Shown here one piece after another: positions 1 to 64,000 of a stretch of DNA of 64,000 nt. The notes below the pieces were generated by a model. The model ran no database searches. It saw nothing but the letters and a program-made list of their open reading frames with translations, and was not told the origin of the DNA. Every line of letters begins with the position of its first letter. The first letter of the stretch is position 1. Position numbers and translations under genes: made by a program. The stretch comes from Bifidobacterium sp. ESL0763 (GTDB taxonomy: Bacteria; Actinomycetota; Actinomycetes; Actinomycetales; Bifidobacteriaceae): the NCBI RefSeq assembly GCF_029433395.1, contig NZ_JAQTHW010000002.1:806001-870000 (forward strand), read 5' to 3'.

Positions 1-258
1 GTCGCCCTCCACCTTGGCCACGCCGAACGGACGCGGCAGCACCATGGTGGCGTTGGCGGAATACAGGTTCACGAACTGGGCCGGCCGCACGGTCCGCGCC
101 ACGTACGGGTCGTGGACGACCAGCTCGTATATCCCGTCGCCGAGGCGCGACGCGGCGACCACCTCGTCGGTGCGTCGGCCCGGCTTGCGCCCGGCCTGTG
201 CAGCCCGGAGCTCGACGGAGCCTGTGGTGAACGTGGGTATGAAGGTGTTGGTGGGCAT
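1..258 (-). CDS. pyrK: Dihydroorotate dehydrogenase electron transfer subunit, 5' part only
   Basis: The first 86 codons of a gene that runs off the left edge. The product starts MPTNTFIPTF and continues with a ferredoxin-reductase-like FAD-binding segment (VVHDPYVARTVRPAQFVNLY, residues about 48-67), as in PyrK, the FAD/2Fe-2S subunit that passes electrons from PyrD to NAD in class 1B dihydroorotate dehydrogenase. The 2Fe-2S cysteines would lie outside the window. The ATG is preceded by AGAAGGAG at good spacing. It follows pyrF by 162 bp on the same strand, as expected for the last part of a pyrBICFK(D) operon. The family call rests on the N-terminal domain plus position, so another flavoprotein reductase is a remote alternative. 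Confidence 0.82.
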   Translation of the reverse strand, partial: MPTNTFIPTFTTGSVELRAAQAGRKPGRRTDEVVAASRLGDGIYELVVHDPYVARTVRPAQFVNLYSANATMVLPRPFGVAKVEGD

Positions 259-420
259 CTCTCTCCTTCTGCAATCGTGGTGCGCGGAGCACCATGCATT
301 TCCTCATCGGACTGTACGCCGTGTGCCGTGCCGGCTTCATCCATCTTTCCACGAATTCCGGGGAACACGCGAATGCTTCGGAAATGGACAATCGGCTTCG
401 GCATGTCGGCGGGGCCGTCA

Positions 421-1419
421 TCAGGGTCGTCGCAACGCCTCGCGCAGGTCATCGCGCATGGCGATGGCGGCGGCGCGGGCGCTGCGCCCGACCAGGTCGA
501 GCGCCTCCTGGGCGTCCATGGTTTCTCGGTACTTCCCCGACTTTTTCCAGGCTCCGATGATGCCTCGCGACGAGTTGACGATGGCGCCGCGGCCATGAGC
601 GCCGAACATACCGGCCACGTCCGCCGCGGTGCCGCCCTGCGCTCCGTAACCCGGCACCAGGAAGAAGGTGTGCGGCATACGCTCACGCAGTTTCTTGCCT
701 TGTTCGGGATGGGTGGCTCCGACCACAGCGCCGAGTCGTGAGTAACCGTACTTGCCGATGGAGTCGACGCCCCAGACTTCCACCAGATCGGCCACGTGTT
801 CATACACGCGCTCGCCGCTGGCGAGTTCGAGTTCCTGGATTTCCGCGCTCGAAGGGTTCGAGGTTCGCACCAGTGCGAACAGGTCCTTGTCAGCCTGTTT
901 GGCGGCATTAAGGAACGGCGTCATGCCGTCCGTGCCGAAATACGGATTGACGGTGATGGCGTCCTCATGCCATGGGTGGCCGTTGATGTCGCCGTCCAAG
1001 GTGTTGACACCCGTCAGGTGCTTGGCGTAGGCGGCTGCCGTGGAGCCGATGTCGCCGCGCTTGATGTCGCCGAGGACGTACAAGCCCTGAGATTGCGCGT
1101 ATTGGCAAGTAAGGCGGTAGACGTCGAAGCCGACCGAGCCGTAAGCCTCGTACATCGCGATCTGGGGCTTGACGGCCGGGACGATGTCTTTCACGGCGTC
1201 GATGATCGCGCGGTTGAAACCGTAGAAGCCGGTGACGATCTGCGCGGCCGGGGCCTCGCCCGACCGCTCCATGCCATGCGTGCCGTCCTCCTGCGCCTTC
1301 GGCCCGCCAAACCCATCCTGCGAAGTGATGGCCTGCGGCGGCACCAACGTCGGTGTCGGGTCCAGCCCGACGACGCTCGGATTGTCCTTCGCCTCAATGG
1401 CTTCGATCAGTCGGTCCAT
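421..1419 (-). CDS. pyrF: Orotidine 5'-phosphate decarboxylase
   Basis: Converts OMP to UMP, the last step of de novo UMP synthesis. The 332-residue product is the longer, mycobacterial-type (type 2) enzyme. The catalytic block GDIKRGDIGSTA is visible near residues 117-128, with the Asp118-Lys120-Asp123 set, and NPYFGTDGMTPFL follows downstream. A short variable stretch (residues about 35-58, rich in Gly, Glu and Asp) sits between the first strand and the next helix. The ATG has a strong AAAGGGGAG ribosome site. It lies 128 bp behind pyrC and 162 bp ahead of pyrK. The pyrC-pyrF gap is AT-rich and structured, so pyrF could have its own promoter or processing site. Confidence 0.95.
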   Translation of the reverse strand: MDRLIEAIEAKDNPSVVGLDPTPTLVPPQAITSQDGFGGPKAQEDGTHGMERSGEAPAAQIVTGFYGFNRAIIDAVKDIVPAVKPQIAMYEAYGSVGFDVYRLTCQYAQSQGLYVLGDIKRGDIGSTAAAYAKHLTGVNTLDGDINGHPWHEDAITVNPYFGTDGMTPFLNAAKQADKDLFALVRTSNPSSAEIQELELASGERVYEHVADLVEVWGVDSIGKYGYSRLGAVVGATHPEQGKKLRERMPHTFFLVPGYGAQGGTAADVAGMFGAHGRGAIVNSSRGIIGAWKKSGKYRETMDAQEALDLVGRSARAAAIAMRDDLREALRRP

Positions 1420-1451
1420 CCGCCCGTCTCCCCTTTCGTTGCAAGCGTTTG

Positions 1452-1535
1452 AACTGTTATATTGATATCCATAACAGTTTGCCTCACTGTATTGTTCATT
1501 GTCATATCAGTTCGTTTGTCGTTCTTATTGTTCAT
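1452..1535. repeat. Hairpin and direct repeat in the pyrC-pyrF gap
   Basis: The 128-bp gap is much more AT-rich than the flanking genes. It holds a perfect 9-bp inverted repeat (AACTGTTAT at 1452-1460 and ATAACAGTT at 1471-1479, 10-nt loop) and two copies of ATTGTTCAT (1491-1499 and 1527-1535). No coding sequence or obvious T-tract terminator is seen. It may be an RNA processing site, an operator or a remnant insertion; the sequence alone does not decide. Confidence 0.5.
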
Positions 1536-1547
1536 GTATATCGCTTC

Positions 1548-3023
1548 TCACTGTGCTGCCAACCGGCTATACACCAGCTTCGAACCGATGACCGTGGCCA
1601 CGGGCCTGCCGGTGAGCTCCCAGCCGTCGAACGGGGTGTTGCGGCCCTTGGAGTGGAAGCTCGAGGAATCGACGGTCCAGCGGCGGCCGGTGTCGATGAG
1701 GGTCAGGTCGACGGTTTCGGGATGTTCCACCTGTCTCAGGTCCAACACTCGCTTCGTGGCGCAGGCCGCGGAATTGTTGAGCAGGGTCGCGACGTCGGTG
1801 GGCGTGTGCCCCATCAGCCGCTCGGGCGCCAGTGCCATGAGTTCGATCAGCCGTTCGTCGTTGATGGCCCCGGATTCGACCAGCACCTTGCGGCAGACAC
1901 CGTAGGCGCATTCCAGGCCGATGATGCCGTTCGGGGCATCGGCCAGGCCAGCCTGTTTCTCGGCGGCAGTGTGCGGGGCATGGTCGGTGGCGATCATGTC
2001 GACGGTGCCATCGGCTACAGCGGCGATGGTGGCGCGCCGGTCGGCCTCGCTTCTTAGTGGCGGATTCATCTTGGCCATCGCGCCGTACTTGAGGATGTCC
2101 TCATCACACAGCGCCAGATAGTGCGGCGCGGTCTCGCAGGTGACGGGCAGCCCCTCCGCCTTGGCCCGGCGTATGGCGTCGAACGCATCGACGGTGGAGA
2201 CGTGTTGGAAGTGGATGTGCGCGCCGGTGCGCCTGGCCGCCTCGATGTCGCGCTCGACGATGGCGAGTTCGGTGGAGGACGGAATGCCCTCGATGCCGAG
2301 CTTCTTGCTGACGGCTCCCTCGTTGATGGCGCCGGAATCGTGATGCTCGCAGTGTTCCAGCACCGGCAGCCCGGTGGCCTTCGCGTCGGCAAGCACGCCG
2401 TCGAGGATGGCCTCGGTGATGGCGGATCCGTCGTCGCTGATCGCGCGCAGGGGATGCTCCCGCACGGCCTCATCGTTGGCGTTCCCGTCTTCCGCGTCGG
2501 CGTCGGCTGGAGAGGCGGTGCCGGCGGGATGTTCCATGAACCTCACGTAATCGGCGGGATGCGTCGGCAGCTTGCCGGCCCGTCCGATCGACGCGCAGAC
2601 CGTAAGGTCATAGCGCACCGGCAACCTCACGCCGTGCAACTGCTCGTAACGTTGCAGGTAGTCGAGCGTGTTGCGCACGCCGACCTTCCGCAACTGGTCT
2701 CCCCCGGCTCCGGCCTCCTGCACTTCGATGTCGCGCCCGTCGGCGGCGGGGATGGTGTTGGGCATGACCAGCACTCGCGTGTAGCCGCCCGCGGCCGCCG
2801 CTGCGGCACCGGTGCGCATCGTCTCCTTGGCCGTCTGACCGGGGTCTCGGAAGTGGACATGCGGGTCGGCCAGGCCCGGGGCGACTATGAGCGCCGATCC
2901 GTCGATGTCGCCGGAGGCCTTGGCTCCCGGCTCGACCAGCGAACGTGCCGGGTCGGCGTCGTCGACGATCAGGTCGATGCGTTCTCCGGTATCCCACACC
3001 TTGATGTCGTGGATGGTCAGCAT
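1548..3023 (-). CDS. pyrC: Dihydroorotase
   Basis: Cyclises N-carbamoyl-aspartate to dihydroorotate. The 491-residue product is a type I amidohydrolase. DPHVHFRDPG at 53-62 gives His55 and His57; the other expected metal ligands appear as His224, His274 and the Asp347 of ATDHAPH, and SDDG is at 196-199. Most homologues are 420-450 residues. The excess here includes a hydrophilic insert at about 166-190 (Ala, Asp, Glu, Asn-rich) just before the SDDG loop. The open frame extends upstream, but the ATG at 3023 is chosen because AGGAAGG stands just ahead of it. It follows pyrI by 217 bp. Confidence 0.95.
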   Translation of the reverse strand: MLTIHDIKVWDTGERIDLIVDDADPARSLVEPGAKASGDIDGSALIVAPGLADPHVHFRDPGQTAKETMRTGAAAAAAGGYTRVLVMPNTIPAADGRDIEVQEAGAGGDQLRKVGVRNTLDYLQRYEQLHGVRLPVRYDLTVCASIGRAGKLPTHPADYVRFMEHPAGTASPADADAEDGNANDEAVREHPLRAISDDGSAITEAILDGVLADAKATGLPVLEHCEHHDSGAINEGAVSKKLGIEGIPSSTELAIVERDIEAARRTGAHIHFQHVSTVDAFDAIRRAKAEGLPVTCETAPHYLALCDEDILKYGAMAKMNPPLRSEADRRATIAAVADGTVDMIATDHAPHTAAEKQAGLADAPNGIIGLECAYGVCRKVLVESGAINDERLIELMALAPERLMGHTPTDVATLLNNSAACATKRVLDLRQVEHPETVDLTLIDTGRRWTVDSSSFHSKGRNTPFDGWELTGRPVATVIGSKLVYSRLAAQ

Positions 3024-3240
3024 CCCGTTTTTCCTTCCTGTATTTAGTCCGTCCAAAGCCGCGGACCAGCGTGCAAACGTTCGTTGAAGATGGTCTTCGA
3101 TATCGGCCGGGAATGTCCGCAAGCCATATGGGCTCGAAACCCAGCCAATCGACAACAGCCTTTTTCCGCCAGGGCTCCGACCGGGCACGTGGCTTCCAAT
3201 CCGAAGACGTGCCCGGCCCGAGCCTCTGCCGACAGCCGCG

Positions 3241-3660
3241 CTAGAGCTTGGCTTCCTCGTCGCAGTAGTCGCAGCGGTATTCCGCACGCTGCGCGTTGGC
3301 CAGGTGGAAGCGCTGCTCGAGGCCGCGCTCCGCGGTGGTGACGCAGCGCGGGTTCCTGCAGCTGATCACGCCGACGAGATGTTCGGGCAGGCCCGGCTGG
3401 CGCTTGTTGACGATGCCGCCGCCGCGCACGATGTTGATGGTGGCGTGGGGCGCCACGAGGCCGAGCGCGTCGAGGTTGAGGTCCTCGACGTCCTCGATCT
3501 TGATGATGTCCTTGGCGCCGAGCGCGTGGCTGCTGGCGTTCATGATCAGCGCCAGCTTGGTGGTGGTGGGGTCGACCTTCAGGTAGCGCAGCACGGTGAG
3601 CGCCGTGCCCGCGTCGACGTGGTCGATGATGATGCCGTCCTTGATGCTGGTGACTTCCAT
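3241..3660 (-). CDS. pyrI: Aspartate carbamoyltransferase regulatory subunit
   Basis: The 139-residue PyrI chain binds nucleotide effectors and links PyrB trimers in the class B ATCase holoenzyme. The four zinc cysteines are present as Cys101, Cys106, Cys130 and Cys133 (CRNPRC and CDYC), matching the C-x4-C and C-x2-C spacing of the family. The allosteric domain begins MEVTSIKDGIIIDHV, close to the family norm. Its ATG overlaps the TGA of pyrB by one base, which suggests translational coupling and equal subunit production. Confidence 0.96.
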   Translation of the reverse strand: MEVTSIKDGIIIDHVDAGTALTVLRYLKVDPTTTKLALIMNASSHALGAKDIIKIEDVEDLNLDALGLVAPHATINIVRGGGIVNKRQPGLPEHLVGVISCRNPRCVTTAERGLEQRFHLANAQRAEYRCDYCDEEAKL

Positions 3661-4742
3661 CAGTCCTGTGCCTCCTTGGTGTCTGCGTTGGCGTCGATGT
3701 CGTTGTGCTCCTCGTAGCCGGGCAGCTCGTCGCCGAGCAGCGAGCTCTCCAGGGCCATGCGCATGAGCATGCCGCGCCTGACCTGCTGGAAGTAGGCGGC
3801 GCGCGGGTCGGCGTCGACCTCCTGGGCGATCTCGTTGACTCGCGGCAGCGGGTGCAGCACGGCCATGGTGGGCTTGGCGAGCGCCATCTTGGCGGCGTCG
3901 AGGATGTAGGTGTCGCGCAGGCGCAGGTAGTCGTCCTCGTTGAAGAAGCGTTCCTTCTGCACGCGGGTCATGTAGAGCACGTCGAGGTCGCCGATGACGC
4001 TGGTCAGGTCGCTCGCCTCGGTGTAGGAGCAGGTGGGGCTCCCGTTGATGCGGTCGAGCACATATTGCGGGGTCTTGAGCTCGTCGGGGCTGATGAGCAC
4101 GAAGCGCACGTTGCCGAAGCGGCAGAGCGTCTCGATCAGCGAGTGGACGGTGCGGCCGAAGGTCAGGTCCCCGCACAGGCCCACCGTCAGGTCGGTGACG
4201 CGGCCGAAGCGCGCCTCGATGGTGGAGAGGTCGGCCAGGGTCTGGGTGGGGTGCATGTGCCCGCCGTCGCCGCCGTTGATGACCGGCACGTCCGAGGCCT
4301 GGGCGGCCACGAGCGCGGCACCTTCCTTGGGGTGGCGCATGGCGATGATGTCGGCGTACTGGGAGACGACCTTCACGGTGTCGTGGATGGTCTCGCCCTT
4401 GGTGGCCGAGGAGAGCTGGGAACCGGCGAAGCCGATGACCTTTCCGCCCAGCCGCAGCATCGCGGTCTCGAAGCTCAGGCGCGTGCGCGTCGAGGGCTCA
4501 TAAAACAAAGTGGCCAACACCCGTCCATTACAGGTGCCAGCCACTTCTTTCATGTGGGAATCGATGTATCGTGCCTTGTCGAGCAACGACTGGATTCCCG
4601 AGGTCGGTATGTCATCCAACGTGACGACGCTGGAACCGGCCAATGACAATCCCGGTGTTCGTCTTGACCGCCCGGAATCGGATGATGGGGAATTGTGGAC
4701 TCCGTCCGTGGAGCCCGGAATGGGATGTTTCACTATCGACAA
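3660..4742 (-). CDS. pyrB: Aspartate carbamoyltransferase catalytic subunit
   Basis: Condenses carbamoyl phosphate and aspartate, the committed step of pyrimidine synthesis. The STRTR carbamoyl-phosphate loop is at 84-88, and the HPLPRVNEI motif appears near the C-terminus. The 360-residue reading has an N-terminal extension of about 35 polar residues beyond the usual 310. The first start is TTG, five bases behind AAAGGTG; a GTG three codons later is the alternative. There is no ATG before residue 64, so a non-ATG start is unavoidable. It is the first gene of the operon, followed by pyrI with a one-base overlap. The leader can fold in two exclusive ways around the ribosome site. Confidence 0.95.
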   Translation of the reverse strand: MSIVKHPIPGSTDGVHNSPSSDSGRSRRTPGLSLAGSSVVTLDDIPTSGIQSLLDKARYIDSHMKEVAGTCNGRVLATLFYEPSTRTRLSFETAMLRLGGKVIGFAGSQLSSATKGETIHDTVKVVSQYADIIAMRHPKEGAALVAAQASDVPVINGGDGGHMHPTQTLADLSTIEARFGRVTDLTVGLCGDLTFGRTVHSLIETLCRFGNVRFVLISPDELKTPQYVLDRINGSPTCSYTEASDLTSVIGDLDVLYMTRVQKERFFNEDDYLRLRDTYILDAAKMALAKPTMAVLHPLPRVNEIAQEVDADPRAAYFQQVRRGMLMRMALESSLLGDELPGYEEHNDIDANADTKEAQD

Positions 4743-4747
4743 CAGCT

Positions 4748-4776
4748 CACCTTTCTCGCTTGAAGGTGGCCACTTC
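4748..4776 (-). promoter_or_regulatory. pyrB leader with two mutually exclusive hairpins at the ribosome site
   Basis: Read on the minus strand, the ribosome site AAGGTG of pyrB (plus positions 4748-4753) can pair with CACCTT (4763-4768), hiding it in a 6-bp stem with a 9-nt loop. The same CACCTT region also lies in an upstream hairpin (GAAGTGG with CCACCTTC, 4762-4776, one bulge). Forming one excludes the other. This is the layout of a translational switch, but no ligand or protein is identified. Confidence 0.4.
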
Positions 4777-4914
4777 GTGTGACCATTGACAAGTTACCCG
4801 CACGGGCTGACAGCGGTGAGTCGAAGCCGATAATCACGCCTGGACGTACCGGGCGCAGGCCTTGGAATGCCGGCGTTTTCGCGCTTTCCGTAGGTCGTGT
4901 TCTCCAGCGGCGTG

Positions 4915-7900
4915 TCACTGCCCGTAGAAGAGGCGTTCCATTACCTCGCGGCAGCGGCGCATCACGGCGGTCATGTCGTTGATGAAATACTGGCCGCGGT
5001 TGGCGCCATAGCCGAGGAAGGTGGCCACGCCGGACTGGGAAAACAGGTCGTCGGGCAGCACGTCGGCGCGGGCCATGTGCGCGTTCCACAGGTAGTTGCC
5101 GTTGCGGGCGTCGGTGAGCGTCTTCCACGCCTGCCGCAGGGTTGCCGCGTCGCGTTCGCCGATGTGGCCTAGACGTTCGAGCTCGTCAAGCGCGCCCAGC
5201 GTGGAGGTCAGGCGCAGCGAGGATTCCCTCCCGGCGTGCTCGAGCTGCAGCAGCTGCACGGTCCATTCGACGTCCGAGAGTCCACCGGCGCCGAGTTTCA
5301 GGTGGCGGTCGCGGCGCACGCCCCGGGGCAGCCGTTCCGCCTCCATGCGCGCCTTGAGGGTGCGTATCTCGCCGATCTCCGTGTCGTCCAGAGGCCGGTC
5401 CATGTAGCGTTGCGGGTCGGCGATGTCGGTGAGGAAGTCCTCGGCCAGGCGTCGGTCGCCGGCGGCGTATCGGGCGCGCAGCAGCGCCTGGCGTTCCCAG
5501 GTGGCCGACCATGAGGCGTAATAGCTAGCGTAGGATTCGTAGGAGCGCACCAGCGGACCGTTCTTGCCTTCCGGGCGCAGCCCGAGGTCGAGGTCGATGG
5601 CCGGTTCGAGGCTCACCGGCCCCTGCAGGATGCGGCGCAGGTCGGCGACCACGTCGGCCGCGAACCGGCCCGGCGAGGGCTGGGCGCCAGAGCCATCGGT
5701 AGCGGCGGAAGACACCGGACTCGTGGCCGTTTCCGTCCCTACCCCGGCGTTGCCGTCGGTTTCGCCTTCCGGCGCGCCTTCTTCCATGGCCCTGTAGATG
5801 ATCATGGCGTCGGCGTCGGAGCAGAAATTGACCTCGCGGCCGCCATAGCGCCCCATGGCGATCACGCACAGCGTGGCCGGCGCATGCTCCAGACCCGTCT
5901 CGCGCATGCGGTTGCCGACCGCCCAGCCGAGCGCCGCCGAGATCACCGCGTCGTAGACGTCGCTCATCCCAATCAGGCTGCCGGCGCCGTCCATCACCCC
6001 GGTGGTCCATGCCAGGCCGATGCGTTCGATCTCGTGGCGCCTCAGCGCACGGACCGCGTCGGCGAAATCCTTCATATTGGTGGCATAGCGTTGCGCAATT
6101 GCGGCGAGCTGGGTGTCGAGGCTGACGCGGCTGCGGGCCTTGAGCTTGGCGTCGTCGCCGAGCCAGCGCACCGATTCGACCGACTTGTTGAGCGCGTCGC
6201 CGAGCAGCCGGGAGTTGGCAAGCACGTGGCAGAGCCTGGTCAGTGCCTGCGGAGAGTCGCGCAGGAAGCCGAGGTAGGGGCTGGCGCCGCCGAAACGCTC
6301 CTCGAGCCGCCGCCATTGCAGCAGGCCCATGTCGGGGTTCTGGCCTTCGGAGAGCCATTGGAGGATGGAGGGCAGCAGGATCCGATTGATCTTGGCGGCG
6401 CGCGAGACGCCCCTGCTCAGCGCCTCGACGTGGCGCATGGCCGCCTCCGGGTCAGCGAAGCCGATGGCGGCGAACCTCGCCTTGCTGGCCTCCGGGCTCA
6501 GGGTGACTTGCTCGTCGTCGAGCTGCGCGCTGATCGGCAGCATCGGCCGGTAGTAGATGTCGACGTGCAGGTGGCGCACCTCGCGGCGCGTGGCGTCATA
6601 GCGTTTCACCAGCTCGTCGGGCAGCAGGCCGAAGGCCCGTGCCAGCCGGGTCAGCTCCGGGTTGTCATTGAGGCCGAGAGGATTGTGCGCCCTCGTCGCG
6701 CTCGTCTCTGCGTTGGAAGCGCCGGTATCCGGGAACAGATGCGTGCGCCGCAGCTGCCACATCTGCTGACGGTGCTCGAGCACGCGTTCGAAACGGTAGT
6801 CGCGCTCGAGCCTCGTCGCCTGCGGCCGCGAGACGTAGCCGCCGGCGGCCAACGCCCTGAGCGCCTCCAACGTGGAGCGCACGCGCAGGGTGGCGTCGGA
6901 ACGGCCGTGGACCAGTTGCAGCATCTGTGCGGTGAACTCGACGTCGCGCAGTCCGCCCTTGCCGAGCTTGATCTCCCGCTCGCGCAGGCCAGGGTCGATG
7001 GTGTCCTCGACGCGCTTGCGCATCCGCTGGCATTCGCGCACGAAGTCCTCGCGCTTCGAGGCAGCGAAGACCAAGGGAACGGTCATGGCCTCGTAGGCCG
7101 CGCCAAGCTCGCGGTCACCGGCCACCGGCCGCGCCTTGAGCAGCGCCTGGAACTCCCAGTTGCGCGCCCACTTGTCGTAGTAGGACCGGTGCGAGGCCAG
7201 CGTGCGCACCAGCGGACCGTCCTTGCCTTCCGGGCGCAGCGCCGTGTCGATCTGCCAGAGCGGCGGCATGGTGACGCCGGGCATCACCGACTGGCAGACT
7301 CGCTGCAGGGCCATGGCCAGTCTGGTGCCGATGCGGGTGAGCGCGGCGGTGCCGATGTCGCCGACGGGTTCGACCGCGTAGATCAGGTCGACGTCGGAGA
7401 CGTAGTTGAGCTCACGGGCGCCCAGCTTGCCCATGGCGATGATGGCGAAGCGGCACCGGCGTGCGTCGGCCACGTCCGCTTTGGCGATCTCGAGGGCGGC
7501 GTCGAGCGTGGCGTCGGCGAGGTCGGAGAGCATCACGCTGATGTCGGGCTGGATCTCGGTGGGATCGTCGGCCGCGAGGTCCTCGGCCATGATGGCGGCG
7601 AGCTGCCGGTAGTAGCACAGGCGCAGCGCGTTGGTCGCCGTGGCCATGTCGTTTGCGTCGCGGGCACTGTCTTTTTCGGATGATGCGGTGACATCGGCGG
7701 TACCGGCAACCTCCGAACGCATGTGCTCCATGCTCTGGTCGTGGGTGAATGTGAGGCTTCCGCAGGCGTCATCGACCGCGGCGTCGACCAGGCTCGGATG
7801 CGCGAGCATGAGCCGGCCCATGGCGTCCGAGGCGCCCAGCACCCGGACCAGACGGTCGAGAGCCACATCGTCATCGAGTATGCGGGTCCTTCGTTCCCCC

Positions 7901-8097
7901 GGCAACTTCTCGATGATGGCCGCCAAATGCGCAAGCGCGGTATCGGGATCGCAGGCGTGCGAGAGCGCCTTGAGCATCGCGGCGTGACGGCCCTCGTCCA
8001 TGCCCATGGCCGCGAGCCTGTCGAAGAGCTTGCGGGCGGCGTCGAGGTCGTGCAGTCCCGCGCGTATCAGCTCGCGTGCGCCCAGCTTCTCACCCAT
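4915..8097 (-). CDS. glnE: Bifunctional glutamine synthetase adenylyltransferase / adenylyl-removing enzyme
   Basis: Adds and removes AMP on glutamine synthetase to match nitrogen supply. The 1060-residue product has the duplicated nucleotidyltransferase layout. GKLGARELNYVSDVDLIY marks the first domain and YGGREVNFCSDADAMIIY the second, each followed by a LRPEGK block and a KLG(K/A)GGLxDVE helix. The upstream ATG at 8109 lacks a good ribosome site; GGAGG lies inside its first codons, five bases ahead of the ATG at 8097, which is therefore preferred. A low-complexity linker of about 35 residues (Gly, Glu, Thr, Ser) interrupts the second domain after YRAMEEG. It is transcribed alone, 172 bp upstream of pyrB. 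Confidence 0.95.
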   Translation of the reverse strand: MGEKLGARELIRAGLHDLDAARKLFDRLAAMGMDEGRHAAMLKALSHACDPDTALAHLAAIIEKLPGERRTRILDDDVALDRLVRVLGASDAMGRLMLAHPSLVDAAVDDACGSLTFTHDQSMEHMRSEVAGTADVTASSEKDSARDANDMATATNALRLCYYRQLAAIMAEDLAADDPTEIQPDISVMLSDLADATLDAALEIAKADVADARRCRFAIIAMGKLGARELNYVSDVDLIYAVEPVGDIGTAALTRIGTRLAMALQRVCQSVMPGVTMPPLWQIDTALRPEGKDGPLVRTLASHRSYYDKWARNWEFQALLKARPVAGDRELGAAYEAMTVPLVFAASKREDFVRECQRMRKRVEDTIDPGLREREIKLGKGGLRDVEFTAQMLQLVHGRSDATLRVRSTLEALRALAAGGYVSRPQATRLERDYRFERVLEHRQQMWQLRRTHLFPDTGASNAETSATRAHNPLGLNDNPELTRLARAFGLLPDELVKRYDATRREVRHLHVDIYYRPMLPISAQLDDEQVTLSPEASKARFAAIGFADPEAAMRHVEALSRGVSRAAKINRILLPSILQWLSEGQNPDMGLLQWRRLEERFGGASPYLGFLRDSPQALTRLCHVLANSRLLGDALNKSVESVRWLGDDAKLKARSRVSLDTQLAAIAQRYATNMKDFADAVRALRRHEIERIGLAWTTGVMDGAGSLIGMSDVYDAVISAALGWAVGNRMRETGLEHAPATLCVIAMGRYGGREVNFCSDADAMIIYRAMEEGAPEGETDGNAGVGTETATSPVSSAATDGSGAQPSPGRFAADVVADLRRILQGPVSLEPAIDLDLGLRPEGKNGPLVRSYESYASYYASWSATWERQALLRARYAAGDRRLAEDFLTDIADPQRYMDRPLDDTEIGEIRTLKARMEAERLPRGVRRDRHLKLGAGGLSDVEWTVQLLQLEHAGRESSLRLTSTLGALDELERLGHIGERDAATLRQAWKTLTDARNGNYLWNAHMARADVLPDDLFSQSGVATFLGYGANRGQYFINDMTAVMRRCREVMERLFYGQ

Positions 8098-8322
8098 CGA
8101 ATCCTCCATAGCTCAACGATACAACCAACCTCGCTCGTGCCGGCTCCCCCACATGCCCTTGGCTGGCGTCCCATCAAGGCTCTTCTGGCCATCCGCCATG
8201 CTCGTACGGAATCATCCATGCCGAACCGGCGCATGGTCCGGATTTCGCCGTGTCGGCCTATCATCGAGGTAGTCAATCAGCGTGGAAGCCGGTCGCGTGG
8301 CGGCCGGAAGCGAAGGAGCGTC

Positions 8323-8619
8323 ATGGGCACCACCGGCATCGTCATCACCGTCATCGTCAGCGTCGTGGGCCTGTTCACGGGCATCCTCTTCGGGGCCATC
8401 CCCCTGAAGGCGAGCCGCATGACCGAGCGCCAGAACCGCTGGCAGCAATACCTGGGCATCGCCTTCGTGATCGTGGTGTTCATGCTGATCGCCGCCAAGC
8501 AGGACACCGCCTCGTGGGCCATCATCATCGCGGCCATCGTCGGCGTTCTGATCGCCAAGATCCCGCCGATCCACACCATCCTGCTCGACCATTTCCCCTC
8601 GCTTCGGCCGAAGGACTAG
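8323..8619 (+). CDS. Small membrane protein, three predicted spans
   Basis: A 98-residue product with three hydrophobic stretches (about 4-26, 45-61 and 68-85), a basic segment LKASRMTERQNRW between the first two, and a short polar C-terminus. No family is recognised. The ATG has a good ribosome site (GAAGGAG, 5 bases away), and TATCAT at 8259-8264 is a possible -10. It stands alone between glnE (divergent) and metF (convergent). The clean start and hydrophobic pattern make it a likely real gene. Confidence 0.75.
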   Translation: MGTTGIVITVIVSVVGLFTGILFGAIPLKASRMTERQNRWQQYLGIAFVIVVFMLIAAKQDTASWAIIIAAIVGVLIAKIPPIHTILLDHFPSLRPKD

Positions 8620-8676
8620 GCCTGGCCCGAACCTGGCGGGACTGGCCGACAGTCGACCAGTCCCAGCCGCGAGCCT

Positions 8677-9528
8677 TCAGTCGCTGACGGTGAACAGATG
8701 CTCCACGTTCGCCCAGATACGGCGGGCCAGCGCCGGCCTGTTCATCGTGTAGAGGTGCACGCCGTCGACGCCGTGAGCCACCAGGTCGCACACCTGCTCG
8801 GAGGCGTAGACGATGCCCGCCTGGCACAGGCTCTGCGGGTCGTCGCCCCAGCGCTCCACCAATGCCTCCACCGCCGACGGCACCTTCGAGCCGTTGCGTT
8901 TGGTCATGTTGTTGACCGATTTGGCGCTGCGCACCGGCATGATGCCGGCCTCGATCGGCACGTCGATGCCTTTGGCGCGCGCCAGGTCGAGGAATCGGTA
9001 GAAGTCGGCGTTGTCGTAGAACAGCTGCGTGATCAGGTGGGTCACGCCCGCGTCGACCTTGCGCTTCAGGTTGTCGACGTCGACCTCGAGGCACGAGGCC
9101 TCCATATGGCATTCCGGGTAGCAGGCACCGAAGATCTTCATGCCGGGGTCGGTCTTGTGGATGTAGGCCGCCAGGTCGCTGGCGTGCGCGAACACGCCGC
9201 ACGGCTCGTTGCCGTCCACCGGGTCGCCGCGCAGCGCGAGCACGCCGGAGACGCCGGCCTTGTGGAACATGCCGAGCGCCTCGTCGACGGTCCTCTCGTC
9301 GCTGTAGAGCGCGGTGAGGTGGGCGACGACCGGGATCTGGTAGTCGTGGCGGATGGTGTGGGCGATGCGCGCGGTGAGCGTGCGGTCGTGCAGGGCGCCG
9401 TGGCCGTAGGTCACCGAGATGAAGTCGGGATTGACTTCCTCAAGCCCGTCGAGCGTGTCGTAGATGGTACCTACGGGCGCATGGCTTTTGGGCGGGAAGA
9501 CCTCAAGCGAGAAAATCGGCGAGTGCAT
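8677..9528 (-). CDS. metF: Methylenetetrahydrofolate reductase
   Basis: Reduces 5,10-methylene-THF to 5-methyl-THF with FAD; the product feeds MetE. The 283-residue chain is full length for bacterial MetF. It opens with FSLEVFPPK (catalytic Glu region), continues with FISVTYGHG, and has ALRGDPV near residues 97-103 and the TQLFYDNADFYRFLD block. The ATG is preceded by AGGAGA. It lies 202 bp downstream of metE on the same strand; a strong hairpin in between suggests metF can be transcribed separately. Confidence 0.95.
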   Translation of the reverse strand: MHSPIFSLEVFPPKSHAPVGTIYDTLDGLEEVNPDFISVTYGHGALHDRTLTARIAHTIRHDYQIPVVAHLTALYSDERTVDEALGMFHKAGVSGVLALRGDPVDGNEPCGVFAHASDLAAYIHKTDPGMKIFGACYPECHMEASCLEVDVDNLKRKVDAGVTHLITQLFYDNADFYRFLDLARAKGIDVPIEAGIMPVRSAKSVNNMTKRNGSKVPSAVEALVERWGDDPQSLCQAGIVYASEQVCDLVAHGVDGVHLYTMNRPALARRIWANVEHLFTVSD

Positions 9529-9680
9529 GGCTGTCTCCTGTGACGAATGGTAAATAGTAAATAGCGGATTAATAACGAATTATGGAATCAGGCCAATAAA
9601 GACTGATTGTCCCTCATATCCAACGGCTTACGGACCGCAATGGAACGACCTCATGGCCGACGGGTTTGCCGGCAATGCCG

Positions 9681-9710
9681 TGGCCGCCATCGATGGACCG
9701 ATGGCGGCCA
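9681..9710 (-). terminator. Strong hairpin downstream of metE
   Basis: A 12-bp perfect stem (9681-9692 with 9699-9710) and a 6-nt loop, about 20 bases past the metE stop. No T-tract follows on the minus strand, so it is either a terminator without a U-run or an mRNA stabiliser between metE and metF. Confidence 0.6.
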
Positions 9711-9730
9711 CATGCCAGAGTCGGGGTCTC

Positions 9731-12052
9731 TCAGGCCTTTGAGCCTTCGGCGAGTTCGGCGCGGACCGTCCTGGCGGCCTCGACCATGTGCTCCAGGCTC
9801 GGCCAGGTCTCCTCGTTGCCGCGGGTCTTCAGCCCGCAGTCGGGGTTGATCCACACGCGGCCGGCGTCGGCCTTCTTGAGGATCTCGCGGATGCGCTCGA
9901 CCAGCTCCTTGGTGGAGGGGATGCGCGGCGAATGGATGTCGTAGACGCCGGGGCCAACCTCGGTTTCGAAATGCGCGTCGTGGATGGCGTCGAGGACGAC
10001 CAAATCGCCTCGGGAGGCCTCGAAGGAGATCACGTCGGCGTCCATGTTGTCGATGTCGGCGATGATGTCGTTGAATTCCGAATAGCACATGTGGGTGTGG
10101 ATCTGCGTGGTCGGTTTCACGGCCGAATGCACCAGGCGGAAGGCCGGGATGGCCCAGTCGAGGTACTTCTTGTGCCAGTCGGAGCGGCGCAGCGGCAGCT
10201 TCTCGCGCAGTGCGGCCTCGTCGATCTGGATGACCCTGATGCCGGCGGCCTCGAGGTCGAGCACCTCGTCGCGGATCGCCAGGGCCAGCTGCTGGGTCTG
10301 CAGCTCGTTGCTGATGTCCTCGCGCGGCCAGGACCAGTTGAGGATGGTGACCGGGCCGGTGAGCATGCCCTTGACGACGTGCTGGGTTCGGCTCTGCGCG
10401 TACTTGCTCCAGCGCACGGTGATCGGCTCGGCGCGGCTCACGTCGCCCCAGACGATCGGAGGCTTGACGCAGCGAGTGCCATAGGACTGCACCCACGCGT
10501 TCTTGGTGAACAGGAAGCCGTTGAGATGCTGGCCGAAGTATTCGACCATGTCGTTGCGCTCGAACTCGCCGTGCACCAGCACGTCCAGGCCGATCCGCTC
10601 CTGGTGGGCGATGACCTCGTCGATGGACTTGGCGATGAAGGCGTCGTAGGCGGCCTGGTCGATTTCGCCCTTGCGTGCCTTGGCTCGCATGGAGCGGATC
10701 TCGCTGGTCTGGGGGAAGGAGCCGATGGTGGTGGTGGGCAGCTCGGGCAGTCCCAGCGCCTCATGCTGCAGGCGGCGGCGCTCGGCGCGGGCCGGCTGGC
10801 GCACGAAGTCTTTCTCGCCCAGCGCGGCGAGACGCTTGGCCACGGCTTGGTCGGGCGCCACGCGGCTGCCGTCGAAGAGGGCCTGGTTGCCGGCCAGCGC
10901 CTTGGCGCTCTTGCGCTTGCCGTCGTCGAGGTCGGCCAGGGTGGCGATGTCGTCGAGCTCGCCGAGCTTCTCGACGGCGAAGGCGAAGTGGCGGCGCGTC
11001 TCCGGCTCGATGCCGGTCTCCCCCTCGGTGCTGAACGGCACGTGCAGCAGCGAGCAGGCGGTCGAGGCGGCGACACGGGGCACCACGCTCTTGACGGCGT
11101 CGAGCAGGCCAAGGCTGGCGGCGTAGTCGTTGCGCCAGATGTTGCGCCCGTTGACCACGCCGGCGAAGATGGTGGTGCAGTCGGCGACGCCGTACTTCTT
11201 GAGGGCGGCGAGGTTCTCGTCGCGGCCTTCGATCAGGTCGAGGCCGATGCCGTCGAAGTTCAGGGAGTTGACGGTCTCGTAGATGTCGCCGATGTGGCCG
11301 AAGTAGGTATTGATGAGCAGCTTGACCGAGCCATCGACGCTGTTGCGGGCCGGCAGGATGGCGGAATAGAGCGACTTGAAGAGCTCGACGTCGCCCGGCG
11401 TCTTGTCGAGCACGAGGTAGGGCTCGTCGAACTGGGCCCAGTCGGCGTCGTGGCCGGCGAAGAGGCGCAGCATGTCGGCGTAGACGGAGGCCACCGAGTC
11501 GATGAGGCCGCGGTCGAGCTCGAGCTCCTCGGCCTGCGGGTCGCGCGCCAGCTTCAGGAAGGTGTAGGGGCCGATGAGCACCGGCTTGGTCTTGATGCCC
11601 TGCTCCAACGCCTCGTCGAACTCATCGATGGCCTTCAGGGAGGAGAGGCGGATGTCGGTGGAGGCGTCGATCTCCGGGACGATGTAATGGTAGTTGGTGG
11701 TGAACCACTTCTTCATCGGCAGCGCGGTGACGTCGCCCTCCGGGCCCTGGTAGCCGCGCGCCATGGCGAAGAGCATGTCCTCGGGGTTCTCGAAGCCGAG
11801 GCGGCGGTAGCGCTGCGGCACGGCGCCGAGCATGATGGCGGTGTCGAGCATCTGATCGTAGTAGCTGAAGTCGTTGCTGGGGATCAGGTCGATGCCGGCC
11901 TCGGCCTGCAGCTTCCAGTGCTCGGCGCGCAGGGCCTTGGCGGTGGAGCGCACATCGTCCAGGCCGTTGCGGCCCTTCCAATATCCCTCGATGGTTTTCT
12001 TCAGTTCCCGGTCGCGGCCGATGCGCGGGAAGCCCGAGACGGATGTGAGCAT
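9731..12052 (-). CDS. metE: Cobalamin-independent methionine synthase
   Basis: Transfers the methyl group of 5-methyltetrahydropteroyl-triglutamate to homocysteine. The 773-residue product has both barrel halves: [20 protein letters not shown] at the N-terminus and [13 protein letters not shown] at the start of the C-terminal half. The zinc ligands are visible as HTHMCYSEF (His and Cys), a downstream Glu in FEASRG, and a final Cys in NPDCGLKTR. The ATG follows TGGAGGT at 8 bases. metF lies downstream, so the two form the terminal methylation branch. Confidence 0.97.
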
Positions 12053-12113
12053 GGTAGTACCTCCAGTGGTAAACGTTGGTCTTCCTCGAGAGTACCAAAA
12101 AACGACGTTATCA

Positions 12114-12135
12114 GGTCATCAGACCACATAGTGTG
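12114..12135 (-). promoter_or_regulatory. Paired small inverted repeats upstream of metE
   Basis: Two adjoining dyads, GGTC-ATCA-GACC (12114-12125) and CACA-TAG-TGTG (12125-12135), lie 60-85 bp before the metE start. Their position suits an operator for a methionine regulator. No known binding consensus is matched with confidence. Confidence 0.3.
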
Positions 12136-12170
12136 TCGCTATAAGCCGAGGTTATATCGCCGGAAACAAG

Positions 12171-12268
12171 CCCAGGCTCATGGCAGGAACGCAGGGCCTG
12201 GGAACAACATTCCGCGCTCCCCCAATATGTCGCTCGCCAAACCTCGCAGGTCCGATGACGTTGGCGAG
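12171..12268 (-). terminator. Two hairpins downstream of trmI
   Basis: Past the trmI stop there are two inverted repeats: CTCGCCAA/TTGGCGAG (12233-12240 and 12261-12268) and CCCAGGC/GCCTGGG (12171-12177 and 12196-12202). Neither is followed by a T-run. They probably mark the 3' end of trmI ahead of the metE promoter region. Confidence 0.4.
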
Positions 12269-12308
12269 GGCACCATTGGCCATGGCGTCACCGTCGCAAT
12301 GCCCTGTC

Positions 12309-13397
12309 TCAGTCGTCGTTTCCCGACGTCTCGTCCTCGTCAACGTCGATCCGGCGCAGCTGGTCGCCGAGGTCGCGCAGCACGCGGCGCAGCTTGCGGT
12401 CCGAGATGTCGCGCAGCTCGAGGTCCGCCAGGCGCTCCTGCCGCTGCTCGTCGCTCAGCGAGTCGACGTCGGTGACGGTGTCCTTGGTGGCGCGCTCGCG
12501 TTTGCGCAGGGCCTTGAAGCCCTCGGCCATGGCGCGGGTGACGACGAGGAAGCCGGTGTGGCCAATCATCTGGTGGTCGGGGCGCACCGCCAGGCCCTGC
12601 GCTTTCCACGTGCGCTCGAAGGTCTCCTGCACCTCCGGCTCCGTCCAGCATCCGGCGGCACGCAGCCCCTCGCACAGGCGCGACATCTGGGTGGTGGTGG
12701 TGACATAGGCGACGAGCACGCCACCGGGCGCGATCACGCGGTAGGCCTGCTCGAGCCGGTTCCACGGGTCGAGCATGTCGAGCATGATGCGGTCGAAGGA
12801 GTGGGTCGGCAGGGTGGCGGCCACGGAGTCGAAATCGCCGGTGAGCAGGTCCCACCACCCGGGACGCCTGCCGTAATAGAGGCTCGCGTTGGCCTCGGTG
12901 ATGCGGGCGAACTCGGGGCGCATCTCGATGGTGGTCAGGTGGCCGCTTTCCCCCACCGCGTCGAGCAGGTTGAGGCTCATCGCCCCGGAGCCCGCGCCGG
13001 ACTCGAGCACGCGCATCCCCGGGCGCATGTCGCCGAGCTGGATGACCTGGGCGATGTCCTTCGGGTACATGATCTGGGCGCCGCGGGGCATGGAGAGCAC
13101 ATAGTCGGCCATACGCGGCCTCATCACCGCGTAGTCCCACCCGCCGATGGCGCGGGCCGCCTTCCAAGGCTTGGCCTTGTCACGCTGCGGGTTGACCTTG
13201 TCGACCTGGTCGGCGCGCTTGGAGGTGACGGTGGTGACGACGATGCCCTCGCTGCCGCCGATGACCTGGTCGTGCAGGATGAGGCCGTGGTCGGTCTGGG
13301 TCGAGCCGCCGGCGACGAGCTGCTCGGTGATCCGCTTGCCCTTGCGGTCCGTGAACTGGACCTTCTCCCCCGCCTGCAGCGCTCCGGTTCTCGGCAT
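12309..13397 (-). CDS. trmI: tRNA (adenine-58-N1)-methyltransferase
   Basis: Methylates A58 in the T-loop of tRNAs. The 362-residue product has an N-terminal beta domain (GEKVQFTDRKGKRI), the RPRMADYVLSMPRGAQIMYPKD segment typical of TrmI, the SAM-binding GAGSGAMSLNL loop and a LDMLDPW motif. The tail after GHTGFLVVTRAMA is a charged helical extension of about 75 residues, longer than in most TrmI. The start is uncertain: AAGGAAAG sits 10-14 bases before this ATG, and a GTG two codons earlier has better spacing. In many actinobacteria trmI lies next to the proteasome ATPase gene; here it does not. Confidence 0.9.
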   Translation of the reverse strand: MPRTGALQAGEKVQFTDRKGKRITEQLVAGGSTQTDHGLILHDQVIGGSEGIVVTTVTSKRADQVDKVNPQRDKAKPWKAARAIGGWDYAVMRPRMADYVLSMPRGAQIMYPKDIAQVIQLGDMRPGMRVLESGAGSGAMSLNLLDAVGESGHLTTIEMRPEFARITEANASLYYGRRPGWWDLLTGDFDSVAATLPTHSFDRIMLDMLDPWNRLEQAYRVIAPGGVLVAYVTTTTQMSRLCEGLRAAGCWTEPEVQETFERTWKAQGLAVRPDHQMIGHTGFLVVTRAMAEGFKALRKRERATKDTVTDVDSLSDEQRQERLADLELRDISDRKLRRVLRDLGDQLRRIDVDEDETSGNDD

Positions 13398-13635
13398 GCC
13401 CACCCACACTTTCCTTGGCTTTTCGATACAAATGCGACGAGCCCATGCTCTCACACCATCTCGATGAGCGGCCCTTCCGCGACCGATTAGCGCGAGATTC
13501 GGGTTAATCGGGTGCCCAACGCGTCAATTGGGCGCCACATACCCGTGCCATGGGCTCGTAGAAGCACATATTAATCGAAAACGGCACCCACCTAAGCGCC
13601 GATGCACCCCACTTAACCTGCTGGGTATGTACGCT

Positions 13636-14487
13636 TCACACCGCGTAGGCGTTCCAGCGGCCGTCGTCGTGGGTCACCTTGAGCGGCAGGCCGAAGATGT
13701 GGCTGAGGCGCTCGGTGGTGAAGCCGTGCTCGAGGTCGCCGGTGTAGATGATGGTGCCCGGCTGCGGGTCGGCGCCGGCCACGTTGTCGGCGTGGGCGTC
13801 GGTCTCGTTGCCGGCCATGCGCCCCATGATGGCCACATGGTCGAAGCCCTGCGGGATCTCCTCGAGGCGGTGGGTGACCAGCAGGACGGTGCGCTCGGTG
13901 TCGTGCCGGCCGATGTCGCTCAGGGCGCGCAACGCCAGCTCGCGGCCGCCGAGGTCGAGGCCGGTGGTCGGCTCGTCGAGGATCAGCAGGTCCGGGTCGC
14001 CCATCAGTGCCCGGCAGATCAGCACGCGGGTGCGCTCGCCTTCGGAGAGCTTGAACATCTGCTTGCCTTCGAGGTATTCGATGCCGAACTGCGCCATGAG
14101 CGCGCGGGCCTTGGCGAAGTCCTCGTCGGTGTAGGTGTCGCGCCAGCGGCCGGTGGTGGCGGTCAGCGCCGTGACGACCGCGTCGAGCGGGTCCTCCTGG
14201 GGAGGGAAGGCCCGCGAAAGCTCGGCGGAGCTCAGACCGATGCGGTTGCGGTAGGAGAACACGTCGACCTTGCCCAGCCGGTTGCCGAGGATGTCGACGG
14301 TGCCTTCGGAGGGGAAGCCGCGCGTGGCCATCATCGCCACGAGGCTGGATTTGCCGATGCCGTTGGGCCCGAAGAGGATCCATTTCTCGCCGCGTTTGAG
14401 GTCGAGGTCCACGTCGCTCAGAATCACGCGCCTGTTCCTGCGGAATTCGACGCCCTTCAATGTCAATGCGGAAGCGGTCTCGCCCAT
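13636..14487 (-). CDS. ABC transporter ATP-binding protein
   Basis: A 283-residue single-domain ATPase with Walker A GPNGIGKS (about residue 40), signature KLSEGERTR, Walker B LLILDEP and the H-loop LLVTHRLEEIP. The signature Ser-Glu-Gly and the overall pattern recall the YlmA/ModF-like group of soluble ATPases. No permease gene adjoins it, so the partner and substrate are unknown. The ATG is preceded by GAGGTGAGG. It lies 239 bp upstream of trmI on the same strand. Confidence 0.85.
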   Translation of the reverse strand: MGETASALTLKGVEFRRNRRVILSDVDLDLKRGEKWILFGPNGIGKSSLVAMMATRGFPSEGTVDILGNRLGKVDVFSYRNRIGLSSAELSRAFPPQEDPLDAVVTALTATTGRWRDTYTDEDFAKARALMAQFGIEYLEGKQMFKLSEGERTRVLICRALMGDPDLLILDEPTTGLDLGGRELALRALSDIGRHDTERTVLLVTHRLEEIPQGFDHVAIMGRMAGNETDAHADNVAGADPQPGTIIYTGDLEHGFTTERLSHIFGLPLKVTHDDGRWNAYAV

Positions 14488-14679
14488 CGTGTCACCTCAC
14501 CTCGTTCGGCCGCGCCACGGCCGGTCATCATACGGTTTTGTGACCAACGATAATGATTCGCGGCGTGTGGCAACGGCGGAATTCCACATCGTGGGGACGG
14601 ATAGCGGATAAAAACGGGAGACGTGGCCGATGCCATCCATGCCGACATGGCGCATGCGGCCATTACCTATTGAATCGAA

Positions 14680-14856
14680 TCAGGTGAGCAGACGGCAGAC
14701 GATGAGGATGACCGTGAAGAAGCCGAGCAGCGCGGCGGCCCATAGCTTCAGCCTGCGGTGCGCGCGGTCCTTGCGAAACAGCGCGGAAAGCAAGAGCGAA
14801 GCGACAAGCAGCAGGACAAGCACGATGAGTATGACCAGCACATCCTGCAGCATCAT
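14680..14856 (-). CDS. Small two-span membrane protein, 58 residues
   Basis: A short gene encoding MMLQDVLVILIVLVLLLVAS, a basic loop (RKDRAHRRLK) and a second span (WAAALLGFFTVILIVCRLL), ending LT. Hydrophobic stretches are residues 5-26 and 38-56. There are two adjacent ATGs (14856 and 14853); AAAGGG stands 2 or 5 bases ahead, so the second may be used. The regular span-loop-span pattern with positive charges in the loop argues for a real protein. No family is recognised. It lies 192 bp upstream of the ABC ATPase on the same strand. Confidence 0.6.
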   Translation of the reverse strand: MMLQDVLVILIVLVLLLVASLLLSALFRKDRAHRRLKLWAAALLGFFTVILIVCRLLT

Positions 14857-15272
14857 GTCCCTTTCCCCGCTCTCGACGAACTGATACGGACGGCACCGCT
14901 CCGTTGGCCGGCAACGTCCACAAGGTATTCATAGGATACCATTTTCGCCGAACACGGCGGGCGGCGTGGCTTTCCTCGGTCCGGTGCACGAAATCGAAAG
15001 CCTCTTCGAAATGAGTGCCATCGAGCCTGCGATACCGTCTTCTCCGGCGCGGAAGTCTGGCTTCTTTCGACTCCGGCGGATTCCGCGACCTTGCCGCCAA
15101 GGTTTCGCCGCGTTCCGCACGAGCATTTTCTTGGTGGCGGCCTTCGTACAGCTCTATGACGTCTTCCCAATACGACCGTCCCAGGAAGTGTTCGACGCCG
15201 GATTTCGCAGGACTTACGACGATCGGGATCAACGCTCATCAACCGTCTGGCGCATCACCGCCAAACCGTTGC
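14857..15272. other. 416-bp gap with no confident gene
   Basis: Between the 58-residue membrane gene and glgA. A minus-strand frame is open from 15232 and contains fairly protein-like text (GVEHFLGRSYWEDVIELYEG), but it would need a TTG start without a ribosome site and becomes Arg-rich. It may be the relic of a gene. Near 14940 (minus strand TATCCT) there is a possible -10 for the small membrane gene. Confidence 0.4.
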
Positions 15273-16490
15273 CTAGCCGAGCGCCCGACGGTAGACGTCC
15301 ATGGTCTGCTCGCCAATGCGTTCCCAGCTGAACTCGTCGCGCGCCCTGCGCCAGCCGGCCTCGCCCATCTGCCTGGCCTGTTCGGGGTCGGCCATCAGGC
15401 GGTCGATGGCCGCGGCCATGTCGCGCACGAAACGCTCGGGGTCTCTGGGTGTGCCGGAGCCGTCTTGTTCCTGGTCGATCGGCACGAGGTAGCCGGTCTC
15501 GCCGTCGCTCACGACTTCGGGGATGCCACCGGTGGCGGTGGCGACCACGGGCAGGCGGCAGGCCATCGCCTCGAGGTTGACGATGCCCATCGGCTCGTAG
15601 ACGCTCGGGCAGACGAACGCGTTGCAGCCGTGTTCGAGCACGTTGAGCTCGTCGCGCGGCATCATCTTCTCGATCCACACCACGTTGCCTCGTTCCTCTT
15701 TCAACCTCACGAACGAGGCGCGCACCTGGTCGCCGAGGCTTTTGGTGTCAGGCGCGCCTGCGCAGATGACCACCTGTATGCCCTTGTCGATAAGGCGTAT
15801 GGCGTCGAGCAGATAGGGCAGTCCCTTCTGCCGAGTGATCCTACCGACGAAGAGCAGCGTGGGGCGGTCGCGGGCGATGTGGTAGCGCTCGAATATGCCC
15901 CAGGCCGGGTCGTCTTCGGCCGGGGTGCGGAAGTCTGCGAGGTCGATGCCGTTGTGCACCACGGCAACCTTGTCCGGGTCGATGGAGGGATAGACGCGCA
16001 GGATGTCGTCGCGCATGCCGGCCGAGACGGCGATGACGCGGTCGGCATGGGTGAAGGCGTCGCGTTCGGCCCACGAGCTCAGGTCGTAGCCGCCGCCGAG
16101 CTGCTCGCGTTTCCATGGCCGCAGCGGTTCGAGACTGTGCGCCGTGACGACGAGCGGGACGTGGTGCAGTTGCTGGCCGAGTCGACCGGCGAGGCAGGCG
16201 TACCAGGTGTGGGCGTGGATGACTTCGGCGTCGATATCGGCGGCCATGCGCAGGTCGATGCCAAAGGTGCGCAACGCGGGATTGGCCGTTTCCAGTTCTT
16301 CGGGCACGTCATAGCCCACGACGTGCAGGCCGGGAATATCGGGGACCTCATCGGCCGCGCGAGGCCCGTCGAAGGCGCGGACGGTGACCTCGGCGTGCCT
16401 GGCCAGCACCTTGGAGAGCTCGTCGACATGGACACCCGCTCCCCCGTAGACATGCGGCGGATATTCGCGCGTGAGCAGGTCGACCTTCAT
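15273..16490 (-). CDS. glgA: Glycogen synthase, actinobacterial GT4 type
   Basis: A 405-residue glycosyltransferase with two Rossmann halves. The N-terminal MKVDLLTREYPPHVYGGAGVHV segment is typical of the actinobacterial GlgA group, and FVGRITRQKG plus CPSVYEPMGIVNLEAM mark the donor-binding half. The group includes enzymes that make alpha-glucan from ADP-glucose and the mycobacterial maltose-1-phosphate synthase, so the acceptor is not certain. The ATG at 16490 is chosen over an upstream start because GAAGGCGA precedes it and homology begins there. The ADP-glucose enzyme gene glgC lies 34 kb away, so the pathway is not clustered. Confidence 0.9.
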   Translation of the reverse strand: MKVDLLTREYPPHVYGGAGVHVDELSKVLARHAEVTVRAFDGPRAADEVPDIPGLHVVGYDVPEELETANPALRTFGIDLRMAADIDAEVIHAHTWYACLAGRLGQQLHHVPLVVTAHSLEPLRPWKREQLGGGYDLSSWAERDAFTHADRVIAVSAGMRDDILRVYPSIDPDKVAVVHNGIDLADFRTPAEDDPAWGIFERYHIARDRPTLLFVGRITRQKGLPYLLDAIRLIDKGIQVVICAGAPDTKSLGDQVRASFVRLKEERGNVVWIEKMMPRDELNVLEHGCNAFVCPSVYEPMGIVNLEAMACRLPVVATATGGIPEVVSDGETGYLVPIDQEQDGSGTPRDPERFVRDMAAAIDRLMADPEQARQMGEAGWRRARDEFSWERIGEQTMDVYRRALG

Positions 16491-16539
16491 CGTGTCGCCT
16501 TCATGCCACGTGCGCCGGTCTTCCGTCTCCGGACGCGTG

Positions 16540-16989
16540 TCAGACCGCGGTGCCGTTGTCATCGAGGTTGGGGTTGTGGTGGTAGTCGCCGGCGGTGAAG
16601 AAGAGGCTCAGCACACCGACGATGAAGACGACGGAGACGAGGATGATCAGCCACATCGGATGCGACGGCAGCCACATGACCACCACAAAGGCGATGGCCG
16701 CCAGGATGATCAGCGTCCAGCTGACCACGCGGAACCATTGGCGGATCGAGTGGGGTGCGCGTGCGATCTTGGGATCGTTGTAGTTCGGATTAACCGGCTC
16801 GCTGGGCGTGATGGTGCTGGCCGACGGCACCCATTCGCCGGTGGCGTTGTCCTCGAGGCGGCGGCTGCGCTCCTGCAGGGCGTACTCGTCGACCACGCCG
16901 TTGCGGCTGCGCGCCTGCTCCTCACGCTGCTTGACTTCGCCCTTGCGGCTTCGTTTGGCTTGTGCTCGGCGTTCGGCGCGGTTGGGCAT
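16540..16989 (-). CDS. Membrane protein with basic, polar N-terminus
   Basis: A 149-residue product. The first 80 residues are soluble and start with a very basic run (MPNRAERRAQAKRSRKGE); two hydrophobic spans follow (about 89-107 and 113-131) with a short acidic tail. No named family is recognised. The ATG has AAAGGAA ahead. It lies 49 bp before glgA on the same strand, so the two may be co-transcribed. Confidence 0.8.
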   Translation of the reverse strand: MPNRAERRAQAKRSRKGEVKQREEQARSRNGVVDEYALQERSRRLEDNATGEWVPSASTITPSEPVNPNYNDPKIARAPHSIRQWFRVVSWTLIILAAIAFVVVMWLPSHPMWLIILVSVVFIVGVLSLFFTAGDYHHNPNLDDNGTAV

Positions 16990-17048
16990 CTCAATTCCTT
17001 TCGGCGTGTGGATTTCGTCCTATGTGTGAATTTTAGTCCTAGGCCTGA

Positions 17049-17218
17049 CCGCTTACATTTTTCGGAGTCCGCCAAAAAATGTAAGGCCGAAACGAACATA
17101 TCCTCGACATGGCAAATCGGCGGAACCGCGTCATTCCAAGGATGAACGCGATTCCGTGGCGATCTGACGATGTTCGTTTGGCTTACATTTTTTCGCGGCT
17201 TCGGAAAAATGTAAGCGG
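17049..17218. repeat. Four-arm palindrome after gltD
   Basis: Four related arms built on CTTACATTTTT occur here in alternating orientation: 17049-17063, 17074-17098, 17171-17193 and 17204-17218. The outer pair is a perfect 15-bp inverted repeat; the inner pair (25 and 23 nt) differs by a 2-base deletion. Arms 1-2 and 3-4 can also form two separate hairpins. The block starts one base past the gltD stop and probably ends the gltBD transcript, but it is far larger than a terminator needs to be. Confidence 0.8.
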
Positions 17219-18747
17219 CTATAGCCTCATCGGCTTCTGCGTGGTGGCGATCGGAGCGGGAAGCTCGCTCGCACCCTGCAGGAACCGGTCGACGGCGGAG
17301 GCGCAGCTGCGGCCCTCTGCGATCGCCCAGACCACCAGGCTTTGGCCGCGCCCGGCGTCGCCGCAGACGAAGACGCCGTCCTGGTTGGTCTCGAATTGCG
17401 GATTGCGCGCCACGTTGCCACGGCCGTCCAGGTCCACCGGCAATTGATCGAGCAGGCTCTCCGTGTCGGGATGGAGGAATCCGGTGGAGATCAGCACCAG
17501 GTCGGCATCGATGACGCGCTCGGTGCCGGCGACATGCCCGCGCCCGCCATCCTTGCCGCCGCTGACATCGACGACCTTGACGCCGGTGACATGGCCGGAC
17601 CCATCGGCCGCGAATCCGCTGGCCAGGCCGGTGTCGTCGAGCGTGACGCGCTCCGATCCCGCGACGTCCTCGATGCCGGTGAAGCTGATGGTATCGGTGT
17701 TGTATTCATAGGTGCCGCCCTCCTGCATCGAGGTGGTGGGCTGGTAGAGGCGCGCATACGTGGGCCATGGCTGGTTGTCCGGACGCTCGGTCGGCTCCTG
17801 GGGATTGATCTGCAGGACGGTGACGCTCGTGGCGCCCTGGCGGATGGCGGTGCCCAAGCAGTCCGAGCCGGTGTCGCCGCCGCCGATGATGACGACCCTC
17901 CTGCCCTTGGCGTCGATGCCGTTGATTGGCTCCTTGCCTTCGACGCGTCGATTGGCATCGGGCAGGAAGTCCATCGCGAAATGGATGCCGTCGAGCCCGC
18001 GGCCCGGCACCGTCACATCGCGGGGCACGCGGGAGCCGATGGCGACGACCACCGCGTCGTAGCGTGACCGCAGCTCGTCCCAGCCCACGTCCTTGCCGAT
18101 CTCCATGTTGGTGCGGAAGACGGTGCCCTCGGCCTCCATCTGGCGCACGCGCCGGTCGATGAGGTGCTTGTCGAGCTTGAAGGACGGGATGCCGTAGCGC
18201 ATCAGGCCGCCGATCTCGTCGTCGCGCTCGTAGACGACGACAGTGTGGCCGGCGCGGGTCAGCTGCTGGGCGCAGGCGAGGCCGGCGGGGCCGGAACCTA
18301 CGATGGCGATGGTCATGTCGCTCAGGCGTTGAGGGGGCATGGGTTTCACGTAATCCAGCTTCCATGCCTGGTCGATGATGGCCTGCTCGTCGGCCTTGAT
18401 CATGGTCGGCGGCTGGTGAATGCCCAGCACGCAGGCCTGCTCGCAGGGCGCCGGGCAGATGAGGCCGGTGACCTCAGGGAAGTTGTTGGTCATGGAGAGC
18501 CGCTGGTAGGCCTCCTCCCACTTGCCCTGGCGCACCAGGTCGTTGAAGTCGGGGATGATGTTGCCCAGCGGGCAACCGGTCATGCAGAACGGCGTGCCAC
18601 AATCCATGCAGCGCGAGGCCTGCTCCTGGGTCCAGGGCTGGAAGCCGGACTGGGCGTGCACGTCGTTCCAGTCGCGGATGCGTTCGGCGACCGGCCTGTC
18701 CTGCGCCTCGTGGCGGGTACGGACTTTCAGGAATCCTTTCGGGTCGC

Positions 18748-18751
<4 letters not shown>
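17219..18751 (-). CDS. gltD: Glutamate synthase small subunit
   Basis: The 510-residue beta subunit supplies electrons from NADPH to GltB. Its N-terminal cysteine sets for two 4Fe-4S clusters are visible (CMDCGTPFCMTGCP and CPAPCEQACVLG), followed by the FAD loop GSGPAGLACAQQL, the NADPH loop GGGDTGSDCLG, and a C-terminal VFVCGDAGRGQSLVVWAI FAD contact. The ATG at 18751 overlaps the gltB stop by four bases (ATGA), so the subunits are translationally coupled. Homology begins at this start (MSDPKGFLKV). Confidence 0.96.
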
Positions 18752-23337
<4,586 letters not shown>

Positions 23338-23570
23338 CACCATCACCTCTTGTTTCTCTCGCCTCGCCATACGGAAGCGAGTGCTTTCACAGACTAGCGT
23401 GCGGCTATGGCACGAATGTGTCGAGGACCACTTTCGTGCAGATTCTTCCACATTATGGACACGAGGCTATCGATTCGGATGAGTTATTGCGACGTCGCAC
23501 TATTCCTCGCCTCATCTGCAGAGCCAATCACACTTTTACGGTGAATTATGTGATTATCTCCGCATATCCG
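23338..23570. other. gltB upstream region
   Basis: 233 bp between the gltB start and a palindrome block. It is AT-richer than the genes and presumably holds the gltB promoter. No binding site for a known nitrogen regulator could be named. No coding sequence is seen. Confidence 0.4.
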
Positions 23571-23676
23571 GCGTCGAAAAGCAGACTTCAGCCCCGAATC
23601 TTCTGCTTTTGAACGCAGTCAATCAGTCAGCGGCGTTCAAAAGCAGCATTCCTACGCCATTTATCTGCTTTTCGAC
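23571..23676. repeat. Nested four-arm palindrome between gltB and hemW
   Basis: Four 14-nt arms: GCGTCGAAAAGCAG (23571-23584), CTGCTTTTGAACGC (23603-23616), GCGTTCAAAAGCAG (23633-23646) and CTGCTTTTCGACGC (23663-23676). Arms 1 and 4 are perfectly complementary, as are arms 2 and 3; the two pairs differ from each other at only two positions. The block follows hemW by about 70 bp and may end its transcript. Confidence 0.85.
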
Positions 23677-23747
23677 GCGTTCGCCATTATCCGCCTACGG
23701 AGATGAAGCCATCACGTCGATTCGGTGCCGATGCCACAACGCCGGCA

Positions 23748-25274
23748 TTACCAACCGCAGATGTCGAGCACCTCGGCGATGACCGTGTCATTGAGCAGCC
23801 TCCCCTGGCGCGTGGGGACGATGCGGCCGCCATCGCGAATCTCGATCAGCCCGTCACGTTCGATGCCTGCGAGCCGCGCACCGTCGACCGCACGCCCGGA
23901 AGCCTGTTCGACGCGCGAGATGTCAAGTCCCTCATGCAGGCGCAGCCCGAGCATGACCGTTTCCTCGAGGTTCTCCCCGTGGGTGATGGCTTCGCTTCCA
24001 GCCCACGGCACGGCTCCGGCAGCCATCGCCTCGGCCCACTTTCGCGGGTGAGCGATGTCCCAGGCACGGATGCCGAACTGGTTGTCGTCCGAGCGCCCGC
24101 CGGTTTCGTTGTCGACACAGTCGCCAAGGCCGCTTCCTGCGACACCGGAAACGTTGCCGCTGCTTGGGGTGCCGATATCGCTGGATTCATCCTCCCCGGC
24201 GATGTCGTGCGAACGCTTGTTTTGCCGTATGCAGTCGCCATGGGAGCCGTCGGACGTGCGATCGTCGATTTCGGCTTCGACGCCATACGATTCGACACCG
24301 GCCAACGACGTGCCCGAATCCGCGCCCATCGCCGGACCATCATTGCCCGCTTGTGACAATCCGGTTTTCCTGAACCCATTCTCGTCGACATCGCGAGCGC
24401 CGCCGTCCGCATGCTCCTGCCACGCGCCGACGTTGGAGGTGCGGTAGTGCGAATGCGCTCCCGGACCGATGCCCGCCCAGTCTACGTTGCGCCAATATCC
24501 GAGGTTGTGCCGGCTCTCATAGCCTGGCCGCGCCCAGTTGGAGATCTCGTACCATTGCAACCCGGCCTGTGAGAAGAGGTCGTCCGCGAGCTCGTATTTT
24601 GCCGCCTCGTCGTCGTCATCGGGTTTGGCGATCTGCCCGGCCTTGATCTGCCGGCCCATCTTCGTGGTCGGCTCGACAGTGAGCGCATACGCCGAGATAT
24701 GGTTGACCCCCAGTTCGATGGCCGTCTCGACGGACGTACGCCAATCGTCCATGCTCTCGCCGGGCGCCCCATAGATGAGGTCGACGCTGGAGCGCAGCCC
24801 GACCTTGTTCGCCGCCCTGACTCCGGCGACGACATTGGCGGGCGTATGCGTGCGGTCGAGCGTTTTGAGCACATGCGGCACGGCCGATTGCATGCCAAAG
24901 GAGACACGGGTGAACCCCGCCGCGGCCAACGTTTCCAAGTATCGCTCGTCGACGGTGTCGGGGTTGGCTTCGGTGGTGACCTCCGCGCCATCCTGGATGC
25001 CCCAAGTCTCACGCACCGCTTGCAGCATCCGTCCGAGGTCCTCGGCCGGCAGCAGCGTCGGCGTCCCTCCCCCGAAGAACACGGTCGACGCCGCCGGCTC
25101 GTCGATGCCGTGCCGCTCCTGCCACGCGCGCACCAGCCGCATCTCGCCGATGGCAAGGTTCGCATAATTGCCACGTGAGGCGCCTCCACCCATATCGACA
25201 GCCGTATACGTATTGAAATCGCAGTATCCGCACCGCCGGTAGCAGAATGGCACATGAATATACACTTCGAACAT
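23748..25274 (-). CDS. hemW: Heme chaperone HemW (radical SAM, coproporphyrinogen oxidase-like)
   Basis: A 508-residue radical SAM protein. The cluster cysteines are Cys11, Cys15 and Cys18 (CYRRCGYC), and HNLGYW at 256-261 is the HNxxYW motif that separates HemW heme chaperones from true HemN oxidases. Homologues are usually 380-420 residues. The excess is an internal hydrophilic insert at about 281-399 (coordinates about 24078-24434), rich in Gly, Asp, Ser and Glu, placed between AHSHYR and the conserved WDIAHPRKWAEAM. The reading frame stays open across it. The ATG is 96 bp from a divergent small gene. Confidence 0.88.
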   Translation of the reverse strand: MFEVYIHVPFCYRRCGYCDFNTYTAVDMGGGASRGNYANLAIGEMRLVRAWQERHGIDEPAASTVFFGGGTPTLLPAEDLGRMLQAVRETWGIQDGAEVTTEANPDTVDERYLETLAAAGFTRVSFGMQSAVPHVLKTLDRTHTPANVVAGVRAANKVGLRSSVDLIYGAPGESMDDWRTSVETAIELGVNHISAYALTVEPTTKMGRQIKAGQIAKPDDDDEAAKYELADDLFSQAGLQWYEISNWARPGYESRHNLGYWRNVDWAGIGPGAHSHYRTSNVGAWQEHADGGARDVDENGFRKTGLSQAGNDGPAMGADSGTSLAGVESYGVEAEIDDRTSDGSHGDCIRQNKRSHDIAGEDESSDIGTPSSGNVSGVAGSGLGDCVDNETGGRSDDNQFGIRAWDIAHPRKWAEAMAAGAVPWAGSEAITHGENLEETVMLGLRLHEGLDISRVEQASGRAVDGARLAGIERDGLIEIRDGGRIVPTRQGRLLNDTVIAEVLDICGW

Positions 25275-25331
25275 AACGTTTCAGTCTAGCTTGAGGCCAC
25301 ACATTTCGCGCATCCCAACCAACGCATACGT

Positions 25332-25337
25332 TATAAT
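25332..25337 (+). promoter_or_regulatory. -10 element TATAAT
   Basis: A perfect -10 hexamer 33 bp before the ATG of the 77-residue gene. A convincing -35 is not seen at 16-18 bp. Confidence 0.5.
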
Positions 25338-25370
25338 GGAAAACAAGTCGAGACATACGAAGGAGGAGAC

Positions 25371-25604
25371 ATGAGCGACGAGAACGTGTTCATCATCGAC
25401 GGCATCAAGACCCAGTGGGACAACGACTCGCTGCGCATCTCCGAACAGGGTTTCGACCGCACAGCACTGATGGATAACCACGGCAACATCGTCTCCTCCA
25501 CATTCGGCAAGGAAGGCGTTTCCTTCCTCAAACATTGGTTCGACCGCGTCAAGCCCATGATCGACGAATTCAGGTCTATCGACCGGGAATACGCCCAGGC
25601 CTGA
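25371..25604 (+). CDS. Small soluble protein of unknown function
   Basis: A 77-residue acidic product (MSDENVFIIDGIKTQWDNDS...), no signal or membrane span, with a likely helical C-terminal third (FLKHWFDRVKPMIDEF). The ATG has an excellent ribosome site, GAAGGAGGAG. No family is recognised. Its stop is immediately followed, in another frame, by a DUF4160-like sequence, so it may be the first gene of a two-gene unit or the N-terminal half of a broken longer gene. Confidence 0.75.
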   Translation: MSDENVFIIDGIKTQWDNDSLRISEQGFDRTALMDNHGNIVSSTFGKEGVSFLKHWFDRVKPMIDEFRSIDREYAQA

Positions 25605-25870
25605 GGTCTTCTTCCTCGCCGGCTACAGCATCTACTTCAGCACGCTCAACAAAGAGCATGGCGTCCATGTCCACGTCGCGCACGGATCTCAAAGAGATCC
25701 GTGCGCGCTTTGTTCTGCACAGTGACTGCACGGTGGCTGTGGCTCATAACCATGGCCACCTTTCGACGAAGCATGTCAAGCTTATCGAAACTGCAATCAG
25801 ACAGAACTTTGACGAAATCGTCGAGGATTGGCGCCGTCTTTTCGGCAGTGACGTGCATTTTGACAAATAA
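25600..25870 (+). pseudogene. DUF4160-like gene, disrupted
   Basis: Starting at the end of the previous gene, one frame reads PEVFFLAGYSIYF...HGVHVHVAHGS; from about 25690 the match continues one base on, as KEIRARFVLHSD...LIETAIRQNFDEIVEDWRRLFG and ends at TAA 25870. Together they give about 90 residues with the HxHV motif, the LxxNxGxL stretch and the N-terminal-to-C-terminal helix that I associate with DUF4160 proteins. No start codon serves the first part, and the frame must shift by one base in the middle. It is either a decayed gene, a sequencing error, or a pair of frameshifts. Confidence 0.55.
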
Positions 25871-25909
25871 CGCAGAACGTAAACGGTAAGATGGAAAACG
25901 AGATTGCAT

Positions 25910-26596
25910 TCACGTCCACATGAAATCCGTATCGCCACCGGCGCCGATCTCGAAATGGTATTTCGCGATGCCGAGGTCGGTACGGGTGCAGGGGCCGAAA
26001 CCGGCTTTGGCCTCCACCGTGCGGCCGTCGGGATGCAGGACGAATGTGAACTTCTGCTGGTTGAGCGAGGTGGGCGCGAGCAACGCGGCCTCGATGCCGG
26101 CGTGGAACCAGGCGGGCGTCGCCATGCCGTCGGGCACGCGCGCGACCTGGTCGTAGCGCTTGGACTTGTGCTGGTGGCCATGGTTGACGCCATAGCCCAT
26201 CACGATGGCGAACCTCGGCCGCTCCCCCTGTTCCAGCGCGATGTGCTTGCGCAGGTGCCGCCCGAACTGCCGCACCCATCCGGTGTCGAGGCCGAGCTGC
26301 GTGGCCCGCAGCAGCACATGCGCGCCGTAGTAGCCGCAGCGTTCCTCCCAGTCGGGCGTTTTGTCGGAGACGATGGCGACGAGGTTGCGCGCGCCCCGGT
26401 AGATGCCGTAGTCGGTGAGGAACCCCTCGAAGGCGGCGGGGTCGTTGAGTCTCAGCTGCATGTTCAGGTCGCCTTCGCGGTTGCACCGGTCGATGGTGCG
26501 TTGCAGCTCATCGGCGGTTTCAGGTGGAATCGGCCTGTCGGTATAGTGCCGCACGGCATGGCGCACCCGGATCGCCTCGTCCAACCCCATCGTCAT
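25910..26596 (-). CDS. Nitroreductase family protein
   Basis: A 228-residue FMN-type nitroreductase fold of the short TM1586-like group. The N-terminal VRHAVRHYTDRPI is the usual phosphate-binding Arg segment, GYYGAHVLLRATQLGLDTGWV is the central helix, and the APTSLNQQKFTF block lies in the second half. Substrate unknown. Two ATGs occur two codons apart; AGAAGGG precedes the first. It stands alone between the disrupted DUF4160-like gene and a palindrome block that follows lepA. Confidence 0.85.
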   Translation of the reverse strand: MTMGLDEAIRVRHAVRHYTDRPIPPETADELQRTIDRCNREGDLNMQLRLNDPAAFEGFLTDYGIYRGARNLVAIVSDKTPDWEERCGYYGAHVLLRATQLGLDTGWVRQFGRHLRKHIALEQGERPRFAIVMGYGVNHGHQHKSKRYDQVARVPDGMATPAWFHAGIEAALLAPTSLNQQKFTFVLHPDGRTVEAKAGFGPCTRTDLGIAKYHFEIGAGGDTDFMWT

Positions 26597-26648
26597 GGAT
26601 GCCGCCCTTCTTTCCGTACGACCCGCCGATCATCCAACCACCCGATTT

Positions 26649-26757
26649 GCGCCATAAACAAGCCGCTGACACGCACTCAGCGGCGTAAAAATGGCGCAAC
26701 CTGAAAATCACGCCATAAACGAGCCGCTTGGCGCGCGTCAGCGGCTCGTTTATGGCG
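26649..26757. repeat. Pair of related hairpins after lepA
   Basis: Two hairpins built from the same core, CGCCATAAAC-AGCCGCT. The first (26649-26669 with 26677-26697) matches at both ends but not in the middle; the second (26711-26728 with 26740-26757) is a perfect 18-bp stem with an 11-nt loop. The second lies 28 bp past the lepA stop and probably ends its transcript. Confidence 0.8.
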
Positions 26758-26785
26758 GTTTTCGCGCTCGGTCCCGCCGGCTGCT

Positions 26786-28681
<1,896 letters not shown>

Positions 28682-28763
28682 TGCGCTCCTTCTGGCTTCC
28701 ACGGCGCAACCGCATGGCTCCGCCTTCGTTCTGCCTCCATCCTATCGGCCAAGGTGGGCAAAT

Positions 28764-31700
28764 CTAGAGGCGGCGACGCAGCCTTCGACGACTGACGACC
28801 GCTCCCGTCACCAGGATGGCCAGCGTGATGGCGCCGAGCACGAGGCGTGTCCGGGCCGAATCGGAGCCGGTGAATGGCAGCTTGCCAAGCATCACGTAGG
28901 GCAGCTTGAGCTCGACGGAGCCCCTGTAGGATTCGTTGCCCTTGGTGTCGGTGGCATAGAGCTCCGCCGTGCCGGCCTTCATGCCGTCGGGCACGGTCAG
29001 CGAGAAGCCGCCGTTGCCGTCCACGCTCACCACACCCGGATCATCATCCGAGTTCGCGGTGGTGCCGTCGGGCCAGGTGACCTTGAGCTTGGCGGCGAGT
29101 TCGGGGCCGCGGGCCGGATTGACCGGAGCCGAGTCGTGGTCAACGGTCCAGGCAGGCGCCTCATTGTCCGTTCGTGTGGAGTTCCACAGCTGGCCGGTGA
29201 CCTTCTCGTTGGTGTTGAAAGTGTTCTTCGTCGGCGCGATGCTCGGAGGCTCCATATCGAGCAGCTGGTGCATCTTGGCGACGCCGCTCGACTGCGCACC
29301 AACCTCGGCCCTGGCCTCGATGGTCCATTCCAGGCTTGGGTATTGGGTGAAGGGGTGCGAGGCGTCGACGGGCACATCGACCACGGCGGTCGCTTCGTCA
29401 CCGGTCTCGGCCACGGTGGTATCGGCGCAGCCGACGTCGGTGGACGCGCTGCACAGCCCTCTGCTAAAGCTGATGAACGTCGTGCCCATATTGGTCAGAT
29501 CACTGCGATTGTCAGGCAGACTGTTGCGCAGCGGGCGGAAACCGAGGTCGAGCTTGGTCCACGAGTCGCCGACAGGCGCCAGATGCGAAAGTTTGACCTT
29601 CACCATAGATCCGGCCGGAAGCTCACCCTTGACAGTGGTGGGGCTGGTCACCTTATCGATGACGGGCGTGAACACGAGTTGCACCGTCGTCGGGTAGGAC
29701 TGATTGCCAAGACTGTCAGTGGACACGATGCCGACGGGTTCGGTGAGCTGCGTGATGTCATCCACGTGCACGCTCCACTTGCCGTTGAGCGGGTCGGAGG
29801 ATGCGGTCGCTGGCTCACTGCCGGGTTCGTCCGGCCACATGAAGGTCATGGAATTGCCGGCCTTCTCATGGTGCGGGAACGCCGGGGCCGCAGGTTCACC
29901 GGAGACACTGGTGTCCCAGCCGTCCGAGGCGGTGGGGGCCGTAAGTCCGGTCTTGTTGTCGGCCAGCAGGCCGGTCATGGCGTCGGTGCTCTTGCCCGTT
30001 ACCCGGTAGCACTCGGCGTCGGCCTTGATGACGGGCGGGGCGAAATCGAGGTGCGAACCCGCGCCGTAGTAGGCCTTCCAGTCGGACTGCTCGCCGTCGA
30101 CGCCGGTGAGATTCTCGATGACAGTGAATGTCCAGTTGAAGTCCGGGTAGTTGTCGAGGAACTTGATGTCCGACGCTTTCACGGAGAAGGTGTTAGTCAC
30201 CTCGTCGCCCGCCGTGCCGCTTGGTATATCGGCACCGGTCTTGGAGATGATGGGGAACTTCAAGACGTCGGCTTCCGTGAGGAAGCTGTTGCGGCCGGGC
30301 TTGGCATAGATCTTCAGCGTTGCAGCAGTGTTCGTCGCTTCCGGCGCAGTATATTTGACGGTGACATTGACCTTGGCGCTGCCGTCAGTGGGTATCGAGC
30401 CGTTGACCGCATGCCCCACCTGCTCCACCTTGGTGACGAGCGGCTGGGCCGGCAGGGTGAACCAGTGGGCGTAGAACGATATCGTCGTGTTCTTGTCGGT
30501 GGAGGAGGGAACGGTGTAGGAGTCACCGACCTTGTAGGTGCTGCCGGAGTCATTATCCTTGGTGTTCCAATGCACGAAGCGACGGCCGGCGATGGTGTAG
30601 TGGTTGACCGGCATCTCATCCAGGGTGGCGCCGGGCTTGGCCGCGTAGACGTCCATCGTGCCGGTGACACCGGCCATGCTGGACGAATTGCCGCCGTTGG
30701 CCGGATTGTTGGGCTCGAACTTCAGGGCCACCCAGCCGTCGTGCACATAGGTGGTGGGCCCCGTGCGCTGTGCGTTGCCGGAGGTGGGGAAATCGGGCGC
30801 CAGGCCGGCGCCGCCGACCATCTGTCCCCATGGCCAGCTCTCGGTGGCGATGCCCGGCGGATCGACCTGCACCCAGTCGGGAACGTAATCCAGTCCGAGG
30901 AACATATTCTTGTGGGTCGTGCCGGCAGGCACACGCATATCCTGGCTGAGCACGATGACCTTGAGACCGATATTGATCTGGGAGAACATGTTGTCCATGT
31001 CGGTCACCTTGGAGGTGTCGAAGCTGCCGAGGTTGAGGCTTTCCATGGAATCGTCACGGCTGAACATGTCCTTCATGCCCGTGACATTCGAGGTGTCGAA
31101 GGCGCCGGCATTGATATGCGTGACCTTGTAGCAGTTGGTGAACATCTCCTCCATCGTGGTGTTGCACGTATACTGATACGCTGGTGAGCCGTCTGTGTTA
31201 TAGCTGCCGTCCCACGTGCTGTTGCAGGTCTTGTCCTTGTCGGCGACGGTGCCGACCTTGCTGGTGTTGAAATGCGAGACGTCAAGCTCGGCCACGTGCC
31301 AGTCATAGGCGAACATGCTGGCCATCTCAATGGCGTTGCCGGTGTCGAATCCCGATACGTTCAGGTTGGTCACCTGTAAGCAGTTGACGAACATGCCCTC
31401 CATGTTGTGCACCAGCGAGGTGTTGAAATGGCTGACGTCCAAGGCGATGAGGTTCTCGTCGCCGGCGAACATGCGTTTCATGCTGGTGCACTTGGCGGTG
31501 TTGAACCCGCTGACGTTGAGTGTGGTCAGGGCCTTGCAGCCAAAGAACATATATTGCATGCTGGTGTCGTTGGCGGTGTCGAATTCGCTGACGGCCAGAG
31601 AGGTCACCGACTGGCAGCTCTGGAACATGCACTCGGTGGTGGTGACGTGGCTCATGTCGAACCCGCCGACGTCGAGCTTCAGCACATTCAGGTCCCCGTT

Positions 31701-32921
31701 GAACATGAAGGCCATGTTGGTGCACTTGCTGGTGTCGAACCCGCTGACGTCGATGACGGTCGGCTTCGCGAGGTTGCTGAACATGCTTGCCATGGTGGTG
31801 ACGTTGCCGGTGTTGAAGTGGCTGACGTCAAGGCTTTCCAGCTGATTGTCGCTGGAAAACATCTGACTCATGTCGGTGACCTTGGAGGTGTCGAACTTCT
31901 GGCCGAACTTGATGCTCCTGAGCTTGCCCTTGAAGGCGTAATAGTGCATCGCCGGATTATCGGTGCCGTTGTCCACGTTGTCAGTGTCAAACATGGATTT
32001 CATCGTGGTGACGTTGTGAGTGTCGAACATGCTCAGATCAAGGGTGGTGAGGTTCTCGCAATTCTCGAACATCCAGCTCATGTCGGTGACGCTTGAGGTG
32101 TCGAAATCAGGGCCGAAGGTCACGCTGCTTAAAGCATAGTCCGTTTTCTCGGTCTGATGGCCATTTTCGTCTATCTTCTTGGTCTCAGGACCTGCGAACA
32201 TGGAATGCATATCGGTGACTTTGTGAGTATCCACGCCGGTCAGATCCACGCTTTTAAGCTTAGGATCATTGTAGAACATGTAGTCCATAGCCCCAGTATG
32301 GCTGAAATCAAGCTTGTTGAGTCCTTCAATAGAGGTGAGATTAGGCATGTTCGCAAACAGTTGTGACCCAACAATGACTTCTCCTTCAGGCAAATGAGAA
32401 GCCTCCATGGTGTCCACGCTGATCTTGACGACGGTATCATTGACATTGAAATTGCCGTTCTCTCCTGCCCAATCCTTACCAATGCCAAGGGTTCTCGCGA
32501 ACCTTCCAAGTCCGGTGATATGCAGCGTACATGAGGCATCAAGGCTCCAATTGAATCCCCAGTCATTGGTGTCATCCTTCGGCGTGCAAGGTACAGGGTT
32601 TGCGGGCGGGTCATCCTGCGGGGCGACGCCGTTCTGACCAGTCTGGTCGCCTTGGTCAGTCTGGCCATTGACATTCGCAGGTGCCTGGTTTGCCGCGTCA
32701 TCCTGTTGTTGGGCGGTATTCGCAGCGGTCTGCCCGTCGTTTGGCGTCTGCTTTTGCTTAGCACTGCCCTGATCCTTGGCCTGCTGGCCACCTTGCGCAG
32801 ATTGCGTGGTGCCCTGTTTCGCGGCGTCGGGCTGCTGCGCCGAGGCGATGGCGCCGGTGCCCATCAGGGCGCAGGCGGCGGTGACAAGCGCCAGGGCCTT
32901 CATGATCCTTCTGCTGCTCAT
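28764..32921 (-). CDS. BspA-like LPFTG-anchored surface protein
   Basis: A 1385-residue secreted protein. It has a signal peptide (MSSRRIMKALALVTAACALM, cleavage after ASA), then a Gln/Ala/Asp-rich stalk. About 15 repeats of the BspA/DUF285 type follow (consensus FDTSxVTxMxxMFxxCxxLxxLDVSxF). Next come an InlB-like beta domain (TYKVGDSYTVPSST...FYAHW) and several Ig-like domains. The C-terminus has LPFTG, a hydrophobic span and RRRLRRRL, the sortase signal. One repeat carries a Cys-flanked insert. Such repeats occur in adhesins; the ligand is unknown. The ATG at 32921 has AAGGAAG nine bases ahead; a GTG two codons earlier is possible. Base use is less GC-rich than neighbours. Confidence 0.9.
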   Translation of the reverse strand: MSSRRIMKALALVTAACALMGTGAIASAQQPDAAKQGTTQSAQGGQQAKDQGSAKQKQTPNDGQTAANTAQQQDDAANQAPANVNGQTDQGDQTGQNGVAPQDDPPANPVPCTPKDDTNDWGFNWSLDASCTLHITGLGRFARTLGIGKDWAGENGNFNVNDTVVKISVDTMEASHLPEGEVIVGSQLFANMPNLTSIEGLNKLDFSHTGAMDYMFYNDPKLKSVDLTGVDTHKVTDMHSMFAGPETKKIDENGHQTEKTDYALSSVTFGPDFDTSSVTDMSWMFENCENLTTLDLSMFDTHNVTTMKSMFDTDNVDNGTDNPAMHYYAFKGKLRSIKFGQKFDTSKVTDMSQMFSSDNQLESLDVSHFNTGNVTTMASMFSNLAKPTVIDVSGFDTSKCTNMAFMFNGDLNVLKLDVGGFDMSHVTTTECMFQSCQSVTSLAVSEFDTANDTSMQYMFFGCKALTTLNVSGFNTAKCTSMKRMFAGDENLIALDVSHFNTSLVHNMEGMFVNCLQVTNLNVSGFDTGNAIEMASMFAYDWHVAELDVSHFNTSKVGTVADKDKTCNSTWDGSYNTDGSPAYQYTCNTTMEEMFTNCYKVTHINAGAFDTSNVTGMKDMFSRDDSMESLNLGSFDTSKVTDMDNMFSQINIGLKVIVLSQDMRVPAGTTHKNMFLGLDYVPDWVQVDPPGIATESWPWGQMVGGAGLAPDFPTSGNAQRTGPTTYVHDGWVALKFEPNNPANGGNSSSMAGVTGTMDVYAAKPGATLDEMPVNHYTIAGRRFVHWNTKDNDSGSTYKVGDSYTVPSSTDKNTTISFYAHWFTLPAQPLVTKVEQVGHAVNGSIPTDGSAKVNVTVKYTAPEATNTAATLKIYAKPGRNSFLTEADVLKFPIISKTGADIPSGTAGDEVTNTFSVKASDIKFLDNYPDFNWTFTVIENLTGVDGEQSDWKAYYGAGSHLDFAPPVIKADAECYRVTGKSTDAMTGLLADNKTGLTAPTASDGWDTSVSGEPAAPAFPHHEKAGNSMTFMWPDEPGSEPATASSDPLNGKWSVHVDDITQLTEPVGIVSTDSLGNQSYPTTVQLVFTPVIDKVTSPTTVKGELPAGSMVKVKLSHLAPVGDSWTKLDLGFRPLRNSLPDNRSDLTNMGTTFISFSRGLCSASTDVGCADTTVAETGDEATAVVDVPVDASHPFTQYPSLEWTIEARAEVGAQSSGVAKMHQLLDMEPPSIAPTKNTFNTNEKVTGQLWNSTRTDNEAPAWTVDHDSAPVNPARGPELAAKLKVTWPDGTTANSDDDPGVVSVDGNGGFSLTVPDGMKAGTAELYATDTKGNESYRGSVELKLPYVMLGKLPFTGSDSARTRLVLGAITLAILVTGAVVSRRRLRRRL

Positions 32922-33057
32922 GGGCACGCACTTCCTTCGACGCCCCGCTGTCGCCGGCCTTGCGCAGGCCGGTTCCACTCTTGTTCCGGCCCTCGTCGAA
33001 TCGGGCGGCAACGATGCTCAATCAATACGACAAACCTTGTCACACATCATAGAACCA

Positions 33058-33127
33058 AGCGGATACAATTCCGCTATATTTGTCTAGAAGTGGCCGATGA
33101 CGATAAATCCTGCTGAAGTGCTATCAT
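33058..33127 (+). promoter_or_regulatory. Probable rpsT promoter with upstream dyad
   Basis: TATCAT (33122-33127) is a good -10, with a weak ATGACG at 33097-33102 as -35. Upstream lies the dyad AGCGGA-TACAAT-TCCGCT (33058-33075), between rpsT and the divergent surface-protein gene. Its role is unknown. Confidence 0.4.
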
Positions 33128-33171
33128 GAACGCTTGTATGTCCTTAAAAGAAACCGTTGTTTGGAGAAATT

Positions 33172-33432
33172 GTGGCAAACATTAAGTCGCAGAAGAAGCG
33201 CGTGCTGACCAACGAAAAGGCGCACAAGCGCAACGTGGCGGTGAAGTCCGGCCTGAAGACCGCGATTCGCAACACCCGCCAGGCCATCGAGACGGGCGAC
33301 AAGTCCGCCGCCGAGGCCGCGTACAAGATCGCGGGCCAGAAGCTCGACAAGGCCGCTGGCGCGGGCGTGATTCACAAGAACCAGGCCGCCAACCGCAAGT
33401 CGAGCCTCGCCACGGCGATCAACGCCCTGTGA
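33172..33432 (+). CDS. rpsT: 30S ribosomal protein S20
   Basis: An 86-residue, highly basic S20 ([20 protein letters not shown]... to [10 protein letters not shown]), full length. The start is a GTG at 33172 with GGAGAA three bases ahead; an upstream in-frame TTG is not needed. It is a single-gene unit with its own promoter and terminator, divergent from the surface-protein gene. S20 binds 16S rRNA early in 30S assembly. Confidence 0.97.
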
Positions 33433-33469
33433 GCCTTTCGCTTTAGGCATCGACCTTAGGGTCGGTAAG

Positions 33470-33512
33470 AACTCCTCCGGTTTCCATCATGTGGAAGTTG
33501 GAGGAGTTTTGT
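33470..33512 (+). terminator. rpsT terminator
   Basis: AACTCCTCC (33470-33478) pairs with GGAGGAGTT (33500-33508), followed by TTG and more T. The loop has a further small stem. A standard Rho-independent terminator 38 bp past the rpsT stop. Confidence 0.85.
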
Positions 33513-33550
33513 TATTTGTACTGTCGACTCTGCCGCGTCGGAGCCGTGGC

Positions 33551-33670
33551 TCAGAACGAAATCCTGGTCAGCGCGAAGAAGAGGAACGCCGCCAAAGTGA
33601 AGATGAACAGCGGTGAGCGCCAGCCACGGTAGGTGTGCTTGGGGCTACGATTACGGCGGTACCAAGCCAT
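33551..33670 (-). CDS. Possible 39-residue membrane peptide or gene remnant
   Basis: The ATG at 33670 has AAGGA seven bases ahead and encodes MAWYRRNRSPKHTYRGWRSP followed by one hydrophobic span (LFIFTLAAFLFFALT) and a short tail. In the same frame upstream, to 33751, there is another hydrophobic run (VFFVVAIVLVVV) with no start codon before it. So this is either a genuine small protein or the end of a decayed two-span membrane protein. Confidence 0.4.
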   Translation of the reverse strand: MAWYRRNRSPKHTYRGWRSPLFIFTLAAFLFFALTRISF

Positions 33671-33853
33671 GATCTTGTCCTTGTTCACCACCACCAACAC
33701 GATGGCGACGACGAAGAAGACACCATCGAATCGGTAAACAACGAAAAGCCGTCAATCACTGAATCCGCAAAGACCGATTTCGATAAAGCGGACCAAGCTT
33801 GACATCCGCGCCCGACTACCCTTCATCCCCAGCGCAAAAACCGTTGATACATG

Positions 33854-34567
33854 TCAATGGTTACCGTCAGCTTTTTCGTCGTCGCTCTTGACCGGCAACG
33901 GCAGCAACGCATGATGGCGTTTGATCGCCCCCGGTACCTTCCAATCGAAGCGGACGGAGAGCACACGTAGGATGACTACGAAGGCGACGATGGCGATATC
34001 GAAAGCCACTTCGAGCGCGAACGGGATATGCCCGCCCTGATAGGCCCGGGTGACGAAGACCGTCAGGACACTGCCGATCAGCGCGGGCACGGTGTACCAG
34101 TGGCTGTCGCGGATGACAGCAGGCACATCGTTCAGGAGCATGTCGCGGATGAGGCCTCCCCCGATGGCCGTGATCAGCCCCATGAAGACGGCGGTCATGC
34201 CGGAGGTGTGATAGATCAGCGCCTTTTGCGTCCCATTGACCGCATACAGCCCCAACGCCAAGGCGTCAAGCGCCACCATCGGCCATTTGAGCCTGTCGAC
34301 CTCGGGATAGATGACAGCGACGGCGACACCGGTAATCAATGAGGTGATGACCAATCCCCTGTCGGAAACACCGACAGGTGGCAAGGCACCGAGCAGCACG
34401 TCACGGATGATGCCTCCGCCGAGGCCGGTGAGCCAGACGGTCAGGAGGATGGCGATGAAATCATACTTTTTCTTGACGGCACACAGCCCGCCCAAAAGGC
34501 CGCAGCAGAAAGTCGCGATATATTCGATGGCCCAGAAAAACACGTTACTTTCCAGCGCCAACTGCAT
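33854..34567 (-). CDS. TRIC/UPF0126-type membrane protein
   Basis: A 237-residue, seven-span protein with the duplicated UPF0126 unit: GLGGGIIRDVLLG and AIGGGLIRDMLLND each carry the GGGxxRD motif on a kinked helix. Homologues (YadS, prokaryotic TRIC) form trimeric cation channels; ion preference here is unknown. The ATG at 34567 has AAAGGAT at good spacing; the frame is open further up but without a better site. It is transcribed away from ilvE's hairpin block and appears to be a single gene. Confidence 0.88.
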   Translation of the reverse strand: MQLALESNVFFWAIEYIATFCCGLLGGLCAVKKKYDFIAILLTVWLTGLGGGIIRDVLLGALPPVGVSDRGLVITSLITGVAVAVIYPEVDRLKWPMVALDALALGLYAVNGTQKALIYHTSGMTAVFMGLITAIGGGLIRDMLLNDVPAVIRDSHWYTVPALIGSVLTVFVTRAYQGGHIPFALEVAFDIAIVAFVVILRVLSVRFDWKVPGAIKRHHALLPLPVKSDDEKADGNH

Positions 34568-34731
34568 GTCGCACATCCTTTGCATATTCGTTTGAATAAT
34601 TGAAGAATATACCAGGTAACGGCCAAACACGGCTATCCAACACTCTGTTCGCATGCAATACTGTAATCCTTGGGTTTATTGCAGCGTTTCGTTGAAGCGG
34701 CGCAGCGATTCAGACCGAATCCGCACATACA

Positions 34732-34779
34732 AAGCGGCCTGCATCGTCTCCAAACCCAAGGAAACAATGCAGGCCGCTT
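34732..34779 (-). terminator. ilvE terminator hairpin
   Basis: AAGCGGCCTGCAT (34732-34744) pairs perfectly over 13 bp with 34767-34779, loop 22 nt. It begins about 30 bases past the ilvE stop. The loop contains AAACCCAAGG (34752-34761), complementary to CCTTGGGTTT at 34668-34677, so a competing structure is possible. Confidence 0.6.
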
Positions 34780-34811
34780 CAAACCTCGAAGCCGGCAATC
34801 GGCGAAGCCGT

Positions 34812-35939
34812 TCAGCAGACCTTCCACATCCAGTCGTGCGGATCCTCGATCTCGCCGAGCTGGATGCCGAGCAGCTCGTTGCGCAGCTGCAGCGTGAGGT
34901 CGCCGGACTTGTTGCCGTTGACCTCGACGTCGAAGGTCTCGGACTTGAAGCGGCCGATCGGGGTGATGATGGCGGCGGTGCCGCAGGCGAAGACCTCGGT
35001 GACCTCGCCGGACTTGATGTCCTCCAAGAGGTCGTCGAGCTTGATCATGGTCTCCACGACGTCACGGCCGTGGTCCTGCGCCAGCTGGATGAGCGAACGG
35101 CGGGTGACGCCGGGAAGGATGTTGCCGGTGAGCGACGGGGTCTCCAGGTGGCCGTCCTTGTGCACGGTGAACATGTTCATGCCGCCGAGCTCCTCAAGGT
35201 AGGTCTTGGTGGCCGCGTCGACGAAGCAGACCTGCTCGCAGCCGTGGTCTGCGCCGCGGTACTCGCCCAGCAGGGACGCCGCGTAGTTGCCGCCGCACTT
35301 GGCGAAGCCGGTGCCGCCGGGGCCGGTGCGGAACCACTTGTCCTCCACCCAGATGCTCACCGGCTTGACGCCGCCCGTGAAGTAGGGGCCGGAAGGCGAG
35401 GCGATGACGCAGTAGTCGACGGTCTGCGGGGCGCGCACACCGAGGAACGCCTCGGAGGCGAACATGAACGGGCGCATGTAGAGCGTGTATTCGCGGCGGC
35501 TGGGCACCCAGTCGACGTCCTTCTTCACCAGCGCGGCGACCGAGCCGAGGAAGTCGTCCTCGGAGAGCGGCGGCAGGTAGAGGCGCTTGGCTGAGTTGGA
35601 GAAGCGCTCGGCGTTGGCGTCGGGGCGGAAGAGCCAGGTGCTGCCGTCGGCGTGGCGGTAGGCCTTGAGGCCTTCGAAGCATTCCTGGGCATAGTGCAGG
35701 ACCGAGGCGCCCGGTTCCATCGCCAGCGGGCCGTAGGGCTCGACCTTGCGGTCGCCCCAGCCGCTGGACTTGTGCCAGACCATGTGGGTCATGTTGTCGC
35801 TGAAGAGCTGGCCGAAGGCGGGCTTGTCGATCAGCTGGTTGCGTTTCTCGTCGCTGGCCGGATGGGGGTTGGGCATGATGTCGAACGGCTCGGCGAGCTT
35901 GTTCAACGCTGTGGGATCATGATGGGTTTGCTCAGTCAT
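34812..35939 (-). CDS. ilvE: Branched-chain amino acid aminotransferase
   Basis: A 375-residue fold-type IV PLP enzyme of the longer (eukaryotic-like) IlvE group. HYAQECFEGLKAYR is the N-terminal marker, FAKCGGNYAASLLGEY includes the PLP lysine (in GFAKCGGNYAAS), and EVFACGTAAIITPI is the C-terminal cofactor contact. It interconverts leucine, isoleucine and valine with their keto acids using glutamate. An upstream GTG two codons before gives a slightly longer reading; the ATG is preferred, though its ribosome site (GAAGAAG) is weak. A single gene. Confidence 0.95.
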   Translation of the reverse strand: MTEQTHHDPTALNKLAEPFDIMPNPHPASDEKRNQLIDKPAFGQLFSDNMTHMVWHKSSGWGDRKVEPYGPLAMEPGASVLHYAQECFEGLKAYRHADGSTWLFRPDANAERFSNSAKRLYLPPLSEDDFLGSVAALVKKDVDWVPSRREYTLYMRPFMFASEAFLGVRAPQTVDYCVIASPSGPYFTGGVKPVSIWVEDKWFRTGPGGTGFAKCGGNYAASLLGEYRGADHGCEQVCFVDAATKTYLEELGGMNMFTVHKDGHLETPSLTGNILPGVTRRSLIQLAQDHGRDVVETMIKLDDLLEDIKSGEVTEVFACGTAAIITPIGRFKSETFDVEVNGNKSGDLTLQLRNELLGIQLGEIEDPHDWMWKVC

Positions 35940-36070
35940 TTTCACTTCTTCTTCGCGGTGACCGCCATGCGGCCTCTGGATCTGTTGTCGCCGTACGCTT
36001 GTGGCTGCGGCTTATGGTGCCACTGTGGCACACCGGGCGCGTGAAGTGGGTGGAATGGTTCACATAATGA

Positions 36071-36096
36071 AAAAGCCCACCCGAAGGTGGACTTTT
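36071..36096 (-). terminator. rplY terminator
   Basis: On the minus strand AAAAGTCCACC-TTCG-GGTGGGCTTTT followed by T: a stable stem with a UUCG tetraloop and T-run, 50 bp past the rplY stop. A second GC-only hairpin (36103-36120) stands between it and the gene. Confidence 0.9.
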
Positions 36097-36145
36097 CCGT
36101 CAGGCCCCAAGAGCGGGGCCCATGAGCTCGGATTGAGCGATGCCC

Positions 36146-36814
36146 TTACTTCTCCTCGGCGTCGCCATCGGCAGCGGCGGCGTCGCCATCGGCAGCCTCG
36201 CCCTCGGCACCCTCGGCGGCCTCGCCCTCGGCGCCTTCGGTCTCGGTGGCCTCGGCGGTGGATGCGGTGGCATCCTCGGGGATCTCGACGGAGACGACGG
36301 AGTCATCGTCCTTGATGTCGACGAGCTCGACGCCCTCGGGCAGCTCGAGGTCCTTGGCAAAGACCTTCTCGCCGTCCTGCAGGCCTTCGACGTTGGCGTC
36401 GATGCGCTCGGGCAGGTTGGCCACGTCGGCGCGGACCAGCAGGGTCTGCATGTCGACGAACGCGACGGCCGCGCCCTTCGGGGTGCCCACGGCGAAGACG
36501 GGCACGGTGACCTCGATCTTCTCGCCGGCCTTGACCTCGTAGAAGTCGATGTGCTCGACGATGCGCTTGACGGGGTTGCGCTGCACGTCCTTGACGACGG
36601 CGAGCTTGGAGTCCTTGCCGTACTCGATGGTGAACAGCGCGTTCGTGCGACGCAGCGCCAGGGTGGTCTCCTTCATCGGCAGCTTGACGAAGACGGGCTC
36701 GTTGCCGCCGGCGTAGATGGTGGCCGGAATCTGCTGGGCCACGCGCATGCGGCGGGCGACGCCCTTGCCGAACTCGGTGCGGACCTCACCGGAAAGCGTG
36801 ATGGTGTTTGCCAT
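36146..36814 (-). CDS. rplY: 50S ribosomal protein L25 (Ctc form)
   Basis: A 222-residue L25/Ctc protein that binds 5S rRNA. MANTITLSGEVRTEFGKGVA and the RVAQQIPATIYAGG loop are typical, followed by the C-terminal TL5 beta domain. The last 40 residues are an acidic Ala/Glu/Asp/Gly repeat tail (EGAEGEAAEGAEGEA...), encoded by DNA with short tandem repeats. The ATG at 36814 has AAGGAG; a frame start five codons up is inside that site. A single gene with its own terminator. Confidence 0.95.
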   Translation of the reverse strand: MANTITLSGEVRTEFGKGVARRMRVAQQIPATIYAGGNEPVFVKLPMKETTLALRRTNALFTIEYGKDSKLAVVKDVQRNPVKRIVEHIDFYEVKAGEKIEVTVPVFAVGTPKGAAVAFVDMQTLLVRADVANLPERIDANVEGLQDGEKVFAKDLELPEGVELVDIKDDDSVVSVEIPEDATASTAEATETEGAEGEAAEGAEGEAADGDAAAADGDAEEK

Positions 36815-37136
36815 GATGTGCTCCTTCATTGTTCCTTCGGTCCGGCGCGTACCGTGAAAACGGCATCGCCGACGACCGACTTAATTCATTGTGTTGTTTC
36901 GGCGCACCGATGCGCCGAAAGGAACGTCCGCAAGGCGGACACATCATTCAGCCCAGTCGATAACGGGAATCGCTTCCCCTCGCCAAAGCGCGACAGGCGT
37001 TCGGGCCGAAGCCCGGCACCCGCCAAAACAACTCTCTAAGTCTATCAGAGACGGCGACATTGCGCCAGTTCGCCGGCGACGCCTACCATGGGTGCATACG
37101 CTTTTTCATTCCGCGTCGCCATCGAAAGGGAGCCCC
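36815..37136. other. Divergent promoter region of rplY and the hydrolase gene
   Basis: 322 bp between two outward-facing genes. It must carry both promoters. No convincing hexamer pair or dyad stood out, and no coding sequence is supported. Confidence 0.4.
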
Positions 37137-38192
37137 ATGGTGCAACGATCCGCCGGCAGCAGATGGACCGGCCGTCTGCTCGCCGCCACCTCGCTGACTG
37201 CCGCGCTGGGCGCCGGCGCGACCTACGCCATGGCGGACCATCTGTTCAGGTCGATGATGGAGCCGGGACGCGGACGCCGGGGCGCAAGCGGTGGGATTGA
37301 CGATGACGCCTGCGATGCCATTGACAACGGCGGAATCGCCGCAGCCTCGGATCGGACCGACCCCCATGTCGCCGAGGAGCGGACGGAGGCCACCCGATGG
37401 TTCGAGGAGGCGAAGCGAGAGGTCACCATCGGTGCGGCTGACCACACCAGGCTCACCGGATGGATGCTCGATCCCGACCGCGCCGATCCCCCGCGCCATC
37501 TCTATGCCATCTGCTGCCACGACTACCTGGGCGGACCGGCGGATATGGCCCTGTACGCACACCGCCTGGCGCGCCTCGGCTTCCACGTGCTCACCCCGGC
37601 CAACCGTGCCCACGCTCCCAGCGGAGGACGATATGCGGGCATGGGCCTGCTCGAGAACCGCGACCTGCTGCGTTGGGCCGAGGGGCTAGTCGCGCGCGAC
37701 CGACAGGCGGGGATCCTGCTCTTCGGCGTCGGCATGGGCGCCTCCGCGGTGATGATGGCCGTGGGCGAGCGCCGCCTGCCCGGCAACGTCATCGCCGCGG
37801 TCTGCCAAGACGGCTACCACGACGCGTGGCGCCAGTGCGCGCACGTCATCCGCCGTTCCCGTCATATCCCATGGGCCTTGCGCGTGCCGGTGCTGCACAC
37901 GCTGGACCTCATCACGCGCCGCCGCGCCGGCTACGGGCTGCGCGAGGCCGACTGCGGCCCCTCCCTGCGCCGCGTCCGCATCCCCATGCTCTTCATCCAA
38001 TCCGGCGCCGACCGACTGGTCGCCCCGGCCAACCTCGACGGGAACTTCCGCGACTGCGCCAGCCCCACCAGACGCAAGCTGCTGGTCGCCGATGCGGGGC
38101 ACGCGATGGCCGCCGCCGTCGATCCGAGGCGTTTTTGGAATACGGTCGGCTCGTTCGTCGCCCAGTCGTTCCGGCACACCTCGGGGTGCTGA
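37137..38192 (+). CDS. Alpha/beta hydrolase family protein, nucleophile serine absent
   Basis: A 351-residue protein with an N-terminal hydrophobic segment (about 13-33) that suggests a signal anchor. The hydrolase core follows. The nucleophile elbow, normally GxSxG, reads GVGMG at 197-201, so Gly199 replaces the serine (codon GGC at 37731; AGC would be serine). The acid (Asp292 in SGADRLV) and histidine (His322 in DAGHA) are in place. The homologues I have in mind are YqkD-like hydrolases. It is either a dead homologue or a variant with another role. The ATG has AAAGGGAG. No operon partner; fadD follows on the same strand. Confidence 0.8.
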   Translation: MVQRSAGSRWTGRLLAATSLTAALGAGATYAMADHLFRSMMEPGRGRRGASGGIDDDACDAIDNGGIAAASDRTDPHVAEERTEATRWFEEAKREVTIGAADHTRLTGWMLDPDRADPPRHLYAICCHDYLGGPADMALYAHRLARLGFHVLTPANRAHAPSGGRYAGMGLLENRDLLRWAEGLVARDRQAGILLFGVGMGASAVMMAVGERRLPGNVIAAVCQDGYHDAWRQCAHVIRRSRHIPWALRVPVLHTLDLITRRRAGYGLREADCGPSLRRVRIPMLFIQSGADRLVAPANLDGNFRDCASPTRRKLLVADAGHAMAAAVDPRRFWNTVGSFVAQSFRHTSGC

Positions 38193-38360
38193 AATCGTTT
38201 GCGCCACTGGCATCACATGTGCCCGCGCGGCGATGCGCGATAGCTCACAAAAGGCTCTATGACGCCGTTTCCTACGCTACCGTAAGGTGACGGGAGACGA
38301 CGAATCCACTACTATCGAAGGTAACGAATAAACGAAGTCAAATTGTCGAGGAGTGCATAC

Positions 38361-40403
38361 GTGTCCGTCATCAACTCGTTGAAAGAGCAAACGCTCAAGC
38401 TGAGCCAGAAGGCCTTCCACCTGGGCGGCGATTTCGTCCATCCGGTCAACAACGAGGGACCGGAATCCCCCGATTTCAACGATGACCGCCATCTGGCCGC
38501 CGTCAAGCCGGTCGACGTCTCGACGCTGCCGAAAAGCCACGAGTGGGGCCCCGGCTACCCCACCACGATCTACACCGACGAGGAAAGCGGACTGCTGACC
38601 GTCTCCACCGCCGGCAACGAGCCGCTCGACGAGGGCATGTCGATCTACGACCTCTACGCCGAGCGCGCCGAGCGCATGGGCGACGAGCCGCTCTACAGCT
38701 TCAAGTCCGACGGCCAGTGGGTCACCCGTACCGCCAACGAGTTCCTGGCCGAGGTGCGCGAGGTGGCCAAGGGACTGATGCACTACGGCATCGGCAAGGG
38801 CGACGGCGTCTCGTTCATGTGCCACACCTCCTACGAATGGGACGTGGTCGACGCCGCGGTCATGGCCGTGGGCGGCGTGCTCGCCACCATCTACGACACC
38901 GATTCCGCCGAGCAGATCCGCAACATCGTCAACAACTCCGACTCCCGTCTGCTCATCGTCGAGACGCTCGCCATGCGCCAGGAGGCCGACGGCGCCGTGG
39001 AGGACTGCCCCACGCTCGAGAAGATCTACACGCTGGAGTCCGGCGCTCTCGATGAGCTGAAGGCCTACGGCAAGTCCGTCGACGACGAGACGCTCGACCA
39101 GCGCATCGACTCGGTGAAGAAGACCGACCTGTGCTCCATCGTCTACACCTCCGGCTCCACCGCGGCGCCCAAGGGTGTGGAGATGACCCATGAGCACTAC
39201 TGCACCACCGCGCTCAACCTGCGAGACTACATGCCCAAGCTGCTGAAGAAGAAGGGCAAGTCGGTGCTGCTCTTCCTGCCGCAGGCGCACACCTTCGCCC
39301 GCGCCGTCAACTACATCGTGGTGGCCAGCGACCTGCGCATCTACATCGCCGGCGGCATCAAGACGCTGATCGGCGACCTGCAGGTGGCCAAGCCCGCCGT
39401 CACCATCCTCGTGCCACGCGTGCTCGAGAAGGTCTACAACGCCGCCTCGCAGAAGGCCGGCCATGGCGCCAAGGGAGTCGCGTTCGCCGCCGCCGTGGTC
39501 GCCGCCCAGGAGTACGAGCGCCAGATGAGCGAGACCGGCCAGGCCAGCTTCGCCGCCCGCGCCCGCCGCGCCGCCTTCGACCCCATCGTCTACAAGTCGC
39601 TGCGCCAGGTGCTCGGCGGCCATGCCGAATGGTTCGTGGCCGGGGGCGCCCCGCTCGACCCGGAGCTGCTCGCCTTCTTCCGCGGCGCCGACGTGCCCGC
39701 CTATGAGGGCTACGGCCTCACCGAGACCACCGCGCCCTGCGCCTTCAACCCCAAGGGCACCCCGTTCCGCGAGGGCTCGGTCGGCGTGCCCTATCCGGGC
39801 TTCACGATCCGCTTGGCCGCCGACGGTGAGATCCAGGTCAAGGGCACCTGCGTCTTCCCCCGCTACCACAAGAACGACGAGGCCACCGAACTCGCCTTCA
39901 CACCCGACGGCTGGTACGCCACCGGCGACCTGGGGCGCATCAGCGACGACGGCTTCCTCTACATCACCGGCCGCAAGAAGGACCTCATCATCACCGCCGG
40001 CGGCAAGAACGTGGCCCCCGGCCCCATCGAAGAGATCATCCAGCGCTGCGAGTTCGTCTCCCAGGCGCTCGTGCTCGGCGACAAGCGCCCGTTCATCTCC
40101 GCGCTCATCACCCTCGACGAGACCTCGCTACGCTCCTGGCTCGACGCCGCCGGCCTCGACCGCGACATGCCGATGGAGGAGGCGTGCGGCAACGCCGTGG
40201 TGCGCGCCGAGGTGCAGAAGGCCGTCGACAAGGCCAACGAAGGCGTCTCGCGCGCCGAGTCGGTGCGCAAGTTCATCCTGCTGCCCGAGGAGTTCACCCA
40301 GGAGAACGGGCTGCTCACCGCCTCGATGAAGGTCAAGCGTCCCGCGGTCATCAAGCGCTACGAGAAGCTGCTCGCCACCCGGATGTACACCAAGAAGAAG
40401 TAA
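38361..40403 (+). CDS. fadD: Long-chain acyl-CoA synthetase (AMP-forming)
   Basis: A 680-residue adenylate-forming enzyme. The P-loop is YTSGSTAAPKGVEMTH, the A5 motif is GYGLTETTAPC, GWYATGDLG gives the adenine-binding Asp, and GRKKDLIITAGGKNVAP is the hinge. It most resembles the actinobacterial FadD15-like group. Chain length preference is not readable. The start is GTG at 38361, seven bases after GAGGAG; the TTG at 38343 lies inside the leader. It ends at a large hairpin facing era. Confidence 0.9.
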   Translation: MSVINSLKEQTLKLSQKAFHLGGDFVHPVNNEGPESPDFNDDRHLAAVKPVDVSTLPKSHEWGPGYPTTIYTDEESGLLTVSTAGNEPLDEGMSIYDLYAERAERMGDEPLYSFKSDGQWVTRTANEFLAEVREVAKGLMHYGIGKGDGVSFMCHTSYEWDVVDAAVMAVGGVLATIYDTDSAEQIRNIVNNSDSRLLIVETLAMRQEADGAVEDCPTLEKIYTLESGALDELKAYGKSVDDETLDQRIDSVKKTDLCSIVYTSGSTAAPKGVEMTHEHYCTTALNLRDYMPKLLKKKGKSVLLFLPQAHTFARAVNYIVVASDLRIYIAGGIKTLIGDLQVAKPAVTILVPRVLEKVYNAASQKAGHGAKGVAFAAAVVAAQEYERQMSETGQASFAARARRAAFDPIVYKSLRQVLGGHAEWFVAGGAPLDPELLAFFRGADVPAYEGYGLTETTAPCAFNPKGTPFREGSVGVPYPGFTIRLAADGEIQVKGTCVFPRYHKNDEATELAFTPDGWYATGDLGRISDDGFLYITGRKKDLIITAGGKNVAPGPIEEIIQRCEFVSQALVLGDKRPFISALITLDETSLRSWLDAAGLDRDMPMEEACGNAVVRAEVQKAVDKANEGVSRAESVRKFILLPEEFTQENGLLTASMKVKRPAVIKRYEKLLATRMYTKKK

Positions 40404-40426
40404 GGCCTCAGCCCACTGATGCCAGC

Positions 40427-40479
40427 GGCCGGACGGCCATGGAAACGGTTCAATGAACCGCAACCGAGACCGTCCGGCC
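40427..40479. terminator. Terminator between fadD and era
   Basis: GGCCGGACGG (40427-40436) pairs with CCGTCCGGCC (40470-40479); an inner CGGTT/AACCG stem fills the loop. It sits between convergent genes and can serve both directions. No T-run. Confidence 0.7.
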
Positions 40480-40501
40480 GTTGCCGTGTCTATGAGGCCG
40501 T

Positions 40502-41581
40502 TCAGAAACCGAGGCGCTCGAGCTGCTTGGGGTCGGACTGCCAGCTCTTCGCGACCTTGACGTGCAGGTCGAGCTTGGACTTCTGCCCGACGATGCGGTT
40601 GACGGCGGTGCGCAGCTTCTTCTTCACCCGCACCAGATGCTCGGCGCGGTGGCCGATGATGATGGGCTTCTGCGAATTGCGCTCCACGTAGATGGAGACC
40701 ATGACGTGGGCCTTGCCGTCGGCCGTCTCGGGGTTGTCGGATTCGCCCGGGCGGTCGATGGAGTCGACGACCACGGCCAGCGAATGCGGCAGCTCGTCGT
40801 CCAGCTCCTCCAGGAACGCGCCGCGCACCAGCTCGGCGATGGTGTCCTCGGGCTTCTCCTCGGTGACCTGGTCGTCGGGATACATCTGCGGACCTTCGGG
40901 CATGTTGTCAATCAGCACACGCTTGACCTCGGCCACATTGTCGTGGCCCAGGGCGCTGACCGGCACCACGTCGGTGAAATCCGCGAACTGGCTGATCTCG
41001 ATGAGCTTGGCCATCAGCTCCTGGCGGTTGAGCTCGTCGATCTTGGTGACGATGGCGATCAGCGGCACCTTCCAAACGAATTTGCCGTGCTCGTAGTCGC
41101 TTTCGTGCTTACCGTTTTGAGAATCGTTGCCGCCTTTGCCGGCACCGGCATGCTGCTTGCCGCTTTCACTGCCGTCCTTGACCTTGCGCGCGAACTCACC
41201 GCGCAGGCGGCTGAGGATGCGCTTGTCACCGGGCCCGATCTCCTGGTCGGCGGGCAGCAGGAACGCGACCTCCTGAACGTCAGAGAGCGATTCGTCGACG
41301 ATGTCGTTGAGCCGCTGGCCGAGCAGGGTGCGCGGACGGTGGATGCCGGGGGTGTCGACCAGCACGAGCTGGGCGTCGTCGGTGGTGACGATGCCGCGGA
41401 TGGCCTTGCGCGTGGTCTCCGGACGGGAGGAGGCGATGGCGATCTGGGTGCCCACGAGGGCGTTGATGAGCGTCGACTTGCCGACGTTCGGGCGGCCCAC
41501 CACCGCGACGAAGCCGGAGCGGTAGGGCTTGCGTTTCGCGTCGGCGTGCTTGGCCTGATCGGTGTGCTGTTCTTCAGTCAT
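40502..41581 (-). CDS. era: GTPase Era
   Basis: Ribosome-assembly GTPase that binds 16S rRNA near its 3' end. GRPNVGKS (29-36), DTPG (76-79) and TKID (179-182, the G4 motif) are present, and the KH domain lies at the C-terminus (VYVERNSQKPIIIGHR... HVKVAKSW). Era is usually about 300 residues; here it is 359, with an N-terminal tail and a hydrophilic insert at about 133-171 (Gly, Lys, Ser, Asn, His-rich) between the RLRGEF helix and VPLIAIVTKID. The ATG overlaps the end of corC by eight bases. It is last in the cluster. Confidence 0.93.
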   Translation of the reverse strand: MTEEQHTDQAKHADAKRKPYRSGFVAVVGRPNVGKSTLINALVGTQIAIASSRPETTRKAIRGIVTTDDAQLVLVDTPGIHRPRTLLGQRLNDIVDESLSDVQEVAFLLPADQEIGPGDKRILSRLRGEFARKVKDGSESGKQHAGAGKGGNDSQNGKHESDYEHGKFVWKVPLIAIVTKIDELNRQELMAKLIEISQFADFTDVVPVSALGHDNVAEVKRVLIDNMPEGPQMYPDDQVTEEKPEDTIAELVRGAFLEELDDELPHSLAVVVDSIDRPGESDNPETADGKAHVMVSIYVERNSQKPIIIGHRAEHLVRVKKKLRTAVNRIVGQKSKLDLHVKVAKSWQSDPKQLERLGF

Positions 41582-43004
41582 GCGTGTTCGTGTCCTTTGC
41601 GTCGTTGGTGGCGTGGTTCGTGCCATGCTCGGTGTCGTTGTCATTGCTTTCGTCGGCGCCGTCACCGCCGTGCCGGAGCGATTCGGGTTCGACGACGATC
41701 ATCGAGACCTTCTTGCGCCGCCCGGCCGAATCGGAGGCGGTGAGCTTGAGGCCGCGGGTCACGGCGCTCATGCCGACCAGCGGCACACGGCCGAGCAGCT
41801 TGGTCAGCAGGCCGTAGACCGTGTCGACGTCGTCCTCGTCGATGTCGACCTCGAAAAGCTCCTCGAGGTCGGCGATGGGCGTGCGCGCGGGCATCTGCCA
41901 GACGTGCTCGCCGATGCGCTTGGGGTCCTCGTGCTGCACGCGGTCGTGCTCGTCCTCCAGCTCGCCGACGATCTGCTCGATGGCGTCCTCGATGGTCACC
42001 AGTCCGGCGATGCCACCGTACTCGTCGACCACCACCGCCACGTGCTGGCGGGTGCGCTGCATCTCATGGAAGAGGTCATCGACCGGTTTGGATTCCGGCA
42101 CGAGCATCGGATCGCGGCATATCGATTCCATGGTGCGGCCGCGGGCCTCGGGGTTGAAGGAGGTGGCGCGCACGGCGTCCTTGAGGTAGGCCATGCCCTT
42201 GAGGTCGTCCACGTCCTCGCCGATCACCGGGATGCGCGAGAAGCCGGAACGCGAGCACAGCTGCAGGAAGCGTTCGAGTGTCTCGTCGTCGTCCACGCAG
42301 ATCATGTCGGTGCGCGGCACCATGATCTCGCGGGTCAGGGTCTCGGAGAGGGTGAGCACGTTGCGCAGCATCTCGGCTACCTCGGGGTCGAAGTCGTCGG
42401 CCTCCACGAGCCGGTCGATGGTGGCGCGCCCCTGCTCGCGCTGCATCTTCTCCAGCTCCTCGTCGTCGGAGAGCTCCTTCTGCTCCTCTCGGCGGCGCTG
42501 GGCGGTGTCCTGCCCGATCTTGGCGAACGGGGTGAGCGAGACGGCCAGCGAGATGACGCCGGCATAGCCCAGCATGACGTCAAGCGGCTTGGAGACGCCG
42601 GTGGAACGCGGGCGCAGCAGCACCGAGACCACGGCCACGACCAGCGCGAACACCACGCCGGCCACCAGCACGGCCCACAGCGGGGCGTCGAGCAGCATGG
42701 CGATGACGGCCACGAGCACGCCGTCGAAGACGTTGCAGAAGATCCTGAAGAAGGCGCAGGAGCCCGAGGTGGCGTGCCGGTCGACGATGAGCCGCTGGAC
42801 CTTGTGGATCCTGGCGATCTGCTTGACCTGCGAGAAGTGGCCGAGCTCGTCGTCGGTCTGCACCTCGAGGATCCGGTTGTTGAGGCTGGCCCGGGTGACC
42901 CTCGGCACCGCCGATTCGCTGGAGGCCATGATCAGCGAAAGCCATACGAGCAATGCGGCGACCACGGCCAGCACGGCCATGGTCACTACCGTCAATGCGT
43001 CCAT
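41574..43004 (-). CDS. CNNM/CorC-HlyC family membrane protein with CBS domains
   Basis: A 476-residue protein. It has an N-terminal DUF21/CNNM membrane region (hydrophobic runs at about 4-26, 93-112, 114-135 and 142-158), then [16 protein letters not shown] and two CBS domains ([21 protein letters not shown] in the second), and a CorC_HlyC domain. Homologues take part in magnesium or cobalt transport; it is not a hemolysin despite older names. It sits between ybeY and era, a gene order widespread in actinobacteria. The ATG has AAAGGAA ahead at long spacing. Confidence 0.9.
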
Positions 43005-43107
43005 CTGCTATCAACGTTCCTTTCAGAAACCACTTCACAAACTGCGATTACGAAAACCTTGCGGGGATACCCCGTCCGGAAACCCTGTCCATCGGGCAGG
43101 TCGGCGA

Positions 43108-43698
43108 TCATTCCCGCTTGCCTTCCTGTCCGCCTTCGAGGCGCCTCGCACCGCCCTTGCCGCCATTCCCGTCGCGGTTGTGCTCGGCGTCCCATCGGTC
43201 GAGCAGGTTCTCCGATCCGGGCGGCAGGACGGCGTCGTCGACCGATCGGCCGCGCACCGCGAAGAAGGTGAGCAGCAGCTGGCGCTGCAGGCCGAACATC
43301 TGCCGTTCCTGCTCCGGGTCGACGTGGTCGTAGCCCAGCAGGTGCAGGGTGCCATGGATGGCGAGGAGCATCATCTCCTCCATGGTGGAGTGTCCCGCGG
43401 CGGCGGCCTGCTGGCAGGCGACCCACGGGCAGATGACGATGTCGCCGAGCACGCCCTCCATGCTCACGCCGTCGACGCCGGGTCGCAGCTCGTCCATCGG
43501 GAAGCTCATCACGTCGGTGGGGCCTTCCAGCTGCATCCAGCGCAGGTGCAGCTGCGCGATCGGGTCCGGGTCGACGAAGAGGATGGTGAGGTCGGATTTC
43601 GTGCTCACCTGCATCCGGTCCATCACCCACAGCCCAAGCTCCGAGAAGATCTTGGGATCGATCCGCCAGACGGTCTCGTTGGTCACCCCGACGCTCAC
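43108..43698 (-). CDS. ybeY: Endoribonuclease YbeY
   Basis: A single-strand RNase for 16S rRNA maturation and ribosome quality control. The zinc motif [11 protein letters not shown] gives His115, His119 and His125. The 196-residue chain has a charged C-terminal tail of about 40 residues beyond the family core. It starts at GTG, four bases after GGGAG, and overlaps the phoH stop by four bases (GTGA), so translation is coupled. Confidence 0.95.
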
Positions 43699-44933
43699 GC
43701 CGCTCCCCCTTGCTCGCGCTTGGCATTGGTGCGCTTCTCGTTGGCACGCCCGCCATTGCCACCCTCGTCTTTGCCGCCCTTGCCACGCCTCTGCCTGGCG
43801 GCGTCGCTGGCGTCATAGGCCTTGACGATCTTGCCGACCAGCGCGTGGCGGACCACGTCCTTGGCGCCAAGGTGCACGAAGGCGATGTCGTCGATGCCGC
43901 CGAGGATCGATTCGATGGAGCGCAGCCCGGAATTGGGCACGGTCAGGTCGATCTGGGTGACGTCGCCGGTGATGACCATCTTGGTGTTGAAGCCGAGGCG
44001 CGTGAGGAACATCTTCATCTGCTGGGCGGTGGTGTTCTGTGCCTCGTCGAGGATGACGAAGGCGTCGTTCAGCGTGCGGCCGCGCATGTAGGCCAGCGGC
44101 GCGACCTCGATGGTGCCGTCGGCCATATAGCGGTGCAGCTGGCCGGCGCCGAGCATGTCGGACAGCGCGTCGTAGAGCGGGCGCAGGTAGGGGTCGACCT
44201 TGTCGTTCAACGTGCCGGGCAAAAAGCCGAGGCTCTCCCCTGCCTCGACGGCCGGACGCGTGAGGATGATGCGGCTCACCAGCCCGTCGCGGAAGGCGCG
44301 CACGGCCTTGGCCACGGCGAGGTAGGTCTTGCCGGTGCCGGCCGGTCCGATGGCGAAGGTGATGGTGTTCTCCTCGATCGCGCCCACATAGAAGACCTGG
44401 CCTGCGGTCTTGGCGCGCACCGGCTCGCCCGCGGCCATGGTGATGACCCCGGGCACACGCGGCTTGCGGCGGCTTGCGCCCTCGGTTTCGGCGCCGGTGC
44501 CCGAAGACACGCGCGCACGCTCCGCCGACGCCTGGTTCGCGAACTCCTGGGTCACGGCATGTTCTGCCCCGCCGGACCTCACCGAACGGCCGTTGCCGGT
44601 ACGGTGGCGCGACGCGGTACCCATCGTCTTCCTGCCGTCGAGCCCGACGTGCCTGCCGACCTCGCGCGCCTCGAGCATGCGGCGCACGTTGGCGGCCTGG
44701 ACGGGCGACTGATAGGCGGAGTCGATGATCGTGGCGAACACGTCGGCGGCCTTGTCGGCCTCGACCTCGTCGCGCGCGGAATACGCGGATATCTGGATGC
44801 GGTTGCCCCGCACGAGCACGGCCACTTCGGGGAACGCGCGTTCCACCTCACGCAGCACGTCGTCGCCGGGCCCCAGCACCGCCACCGGGTCGAGGGTGGT
44901 GGGAATGGTGATGACTCGTTTCGCGCTTGCCAC
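43695..44933 (-). CDS. PhoH-like ATPase
   Basis: A 412-residue PhoH/PhoL protein. Walker A is GPAGTGKT (196-203) and Walker B is FVILDEAQN. Before it stands a KH-like N-terminal domain and a low-complexity linker (about 100-160). A Lys/Gly/Arg-rich tail follows the ATPase. The GTG start follows GAGGAG by about 11 bases. It is directly coupled to ybeY and 6 bp behind hinT. Homologues are associated with RNA metabolism; the exact function is not fixed. Confidence 0.93.
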
Positions 44934-44939
44934 CCCTCG

Positions 44940-45272
44940 CTACTCCTCCAGCTTTTCGCCAGTGAGCACGTGGGCGTGGGCGTGCAGCACGGACTGGCCG
45001 GCGTCCTCGCCGGTGTTGAAGATCAGGCGGTAGGCCCCGTGGAACTCGCGGTCGGCGATGGACTGCGCCACCTCGACGATGTGGGCGAGCTCGGCCGGGT
45101 CGGACTTCGCCAGTTCGGTGACGTTGGCGCAGTGCGTCTTCGGCACGACCAGCACATGCACCTTCGCCTTGGGGTTGATGTCCTTGAACGCGTAGGTGGT
45201 GTCGTCCTCGTAGACCTTGTCGCTCGGGATGTCCCCGGCGATGATCTTGCAAAACAGGCAATCGTCAGCCAT
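44940..45272 (-). CDS. hinT: HIT-family purine nucleotide phosphoramidase
   Basis: A 110-residue histidine-triad protein. The triad HAHAH is at 97-101 with VLHAHAHVL around it, and the N-terminal DCLFCKIIAGDIPSDKVYEDD is typical of HinT. It hydrolyses AMP-lysine or AMP-NH2-type compounds in other bacteria. The ATG follows AAGGAG. It lies between rsmE and phoH. Confidence 0.94.
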   Translation of the reverse strand: MADDCLFCKIIAGDIPSDKVYEDDTTYAFKDINPKAKVHVLVVPKTHCANVTELAKSDPAELAHIVEVAQSIADREFHGAYRLIFNTGEDAGQSVLHAHAHVLTGEKLEE

Positions 45273-45394
45273 AATGCTCCTTGCTCAAAGCTTGCGGGGC
45301 ACGATGCGCCCCTGGGATTCCATGCTATTAGCGTGCAAGGATATTGTGGCGCATCGTTTCGCCGTCCGCGCCACGAAGGCATCCGTGTGATATG

Positions 45395-46192
45395 TCAGGC
45401 GAAACGTCCCAGCGCCCGGGCCAGCAGCGAGAGCGCCACGGGGCCGGCCGTGGAGGCTCGCATGATGTTGCTTCCCAGCACGCAGACCTCGGCGCCCGCC
45501 TCGGTGAACCGCTCGATCTCGTCGTCGCCGATGCCGCCCTCGGGGCCCACCACCACGTAGACGCTCCTGGGCCTGCCGTCGTCGAGGCAGCGTTGCTCCA
45601 TGGCGGCGACGCGCTCCTCCACTCCGGCCCAGGTGGTGGTGGCGTCCTGGTGCAGCACGACGACCAGGTCGCCATGCACGCACGCCCGGCGGCAGATCGC
45701 CACCACGCCCTTGCCGTTGACGCACTCGTCGAGTTCGGGCTTCCATGCGCGGCGGGACTGTTCGGTGGCGGCCACGAGCGTCTGGTTCCATCTGCGGTCG
45801 GTCTTGCCGGCCTTCCACTTGGCGATGGAGCGTTCCGCTTGCCAGGGGATCACCTCGTCGACGCCGATCTGCGTGGCCATGTCGACGGCGGCGGTGTCGT
45901 GGCCGGTCTTCGCGAGCGCCTGCACCAGCGCCAGACGGGTGACGGGGCGCGGCTCGGTGATGAAGTCGATGACCCTGGCCACCCCGTTGCCGCTGTCGAC
46001 GATCTCGGCGTTGATGCGCAGGCCCTGCCCGTCGGAGAGCTGCAGCCGGTCGCCGGCCGCGAGCCTCATCGCGCCGATGGCATGACGTTTCACCGGTGCG
46101 GGCAGCTCGATGGTCCATCCGGCGTGCAGCGCGTCGCTGTTGAGCGGCACGTCGTCATGGTCGGGCTCGATGACATAGAGTGGGTTGGTCAT
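45395..46192 (-). CDS. rsmE: 16S rRNA m3U1498 methyltransferase
   Basis: A 265-residue SPOUT methyltransferase. The N-terminal PUA-like domain (KRHAIGAMRLAAGDRLQLSDG) precedes the knotted SAM-binding domain with VVGPEGGIGDDEI and LGSNIMRASTAGPVAL. It methylates U1498 in the decoding centre. The frame is open upstream through a tRNA-Leu gene, so the ATG at 46192 is chosen. It heads the hinT-phoH-ybeY-corC-era cluster, 122 bp ahead of hinT. Confidence 0.94.
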   Translation of the reverse strand: MTNPLYVIEPDHDDVPLNSDALHAGWTIELPAPVKRHAIGAMRLAAGDRLQLSDGQGLRINAEIVDSGNGVARVIDFITEPRPVTRLALVQALAKTGHDTAAVDMATQIGVDEVIPWQAERSIAKWKAGKTDRRWNQTLVAATEQSRRAWKPELDECVNGKGVVAICRRACVHGDLVVVLHQDATTTWAGVEERVAAMEQRCLDDGRPRSVYVVVGPEGGIGDDEIERFTEAGAEVCVLGSNIMRASTAGPVALSLLARALGRFA

Positions 46193-46308
46193 GTGCCCAC
46201 GATAACCGGACACGACAACAAGCGGGGGCGTTTTGTATATTACGTTTCGCTGAAACCGCGCCTTTTCGCCGCCTCCTTGCAGCGCCATGACGTTTGCGGA
46301 TACAACAA

Positions 46309-46331
46309 GACCCCTTGGATTCCAAGGGGTC
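46309..46331 (-). terminator. tRNA-Leu terminator
   Basis: GACCCCTTGG (46309-46318) and CCAAGGGGTC (46322-46331) form a 10-bp stem with a 3-nt loop, followed on the minus strand by TTGTTGT. Lies 18 bp past the tRNA 3' end. Confidence 0.85.
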
Positions 46332-46349
46332 TCATGTCTTCGATTATCG

Positions 46350-46438
46350 TGCCCAGAACGGGAGTTGAACCCGTACTCCTGTAAAATTATAGGAACTAGC
46401 ACCTCAAGCTAGCGCGTCTACCATTCCGCCACCTGGGC
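46350..46438 (-). tRNA. tRNA-Leu (GAG)
   Basis: On the minus strand the acceptor GCCCAGG pairs with TCTGGGC, discriminator A. The anticodon stem CTAGC/GCTAG encloses TTGAGGT, giving anticodon GAG for CUC/CUU. A long variable arm (GTTCCTATAATTTTACAGGAGT) marks a class II tRNA, and the T arm is ACGGG-TTCAACT-CCCGT. CCA is not encoded. Length 89 with the discriminator base. Confidence 0.95.
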
Positions 46439-46795
46439 AGGTGTCGTCAAGCAACAGATAGTACTATACACCATGGCTCGAAAATCATGCAAAGGTGTGT
46501 CGCAGCGCCGCGCGACCTTCCGCAGGCGTATGGGAATCATGGGTTTCATCCCGCTTCTGCCCTACGGTCGATGGCTGCCGGCAAGCGTCGCCACGGCCAT
46601 GGCATAGCGACAGGAAACGACGATGCGCACCGGCTCCATCCGATCTCCGACGACAGGTATCCACGACCAGGTATCGGCGCTCCCGTATATGCGCCACCTC
46701 GCTACCCCGACATCCGGCCGCCGGCCGTCGCATATCTTCGGCGACTGCCGATATAATCGCACGTATTACCGGCAAGTAGTGGAAGAAAGAAGACG
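46439..46795. other. 357-bp divergent region with two promoters
   Basis: Between tRNA-Leu and the DUF2142 gene. Minus strand: TTGCAT (46487-46492), 18-bp spacer, TATAGT (46463-46468), a good tRNA promoter. Plus strand: TATAAT at 46752-46757, 38 bp before the membrane-protein ATG, with no clear -35. No coding sequence is seen in between. Confidence 0.65.
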
Positions 46796-48367
46796 ATGGG
46801 CGCCCCGAAGCAGGAACAGGCACAAGCGCAGGCAGCGACGCGGCAGCGGTCGCGGACGAAGACCGAACCACAGGAACAGGCACACACGAACGGCAACGAC
46901 GCCGAACCTTCGAAGGGCACGTCATCCAAGGCAATGTGGGCCAAACGAATCGCGTTGCTGCGCCGGCTCATGCCGCTGGTCACCGTGCTGCTCGCCCTGC
47001 TCATCGGCTCGTGGGGCATGCTGCGCACCCCCGCCGGCTACACCCCGGACGTCTGGCCGCACACCTACCGCATCTCGGCGATCATGAACGGCAGCAAGAC
47101 CCATCACGTCGACTCGCAGATCGAATCCAGCGCGGGCAACGAGAACGTGGGCGGCAAGGTGAGTTGGAAATGGATCGACTACTCGCTTGAGCACGCCGAC
47201 GTGACCACGCTGCGCCAGGACACCGTCGATGTCAGCGACGCGCGGGGCGAGGATGCGCCGTTCAACAACACCGCCACCAACAGCCCCGTGGTCTACGCCC
47301 CGCAGATCATCGGCTTCGGCATCGGCTCGTTGTTCAATCTCTCGGCGAGGGTGACCTACTACCTCACCGAGGCCGTCACCCTGCTGATCTGCTCGCTCTT
47401 CCTCGGGCTCGCGGTGGCGCTGCTGCCTGAGTGGCGCATCGTGGTGGGCCTGCTCATCCCCTTCCTCAACCTGCACTGCTTCATCTTCCCGGCAGAACTG
47501 TTCGCCATCTCCGCCGACCCCTTCACCCAGGTGATGTCGACGCTCTTCGCCTGCATGCTCTACCGGGCGTTCAAGCGGCGGATCTCCGCGCTCGGCGGTG
47601 TCGGGCTCGGCGTGGTCGGCGTGGTGCTGGCGATGTGCAAGTTCATCTACGCGCCGATCGTCGTGCTGGTCCTGCTCGTGCCGTTCTGGCAGAAGGGACT
47701 GGCCGCGCGTGAGGCGAATGCCGGTGACGCGGTTCCAGGCTCGCGCGACGACGGCGATGGCCACAACCGCATCGCAATGGCGGCCAAGGGCCTGCGGGCG
47801 CCGGTGCCGTTCAAGGCATGCCTGGCCATCATGGTGGTGGCCGTGGTGTGCGCGCTGGGGTGGCTCGCCTACTGGATGACGAGCAACGGCTGGTACACCA
47901 ACGCCCCGGTGGTCGTCTCCTACGAGACCATGGTGGCCCGCAAGCACGCCATCCTCGCCAGTCCCTCGGGCTTCCTGAACGCCCTCGGCGCCATCATCTA
48001 CGCCATCGTGCACGTCCAGACGCTCGGCGGGTTCTCGAGGAAGGCGGCGGCGCTGATCCTGGTCCTGCTGGCGCTGCTGTTCGTCGTCATGGTCGTGGCC
48101 ACGTGCATGCGCCGCATGCGGGCACGCGAGCTGGTCTTCATCTGGCTGAGCTACCTGATGCCGGTGGGCATCATGCTGCTGACCTACCTGGCGCTCTACC
48201 TGCAGTACACCCCGGCCGGCATGGCGGGCGTCAACGGCATGCAATACCGCTACTTCCTGCCCATGGCGCCGCTGTGGATGCTCTGCGGACTGACCTGCCT
48301 GCGCGCGCTGGCACGTCCATCAGGCAAGCATTCCCCCGTTTCGGAACCCGCCGAAGCGACGAAGTAA
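46796..48367 (+). CDS. DUF2142-type polytopic membrane protein
   Basis: A 523-residue protein with a polar Gln/Thr/Lys-rich head (1-45), a first span at about 58-75, an extracytoplasmic loop of about 120 residues (NGSKTHHVDSQI... NSPVVYAPQIIGF) and about nine further spans. The YxPQ motif and the layout match DUF2142 proteins, which resemble GT-C glycosyltransferases and often sit in cell-surface glycan clusters. No such cluster is present here, so its substrate is unknown. The ATG has GAAGAAAGAAG, a weak ribosome site. Confidence 0.75.
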   Translation: MGAPKQEQAQAQAATRQRSRTKTEPQEQAHTNGNDAEPSKGTSSKAMWAKRIALLRRLMPLVTVLLALLIGSWGMLRTPAGYTPDVWPHTYRISAIMNGSKTHHVDSQIESSAGNENVGGKVSWKWIDYSLEHADVTTLRQDTVDVSDARGEDAPFNNTATNSPVVYAPQIIGFGIGSLFNLSARVTYYLTEAVTLLICSLFLGLAVALLPEWRIVVGLLIPFLNLHCFIFPAELFAISADPFTQVMSTLFACMLYRAFKRRISALGGVGLGVVGVVLAMCKFIYAPIVVLVLLVPFWQKGLAAREANAGDAVPGSRDDGDGHNRIAMAAKGLRAPVPFKACLAIMVVAVVCALGWLAYWMTSNGWYTNAPVVVSYETMVARKHAILASPSGFLNALGAIIYAIVHVQTLGGFSRKAAALILVLLALLFVVMVVATCMRRMRARELVFIWLSYLMPVGIMLLTYLALYLQYTPAGMAGVNGMQYRYFLPMAPLWMLCGLTCLRALARPSGKHSPVSEPAEATK

Positions 48368-48495
48368 CGACAAGGCAGCGACGACCGGTGCCGACCGTAT
48401 GCGCCGGACGGAGGCGACACTGGTAGAGTCGGATTCCGTAAGCGATAACGAAACAAACCCATCAGCAACCACGAGGAAAGCACGAGGCGAGACGC

Positions 48496-49425
48496 ATGCG
48501 GATCATCAGCATCGAGTCGATCGACGACGAACGGGTGGCCGCCTACGTGAGCCTGACCGAGGCGCAGCTGCGCAACCGGCTCGAGCCCGAGAAGGGCATC
48601 TTCATCGCCGAATCCCCCAAGGTCATCGACCGCGCCCTGGCAGCCGGGCGCGAGCCGGTCTCGCTGCTGGTCGAGGAACCCTGGCTGGAGGGCATGGGCG
48701 ACATGTTCAGGCGCATCGAGGCGCGCTGGGGCGATGACATCCCTGTCTACGTCGCCACGCCAGAGCAGCTGAAAAAACTGACCGGCTACCGGCTGCACCG
48801 TGGCGCGCTGGCGGCCATGCGGCGCTGGAAGCTGCCCACCGTCGCCGAGCTCTGCCGTGGGGCGCGGCGCGTCGCGGTGATGGAGGACATCGTCGACCAC
48901 ACCAACGTCGGCGCGCTCATGCGTTCGGCCGCGGCCCTCGACGTCGACGCGGTGCTGGCCACGCCCTCCTGCGGCGACCCGCTCTACCGCCGTGCCGCGC
49001 GCGTGTCGATGGGCACGGTCTTCCAGGTGCCATGGACCCGCATCGACGCCGAGACGCTTCCGGAACGGGACGGCGACGGCGATGCCGAATCCGAAAAGCA
49101 CACCAAGCAGGAGGACCGGAAATACTGGCCGGCCCGTGGGCTCAGGGAGCTCAACGATCTCGGCTTCACCACCGTGGCCATGGCCCTGACCGACGACTCA
49201 ATCAGTCTGGACGAGCTGACCCGGCGCCTGAACAACGATGCCGCCGAGCCCGACCACATCGAACGGCTCGCCCTGATCTTCGGCACCGAGGGTGACGGGC
49301 TGTCGCACCGCACCATCGCCAACACCGACCTGACCGTCAAGATCCCCATGAGCAACGGCGTCGACAGCCTCAACGTGGCCGCCTCGAGCGCCGTCGCCTT
49401 CTACGCCACGCGCGTGCGGCACTGA
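48496..49425 (+). CDS. SpoU (TrmH) family RNA methyltransferase
   Basis: A 309-residue SPOUT 2'-O-methyltransferase. Motif 1 is DHTNVGALMRSA, motif 2 LIFGTEGDGLS and motif 3 IPMSNGVDSLNVAASSAVAFY. The N-terminal ESPKVIDRAL substrate-binding domain is present. A charged insert (about 195-215, ERDGDGDAESEKHTKQED) interrupts the domain. The target, rRNA or tRNA, cannot be told from sequence. The ATG has GAGGCGAG ahead. It follows the DUF2142 gene by 128 bp. Confidence 0.88.
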   Translation: MRIISIESIDDERVAAYVSLTEAQLRNRLEPEKGIFIAESPKVIDRALAAGREPVSLLVEEPWLEGMGDMFRRIEARWGDDIPVYVATPEQLKKLTGYRLHRGALAAMRRWKLPTVAELCRGARRVAVMEDIVDHTNVGALMRSAAALDVDAVLATPSCGDPLYRRAARVSMGTVFQVPWTRIDAETLPERDGDGDAESEKHTKQEDRKYWPARGLRELNDLGFTTVAMALTDDSISLDELTRRLNNDAAEPDHIERLALIFGTEGDGLSHRTIANTDLTVKIPMSNGVDSLNVAASSAVAFYATRVRH

Positions 49426-49491
49426 CTGTGCTGGGACAAGTGGACTGAGCCAATCCTCCGCTTAACGCTTCGGCGGGAATCGACCGTCTTC

Positions 49492-49508
49492 TCACTCCGA
49501 TAGAGTGA
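49492..49508. promoter_or_regulatory. Dyad upstream of glgC
   Basis: TCACTC-CGATA-GAGTGA, a 6-bp inverted repeat, lies 67 bp before the glgC start. Possible operator; no regulator named. Confidence 0.3.
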
Positions 49509-49574
49509 GGGCAGCGAAGCGGCAAGAGGATGGTGGACCACGAGGGTCCCTGCCATCGGTTCGAGGAGGTCGTC

Positions 49575-50816
49575 GTGGCGAAGAATCCCAAAGTGTTGGC
49601 GATAGTCCTGGCGGGCGGCGAGGGCACCCGGCTGATGCCCCTGACCCGCGACCGAGCCAAGCCCGCGGTGCCGTTCGGAGGCGTCTACCGGCTGGTCGAC
49701 TTCCCGCTGAGCAACCTCGTCAATTCCGGCTACCAGCAGATCGTGGTGCTCACCCAATACAAGTCGCATTCCCTCGACCGCCACATCTCCAAGGTGTGGC
49801 GCTTCTCCCCGCTGCTCGACGCCTACGTCTCCCCCGTGCCGGCCCAGCAGCGGCTCGGCAAGCACTGGTACCTCGGCTCTGCGGACGCGGTCTTCCAGAC
49901 CATCAACATCATCGAGGACGAGCGGCCGGACTACGTGGTCATCGTCGGCGCCGACCACGTCTACCGCATGGACTTCAACCAGATGCTGAAACAGCACATC
50001 GAGTCCGGGGCGAAATTCACGGTGGCCGGCATCCGCCAGCCCATCGCCTCCTCCGACCAGTTCGGCGTCATCGACGTCGACCCGGCGCATCCGCATATGA
50101 TCCGTGGCTTCAAGGAGAAGCCGAAGACCACCGAGGGCCTGCCCGACGCCCCCGACCAGATCCTGGCCTCCATGGGCAACTACATCGCCGACACGGACGC
50201 GCTCTTCGAGGCGCTGGCCCGCGACGAGAAGGCCGAGAACACCAAGCACGACATGGGCGGCGACATCGCCCCCTACTTCGCCTCGCGCCACGAGGCCGGC
50301 GTCTACGACTTCAGCGCCAACGAGGTTCCCGGCGCCACCGAGTACGATCACGCCTACTGGCGCGACGTGGGCACCATCAGCCAGTTCTACGACGCGCACA
50401 TGGACCTGATCGAGTACCGTCCGCCGTTCAACCTCTACAACCAGGACTGGCCGATATACACGCTCTCCGGCAACCTTCCGCCGGCCAAGTTCGTGCGCTC
50501 GGAGACCAACCGCATCGGGCGGGCCACCGAGTCCATCATCTCGCCGGGCGTCATCGTCTCGGGCGGCGACGTGCAGCATTCCGTGCTCTCGCCCAACGTG
50601 CGCATCAACTCGTGGTCGCAGGTCGTCGACTCCATCCTCTTCGACGGCGTCATCGTCGGCCGCCGCGCCCGGGTGTGCAAGGCGATCCTCGACAAGAACG
50701 TCATCCTGGAGGAGAACGCCACGGTGGGCATCGACCACGAGCACGACCGCGCCCGCGGGTTCGTGGTGCGCGACGGCATCACCATCGTCCCCAAGCGCAC
50801 CGTCATCAGGGACTGA
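49575..50816 (+). CDS. glgC: Glucose-1-phosphate adenylyltransferase
   Basis: Makes ADP-glucose for glycogen. The 413-residue product has the nucleotidyltransferase start [25 protein letters not shown], the [14 protein letters not shown] block, GADHVYRMD and the substrate loop FKEKP, followed by a left-handed beta-helix ([25 protein letters not shown]). The start is GTG at 49575, five bases after GAGGAGG. It is a single gene, distant from glgA. Confidence 0.96.
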
Positions 50817-50943
50817 GCGGCCATCTGCCAAGCGTGGTCGATCGACGTGACGGTTGCCAGTTGGTGGACGACGACTTGGCCTACCACGACACAGAAGATT
50901 CACCATGGGTTTGCGGCATCGCTCAAGGCAAAAGCTTCAAATA

Positions 50944-51079
50944 GATGGCTAAGCCGCTTCCAGCCATCGGTTTGTAGCCAACACGCGGCAAGAAGCTACA
51001 AACCCATGACAAAATCGTTGCCTGTCAGCGTTTTGTAGCCGATAATCAGTTGACAGCTACAAAACGCTGACAGGCAACG
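50944..51079. repeat. Palindromes between glgC and sufT
   Basis: Three hairpins in a row: GATGGCT/AGCCATC (50944-50950, 50962-50968), GGTTTGTAGC/GCTACAAACC (50969-50978, 50995-51004), and a perfect 24-bp stem with a 16-nt loop (51016-51039, 51056-51079). The last two share the (G)TTTGTAGC core. The genes converge here, so they may end both transcripts. Confidence 0.85.
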
Positions 51080-51101
51080 GCATCACTCACATATATGACT
51101 G

Positions 51102-51656
51102 TCAGTACTTGGGCATGTTGTCGAAGTTGAAGCCGATGGCCTCGAGCTGCTCACGGCCTTCCGGGCGGATCATGTCGAGCGTCCAGCGCGGCTTCCAGGT
51201 CCAGTCAATGCGGAACTCCTCGACCAATCCGGCCAGGGTGGAGGCGCATTCGTCCTCGATGAGGTCGGTGAGCGGGCAGGCCGGCGTGGTCAGCGTCATC
51301 GTGATGATGGCACGGCCCTTCTCGTCGATCTCGATGCCGTAGACCAGGCCCAGGTCGACCACGTCGATGCCGAGCTCCGGGTCGATGACCTGGTGCAGGG
51401 CCTCGCGCACGTCGGCGGCCGTGGCACGCCCGATGTCGTCGATTGCCGTCAGCGGGATCTCGCCCTGCGGATCGCCGGCCTTGCCGCCTGCGGCCGTGGT
51501 GGCGTCCTGGCCGGTCGTTTCGTCGTCATTCAGATCGCCGACGGCTTGTGGATTGGCCATGGCCTGCCTGCCTTTCTCCTCGCTGCCCAGCGCCTTGGCG
51601 GCGGAGTCGAGCACCGACGAGGCCGGGGCGGGTACGAGATTGTCGTTGTCCGTCAT
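51102..51656 (-). CDS. sufT: Iron-sulfur assembly factor, MIP18/DUF59 family (SufT)
   Basis: A 184-residue protein. The DUF59 domain takes up the C-terminal two thirds (ALHQVIDPELGIDVVDLGLVYGI, then TTPACPLTDLIEDE with the conserved Cys, and IDWTWKPRWTLDMI). The first 75 residues are polar and disordered-looking, longer than usual. It follows sufU at the end of the suf operon after a 199-bp gap with repeats. Homologues help carry Fe-S clusters to targets. Confidence 0.9.
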   Translation of the reverse strand: MTDNDNLVPAPASSVLDSAAKALGSEEKGRQAMANPQAVGDLNDDETTGQDATTAAGGKAGDPQGEIPLTAIDDIGRATAADVREALHQVIDPELGIDVVDLGLVYGIEIDEKGRAIITMTLTTPACPLTDLIEDECASTLAGLVEEFRIDWTWKPRWTLDMIRPEGREQLEAIGFNFDNMPKY

Positions 51657-51756
51657 GTTCTTTCCTTTGTGTTGACGTCATCATACTGCTGATCACCGTC
51701 ATTGCCTTGCTGCCATCATTCCCACGGCATCATATGGATACGGCCGTTTGCCACTG

Positions 51757-51828
51757 TCTGACGTACATATTCCAACACCATCGGGAAAATATATCCAATC
51801 AAGCTCATCTGACGAACATATTCCAACA
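51757..51828. repeat. Two-unit 51-bp repeat in the sufU-sufT gap
   Basis: The 21-mers at 51757-51777 and 51808-51828 differ at one base and are exactly 51 bp apart. Both end in CATATTCCAACA. The same CCAAC core at the same step recurs near 59.7 and 61.0 kb. Confidence 0.85.
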
Positions 51829-51855
51829 GTGTTCGACATCGGAACAGCCACGCCC

Positions 51856-52410
51856 TCAGCCCTTGTCCGCCGCCAGCGCCTTGGCCAGCGAGTCCTTGAG
51901 GCCGGCCCAGCCCAGTAGCGCGCACTTGATGCGCATCGGGTACTTGGAGACGCCTTGGAAGACGACGGCGTCGCCGATGGCCTCGGCGTCCGTGTCGTCG
52001 TCGAGCCCGGCGCCGCGCGACTTCATCAGCTTCTGGAAGATCGATTCGAGGCGCATGGCCTCGTCGACGCTCTTGCCGTCCACCAGGTCGACCATCATCG
52101 ACAGGCTGGCCGTGGAGATGGAGCAGCCGCTGCCGTCCCACACCAGGCGCTCGATCCTGCGCGGCTCCTTGTCGGAGACCTCGACGTGGACGGTCACCTG
52201 GTCGCCGCAGGTCGGGTTGAACTGGTGCGACTCCCCCGGCGTGCAGTACTCGTGGCTGGCACGCACGGTGGTGTCGCCGCTGGCACCGCCCTCCTCCTGC
52301 GTCACGTCCACGGCGAAGCTTTCCTTGCCGTGCGGATGCTTGGAGGCATCGAGGATGACCTCCTGGTACATCTGCTGGAGGTCATCGTCACTCATACCGA
52401 AATCACTCAT
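51856..52410 (-). CDS. sufU: Fe-S cluster assembly sulfurtransferase SufU
   Basis: A 184-residue zinc-dependent SufU that accepts sulfur from SufS. The ligands are Cys68 and Asp70 (NPTCGDQV), Cys96 (DGSGCSIS) and Cys163 (IKCALLGW). An extra loop at about 34-62 is longer than in most SufU. The ATG at 52410 is two bases past the sufS stop; GAGGTG is six bases away. An upstream GTG two codons before is less likely. Confidence 0.94.
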   Translation of the reverse strand: MSDFGMSDDDLQQMYQEVILDASKHPHGKESFAVDVTQEEGGASGDTTVRASHEYCTPGESHQFNPTCGDQVTVHVEVSDKEPRRIERLVWDGSGCSISTASLSMMVDLVDGKSVDEAMRLESIFQKLMKSRGAGLDDDTDAEAIGDAVVFQGVSKYPMRIKCALLGWAGLKDSLAKALAADKG

Positions 52411-52412
52411 GC

Positions 52413-53684
52413 TCACACCTCAAAGAACGGACGGACTTTTGCTGCCACGTCGACGACCTGCTTCGCCTCGTCGACGGTGTTGTAGATGCCGGTGGAGGCG
52501 CGCGTGGAGGCGAAGAGCCCGAAGTGGCGGTGCACCGGCTGGGCGCAATGGTGGCCCACGCGCACGGCGATGCCCTGCGCGTCGAAGAACTGGCCGACAT
52601 CGTGCGGATGCACGCCGTCGACGTCGAAGGAGACGGTGCCGACGCGATCCTTGGCGTCGGCGGGGCCGATGATCCTGAACCCGGGAACCTCGCCGATCTT
52701 CAGCAGCTCGTCGGTGATGGTGCGCTCGTGGGCCATGAGGTTCTCCATGCCGATGCCTCGCATCCAGTCGGCGGCCACGCCCGCGGCCACGACTTGGGCG
52801 ACCGGCTGGGTGCCAGCCTCGAAACGCTCCGGCGGCGCCATGTACTGCGCCGGCTTATCCATCCAGGCGAGCTCGACCATCGACCCGCCGAAGCTGGCCG
52901 GCGGTAGCGCCTCGAGCAGCTCGCGCTTGCCATAGAGGAAGCCGACGCCGGTGGGCCCGTACATCTTGTGGGCGCTCCATGCGGCGAAGTCCACGTCCAT
53001 GGCGTGGAAGTCGATCTTCAGGTGCGGCACGGACTGGCAGGCGTCGAGGATGAAGATGGCGCCGACCTCGTGCGCGCGCTTGACGATGGGTGCGATGTCG
53101 GTGATGGCGCCGGTGACGTTGCTGATGTGGGTGACCGCCACGACCTTGGTGCGCTCGGTGATGACCTCGTTGGCGGTGTCGGAGCGCACGCGCCCGTCGT
53201 CGGTGAGGTCGAACCACTTCAGGGTCGCTCCGGTACGCAGGGCCAGCTCCTGGAAGGGCAGCAGCACCGAATGGTGCTCGGCCTTGGAGACCACGATCTC
53301 ATCGCCGGGACCAACGGCAAAGCGCTTGGCGGCCTCTCCCCCGCGTCCCAGCGAGGCGTTGCCGATGGCGGTGGCCAGCAGGTTGAGCCCCGCGGTGGCC
53401 CCGGCGGTGACGACGACCTCCTCTCCGCCCTCCTCATAGCCGGCGCCGACGAGCTTGGCGACCTTGGCGCGGGCCTGTTCGAAGGCGACGGTGCTGCGTG
53501 AGGCGAGCTCATGGGCCCCGCGGTGCACGCCGGCGTTGATGGTCTCGTAGAACTCGCTCTCGGCGTCGATCACGCACTGCGGCTTCTGCGCCGTGGCCGA
53601 AGAGTCGAAGTACACGAGCCGGTGCCCATGCACCTCCTGATCCAAAATGGGAAACTGCTTGCGAATCTCAAGGAAGTCAGTCAT
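52413..53684 (-). CDS. sufS: Cysteine desulfurase SufS
   Basis: PLP enzyme that mobilises sulfur from cysteine. The 423-residue chain has Lys240 (SAHKMYGPTG) for PLP, His138 in EHHSVLLP, and the active-site Cys380 in VGHHCAQP (class II desulfurase). The ATG at 53684 is chosen since homology begins MTDFLEIRKQFPILDQ and GAAGGAAAG precedes; the frame is open for another 89 codons upstream through the palindromes. It is followed by sufU. Confidence 0.95.
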   Translation of the reverse strand: MTDFLEIRKQFPILDQEVHGHRLVYFDSSATAQKPQCVIDAESEFYETINAGVHRGAHELASRSTVAFEQARAKVAKLVGAGYEEGGEEVVVTAGATAGLNLLATAIGNASLGRGGEAAKRFAVGPGDEIVVSKAEHHSVLLPFQELALRTGATLKWFDLTDDGRVRSDTANEVITERTKVVAVTHISNVTGAITDIAPIVKRAHEVGAIFILDACQSVPHLKIDFHAMDVDFAAWSAHKMYGPTGVGFLYGKRELLEALPPASFGGSMVELAWMDKPAQYMAPPERFEAGTQPVAQVVAAGVAADWMRGIGMENLMAHERTITDELLKIGEVPGFRIIGPADAKDRVGTVSFDVDGVHPHDVGQFFDAQGIAVRVGHHCAQPVHRHFGLFASTRASTGIYNTVDEAKQVVDVAAKVRPFFEV

Positions 53685-53736
53685 CTTTCCTTCTTCCCTC
53701 TTCTTAACATCCATACAACACCCGGACCGACGTGCC

Positions 53737-54066
53737 GGAGATCGGGATATGCCATTCTCGACACGCTCCGGGCCGCTCGGCCAAGTCATACGGTCGAGAA
53801 CGGCATATCCCGATCTCCACCACTCAGCCAAATCCAACTCAATCGTAATCCCAGCAACAACCAAACGCGCCGAAGCTGGAACCGCAACTAAAGAGAGCGG
53901 AGCGCGGATTCCGATACTCGAAGTATCGGAATCCGCCAAAGCCCTCAACACAAACCCTGACCGTGTACGTTACATAAGTGGGTTGGGGAAAATATACGAT
54001 GCTGAGGCATAAAGCTTGGCCTACCGGCCTTGAGGGTGCCGAAGCATTGTATATTTTCCCCAACCC
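53737..54066. repeat. Three large palindromes between sufC and sufS
   Basis: Three hairpins occupy the 451-bp gap. (1) 53737-53762 with 53793-53818: 26-bp arms, one mismatch, 30-nt loop. (2) 53904-53918 with 53922-53936: 15 bp perfect, 3-nt loop. (3) 53980-54003 with 54043-54066: 24-bp arms, one mismatch, 39-nt loop. They lie inside an otherwise tight operon and have no coding sequence. Confidence 0.88.
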
Positions 54067-54135
54067 GCGACCAACCGCCCAAAGCGAGCCGATCGCAAAA
54101 AGTCAGCCAAAACCGACCGGTCAGATCAGAGACCG

Positions 54136-54912
54136 TCACGCCATCGCGGACTCGGTGGCCCCTTCCGGCAGGTACTGATCGTACCCGGTCTCCTCCAGCT
54201 CATCGGCCAGCTCCGGCCCGCCGGTCTTGACGAACTTGCCGCCTGCGAAGACGTGCACGATGTCCGGCTTGATGTACTTGAGGATGCGGGTGTAGTGGGT
54301 GATGAGCATGATGCCCAGGCCGGTGTTGGCCTTGGCGCGGTTCACGCCCTCGGAGACGATGCGCAGCGCGTCAACGTCGAGGCCGGAATCGGTCTCGTCC
54401 ATGATGGCGAACTTCGGCTTCAAGAGCTCCAGCTGCAGCACCTCGGCGCGCTTCTTCTCGCCGCCGGAGAAGCCCTCGTTGACGGAACGAGAGGCGAACT
54501 TCTTATCCATGCGCAGGTTCTTCATCGCGTCCTGCAGGTCCTTGGTCCAGGTGCGGATGGCCGGGGCCTTGCCATCTACCTCCGTCTTGGCAGTGCGCAG
54601 GAAGTTGGTCATGGAGACGCCGGGCACCTCCACCGGGTACTGCATGGCCAGGAACAGGCCCGCCTTGGCACGCTCGTCGGCGGTCATCTTGAGGATGTCC
54701 TCGCCGTCGAGCAGGGCCTGGCCGGAGTCGACGAAGTACTTCGGGTGGCCGGCCAGCGTGTAGGCCAGGGTGGACTTGCCGCTTCCGTTGGGGCCCATGA
54801 TGGCGTGGGTCTCACCGGACTTGACGGTGAGCGTGGCGCCCTTCAGGATCTGCTTGCGGCCTTCCTTGGTCTCCACCGATGCGTAGAGATCCTTGATTTC
54901 CAATGTTGACAT
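54136..54912 (-). CDS. sufC: Fe-S assembly ATPase SufC
   Basis: A 258-residue ABC-type ATPase of the SufBCD scaffold. Walker A GPNGSGKST (40-48), signature FSGGEKKRAE, Walker B AIMDETDSGLD. The ATG abuts the sufD stop (TAAATG). Downstream the operon breaks for 451 bp of palindromes. Confidence 0.96.
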   Translation of the reverse strand: MSTLEIKDLYASVETKEGRKQILKGATLTVKSGETHAIMGPNGSGKSTLAYTLAGHPKYFVDSGQALLDGEDILKMTADERAKAGLFLAMQYPVEVPGVSMTNFLRTAKTEVDGKAPAIRTWTKDLQDAMKNLRMDKKFASRSVNEGFSGGEKKRAEVLQLELLKPKFAIMDETDSGLDVDALRIVSEGVNRAKANTGLGIMLITHYTRILKYIKPDIVHVFAGGKFVKTGGPELADELEETGYDQYLPEGATESAMA

Positions 54913-56136
54913 TTACTTATCCTCCAATACCGCTTGCATGTCCGCGCTTTCACCGCGCGCGAGCCTGCGGTCGATTACATTCATGAGATGTTCGGCGATG
55001 CTGGGCACGCCGATCTGTTCGATGAGGTCGGCGAAGAAGCCACGGACCACGAGCTTGCGCGCGTCGGATTCCGTGATGCCGCGCGACTGCAGGTAGAAGA
55101 GCTCCTCGTCGTCGAAGTGGCCCACGGAGCTGGCGTGGCCCGCGCCGATGATGTTGCCGTTCTCGATCTCCAGGTTCGGCTCCGAATCGGCCACCGGCCC
55201 GGGCGTGAGCACCAGATTGCGGTTGAGCTCGTAGGAGTCGGTGTTGGGCGCGGTCGGCTGGATCAGCGCGTTGCCGACCCACGTCGAATGCGCGTCCTTG
55301 CCGTCGAGCGCGCCCTTGTAGACCACGCGGGACTTGCAGTCGGCAAAGTTGTGCACCACCATCGTGCGGTGCTCCAGGTGCTGGCCGGCCTCGGCGAAGT
55401 AGATGCCGAGCATGTTGAGCTCGCTCTGGGGGCCGCCGAAGTCCTGGTCCATGCGCAGGCGCACGATGTCGCCGCCCAGCGTGACCACCGCGTGGCGCAG
55501 GGACGAGCCCTCGCCGACGTGGATGCGCTGGTTGCCGACATGCTTGGAGGCCCTGTCCCATTCCTGCACGAAGGTGGTGGAGACGTGGGCGTCGCGCCCG
55601 ACGACGATCTCCACGCCCTCGGCGAGCCGGGCCAGGCCCTGGTGGCGCACCACGATGTCGCCATGCGTCCTATCGGCGACCTGGAGCACCAGATGCAGGG
55701 AGTCAAGGTCGGCGCCATGGCCCTCGACGTCGACCAGGACGGGCTGGCTGAGCTCGCCGGAGACGGAGACCACGACGGACTTGCCGCCGCTGTTCCACTC
55801 CACGGCCGAGACGCGGTCGTTGGGCTTCATCACCGTGCCGGAGGGAGCCTCTCCGCGCTCGACGACGCTCCTTACGACCTGGGAGGCGTCGACGGGCGTG
55901 CCGTCGATGTTGCTGACGGTGACCTTGGTCTCGCCGCTGGGCTCGAAGACGTCGAAGAACTCGCTGATGCGCTCGAGCGGCGTGTAGCGCCAGTCCTCCT
56001 GCTTGCGGGTCGGCACCTTGAAGTCGTCGACCTCGAACGAGCGCGTCTGGTTGTCGGCGCTGGACGGCATGGCCGCCGGCATCGCGTAGGGATCGTTGGG
56101 ATCCGCCACTGGGATATTCACTTCTTGTTCGGCCAT
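54913..56136 (-). CDS. sufD: Fe-S assembly protein SufD
   Basis: A 407-residue SufD of the SufBC2D scaffold. It has the right-handed beta-helix with conserved ADCKSRVVYKGALDG and the C-terminal HFDDEELFYLQSRGI-x-ARKLVVRGFF segment shared with SufB. It lies 3 bp after sufB and directly before sufC, so it is co-translated. Confidence 0.95.
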   Translation of the reverse strand: MAEQEVNIPVADPNDPYAMPAAMPSSADNQTRSFEVDDFKVPTRKQEDWRYTPLERISEFFDVFEPSGETKVTVSNIDGTPVDASQVVRSVVERGEAPSGTVMKPNDRVSAVEWNSGGKSVVVSVSGELSQPVLVDVEGHGADLDSLHLVLQVADRTHGDIVVRHQGLARLAEGVEIVVGRDAHVSTTFVQEWDRASKHVGNQRIHVGEGSSLRHAVVTLGGDIVRLRMDQDFGGPQSELNMLGIYFAEAGQHLEHRTMVVHNFADCKSRVVYKGALDGKDAHSTWVGNALIQPTAPNTDSYELNRNLVLTPGPVADSEPNLEIENGNIIGAGHASSVGHFDDEELFYLQSRGITESDARKLVVRGFFADLIEQIGVPSIAEHLMNVIDRRLARGESADMQAVLEDK

Positions 56137-56139
56137 CGC

Positions 56140-57636
56140 TCAGCCCACCGATCCTTCCATCTGCAGCTCGACAAGCCTGTTGAGCTCCAACGCGTATTCC
56201 ATGGGAAGCTCGCGGCTGATCGGCTCGACGAAGCCGCGCACGATCATGCCCATGGCCTCCTTCTCCTCGAGCCCGCGGCTCATCAGGTAGAAGAGCTGGT
56301 CCTCGGAGACCTTCGAGACGGTCGCCTCGTGCGCCATCGTCACGTCGTCCTCGCGGATGTCGACGTGCGGATAGGTGTCGGAACGCGAGTAGTCGTCGAC
56401 CAGCAGCGTGTCGCAGACCACCGAGGAGCTCGAGTCCTTGGCGCCGTCGATGACCTTGACCAGGCCGCGGTAGGCGCAGCGTCCGCCGCCGCGCGAGATC
56501 GACTTGGCGACGATGGTGGAGCTGGTGTGCGGGGCCAGATGGATCATCTTGGCGCCCGTGTCCTGGTACTGGCCCTTGCCGGCGAAGCTCAGCGACATGG
56601 TGGAGGCCTTGGCGTACGGCTCGGCGAGAATGCACGAGGGGTACTTCATGCTGGCCTTGGAGCCGATGTTGCCGTCGACCCATTCCATGGTGCCGCCCTC
56701 CTTGACGTAGGCGCGCTGGGTGACCAGGTTGTAGACGTTGTTCGACCAGTTCTGCACGGTGGTGTAGCGCACGCGCGCGTTCTTGCCGACGATGATCTCC
56801 ACGTTGGCGGCGTGCAGCGAGTCGGTCGCGTAGATCGGCGCGGTGCAGCCCTCGACGTAGTGGACGTAGGAGCCCTCCTCCGCGATGATCAGCGTGCGCT
56901 CGAACTGACCCATGTTCGGCGTGTTGATGCGGAAGTATGCCTGCAGCGGGATGTCGACGTGGACGCCCTTCGGAACGTAGACGAACGAGCCGCCAGACCA
57001 CGCCGCGGTGTTCAACGCCGCGAACTTGTTGTCGTCGAAGGGGATGACCGTGGCGAAGTACTTCTTGACGATGTCAGGGTACTCGCGAAGCGCGGTGTCG
57101 GTGTCGGTGAAGATCACGCCCTGCTTCTTCAGGTCCTCCTGGATGGAGTTGTAGATGACCTCGGACTCGTACTGCGCCGCGACGCCGGAGACCAGACGCT
57201 TCTTCTCGGCGTCCGGGATGCCCAGCTTGTCGTAGGTGGTGCGGATGTCGGTGGGCAGATCGTCCCAGCTCTTGGCGGGCTTGTCGATCGGCTTGACGTA
57301 GTACTTGAAGTCGTCGGCGTCGAAGTCGGAGAGGTCCACGCCCCACTTGGGCATGGGCTTGTCGACAAAGGCGCGGTAGCCCTTGAGCCTCATCTCGAGC
57401 ATCCATTCGGGCTCGCCCTTGTCGGCCGAGATCTCGCGCACGACGTTCTCGTCGATGCCCTTCTTCGCGGCCTCGCCGGCGGCGTCGGAATCATGCCATC
57501 CGTAGCTGTAGTCGCCGAACTGGTCGATGATCTCGTCATCCTGTTTTATCTTGTCCTCGTTGACACGTTCGCGATCGGCCACATACTGGCTCATCTCCGT
57601 GTCCGACGCGGCGCTTGGCGTTGGTTGTTGTGTCAC
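56140..57636 (-). CDS. sufB: Fe-S assembly protein SufB
   Basis: The 498-residue scaffold subunit on which clusters form. [15 protein letters not shown] carries the conserved Cys, [19 protein letters not shown] and [17 protein letters not shown] segments are present, and [13 protein letters not shown] gives another conserved Cys. The frame can start at GTG 57669, but GGGAGG stands 9 bases before GTG 57636, which fits better. It is first in the suf operon; no sufR-like regulator gene is adjacent in the window. Confidence 0.95.
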
Positions 57637-57787
57637 CGTACGCTGCCTCCCATATCTAGACTGACTCACCTACCAACCTAACAGAATCGAAGCCTGATTA
57701 CTAGGGTTCGAGGCCGAAACGCCAGCGATGGCGAAAGTGATTTAGTTCACATTACATTCGTTTGCGCTGCCACGGCCCTATTACGAG

Positions 57788-57821
57788 AGCAGGGGACCCC
57801 GCCGAAACGGAATCCCCTGCT
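57788..57821 (-). terminator. pyrG terminator hairpin
   Basis: AGCAGGGGA (57788-57796) and TCCCCTGCT (57813-57821), 16-nt loop, about 50 bp past the pyrG stop. No strong T-run. Confidence 0.65.
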
Positions 57822-57869
57822 CGCCGGCCCGTCACGCCCTGGTCGGCGACGGGCTCAATCGTGAAAGGC

Positions 57870-59552
<1,683 letters not shown>

Positions 59553-59980
59553 GGAACTTCAGTCTATCAGCGCCTATTGACGCGGCGTGTCCGTAAGCCC
59601 CTCCATGACGGGCTGCGAATAGCCCGACCTCGCTTCAACGCGGTCGCATTCCAACGGTATCGCAAAATTGGTACCGCAGAAAGCCTCTGACCGTCCATAT
59701 TCCAACGGTTTCGTCAAATTAATGACGCGCAGAGACAATAATCGTTATTGTTCCAACATTGTCGTAAAAACAATGCCTTCCACGTTTCATAACCGTCAAT
59801 AATCCAACATCATCGCAACGTCAGCCGCATCCACAGCCAACCATCAAACGCATGATCAGGCCAACCGTGACGCCAACCGGCCAACATACGACACGCCAGA
59901 ATGTGGATAACTAAAACCGTTCGACCACAGTCGTCGCACCAGCTTGCGCCGTCTGGGCCGCTCCCCATATCTTCGCTTTT
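59553..59980. other. 428-bp divergent region
   Basis: Holds the 51-bp array above, and must carry the promoters of pyrG and the next gene. A possible -10 (TATCTT, 59968-59973) sits seven bases before the next ATG. No other gene is supported. Confidence 0.5.
59648..59814. repeat. Four-unit 51-bp repeat array between pyrG and the nuclease-fold gene
   Basis: TTCCAAC or ATCCAAC cores start at 59648, 59699, 59750 and 59801, exactly 51 bp apart. The first two units share 11 bases (ATTCCAACGGT) and then TCG; the last is near-identical in core to a unit at 61.1 kb. Units are otherwise variable. No coding sequence is seen. It lies in the divergent region of pyrG and the next gene. Confidence 0.85.
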
Positions 59981-60937
59981 ATGAGACACAACAAACACAT
60001 CGAGACCATGCTTGACCGGGCCCAATGCGCACATAGCTGCCTTGCATGTGGCGCAAGCCCCGAGTACCGCGCGCTGCACCGACGCTATAAATGCGGCGAA
60101 CTGCTTTCACCATATCCCTGCGTCTTCGTCCGCGAATCGTTCTGGAACTCGCTCAATCCGATCGAGCAGGACCTCGCCACCATCAGGGCGCTCGCGCAAT
60201 TGCATCCAAACTGGATCTTCACCGGATTATCCGCTGCCAGCGTCCATGGTCTCGACCACAGCTATGCGCTCCATCGTTTGCACCACATCCACATCGCCAC
60301 CGACACCGGTCAGGGGGCGCATAACCATGCGAGGCTCGAACGGGTCTACCTGCATCATCCCCATATCGAAAGCGTGGAGATGATCAACGTCACGGATATC
60401 CCGCAAACCCTCGTGGTACTCGCCAGACGACTGCCGTTTCGCGACGCGCTCGCGCTTTTCGATTCCGCAAGTCGAAAAGGTACCGGCAAAACGGCGATAC
60501 TCGAAGCCTGCAGAACGATGCGTTGCGACAAAACGGACATCAACCGCCTGATCGACGAGATGAATCCCCTGAGCGAGAACAGCGGAGAATCGTTGGCACG
60601 GGCAACCATGATCGAATTGGGTTTCATAGTTCCCCGATTGCAGGTACCGTTCCCCAACTCGGATCCATCGCGCCAGCCCTATCGCGTCGATTTCGCATGG
60701 CGCCTGCCCGACAACCGTTGCATTGTGGGAGAATACGACGGCATGCAAAAGTATGTGATGCAATCAGCGGGCGGACGAACCTATATCGAAGCAAAGGTGC
60801 ACCAGCAACTCAGGCGTGAAGAGGATCTCAAACGACAGGGCGTGGACGACATTATCCGCTTTCAGTATGAGGATCTACTCCGGCCCGCACGATTGGCCGG
60901 CAAGCTGGTTGCCGCGGGAATACCAAGGTGTCGATGA
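59981..60937 (+). CDS. AbiEi-type regulator with DUF559/Vsr-like nuclease fold
   Basis: A 318-residue protein of a type common in actinobacteria. The N-terminal part (about 15-190) resembles AbiEi-like winged-helix regulators (FTGLSAASVHGLDHSY). The C-terminal part carries the residues of a PD-(D/E)xK-like DUF559 domain: GES at 202-204, Asp237 (YRVDFAW), Glu251 and Asp253 (GEYDG), Lys257. No toxin partner is next to it. There is no ribosome site; TATCTT lies seven bases ahead, so the mRNA may be leaderless. Base use is less GC-rich than neighbours. It is flanked on both sides by 51-bp repeat arrays. Function unknown. Confidence 0.7.
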   Translation: MRHNKHIETMLDRAQCAHSCLACGASPEYRALHRRYKCGELLSPYPCVFVRESFWNSLNPIEQDLATIRALAQLHPNWIFTGLSAASVHGLDHSYALHRLHHIHIATDTGQGAHNHARLERVYLHHPHIESVEMINVTDIPQTLVVLARRLPFRDALALFDSASRKGTGKTAILEACRTMRCDKTDINRLIDEMNPLSENSGESLARATMIELGFIVPRLQVPFPNSDPSRQPYRVDFAWRLPDNRCIVGEYDGMQKYVMQSAGGRTYIEAKVHQQLRREEDLKRQGVDDIIRFQYEDLLRPARLAGKLVAAGIPRCR

Positions 60938-61006
60938 ATACCGCCTGCGCACACTGGCCAAACGTTATTGTTAGGATATAACCAGATACACGTCGCTAAA
61001 GGCAAT

Positions 61007-61121
61007 ATACCAACATTATTAGAAGAATAATACCTCTAAGCAGAGGTGTGAGGCCATAATCCAACATCATTATTGGATTATGGCCACATAGAACGCTAAT
61101 AGTCAATAATCCAACATCATC
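61007..61121. repeat. Three-unit 50/51-bp repeat array downstream of the nuclease-fold gene
   Basis: CCAAC cores start at 61010, 61061 and 61111 (steps 51 and 50). The middle unit also forms a perfect 13-bp palindrome (61052-61064 with 61073-61085). The last unit shares the 20-mer GTCAATAATCCAACATCATC with the fourth unit of the upstream array (61102-61121 and 59795-59814). Lies between convergent genes. Confidence 0.85.
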
Positions 61122-61125
61122 AGGC

Positions 61126-61578
61126 TTACGTCCGGTCGGCGAGCAGGTGGGCGACGGCGTCGAGGGCGAGCTTGTAGCCGTAGAAGCCCATGCCGGTGAT
61201 AGTGCCGGTGGCCACTGGACTGATGACGCTGTACTTGCGGAAGGCGTCGCGGGCGGAGGGGTTGGAGATGTGCACCTCCATCAGGGGCAGGCCGGCGTCG
61301 GTGACCATCTTGGCGGCGTCGGAGAGACCGTAGCTGTAGTGGGTGAAGGCGGCGGGGTTCATCACCACCGGGGTCCCCTCGTCGACGGCGCGGTGCATCC
61401 AGCCGATGACCTCGGCCTCGTCGTCGGACTGGCGCACCTCGGTCTCGAGGCCGAGCGCCTTGCCCCACCGCGCGCAATCCTCGCGCAGGGTCTCAAGGTC
61501 CTGGCGGCCGTAGATGTCGGGCTCGCGCACTCCCAGGCGCCCGAGGTTGGGTCCGTTGACGACGATTACCTTGGTCAT
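61126..61578 (-). CDS. aroQ: 3-dehydroquinate dehydratase, type II
   Basis: Third step of the shikimate pathway. The 150-residue type II enzyme has VVNGPNLGRLGVREPDIYG (with the catalytic Tyr at the end), NPAAFTHYSYGLSDA, VEVHISNP (here MEVHISNP) and a final VISPVATGTITGMGFYGY. The ATG at 61578 follows AAGGG at nine bases; an upstream start is inside that leader. It lies 142 bp after aroKB, probably the same operon. Confidence 0.95.
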   Translation of the reverse strand: MTKVIVVNGPNLGRLGVREPDIYGRQDLETLREDCARWGKALGLETEVRQSDDEAEVIGWMHRAVDEGTPVVMNPAAFTHYSYGLSDAAKMVTDAGLPLMEVHISNPSARDAFRKYSVISPVATGTITGMGFYGYKLALDAVAHLLADRT

Positions 61579-61720
61579 ATGCTGTCCCTTCATGGTTGGT
61601 TGGAAAACTTATCGCATATCGCACCCGCACTTTGCGATGGACGGGATTCGGGAAACGCCGGAATCCGGCCGTTGCCTGGAATCCATCCACCCTTTTGTGC
61701 GAGCTTTGGTGGCGCGGTCC

Positions 61721-63346
61721 TCAGCCGCGGATGCGCCTGAACGCCTCGACGAGCGCGTCCTGGGGCGGGTCCTCGAGGTGGGCGGGATGGCCGAGCGCGT
61801 CGAGGATGACGAAGCGCAGGGTGTTGCCACGGGCCTTCTTGTCCTTGTGCATCAGGGCGAGCACGTCGTCCCAGTTCCCGCCGCTCCACGAGATCGGCAG
61901 GCCGAGCGAGGAGAAGACCGTGCGGTGCAGCTCGACGGTCTTACGGTCGATGTGGCCGAGGATTTCGGCGAGCTCAGCGGCGTAGACGCATCCGACGGCC
62001 ACCGCGTTGCCGTGCCTCCAGCGGAAACGCTCGATCTTCTCGATGGCGTGGGCCAGGGTGTGCCCGTAGTTGAGGAACTCGCGCAGGCCGGCCTCCTTGA
62101 GGTCCTGGGAGACGTGGTAGGCCTTGACACGCACCGTGCGTTCGATGAGCTCGGCGACCACGTCCTCAAGCGGCGTGCCCAGGAAGTCGTCGCCGTCGAA
62201 ATGCCTCAGCTCGTCGGCGTGCTGCTGGAGGATGTCGAGGATCGTGGTGTCGCGGATGAAGCCGGACTTGGCCACCTCGCCCAGCCCCTCGATGAAGATG
62301 TCGCGCGGCAGCGTGTTGAACGTGCGCAGGTCGGCGAGCACCGCCGCGGGTGTGTAGAAGGAGCCGACGAGGTTCTTGCCCTCGTCGGTGTTGATGCCGG
62401 TCTTGCCGCCGGTGGAGGCGTCGACCATGGCCAGCAGCGAGGTGGGGCAGTTGACGTAGCGGATGCCGCGCATCCAGGTGGCGGCGATGAAGCCGGCGAG
62501 GTCGGTGGCCGCTCCCCCGCCGAGGCCGACGATGGCGTCGGAACGGGTGAAGCCGATCTCTCCGAGCCGCTTCCAGATGGTCTTGGCCACGTCGATGGTC
62601 TTGCCCTGCTCGGCGTCGGAAATGAGCATGTCGTAGACGTCGTAGCCGGCCTGGCGCAGCAGGGCGCGGGCCTGGTCGCTGTGGCGCTGCACCGGCTGGG
62701 TGTGGATCAGGGCGACGCGCAGCACGCCCTCGCCCAGCGCGTCGGGCAGCTGGTTGAGCGCCCCCTCGCCTATGCACACGTCGTAGGGCTCGATGCCGGA
62801 ACCGGTGATGTGGATGATGCGTTCGTCGATCATATTGCTCAGCTTTCTCGCCGCATTGCGTGGTGTGGAACCGTGGGTGTGCACATGCATGTTGGCGACG
62901 GCGCGGAAGACAGGGTCGCGCTGCTCGAACAGGGACATCCAGCGCCGCTCGGCGTCGCCGTCGAGCATCGGGCGGCCGCCGGAACGCGAGGCGCGTTCCA
63001 TGGCCTCGCGCCGGTCGGCCTCGAGATAGACGACCCTGCCGCCGGCCTCGGCGTATTCCTCGAGCTCACGGCGTGTGGACGGAGTCATCGGGGCGCCGCC
63101 GCCCAGGGCGAGCAGCCCGTCGAAGGAATGGAGCAGGTGGTCGATGACGTCGGCCTCGACCTTGCGGAAAGCGCGTTCCCCGTGGCGTTCGAAGTATTCG
63201 GGAATCGGCATTCCGGTCTCGCGCTCGATGCGCTGGTCGGAGTCTGCGAAGCCCATGCCGAGCATTCTCGCGGCCTCGCGGCCCACCCGGGTCTTGCCCG
63301 CGCCCGGCATGCCGATGACGACGGCGAAGGGACGATGTTCGTTCAT
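61721..63346 (-). CDS. aroKB: Bifunctional shikimate kinase / 3-dehydroquinate synthase
   Basis: A 541-residue fusion. Residues 1 to about 170 are shikimate kinase (P-loop GMPGAGKT at 12-19, [14 protein letters not shown]). From about 175 it is 3-dehydroquinate synthase ([33 protein letters not shown], and the metal-site HTLAHAIE and HGNAVAVG). The two usually lie side by side; here they form one chain with no linker stop. The ATG has GAGAAGGTG ahead. It follows aroC by 97 bp. Confidence 0.96.
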
Positions 63347-63394
63347 ACTGCCCGCACCTTCTCGTGATTTTGCTTACGGTTGTCTAGTTTAGCC

Positions 63395-63426
63395 CGTGGC
63401 CGTCCGTTTCCGTCCGGACGGCCACG
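63395..63426 (-). terminator. Hairpin between aroC and aroKB
   Basis: CGTGGCCGTCCG (63395-63406) pairs with 63415-63426 over 12 bp, 8-nt loop, 18 bp past the aroC stop. No T-run; it may attenuate or stabilise rather than stop the operon. Confidence 0.6.
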
Positions 63427-63443
63427 AAGACCCAAAGGAGGAC

Positions 63444-64000
63444 TCAGCGCATGTGCTCGGGCCAGGAGGCGAGGTAGCCCTGCACGTTGCGGCGGACCTC
63501 CTCGACGCTGTCGCCGCCGAACTTGTCGAGCGCGAGGCGGGCCAGGGTGAGGCGCACCATGGCCTCCACCACCACGGAGGCGGCGGGCACGGCGGTGCTG
63601 TCGGAACGCTGGTTGATGGCCTTGGCGTCGTCTCCGGTGGCCACGTCGACGGTGCGCAGGGCCCTGGGGATGGAGGGAATCGGCTTCATGGCGGCACGCA
63701 CGCGGATCGGCTGGCCGTTGGACATGCCGCCCTCGATGCCGCCGGCACGGTTGGAGAGACGCACGATGTGGCCGTTGTCGTCGGTGGTCATCTCGTCGTG
63801 GGCCTTCGAGCCGGGGCGCCTGGCCTCTTCGAAGCCGTCGCCGATCTCCACGCCCTTGATGGCCTGGATGCTCATCACCGCGCCTGCCAGGGCGCCGTCG
63901 AGCCTGCGGTCGGACTCCACGTAGGTGCCGATGCCCGCGGGCACGCCGTAGGCGATCACCTCGACCACTCCGCCGAGGGTGTCGGCCTCGGACTTCGCCT
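63444..64000 (-). CDS. aroC: Chorismate synthase, C-terminal part
   Basis: Cut by the right edge; about 185 codons of the 3' end remain. The visible part has [19 protein letters not shown] (FMN/NADPH-binding region), [23 protein letters not shown] and the family's [18 protein letters not shown]. It makes chorismate from EPSP with reduced FMN. aroKB and aroQ follow on the same strand, giving the order aroC-aroKB-aroQ. Confidence 0.95.

Follow-up and report, generated by a model that had tools for sequence, protein, structure and literature searches.

Many members of a gene family widespread in bifidobacteria lie between arrays of palindromic repeats that are private to each gene copy and mostly spaced in whole turns of the DNA helix, a combination that probably points to a repeat-spreading system not described before. 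The member described here (the focal gene) comes from a 64,000-nucleotide stretch (C2:806001-870000, hereafter the window) of the approximately 1.95 Mb genome of Bifidobacterium sp. ESL0763. We consider the chances evenly balanced that its protein binds its own phased palindrome array and nicks or cuts there, with repair then copying and moving the units. The arrays, the gene and its neighbours are as follows (window positions):

59981 to 60937, plus strand: focal gene, encoding a 318-residue protein modelled as an AbiEi-like two-domain part (residues 2-195) and a Vsr-fold PD-(D/E)XK nuclease (residues 199-315)
59636 to 59839, plus strand: left array, four 51-bp units with TCCAAC cores at 59650, 59701, 59752 and 59803
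60995 to 61125, plus strand: right array, three units with cores at 61009 (ACCAAC), 61060 and 61110 (steps of 51 and 50 bp), extending to the end of aroQ
61049 to 61088, no strand: most complete palindrome of the right array, two 16-nt arms, 94% complementary, with 8 nt between them
57870 to 59552, minus strand: neighbour pyrG (CTP synthase; Pfam), divergent from the focal gene and outside the system
61126 to 61593, minus strand: neighbour aroQ (type II dehydroquinase; Pfam), convergent and outside the system

An earlier note on this DNA, made from its letters without database searches, had placed the gene and its 318-residue product correctly and had reported a 20-mer common to both arrays, which is the exact match GTCAATAATCCAACATCATC on each side. 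Its steps between units (51, 51 and 51 bp on the left, 51 and 50 bp on the right) also stand, but the positions it quoted for the CCAAC cores were 2-3 bp too low. With at most two mismatches allowed, ATNATCCAACATYATY has five matches in the window, four of them at the focal arrays, against a mean of 0.09 and a maximum of 1 in 100 shuffles; the remaining match, with two mismatches, lies away from the arrays at window positions 51767-51782. Short-period tandem repeats detected by TRF at window positions 36157-36258 are unrelated to the focal arrays in position or unit. Three TCCAAC cores at steps of 48-54 bp were found in 2 of 112 genomes of the genus, namely G060 (one match) and the present genome, where they mark the focal locus and gene-free arrays at C2:214.6k and C2:891.0-891.3k; the same pattern run backward as a control gave one match each in G049, G068 and G108.

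The focal protein is predicted to be an AbiEi-type antitoxin part fused to a Vsr-type nuclease, and the nuclease fold named in the earlier note is recovered in the model, joined to a DNA-binding part. The modelled fold has the two domains of an AbiEi antitoxin (structural match with an rmsd of 6.2 over 177 residues), followed by a Vsr-like fold with acidic and lysine residues of the PD-(D/E)XK type; the nuclease-motif residues D237, E251 and K257 are invariant in the family alignment. Vsr endonuclease cleaves a strand at T:G mismatches. A single PADLOC AbiEi model matches 74 of 108 family members. Foldseek returned no match at an E-value of 0.001 (the best was 1zel, at 3.7e-3), Pfam and NCBIfam held no named family for the focal protein, and the single match in a PDB sequence search (E 0.51) was disregarded. 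No tyrosine-transposase family is among the 17 Pfam families listed for the 108 members, and histidine is absent from the invariant or nearly invariant columns of the 108 sequences, which argues against a HUH/Y1 tyrosine transposase. A search for the AbiEii toxin (PF08843) gave no match in this genome, which is 93% complete, and was positive in 4 of 14 control genomes. The name 'CTP synthase', carried by UniProt relatives (P0001, P0018, P0020 and many others), was rejected as an apparent misnomer propagated from the neighbouring gene, because the real CTP synthase is the adjacent pyrG.

Homologues at E <= 1e-10 occur in 93 of the 112 genus genomes, with up to 12 per genome, while 19 of the 112 have no match. 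The present genome has six gene copies, the five paralogues being 31-39% identical to the focal protein, and by eye each copy has its own distinct repeat on both sides. To score such sharing, the best ungapped match between left and right flank was taken, with a threshold of 16, which five of the six copies reach (20 for the focal locus; 32, 62, 24 and 26 for others) and L049 does not (13). Among 122 different proteins from the matches listed (first set; flanks up to 700 bp), 70 loci share a locus-specific repeat between their two flanks, compared with 5 of 483 combinations in which flanks were swapped between loci; the four top swapped pairs are loci with proteins 74-77% identical. Gene-length control boxes elsewhere in the same loci never reached 16 (0/69), and 6 reached 14. 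These controls bear out the proposal of the earlier note that gene and arrays form one unit. When named genomes and further genomes of the taxonomic family were added (169 different proteins), 98 loci reached 16, and 138 showed either left-right sharing or an internal repeat. The earlier note had held that a gene found without arrays as often as with them would speak against such a unit; this is seen in small part, as 31 of the 169 loci have neither sign. Several genes are in two or more pieces in G112 and G149, which belong to another genus of the family and have 10 and 16 matches, respectively; their copies have possibly expanded and partly decayed.

The spacing of the units follows the pitch of the double helix. 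Internal repeats, defined by a score of at least 14 that none of 244 shuffled flanks of the first set reached, are present in 205 of 338 flanks, and their nearest offsets cluster at 50-53 bp (58 flanks) and 60-64 bp (67 flanks), with further steps near 70-73, 81-84, 93-95, 100-105, 115 and 122-125 bp. The period spectrum of the offsets peaks at 10.4 bp; no ladder is seen for the 43 of 205 nearest offsets that lie at 20-44 bp. Because relatedness could inflate the ladder signal, one locus was taken per 60%-identity cluster (n=70, best offset at 45-130 bp); 60 of the 70 offsets (86%) fell within 1.6 bp of a multiple of 10.4 bp, where 31% is expected, and this coherence was not equalled in any of 20,000 uniform simulations. 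The five-turn and six-turn states interchange at least 14 times on the tree (105 labelled rows). Distances between palindrome centres (n=73) show the pitch weakly (R 0.51 at 10.2 bp vs 0.43 at 13 bp). The suggestion of the earlier note that a 51-bp step is about five helix turns extends to the family, in which whole-turn spacing recurs. Such spacing is typical of cooperative binding to double-stranded DNA, and since it changes by single turns as one repeat sequence gives way to another, it is a sign of protein bound to double-stranded DNA. Hairpin RNA was set aside as the prime explanation because the spacing follows 10.4 bp.

Laid out at their own period, the arrays consist of imperfect palindromes of about 50 bp with arms specific to each family. 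In the 138 array loci, 264 non-overlapping palindromes were found (vs 2 in shuffles), with a peak of the outer span at 47-50 bp, and palindromes lie on both sides of the gene in 70 of 169 loci. The 18 units of the focal family, from three sites, have a strong left half (C.aA.cGTCA.TAaTCCAACA) and a weaker mirrored right half. In a second family (F2, of paralogue L047), ten copies, which start with TTGCGC or variants, pair in 88% of cells (sliding gave no more than 41%), and the variable part is a few nucleotides between conserved arms. Cells changed on both sides are present in the three outermost F2 pairs; none of 500 shuffles matched the covariation score, while 13 of 500 were as high in cells changed on both sides and 240 of 500 in pairs with such changes. 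These paired changes are ambiguous: hairpins, symmetric binding and template-switch correction of palindromes would each account for them.

The length of the units resembles that of published AbiEi operators. As described in PMC7319586, an AbiEi operator has two 23-bp inverted repeats 3 bp apart, and the Rv2827c promoter has two inverted-repeat pairs that lie 4 bp from each other and have an internal spacing of 13 bp. These operators would imply pairs 49 or 59 bp long and tandem repetition every 63 bp, near the lengths found here, if the 23-bp half-site is taken from the literature. We infer that each unit is a pair of AbiEi-type half-sites, each of about 23 bp, with a gap of 3 or 13 bp; periods of 51-53 and 61-63 bp would therefore be the same geometry, one turn apart.

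Repeat copies also occur away from the genes. About 35 gene-free sites of six families were counted by hand in this genome (focal family 2, F2 16, F3 11, F4 1, F5 2 and F6 3), a total that is a lower bound because 40 of 67 first-look candidates were scored. With a codon-based ORF caller, which replaced a first caller that had marked 13 of 30 rows as coding, 21 of 22 sites checked are intergenic (14 between tandem, 4 between divergent and 3 between convergent genes) and one overlaps a predicted ORF. F2 copies L300, L314 and L320 are single, sharp palindromes of about 53 bp that end abruptly in unrelated flanks. The first unit of a gene-free array of the focal family (L046:3950-4045; C2:890950-891045) is a near-perfect hairpin followed by T residues and lies behind a phosphoribosyltransferase gene (xpt by eye), of which it may be the terminator.

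One alternative, possible though on the unlikely side, is an autorepressor with an oversized operator, in which the AbiEi part would bind both arrays and loop the gene, the copies elsewhere would serve as a regulon or sponge, and the nuclease would act elsewhere. Both the geometry of the units and their whole-turn spacing suit such a repressor. AbiEi proteins bind paired inverted repeats in their own promoters, and the AbiEi protein of S. agalactiae bends DNA, according to PMC7319586. However, the palindromes lie away from the promoter (the median distance from the start codon to the nearest one is 230 bp, 96 loci) and also downstream of the gene, gene-free copies sit in convergent and tandem spacers as well, and a pure repressor would not need an invariant nuclease motif.

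Synteny and repeat turnover bear on how the system is inherited. Among 99 pairs with protein identity of at least 66%, 57 are syntenic on both sides, 20 on one side and 22 on neither. Inheritance is mainly vertical and gene movement is rare at best, because most such pairs keep synteny. Family members occupy the pyrG-aroQ site in 11 of 169 loci (with aroQ alone seen at L019 and pyrG alone at L189); these residents are not one clade but require 7 changes, at least 5 of them forced by supported branches. Pairs were compared among the loci that had sufficient repeated 10-mers (157 of 169). Shared repeats were seen in 9 of 10 pairs at protein identities of at least 85%, 15 of 44 at 70-85%, 12 of 189 at 60-70%, 6 of 491 at 50-60% and 29 of 11,512 below 50%. 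Repeat and protein thus diverge together. Repeats can also be replaced at one unchanged site: among pairs with two-sided synteny, 18 have arrays at both loci; in 10 of these the repeats are shared and in 6 nothing is shared, and L166 and L174 (67% identity) occupy the same site with no repeats in common. Likewise, L063, the closest focal homologue among the matches listed (64%, same site), has a different core with the same 51-bp step and a similar linker. Within the 62-82% identity band, sharing was predicted with an AUC of 0.74 by the Vsr domain, 0.66 by the wHTH and 0.54 by the middle domain; no domain alone predicts it, and the DNA-binding domain is therefore not singled out.

The repeats of one paralogue family (F3) illustrate how far repeat and gene can part. 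They match 8 of the 112 genomes, in multiple copies in two genomes with the F3 gene clade (G000 and G083) and two without it (G088 and G092), and as single matches in G085, G086, G090 and G012; conversely, G082 and G084 have the clade and no match to the F3 query. Arrays with no link to the gene family, which the earlier note had named as evidence against a single unit, are therefore found in small part, as the gene-free arrays and the multi-copy F3 repeats of the two genomes lacking the clade. The match in G012 adjoins a broken F3-clade gene with stops (G012:C5:244550-245573; L355, L369) and is one decayed repeat, so that this locus is a possible decaying cassette. Outside the taxonomic family, 28 of 29 homologous loci have flanks long enough to score. 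The threshold of 16 was reached by 6 of 7 close homologues in other classes and by 9 of 21 more distant homologues, which range from the same order to the same phylum; flank swapping gave 6 of 756. The close homologues (L255-L261), which belong to other classes of the phylum and lack a perfect DnaA box upstream, have perhaps moved between bacteria by transfer.

A role in defence or addiction is unlikely. On this view the nuclease would poison the cell or target incoming DNA, and the arrays would either tether it in a harmless state, as a DNA antitoxin, or mark self DNA; the matches to the PADLOC AbiEi model, the nuclease domain, the rapid change of the repeats and the several paralogues per genome agree with this. 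Against it stand the lack of a match to the AbiEii toxin in this genome, the place of the focal gene between housekeeping genes and the mainly vertical inheritance.

The gene copies have a promoter in common, with these elements at the focal gene:

59902 to 59910, minus strand: perfect DnaA-box sequence TTATCCACA, a promoter element across the family
59922 to 59929, plus strand: second conserved promoter box CGACCACA, at -59 from the start codon
59968 to 59973, plus strand: probable -10 element TATCTT at -13, a conserved position (TANNNT near -12/-13 in 145 of 169 loci, within the interval scanned)

The focal mRNA is probably leaderless, because a -10 element at -13 leaves no room for a leader. 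A perfect TTATCCACA on either strand lies within 220 bp upstream in 110 of 169 loci, and none was found within 200 bp downstream (0/169) or at 400-600 bp upstream (0/168); CCACA boxes peak at -54 to -56 and -84 to -87. In this genome TTATCCACA occurs at 51 places, including a cluster beside dnaA (Pfam), vs 8 for the reversed control. Upstream of the six copies, four have TTATCCACA and the other two TTATGCACA, both of which are box types given for the B. longum origin in PMC2430713. Because the copies have the promoter element in common while their repeats are private, the reader of this element is likely a host factor, most simply DnaA.

It is improbable that the arrays are chromosome-organising sites, that is, clustered and DnaA-timed binding sites that arrange the DNA or link it to replication. 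The DnaA-box sequences of the common promoter and the phasing of the arrays would fit, but several private families per genome with fast turnover are ill-suited to an essential architectural role, and 19 of the 112 genomes lack any family match. An RNA-guided array of the CRISPR or TIGR-Tas kind, in which the units are transcribed and their variable parts serve as guides, is very improbable: the arrays adjoin a nuclease gene and have conserved arms with variable centres, and TIGR arrays likewise flank, on one side or both, a gene that can carry a nuclease domain (PMC12045711), but a B-DNA pitch is needless for RNA, the variable parts of F2 are a few nucleotides enclosed by conserved arms, the AbiEi and Vsr folds account for the modelled chain, and Rfam in five loci gives two tRNAs only. 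TIGR-Tas has a Nop-domain protein and RNA guides, whereas the units here look like binding sites on double-stranded DNA; no Nop fold is among the matches listed for the model, and no alternating edge/loop repeats were seen in the laid-out arrays.

The best reading of these comparisons is that the repeat-spreading system would be a REP/RAYT-like counterpart made of unrelated protein parts. Like REP/REPIN sequences and their RAYTs (PMC3116915, PMC3733652), the genes have their own palindromes beside them, a different family for each gene copy, and dispersed, intergenic, gene-free copies. Unlike them, the AbiEi-Vsr protein is not a tyrosine (HUH) transposase, the arrays are in whole turns and the promoter has a DnaA box. 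REPs exceed 100 copies per genome (PMC2817692), a figure far above the copy numbers found here, and REP/RAYT palindromes end in a GTAG tag (PMC3733652). CGTC-tagged REPs resemble the present repeats as intergenic palindromes without a known tyrosine transposase, but no dedicated enzyme is reported for them in PMC3733652, whereas here a gene lies beside each family; the text of that paper does not mention Bifidobacter. The AbiE type IV toxin-antitoxin system (AbiEi; Rv2827c) resembles the present one in the modelled fold and in unit lengths equal to paired 23-bp inverted half-sites (PMC7319586). It differs in that here no AbiEii toxin is found, a nuclease is fused instead, the neighbours are pyrG and aroQ, and units resembling an operator have multiplied, with arrays on either side of the gene and copies scattered elsewhere in the genome. 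The predicted nuclease part differs from Vsr endonuclease and the DUF559/MTES_1575 nucleases in its fusion to an AbiEi-like part and its link to private repeats. Similar DNA was not found in a plasmid collection, and a literature search of open-licence PMC papers returned nothing linking this protein family to repeats.

In the repeat-spreading system as we picture it, AbiEi-type parts would bind side by side, on one face of the DNA, along their own array of palindromes of about 50 bp, and the Vsr-type nuclease would nick or cut at bound units, acting on the palindromes, perhaps as extruded cruciforms. Repair after cutting would copy and move units, so that nuclease action may both homogenise arrays and seed new sites, and DnaA may couple expression to replication, when a sister copy is available for repair. 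The wider claim, which we advance tentatively and rate somewhat short of even, is that this is a new class of self-spreading repeat, with private phased palindromes, an AbiEi-guided Vsr nuclease and a DnaA switch at replication, a tyrosine-free counterpart of the RAYTs.

In bacteria, the enzymes connected with dispersed palindromes are so far mainly tyrosine transposases (RAYTs), and for some repeat families no enzyme is known. The AbiEi-Vsr protein is of a different kind and is found in most species of a major gut genus, beside its own repeats in copy after copy. Whole-turn spacing that is kept while the sequences change fully offers a physical handle, as arrays shifted by half a turn should fail. 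Such a system would give a role to AbiEi-like proteins without a toxin partner, and would provide a natural series of protein/DNA-site pairs for reading a recognition code.
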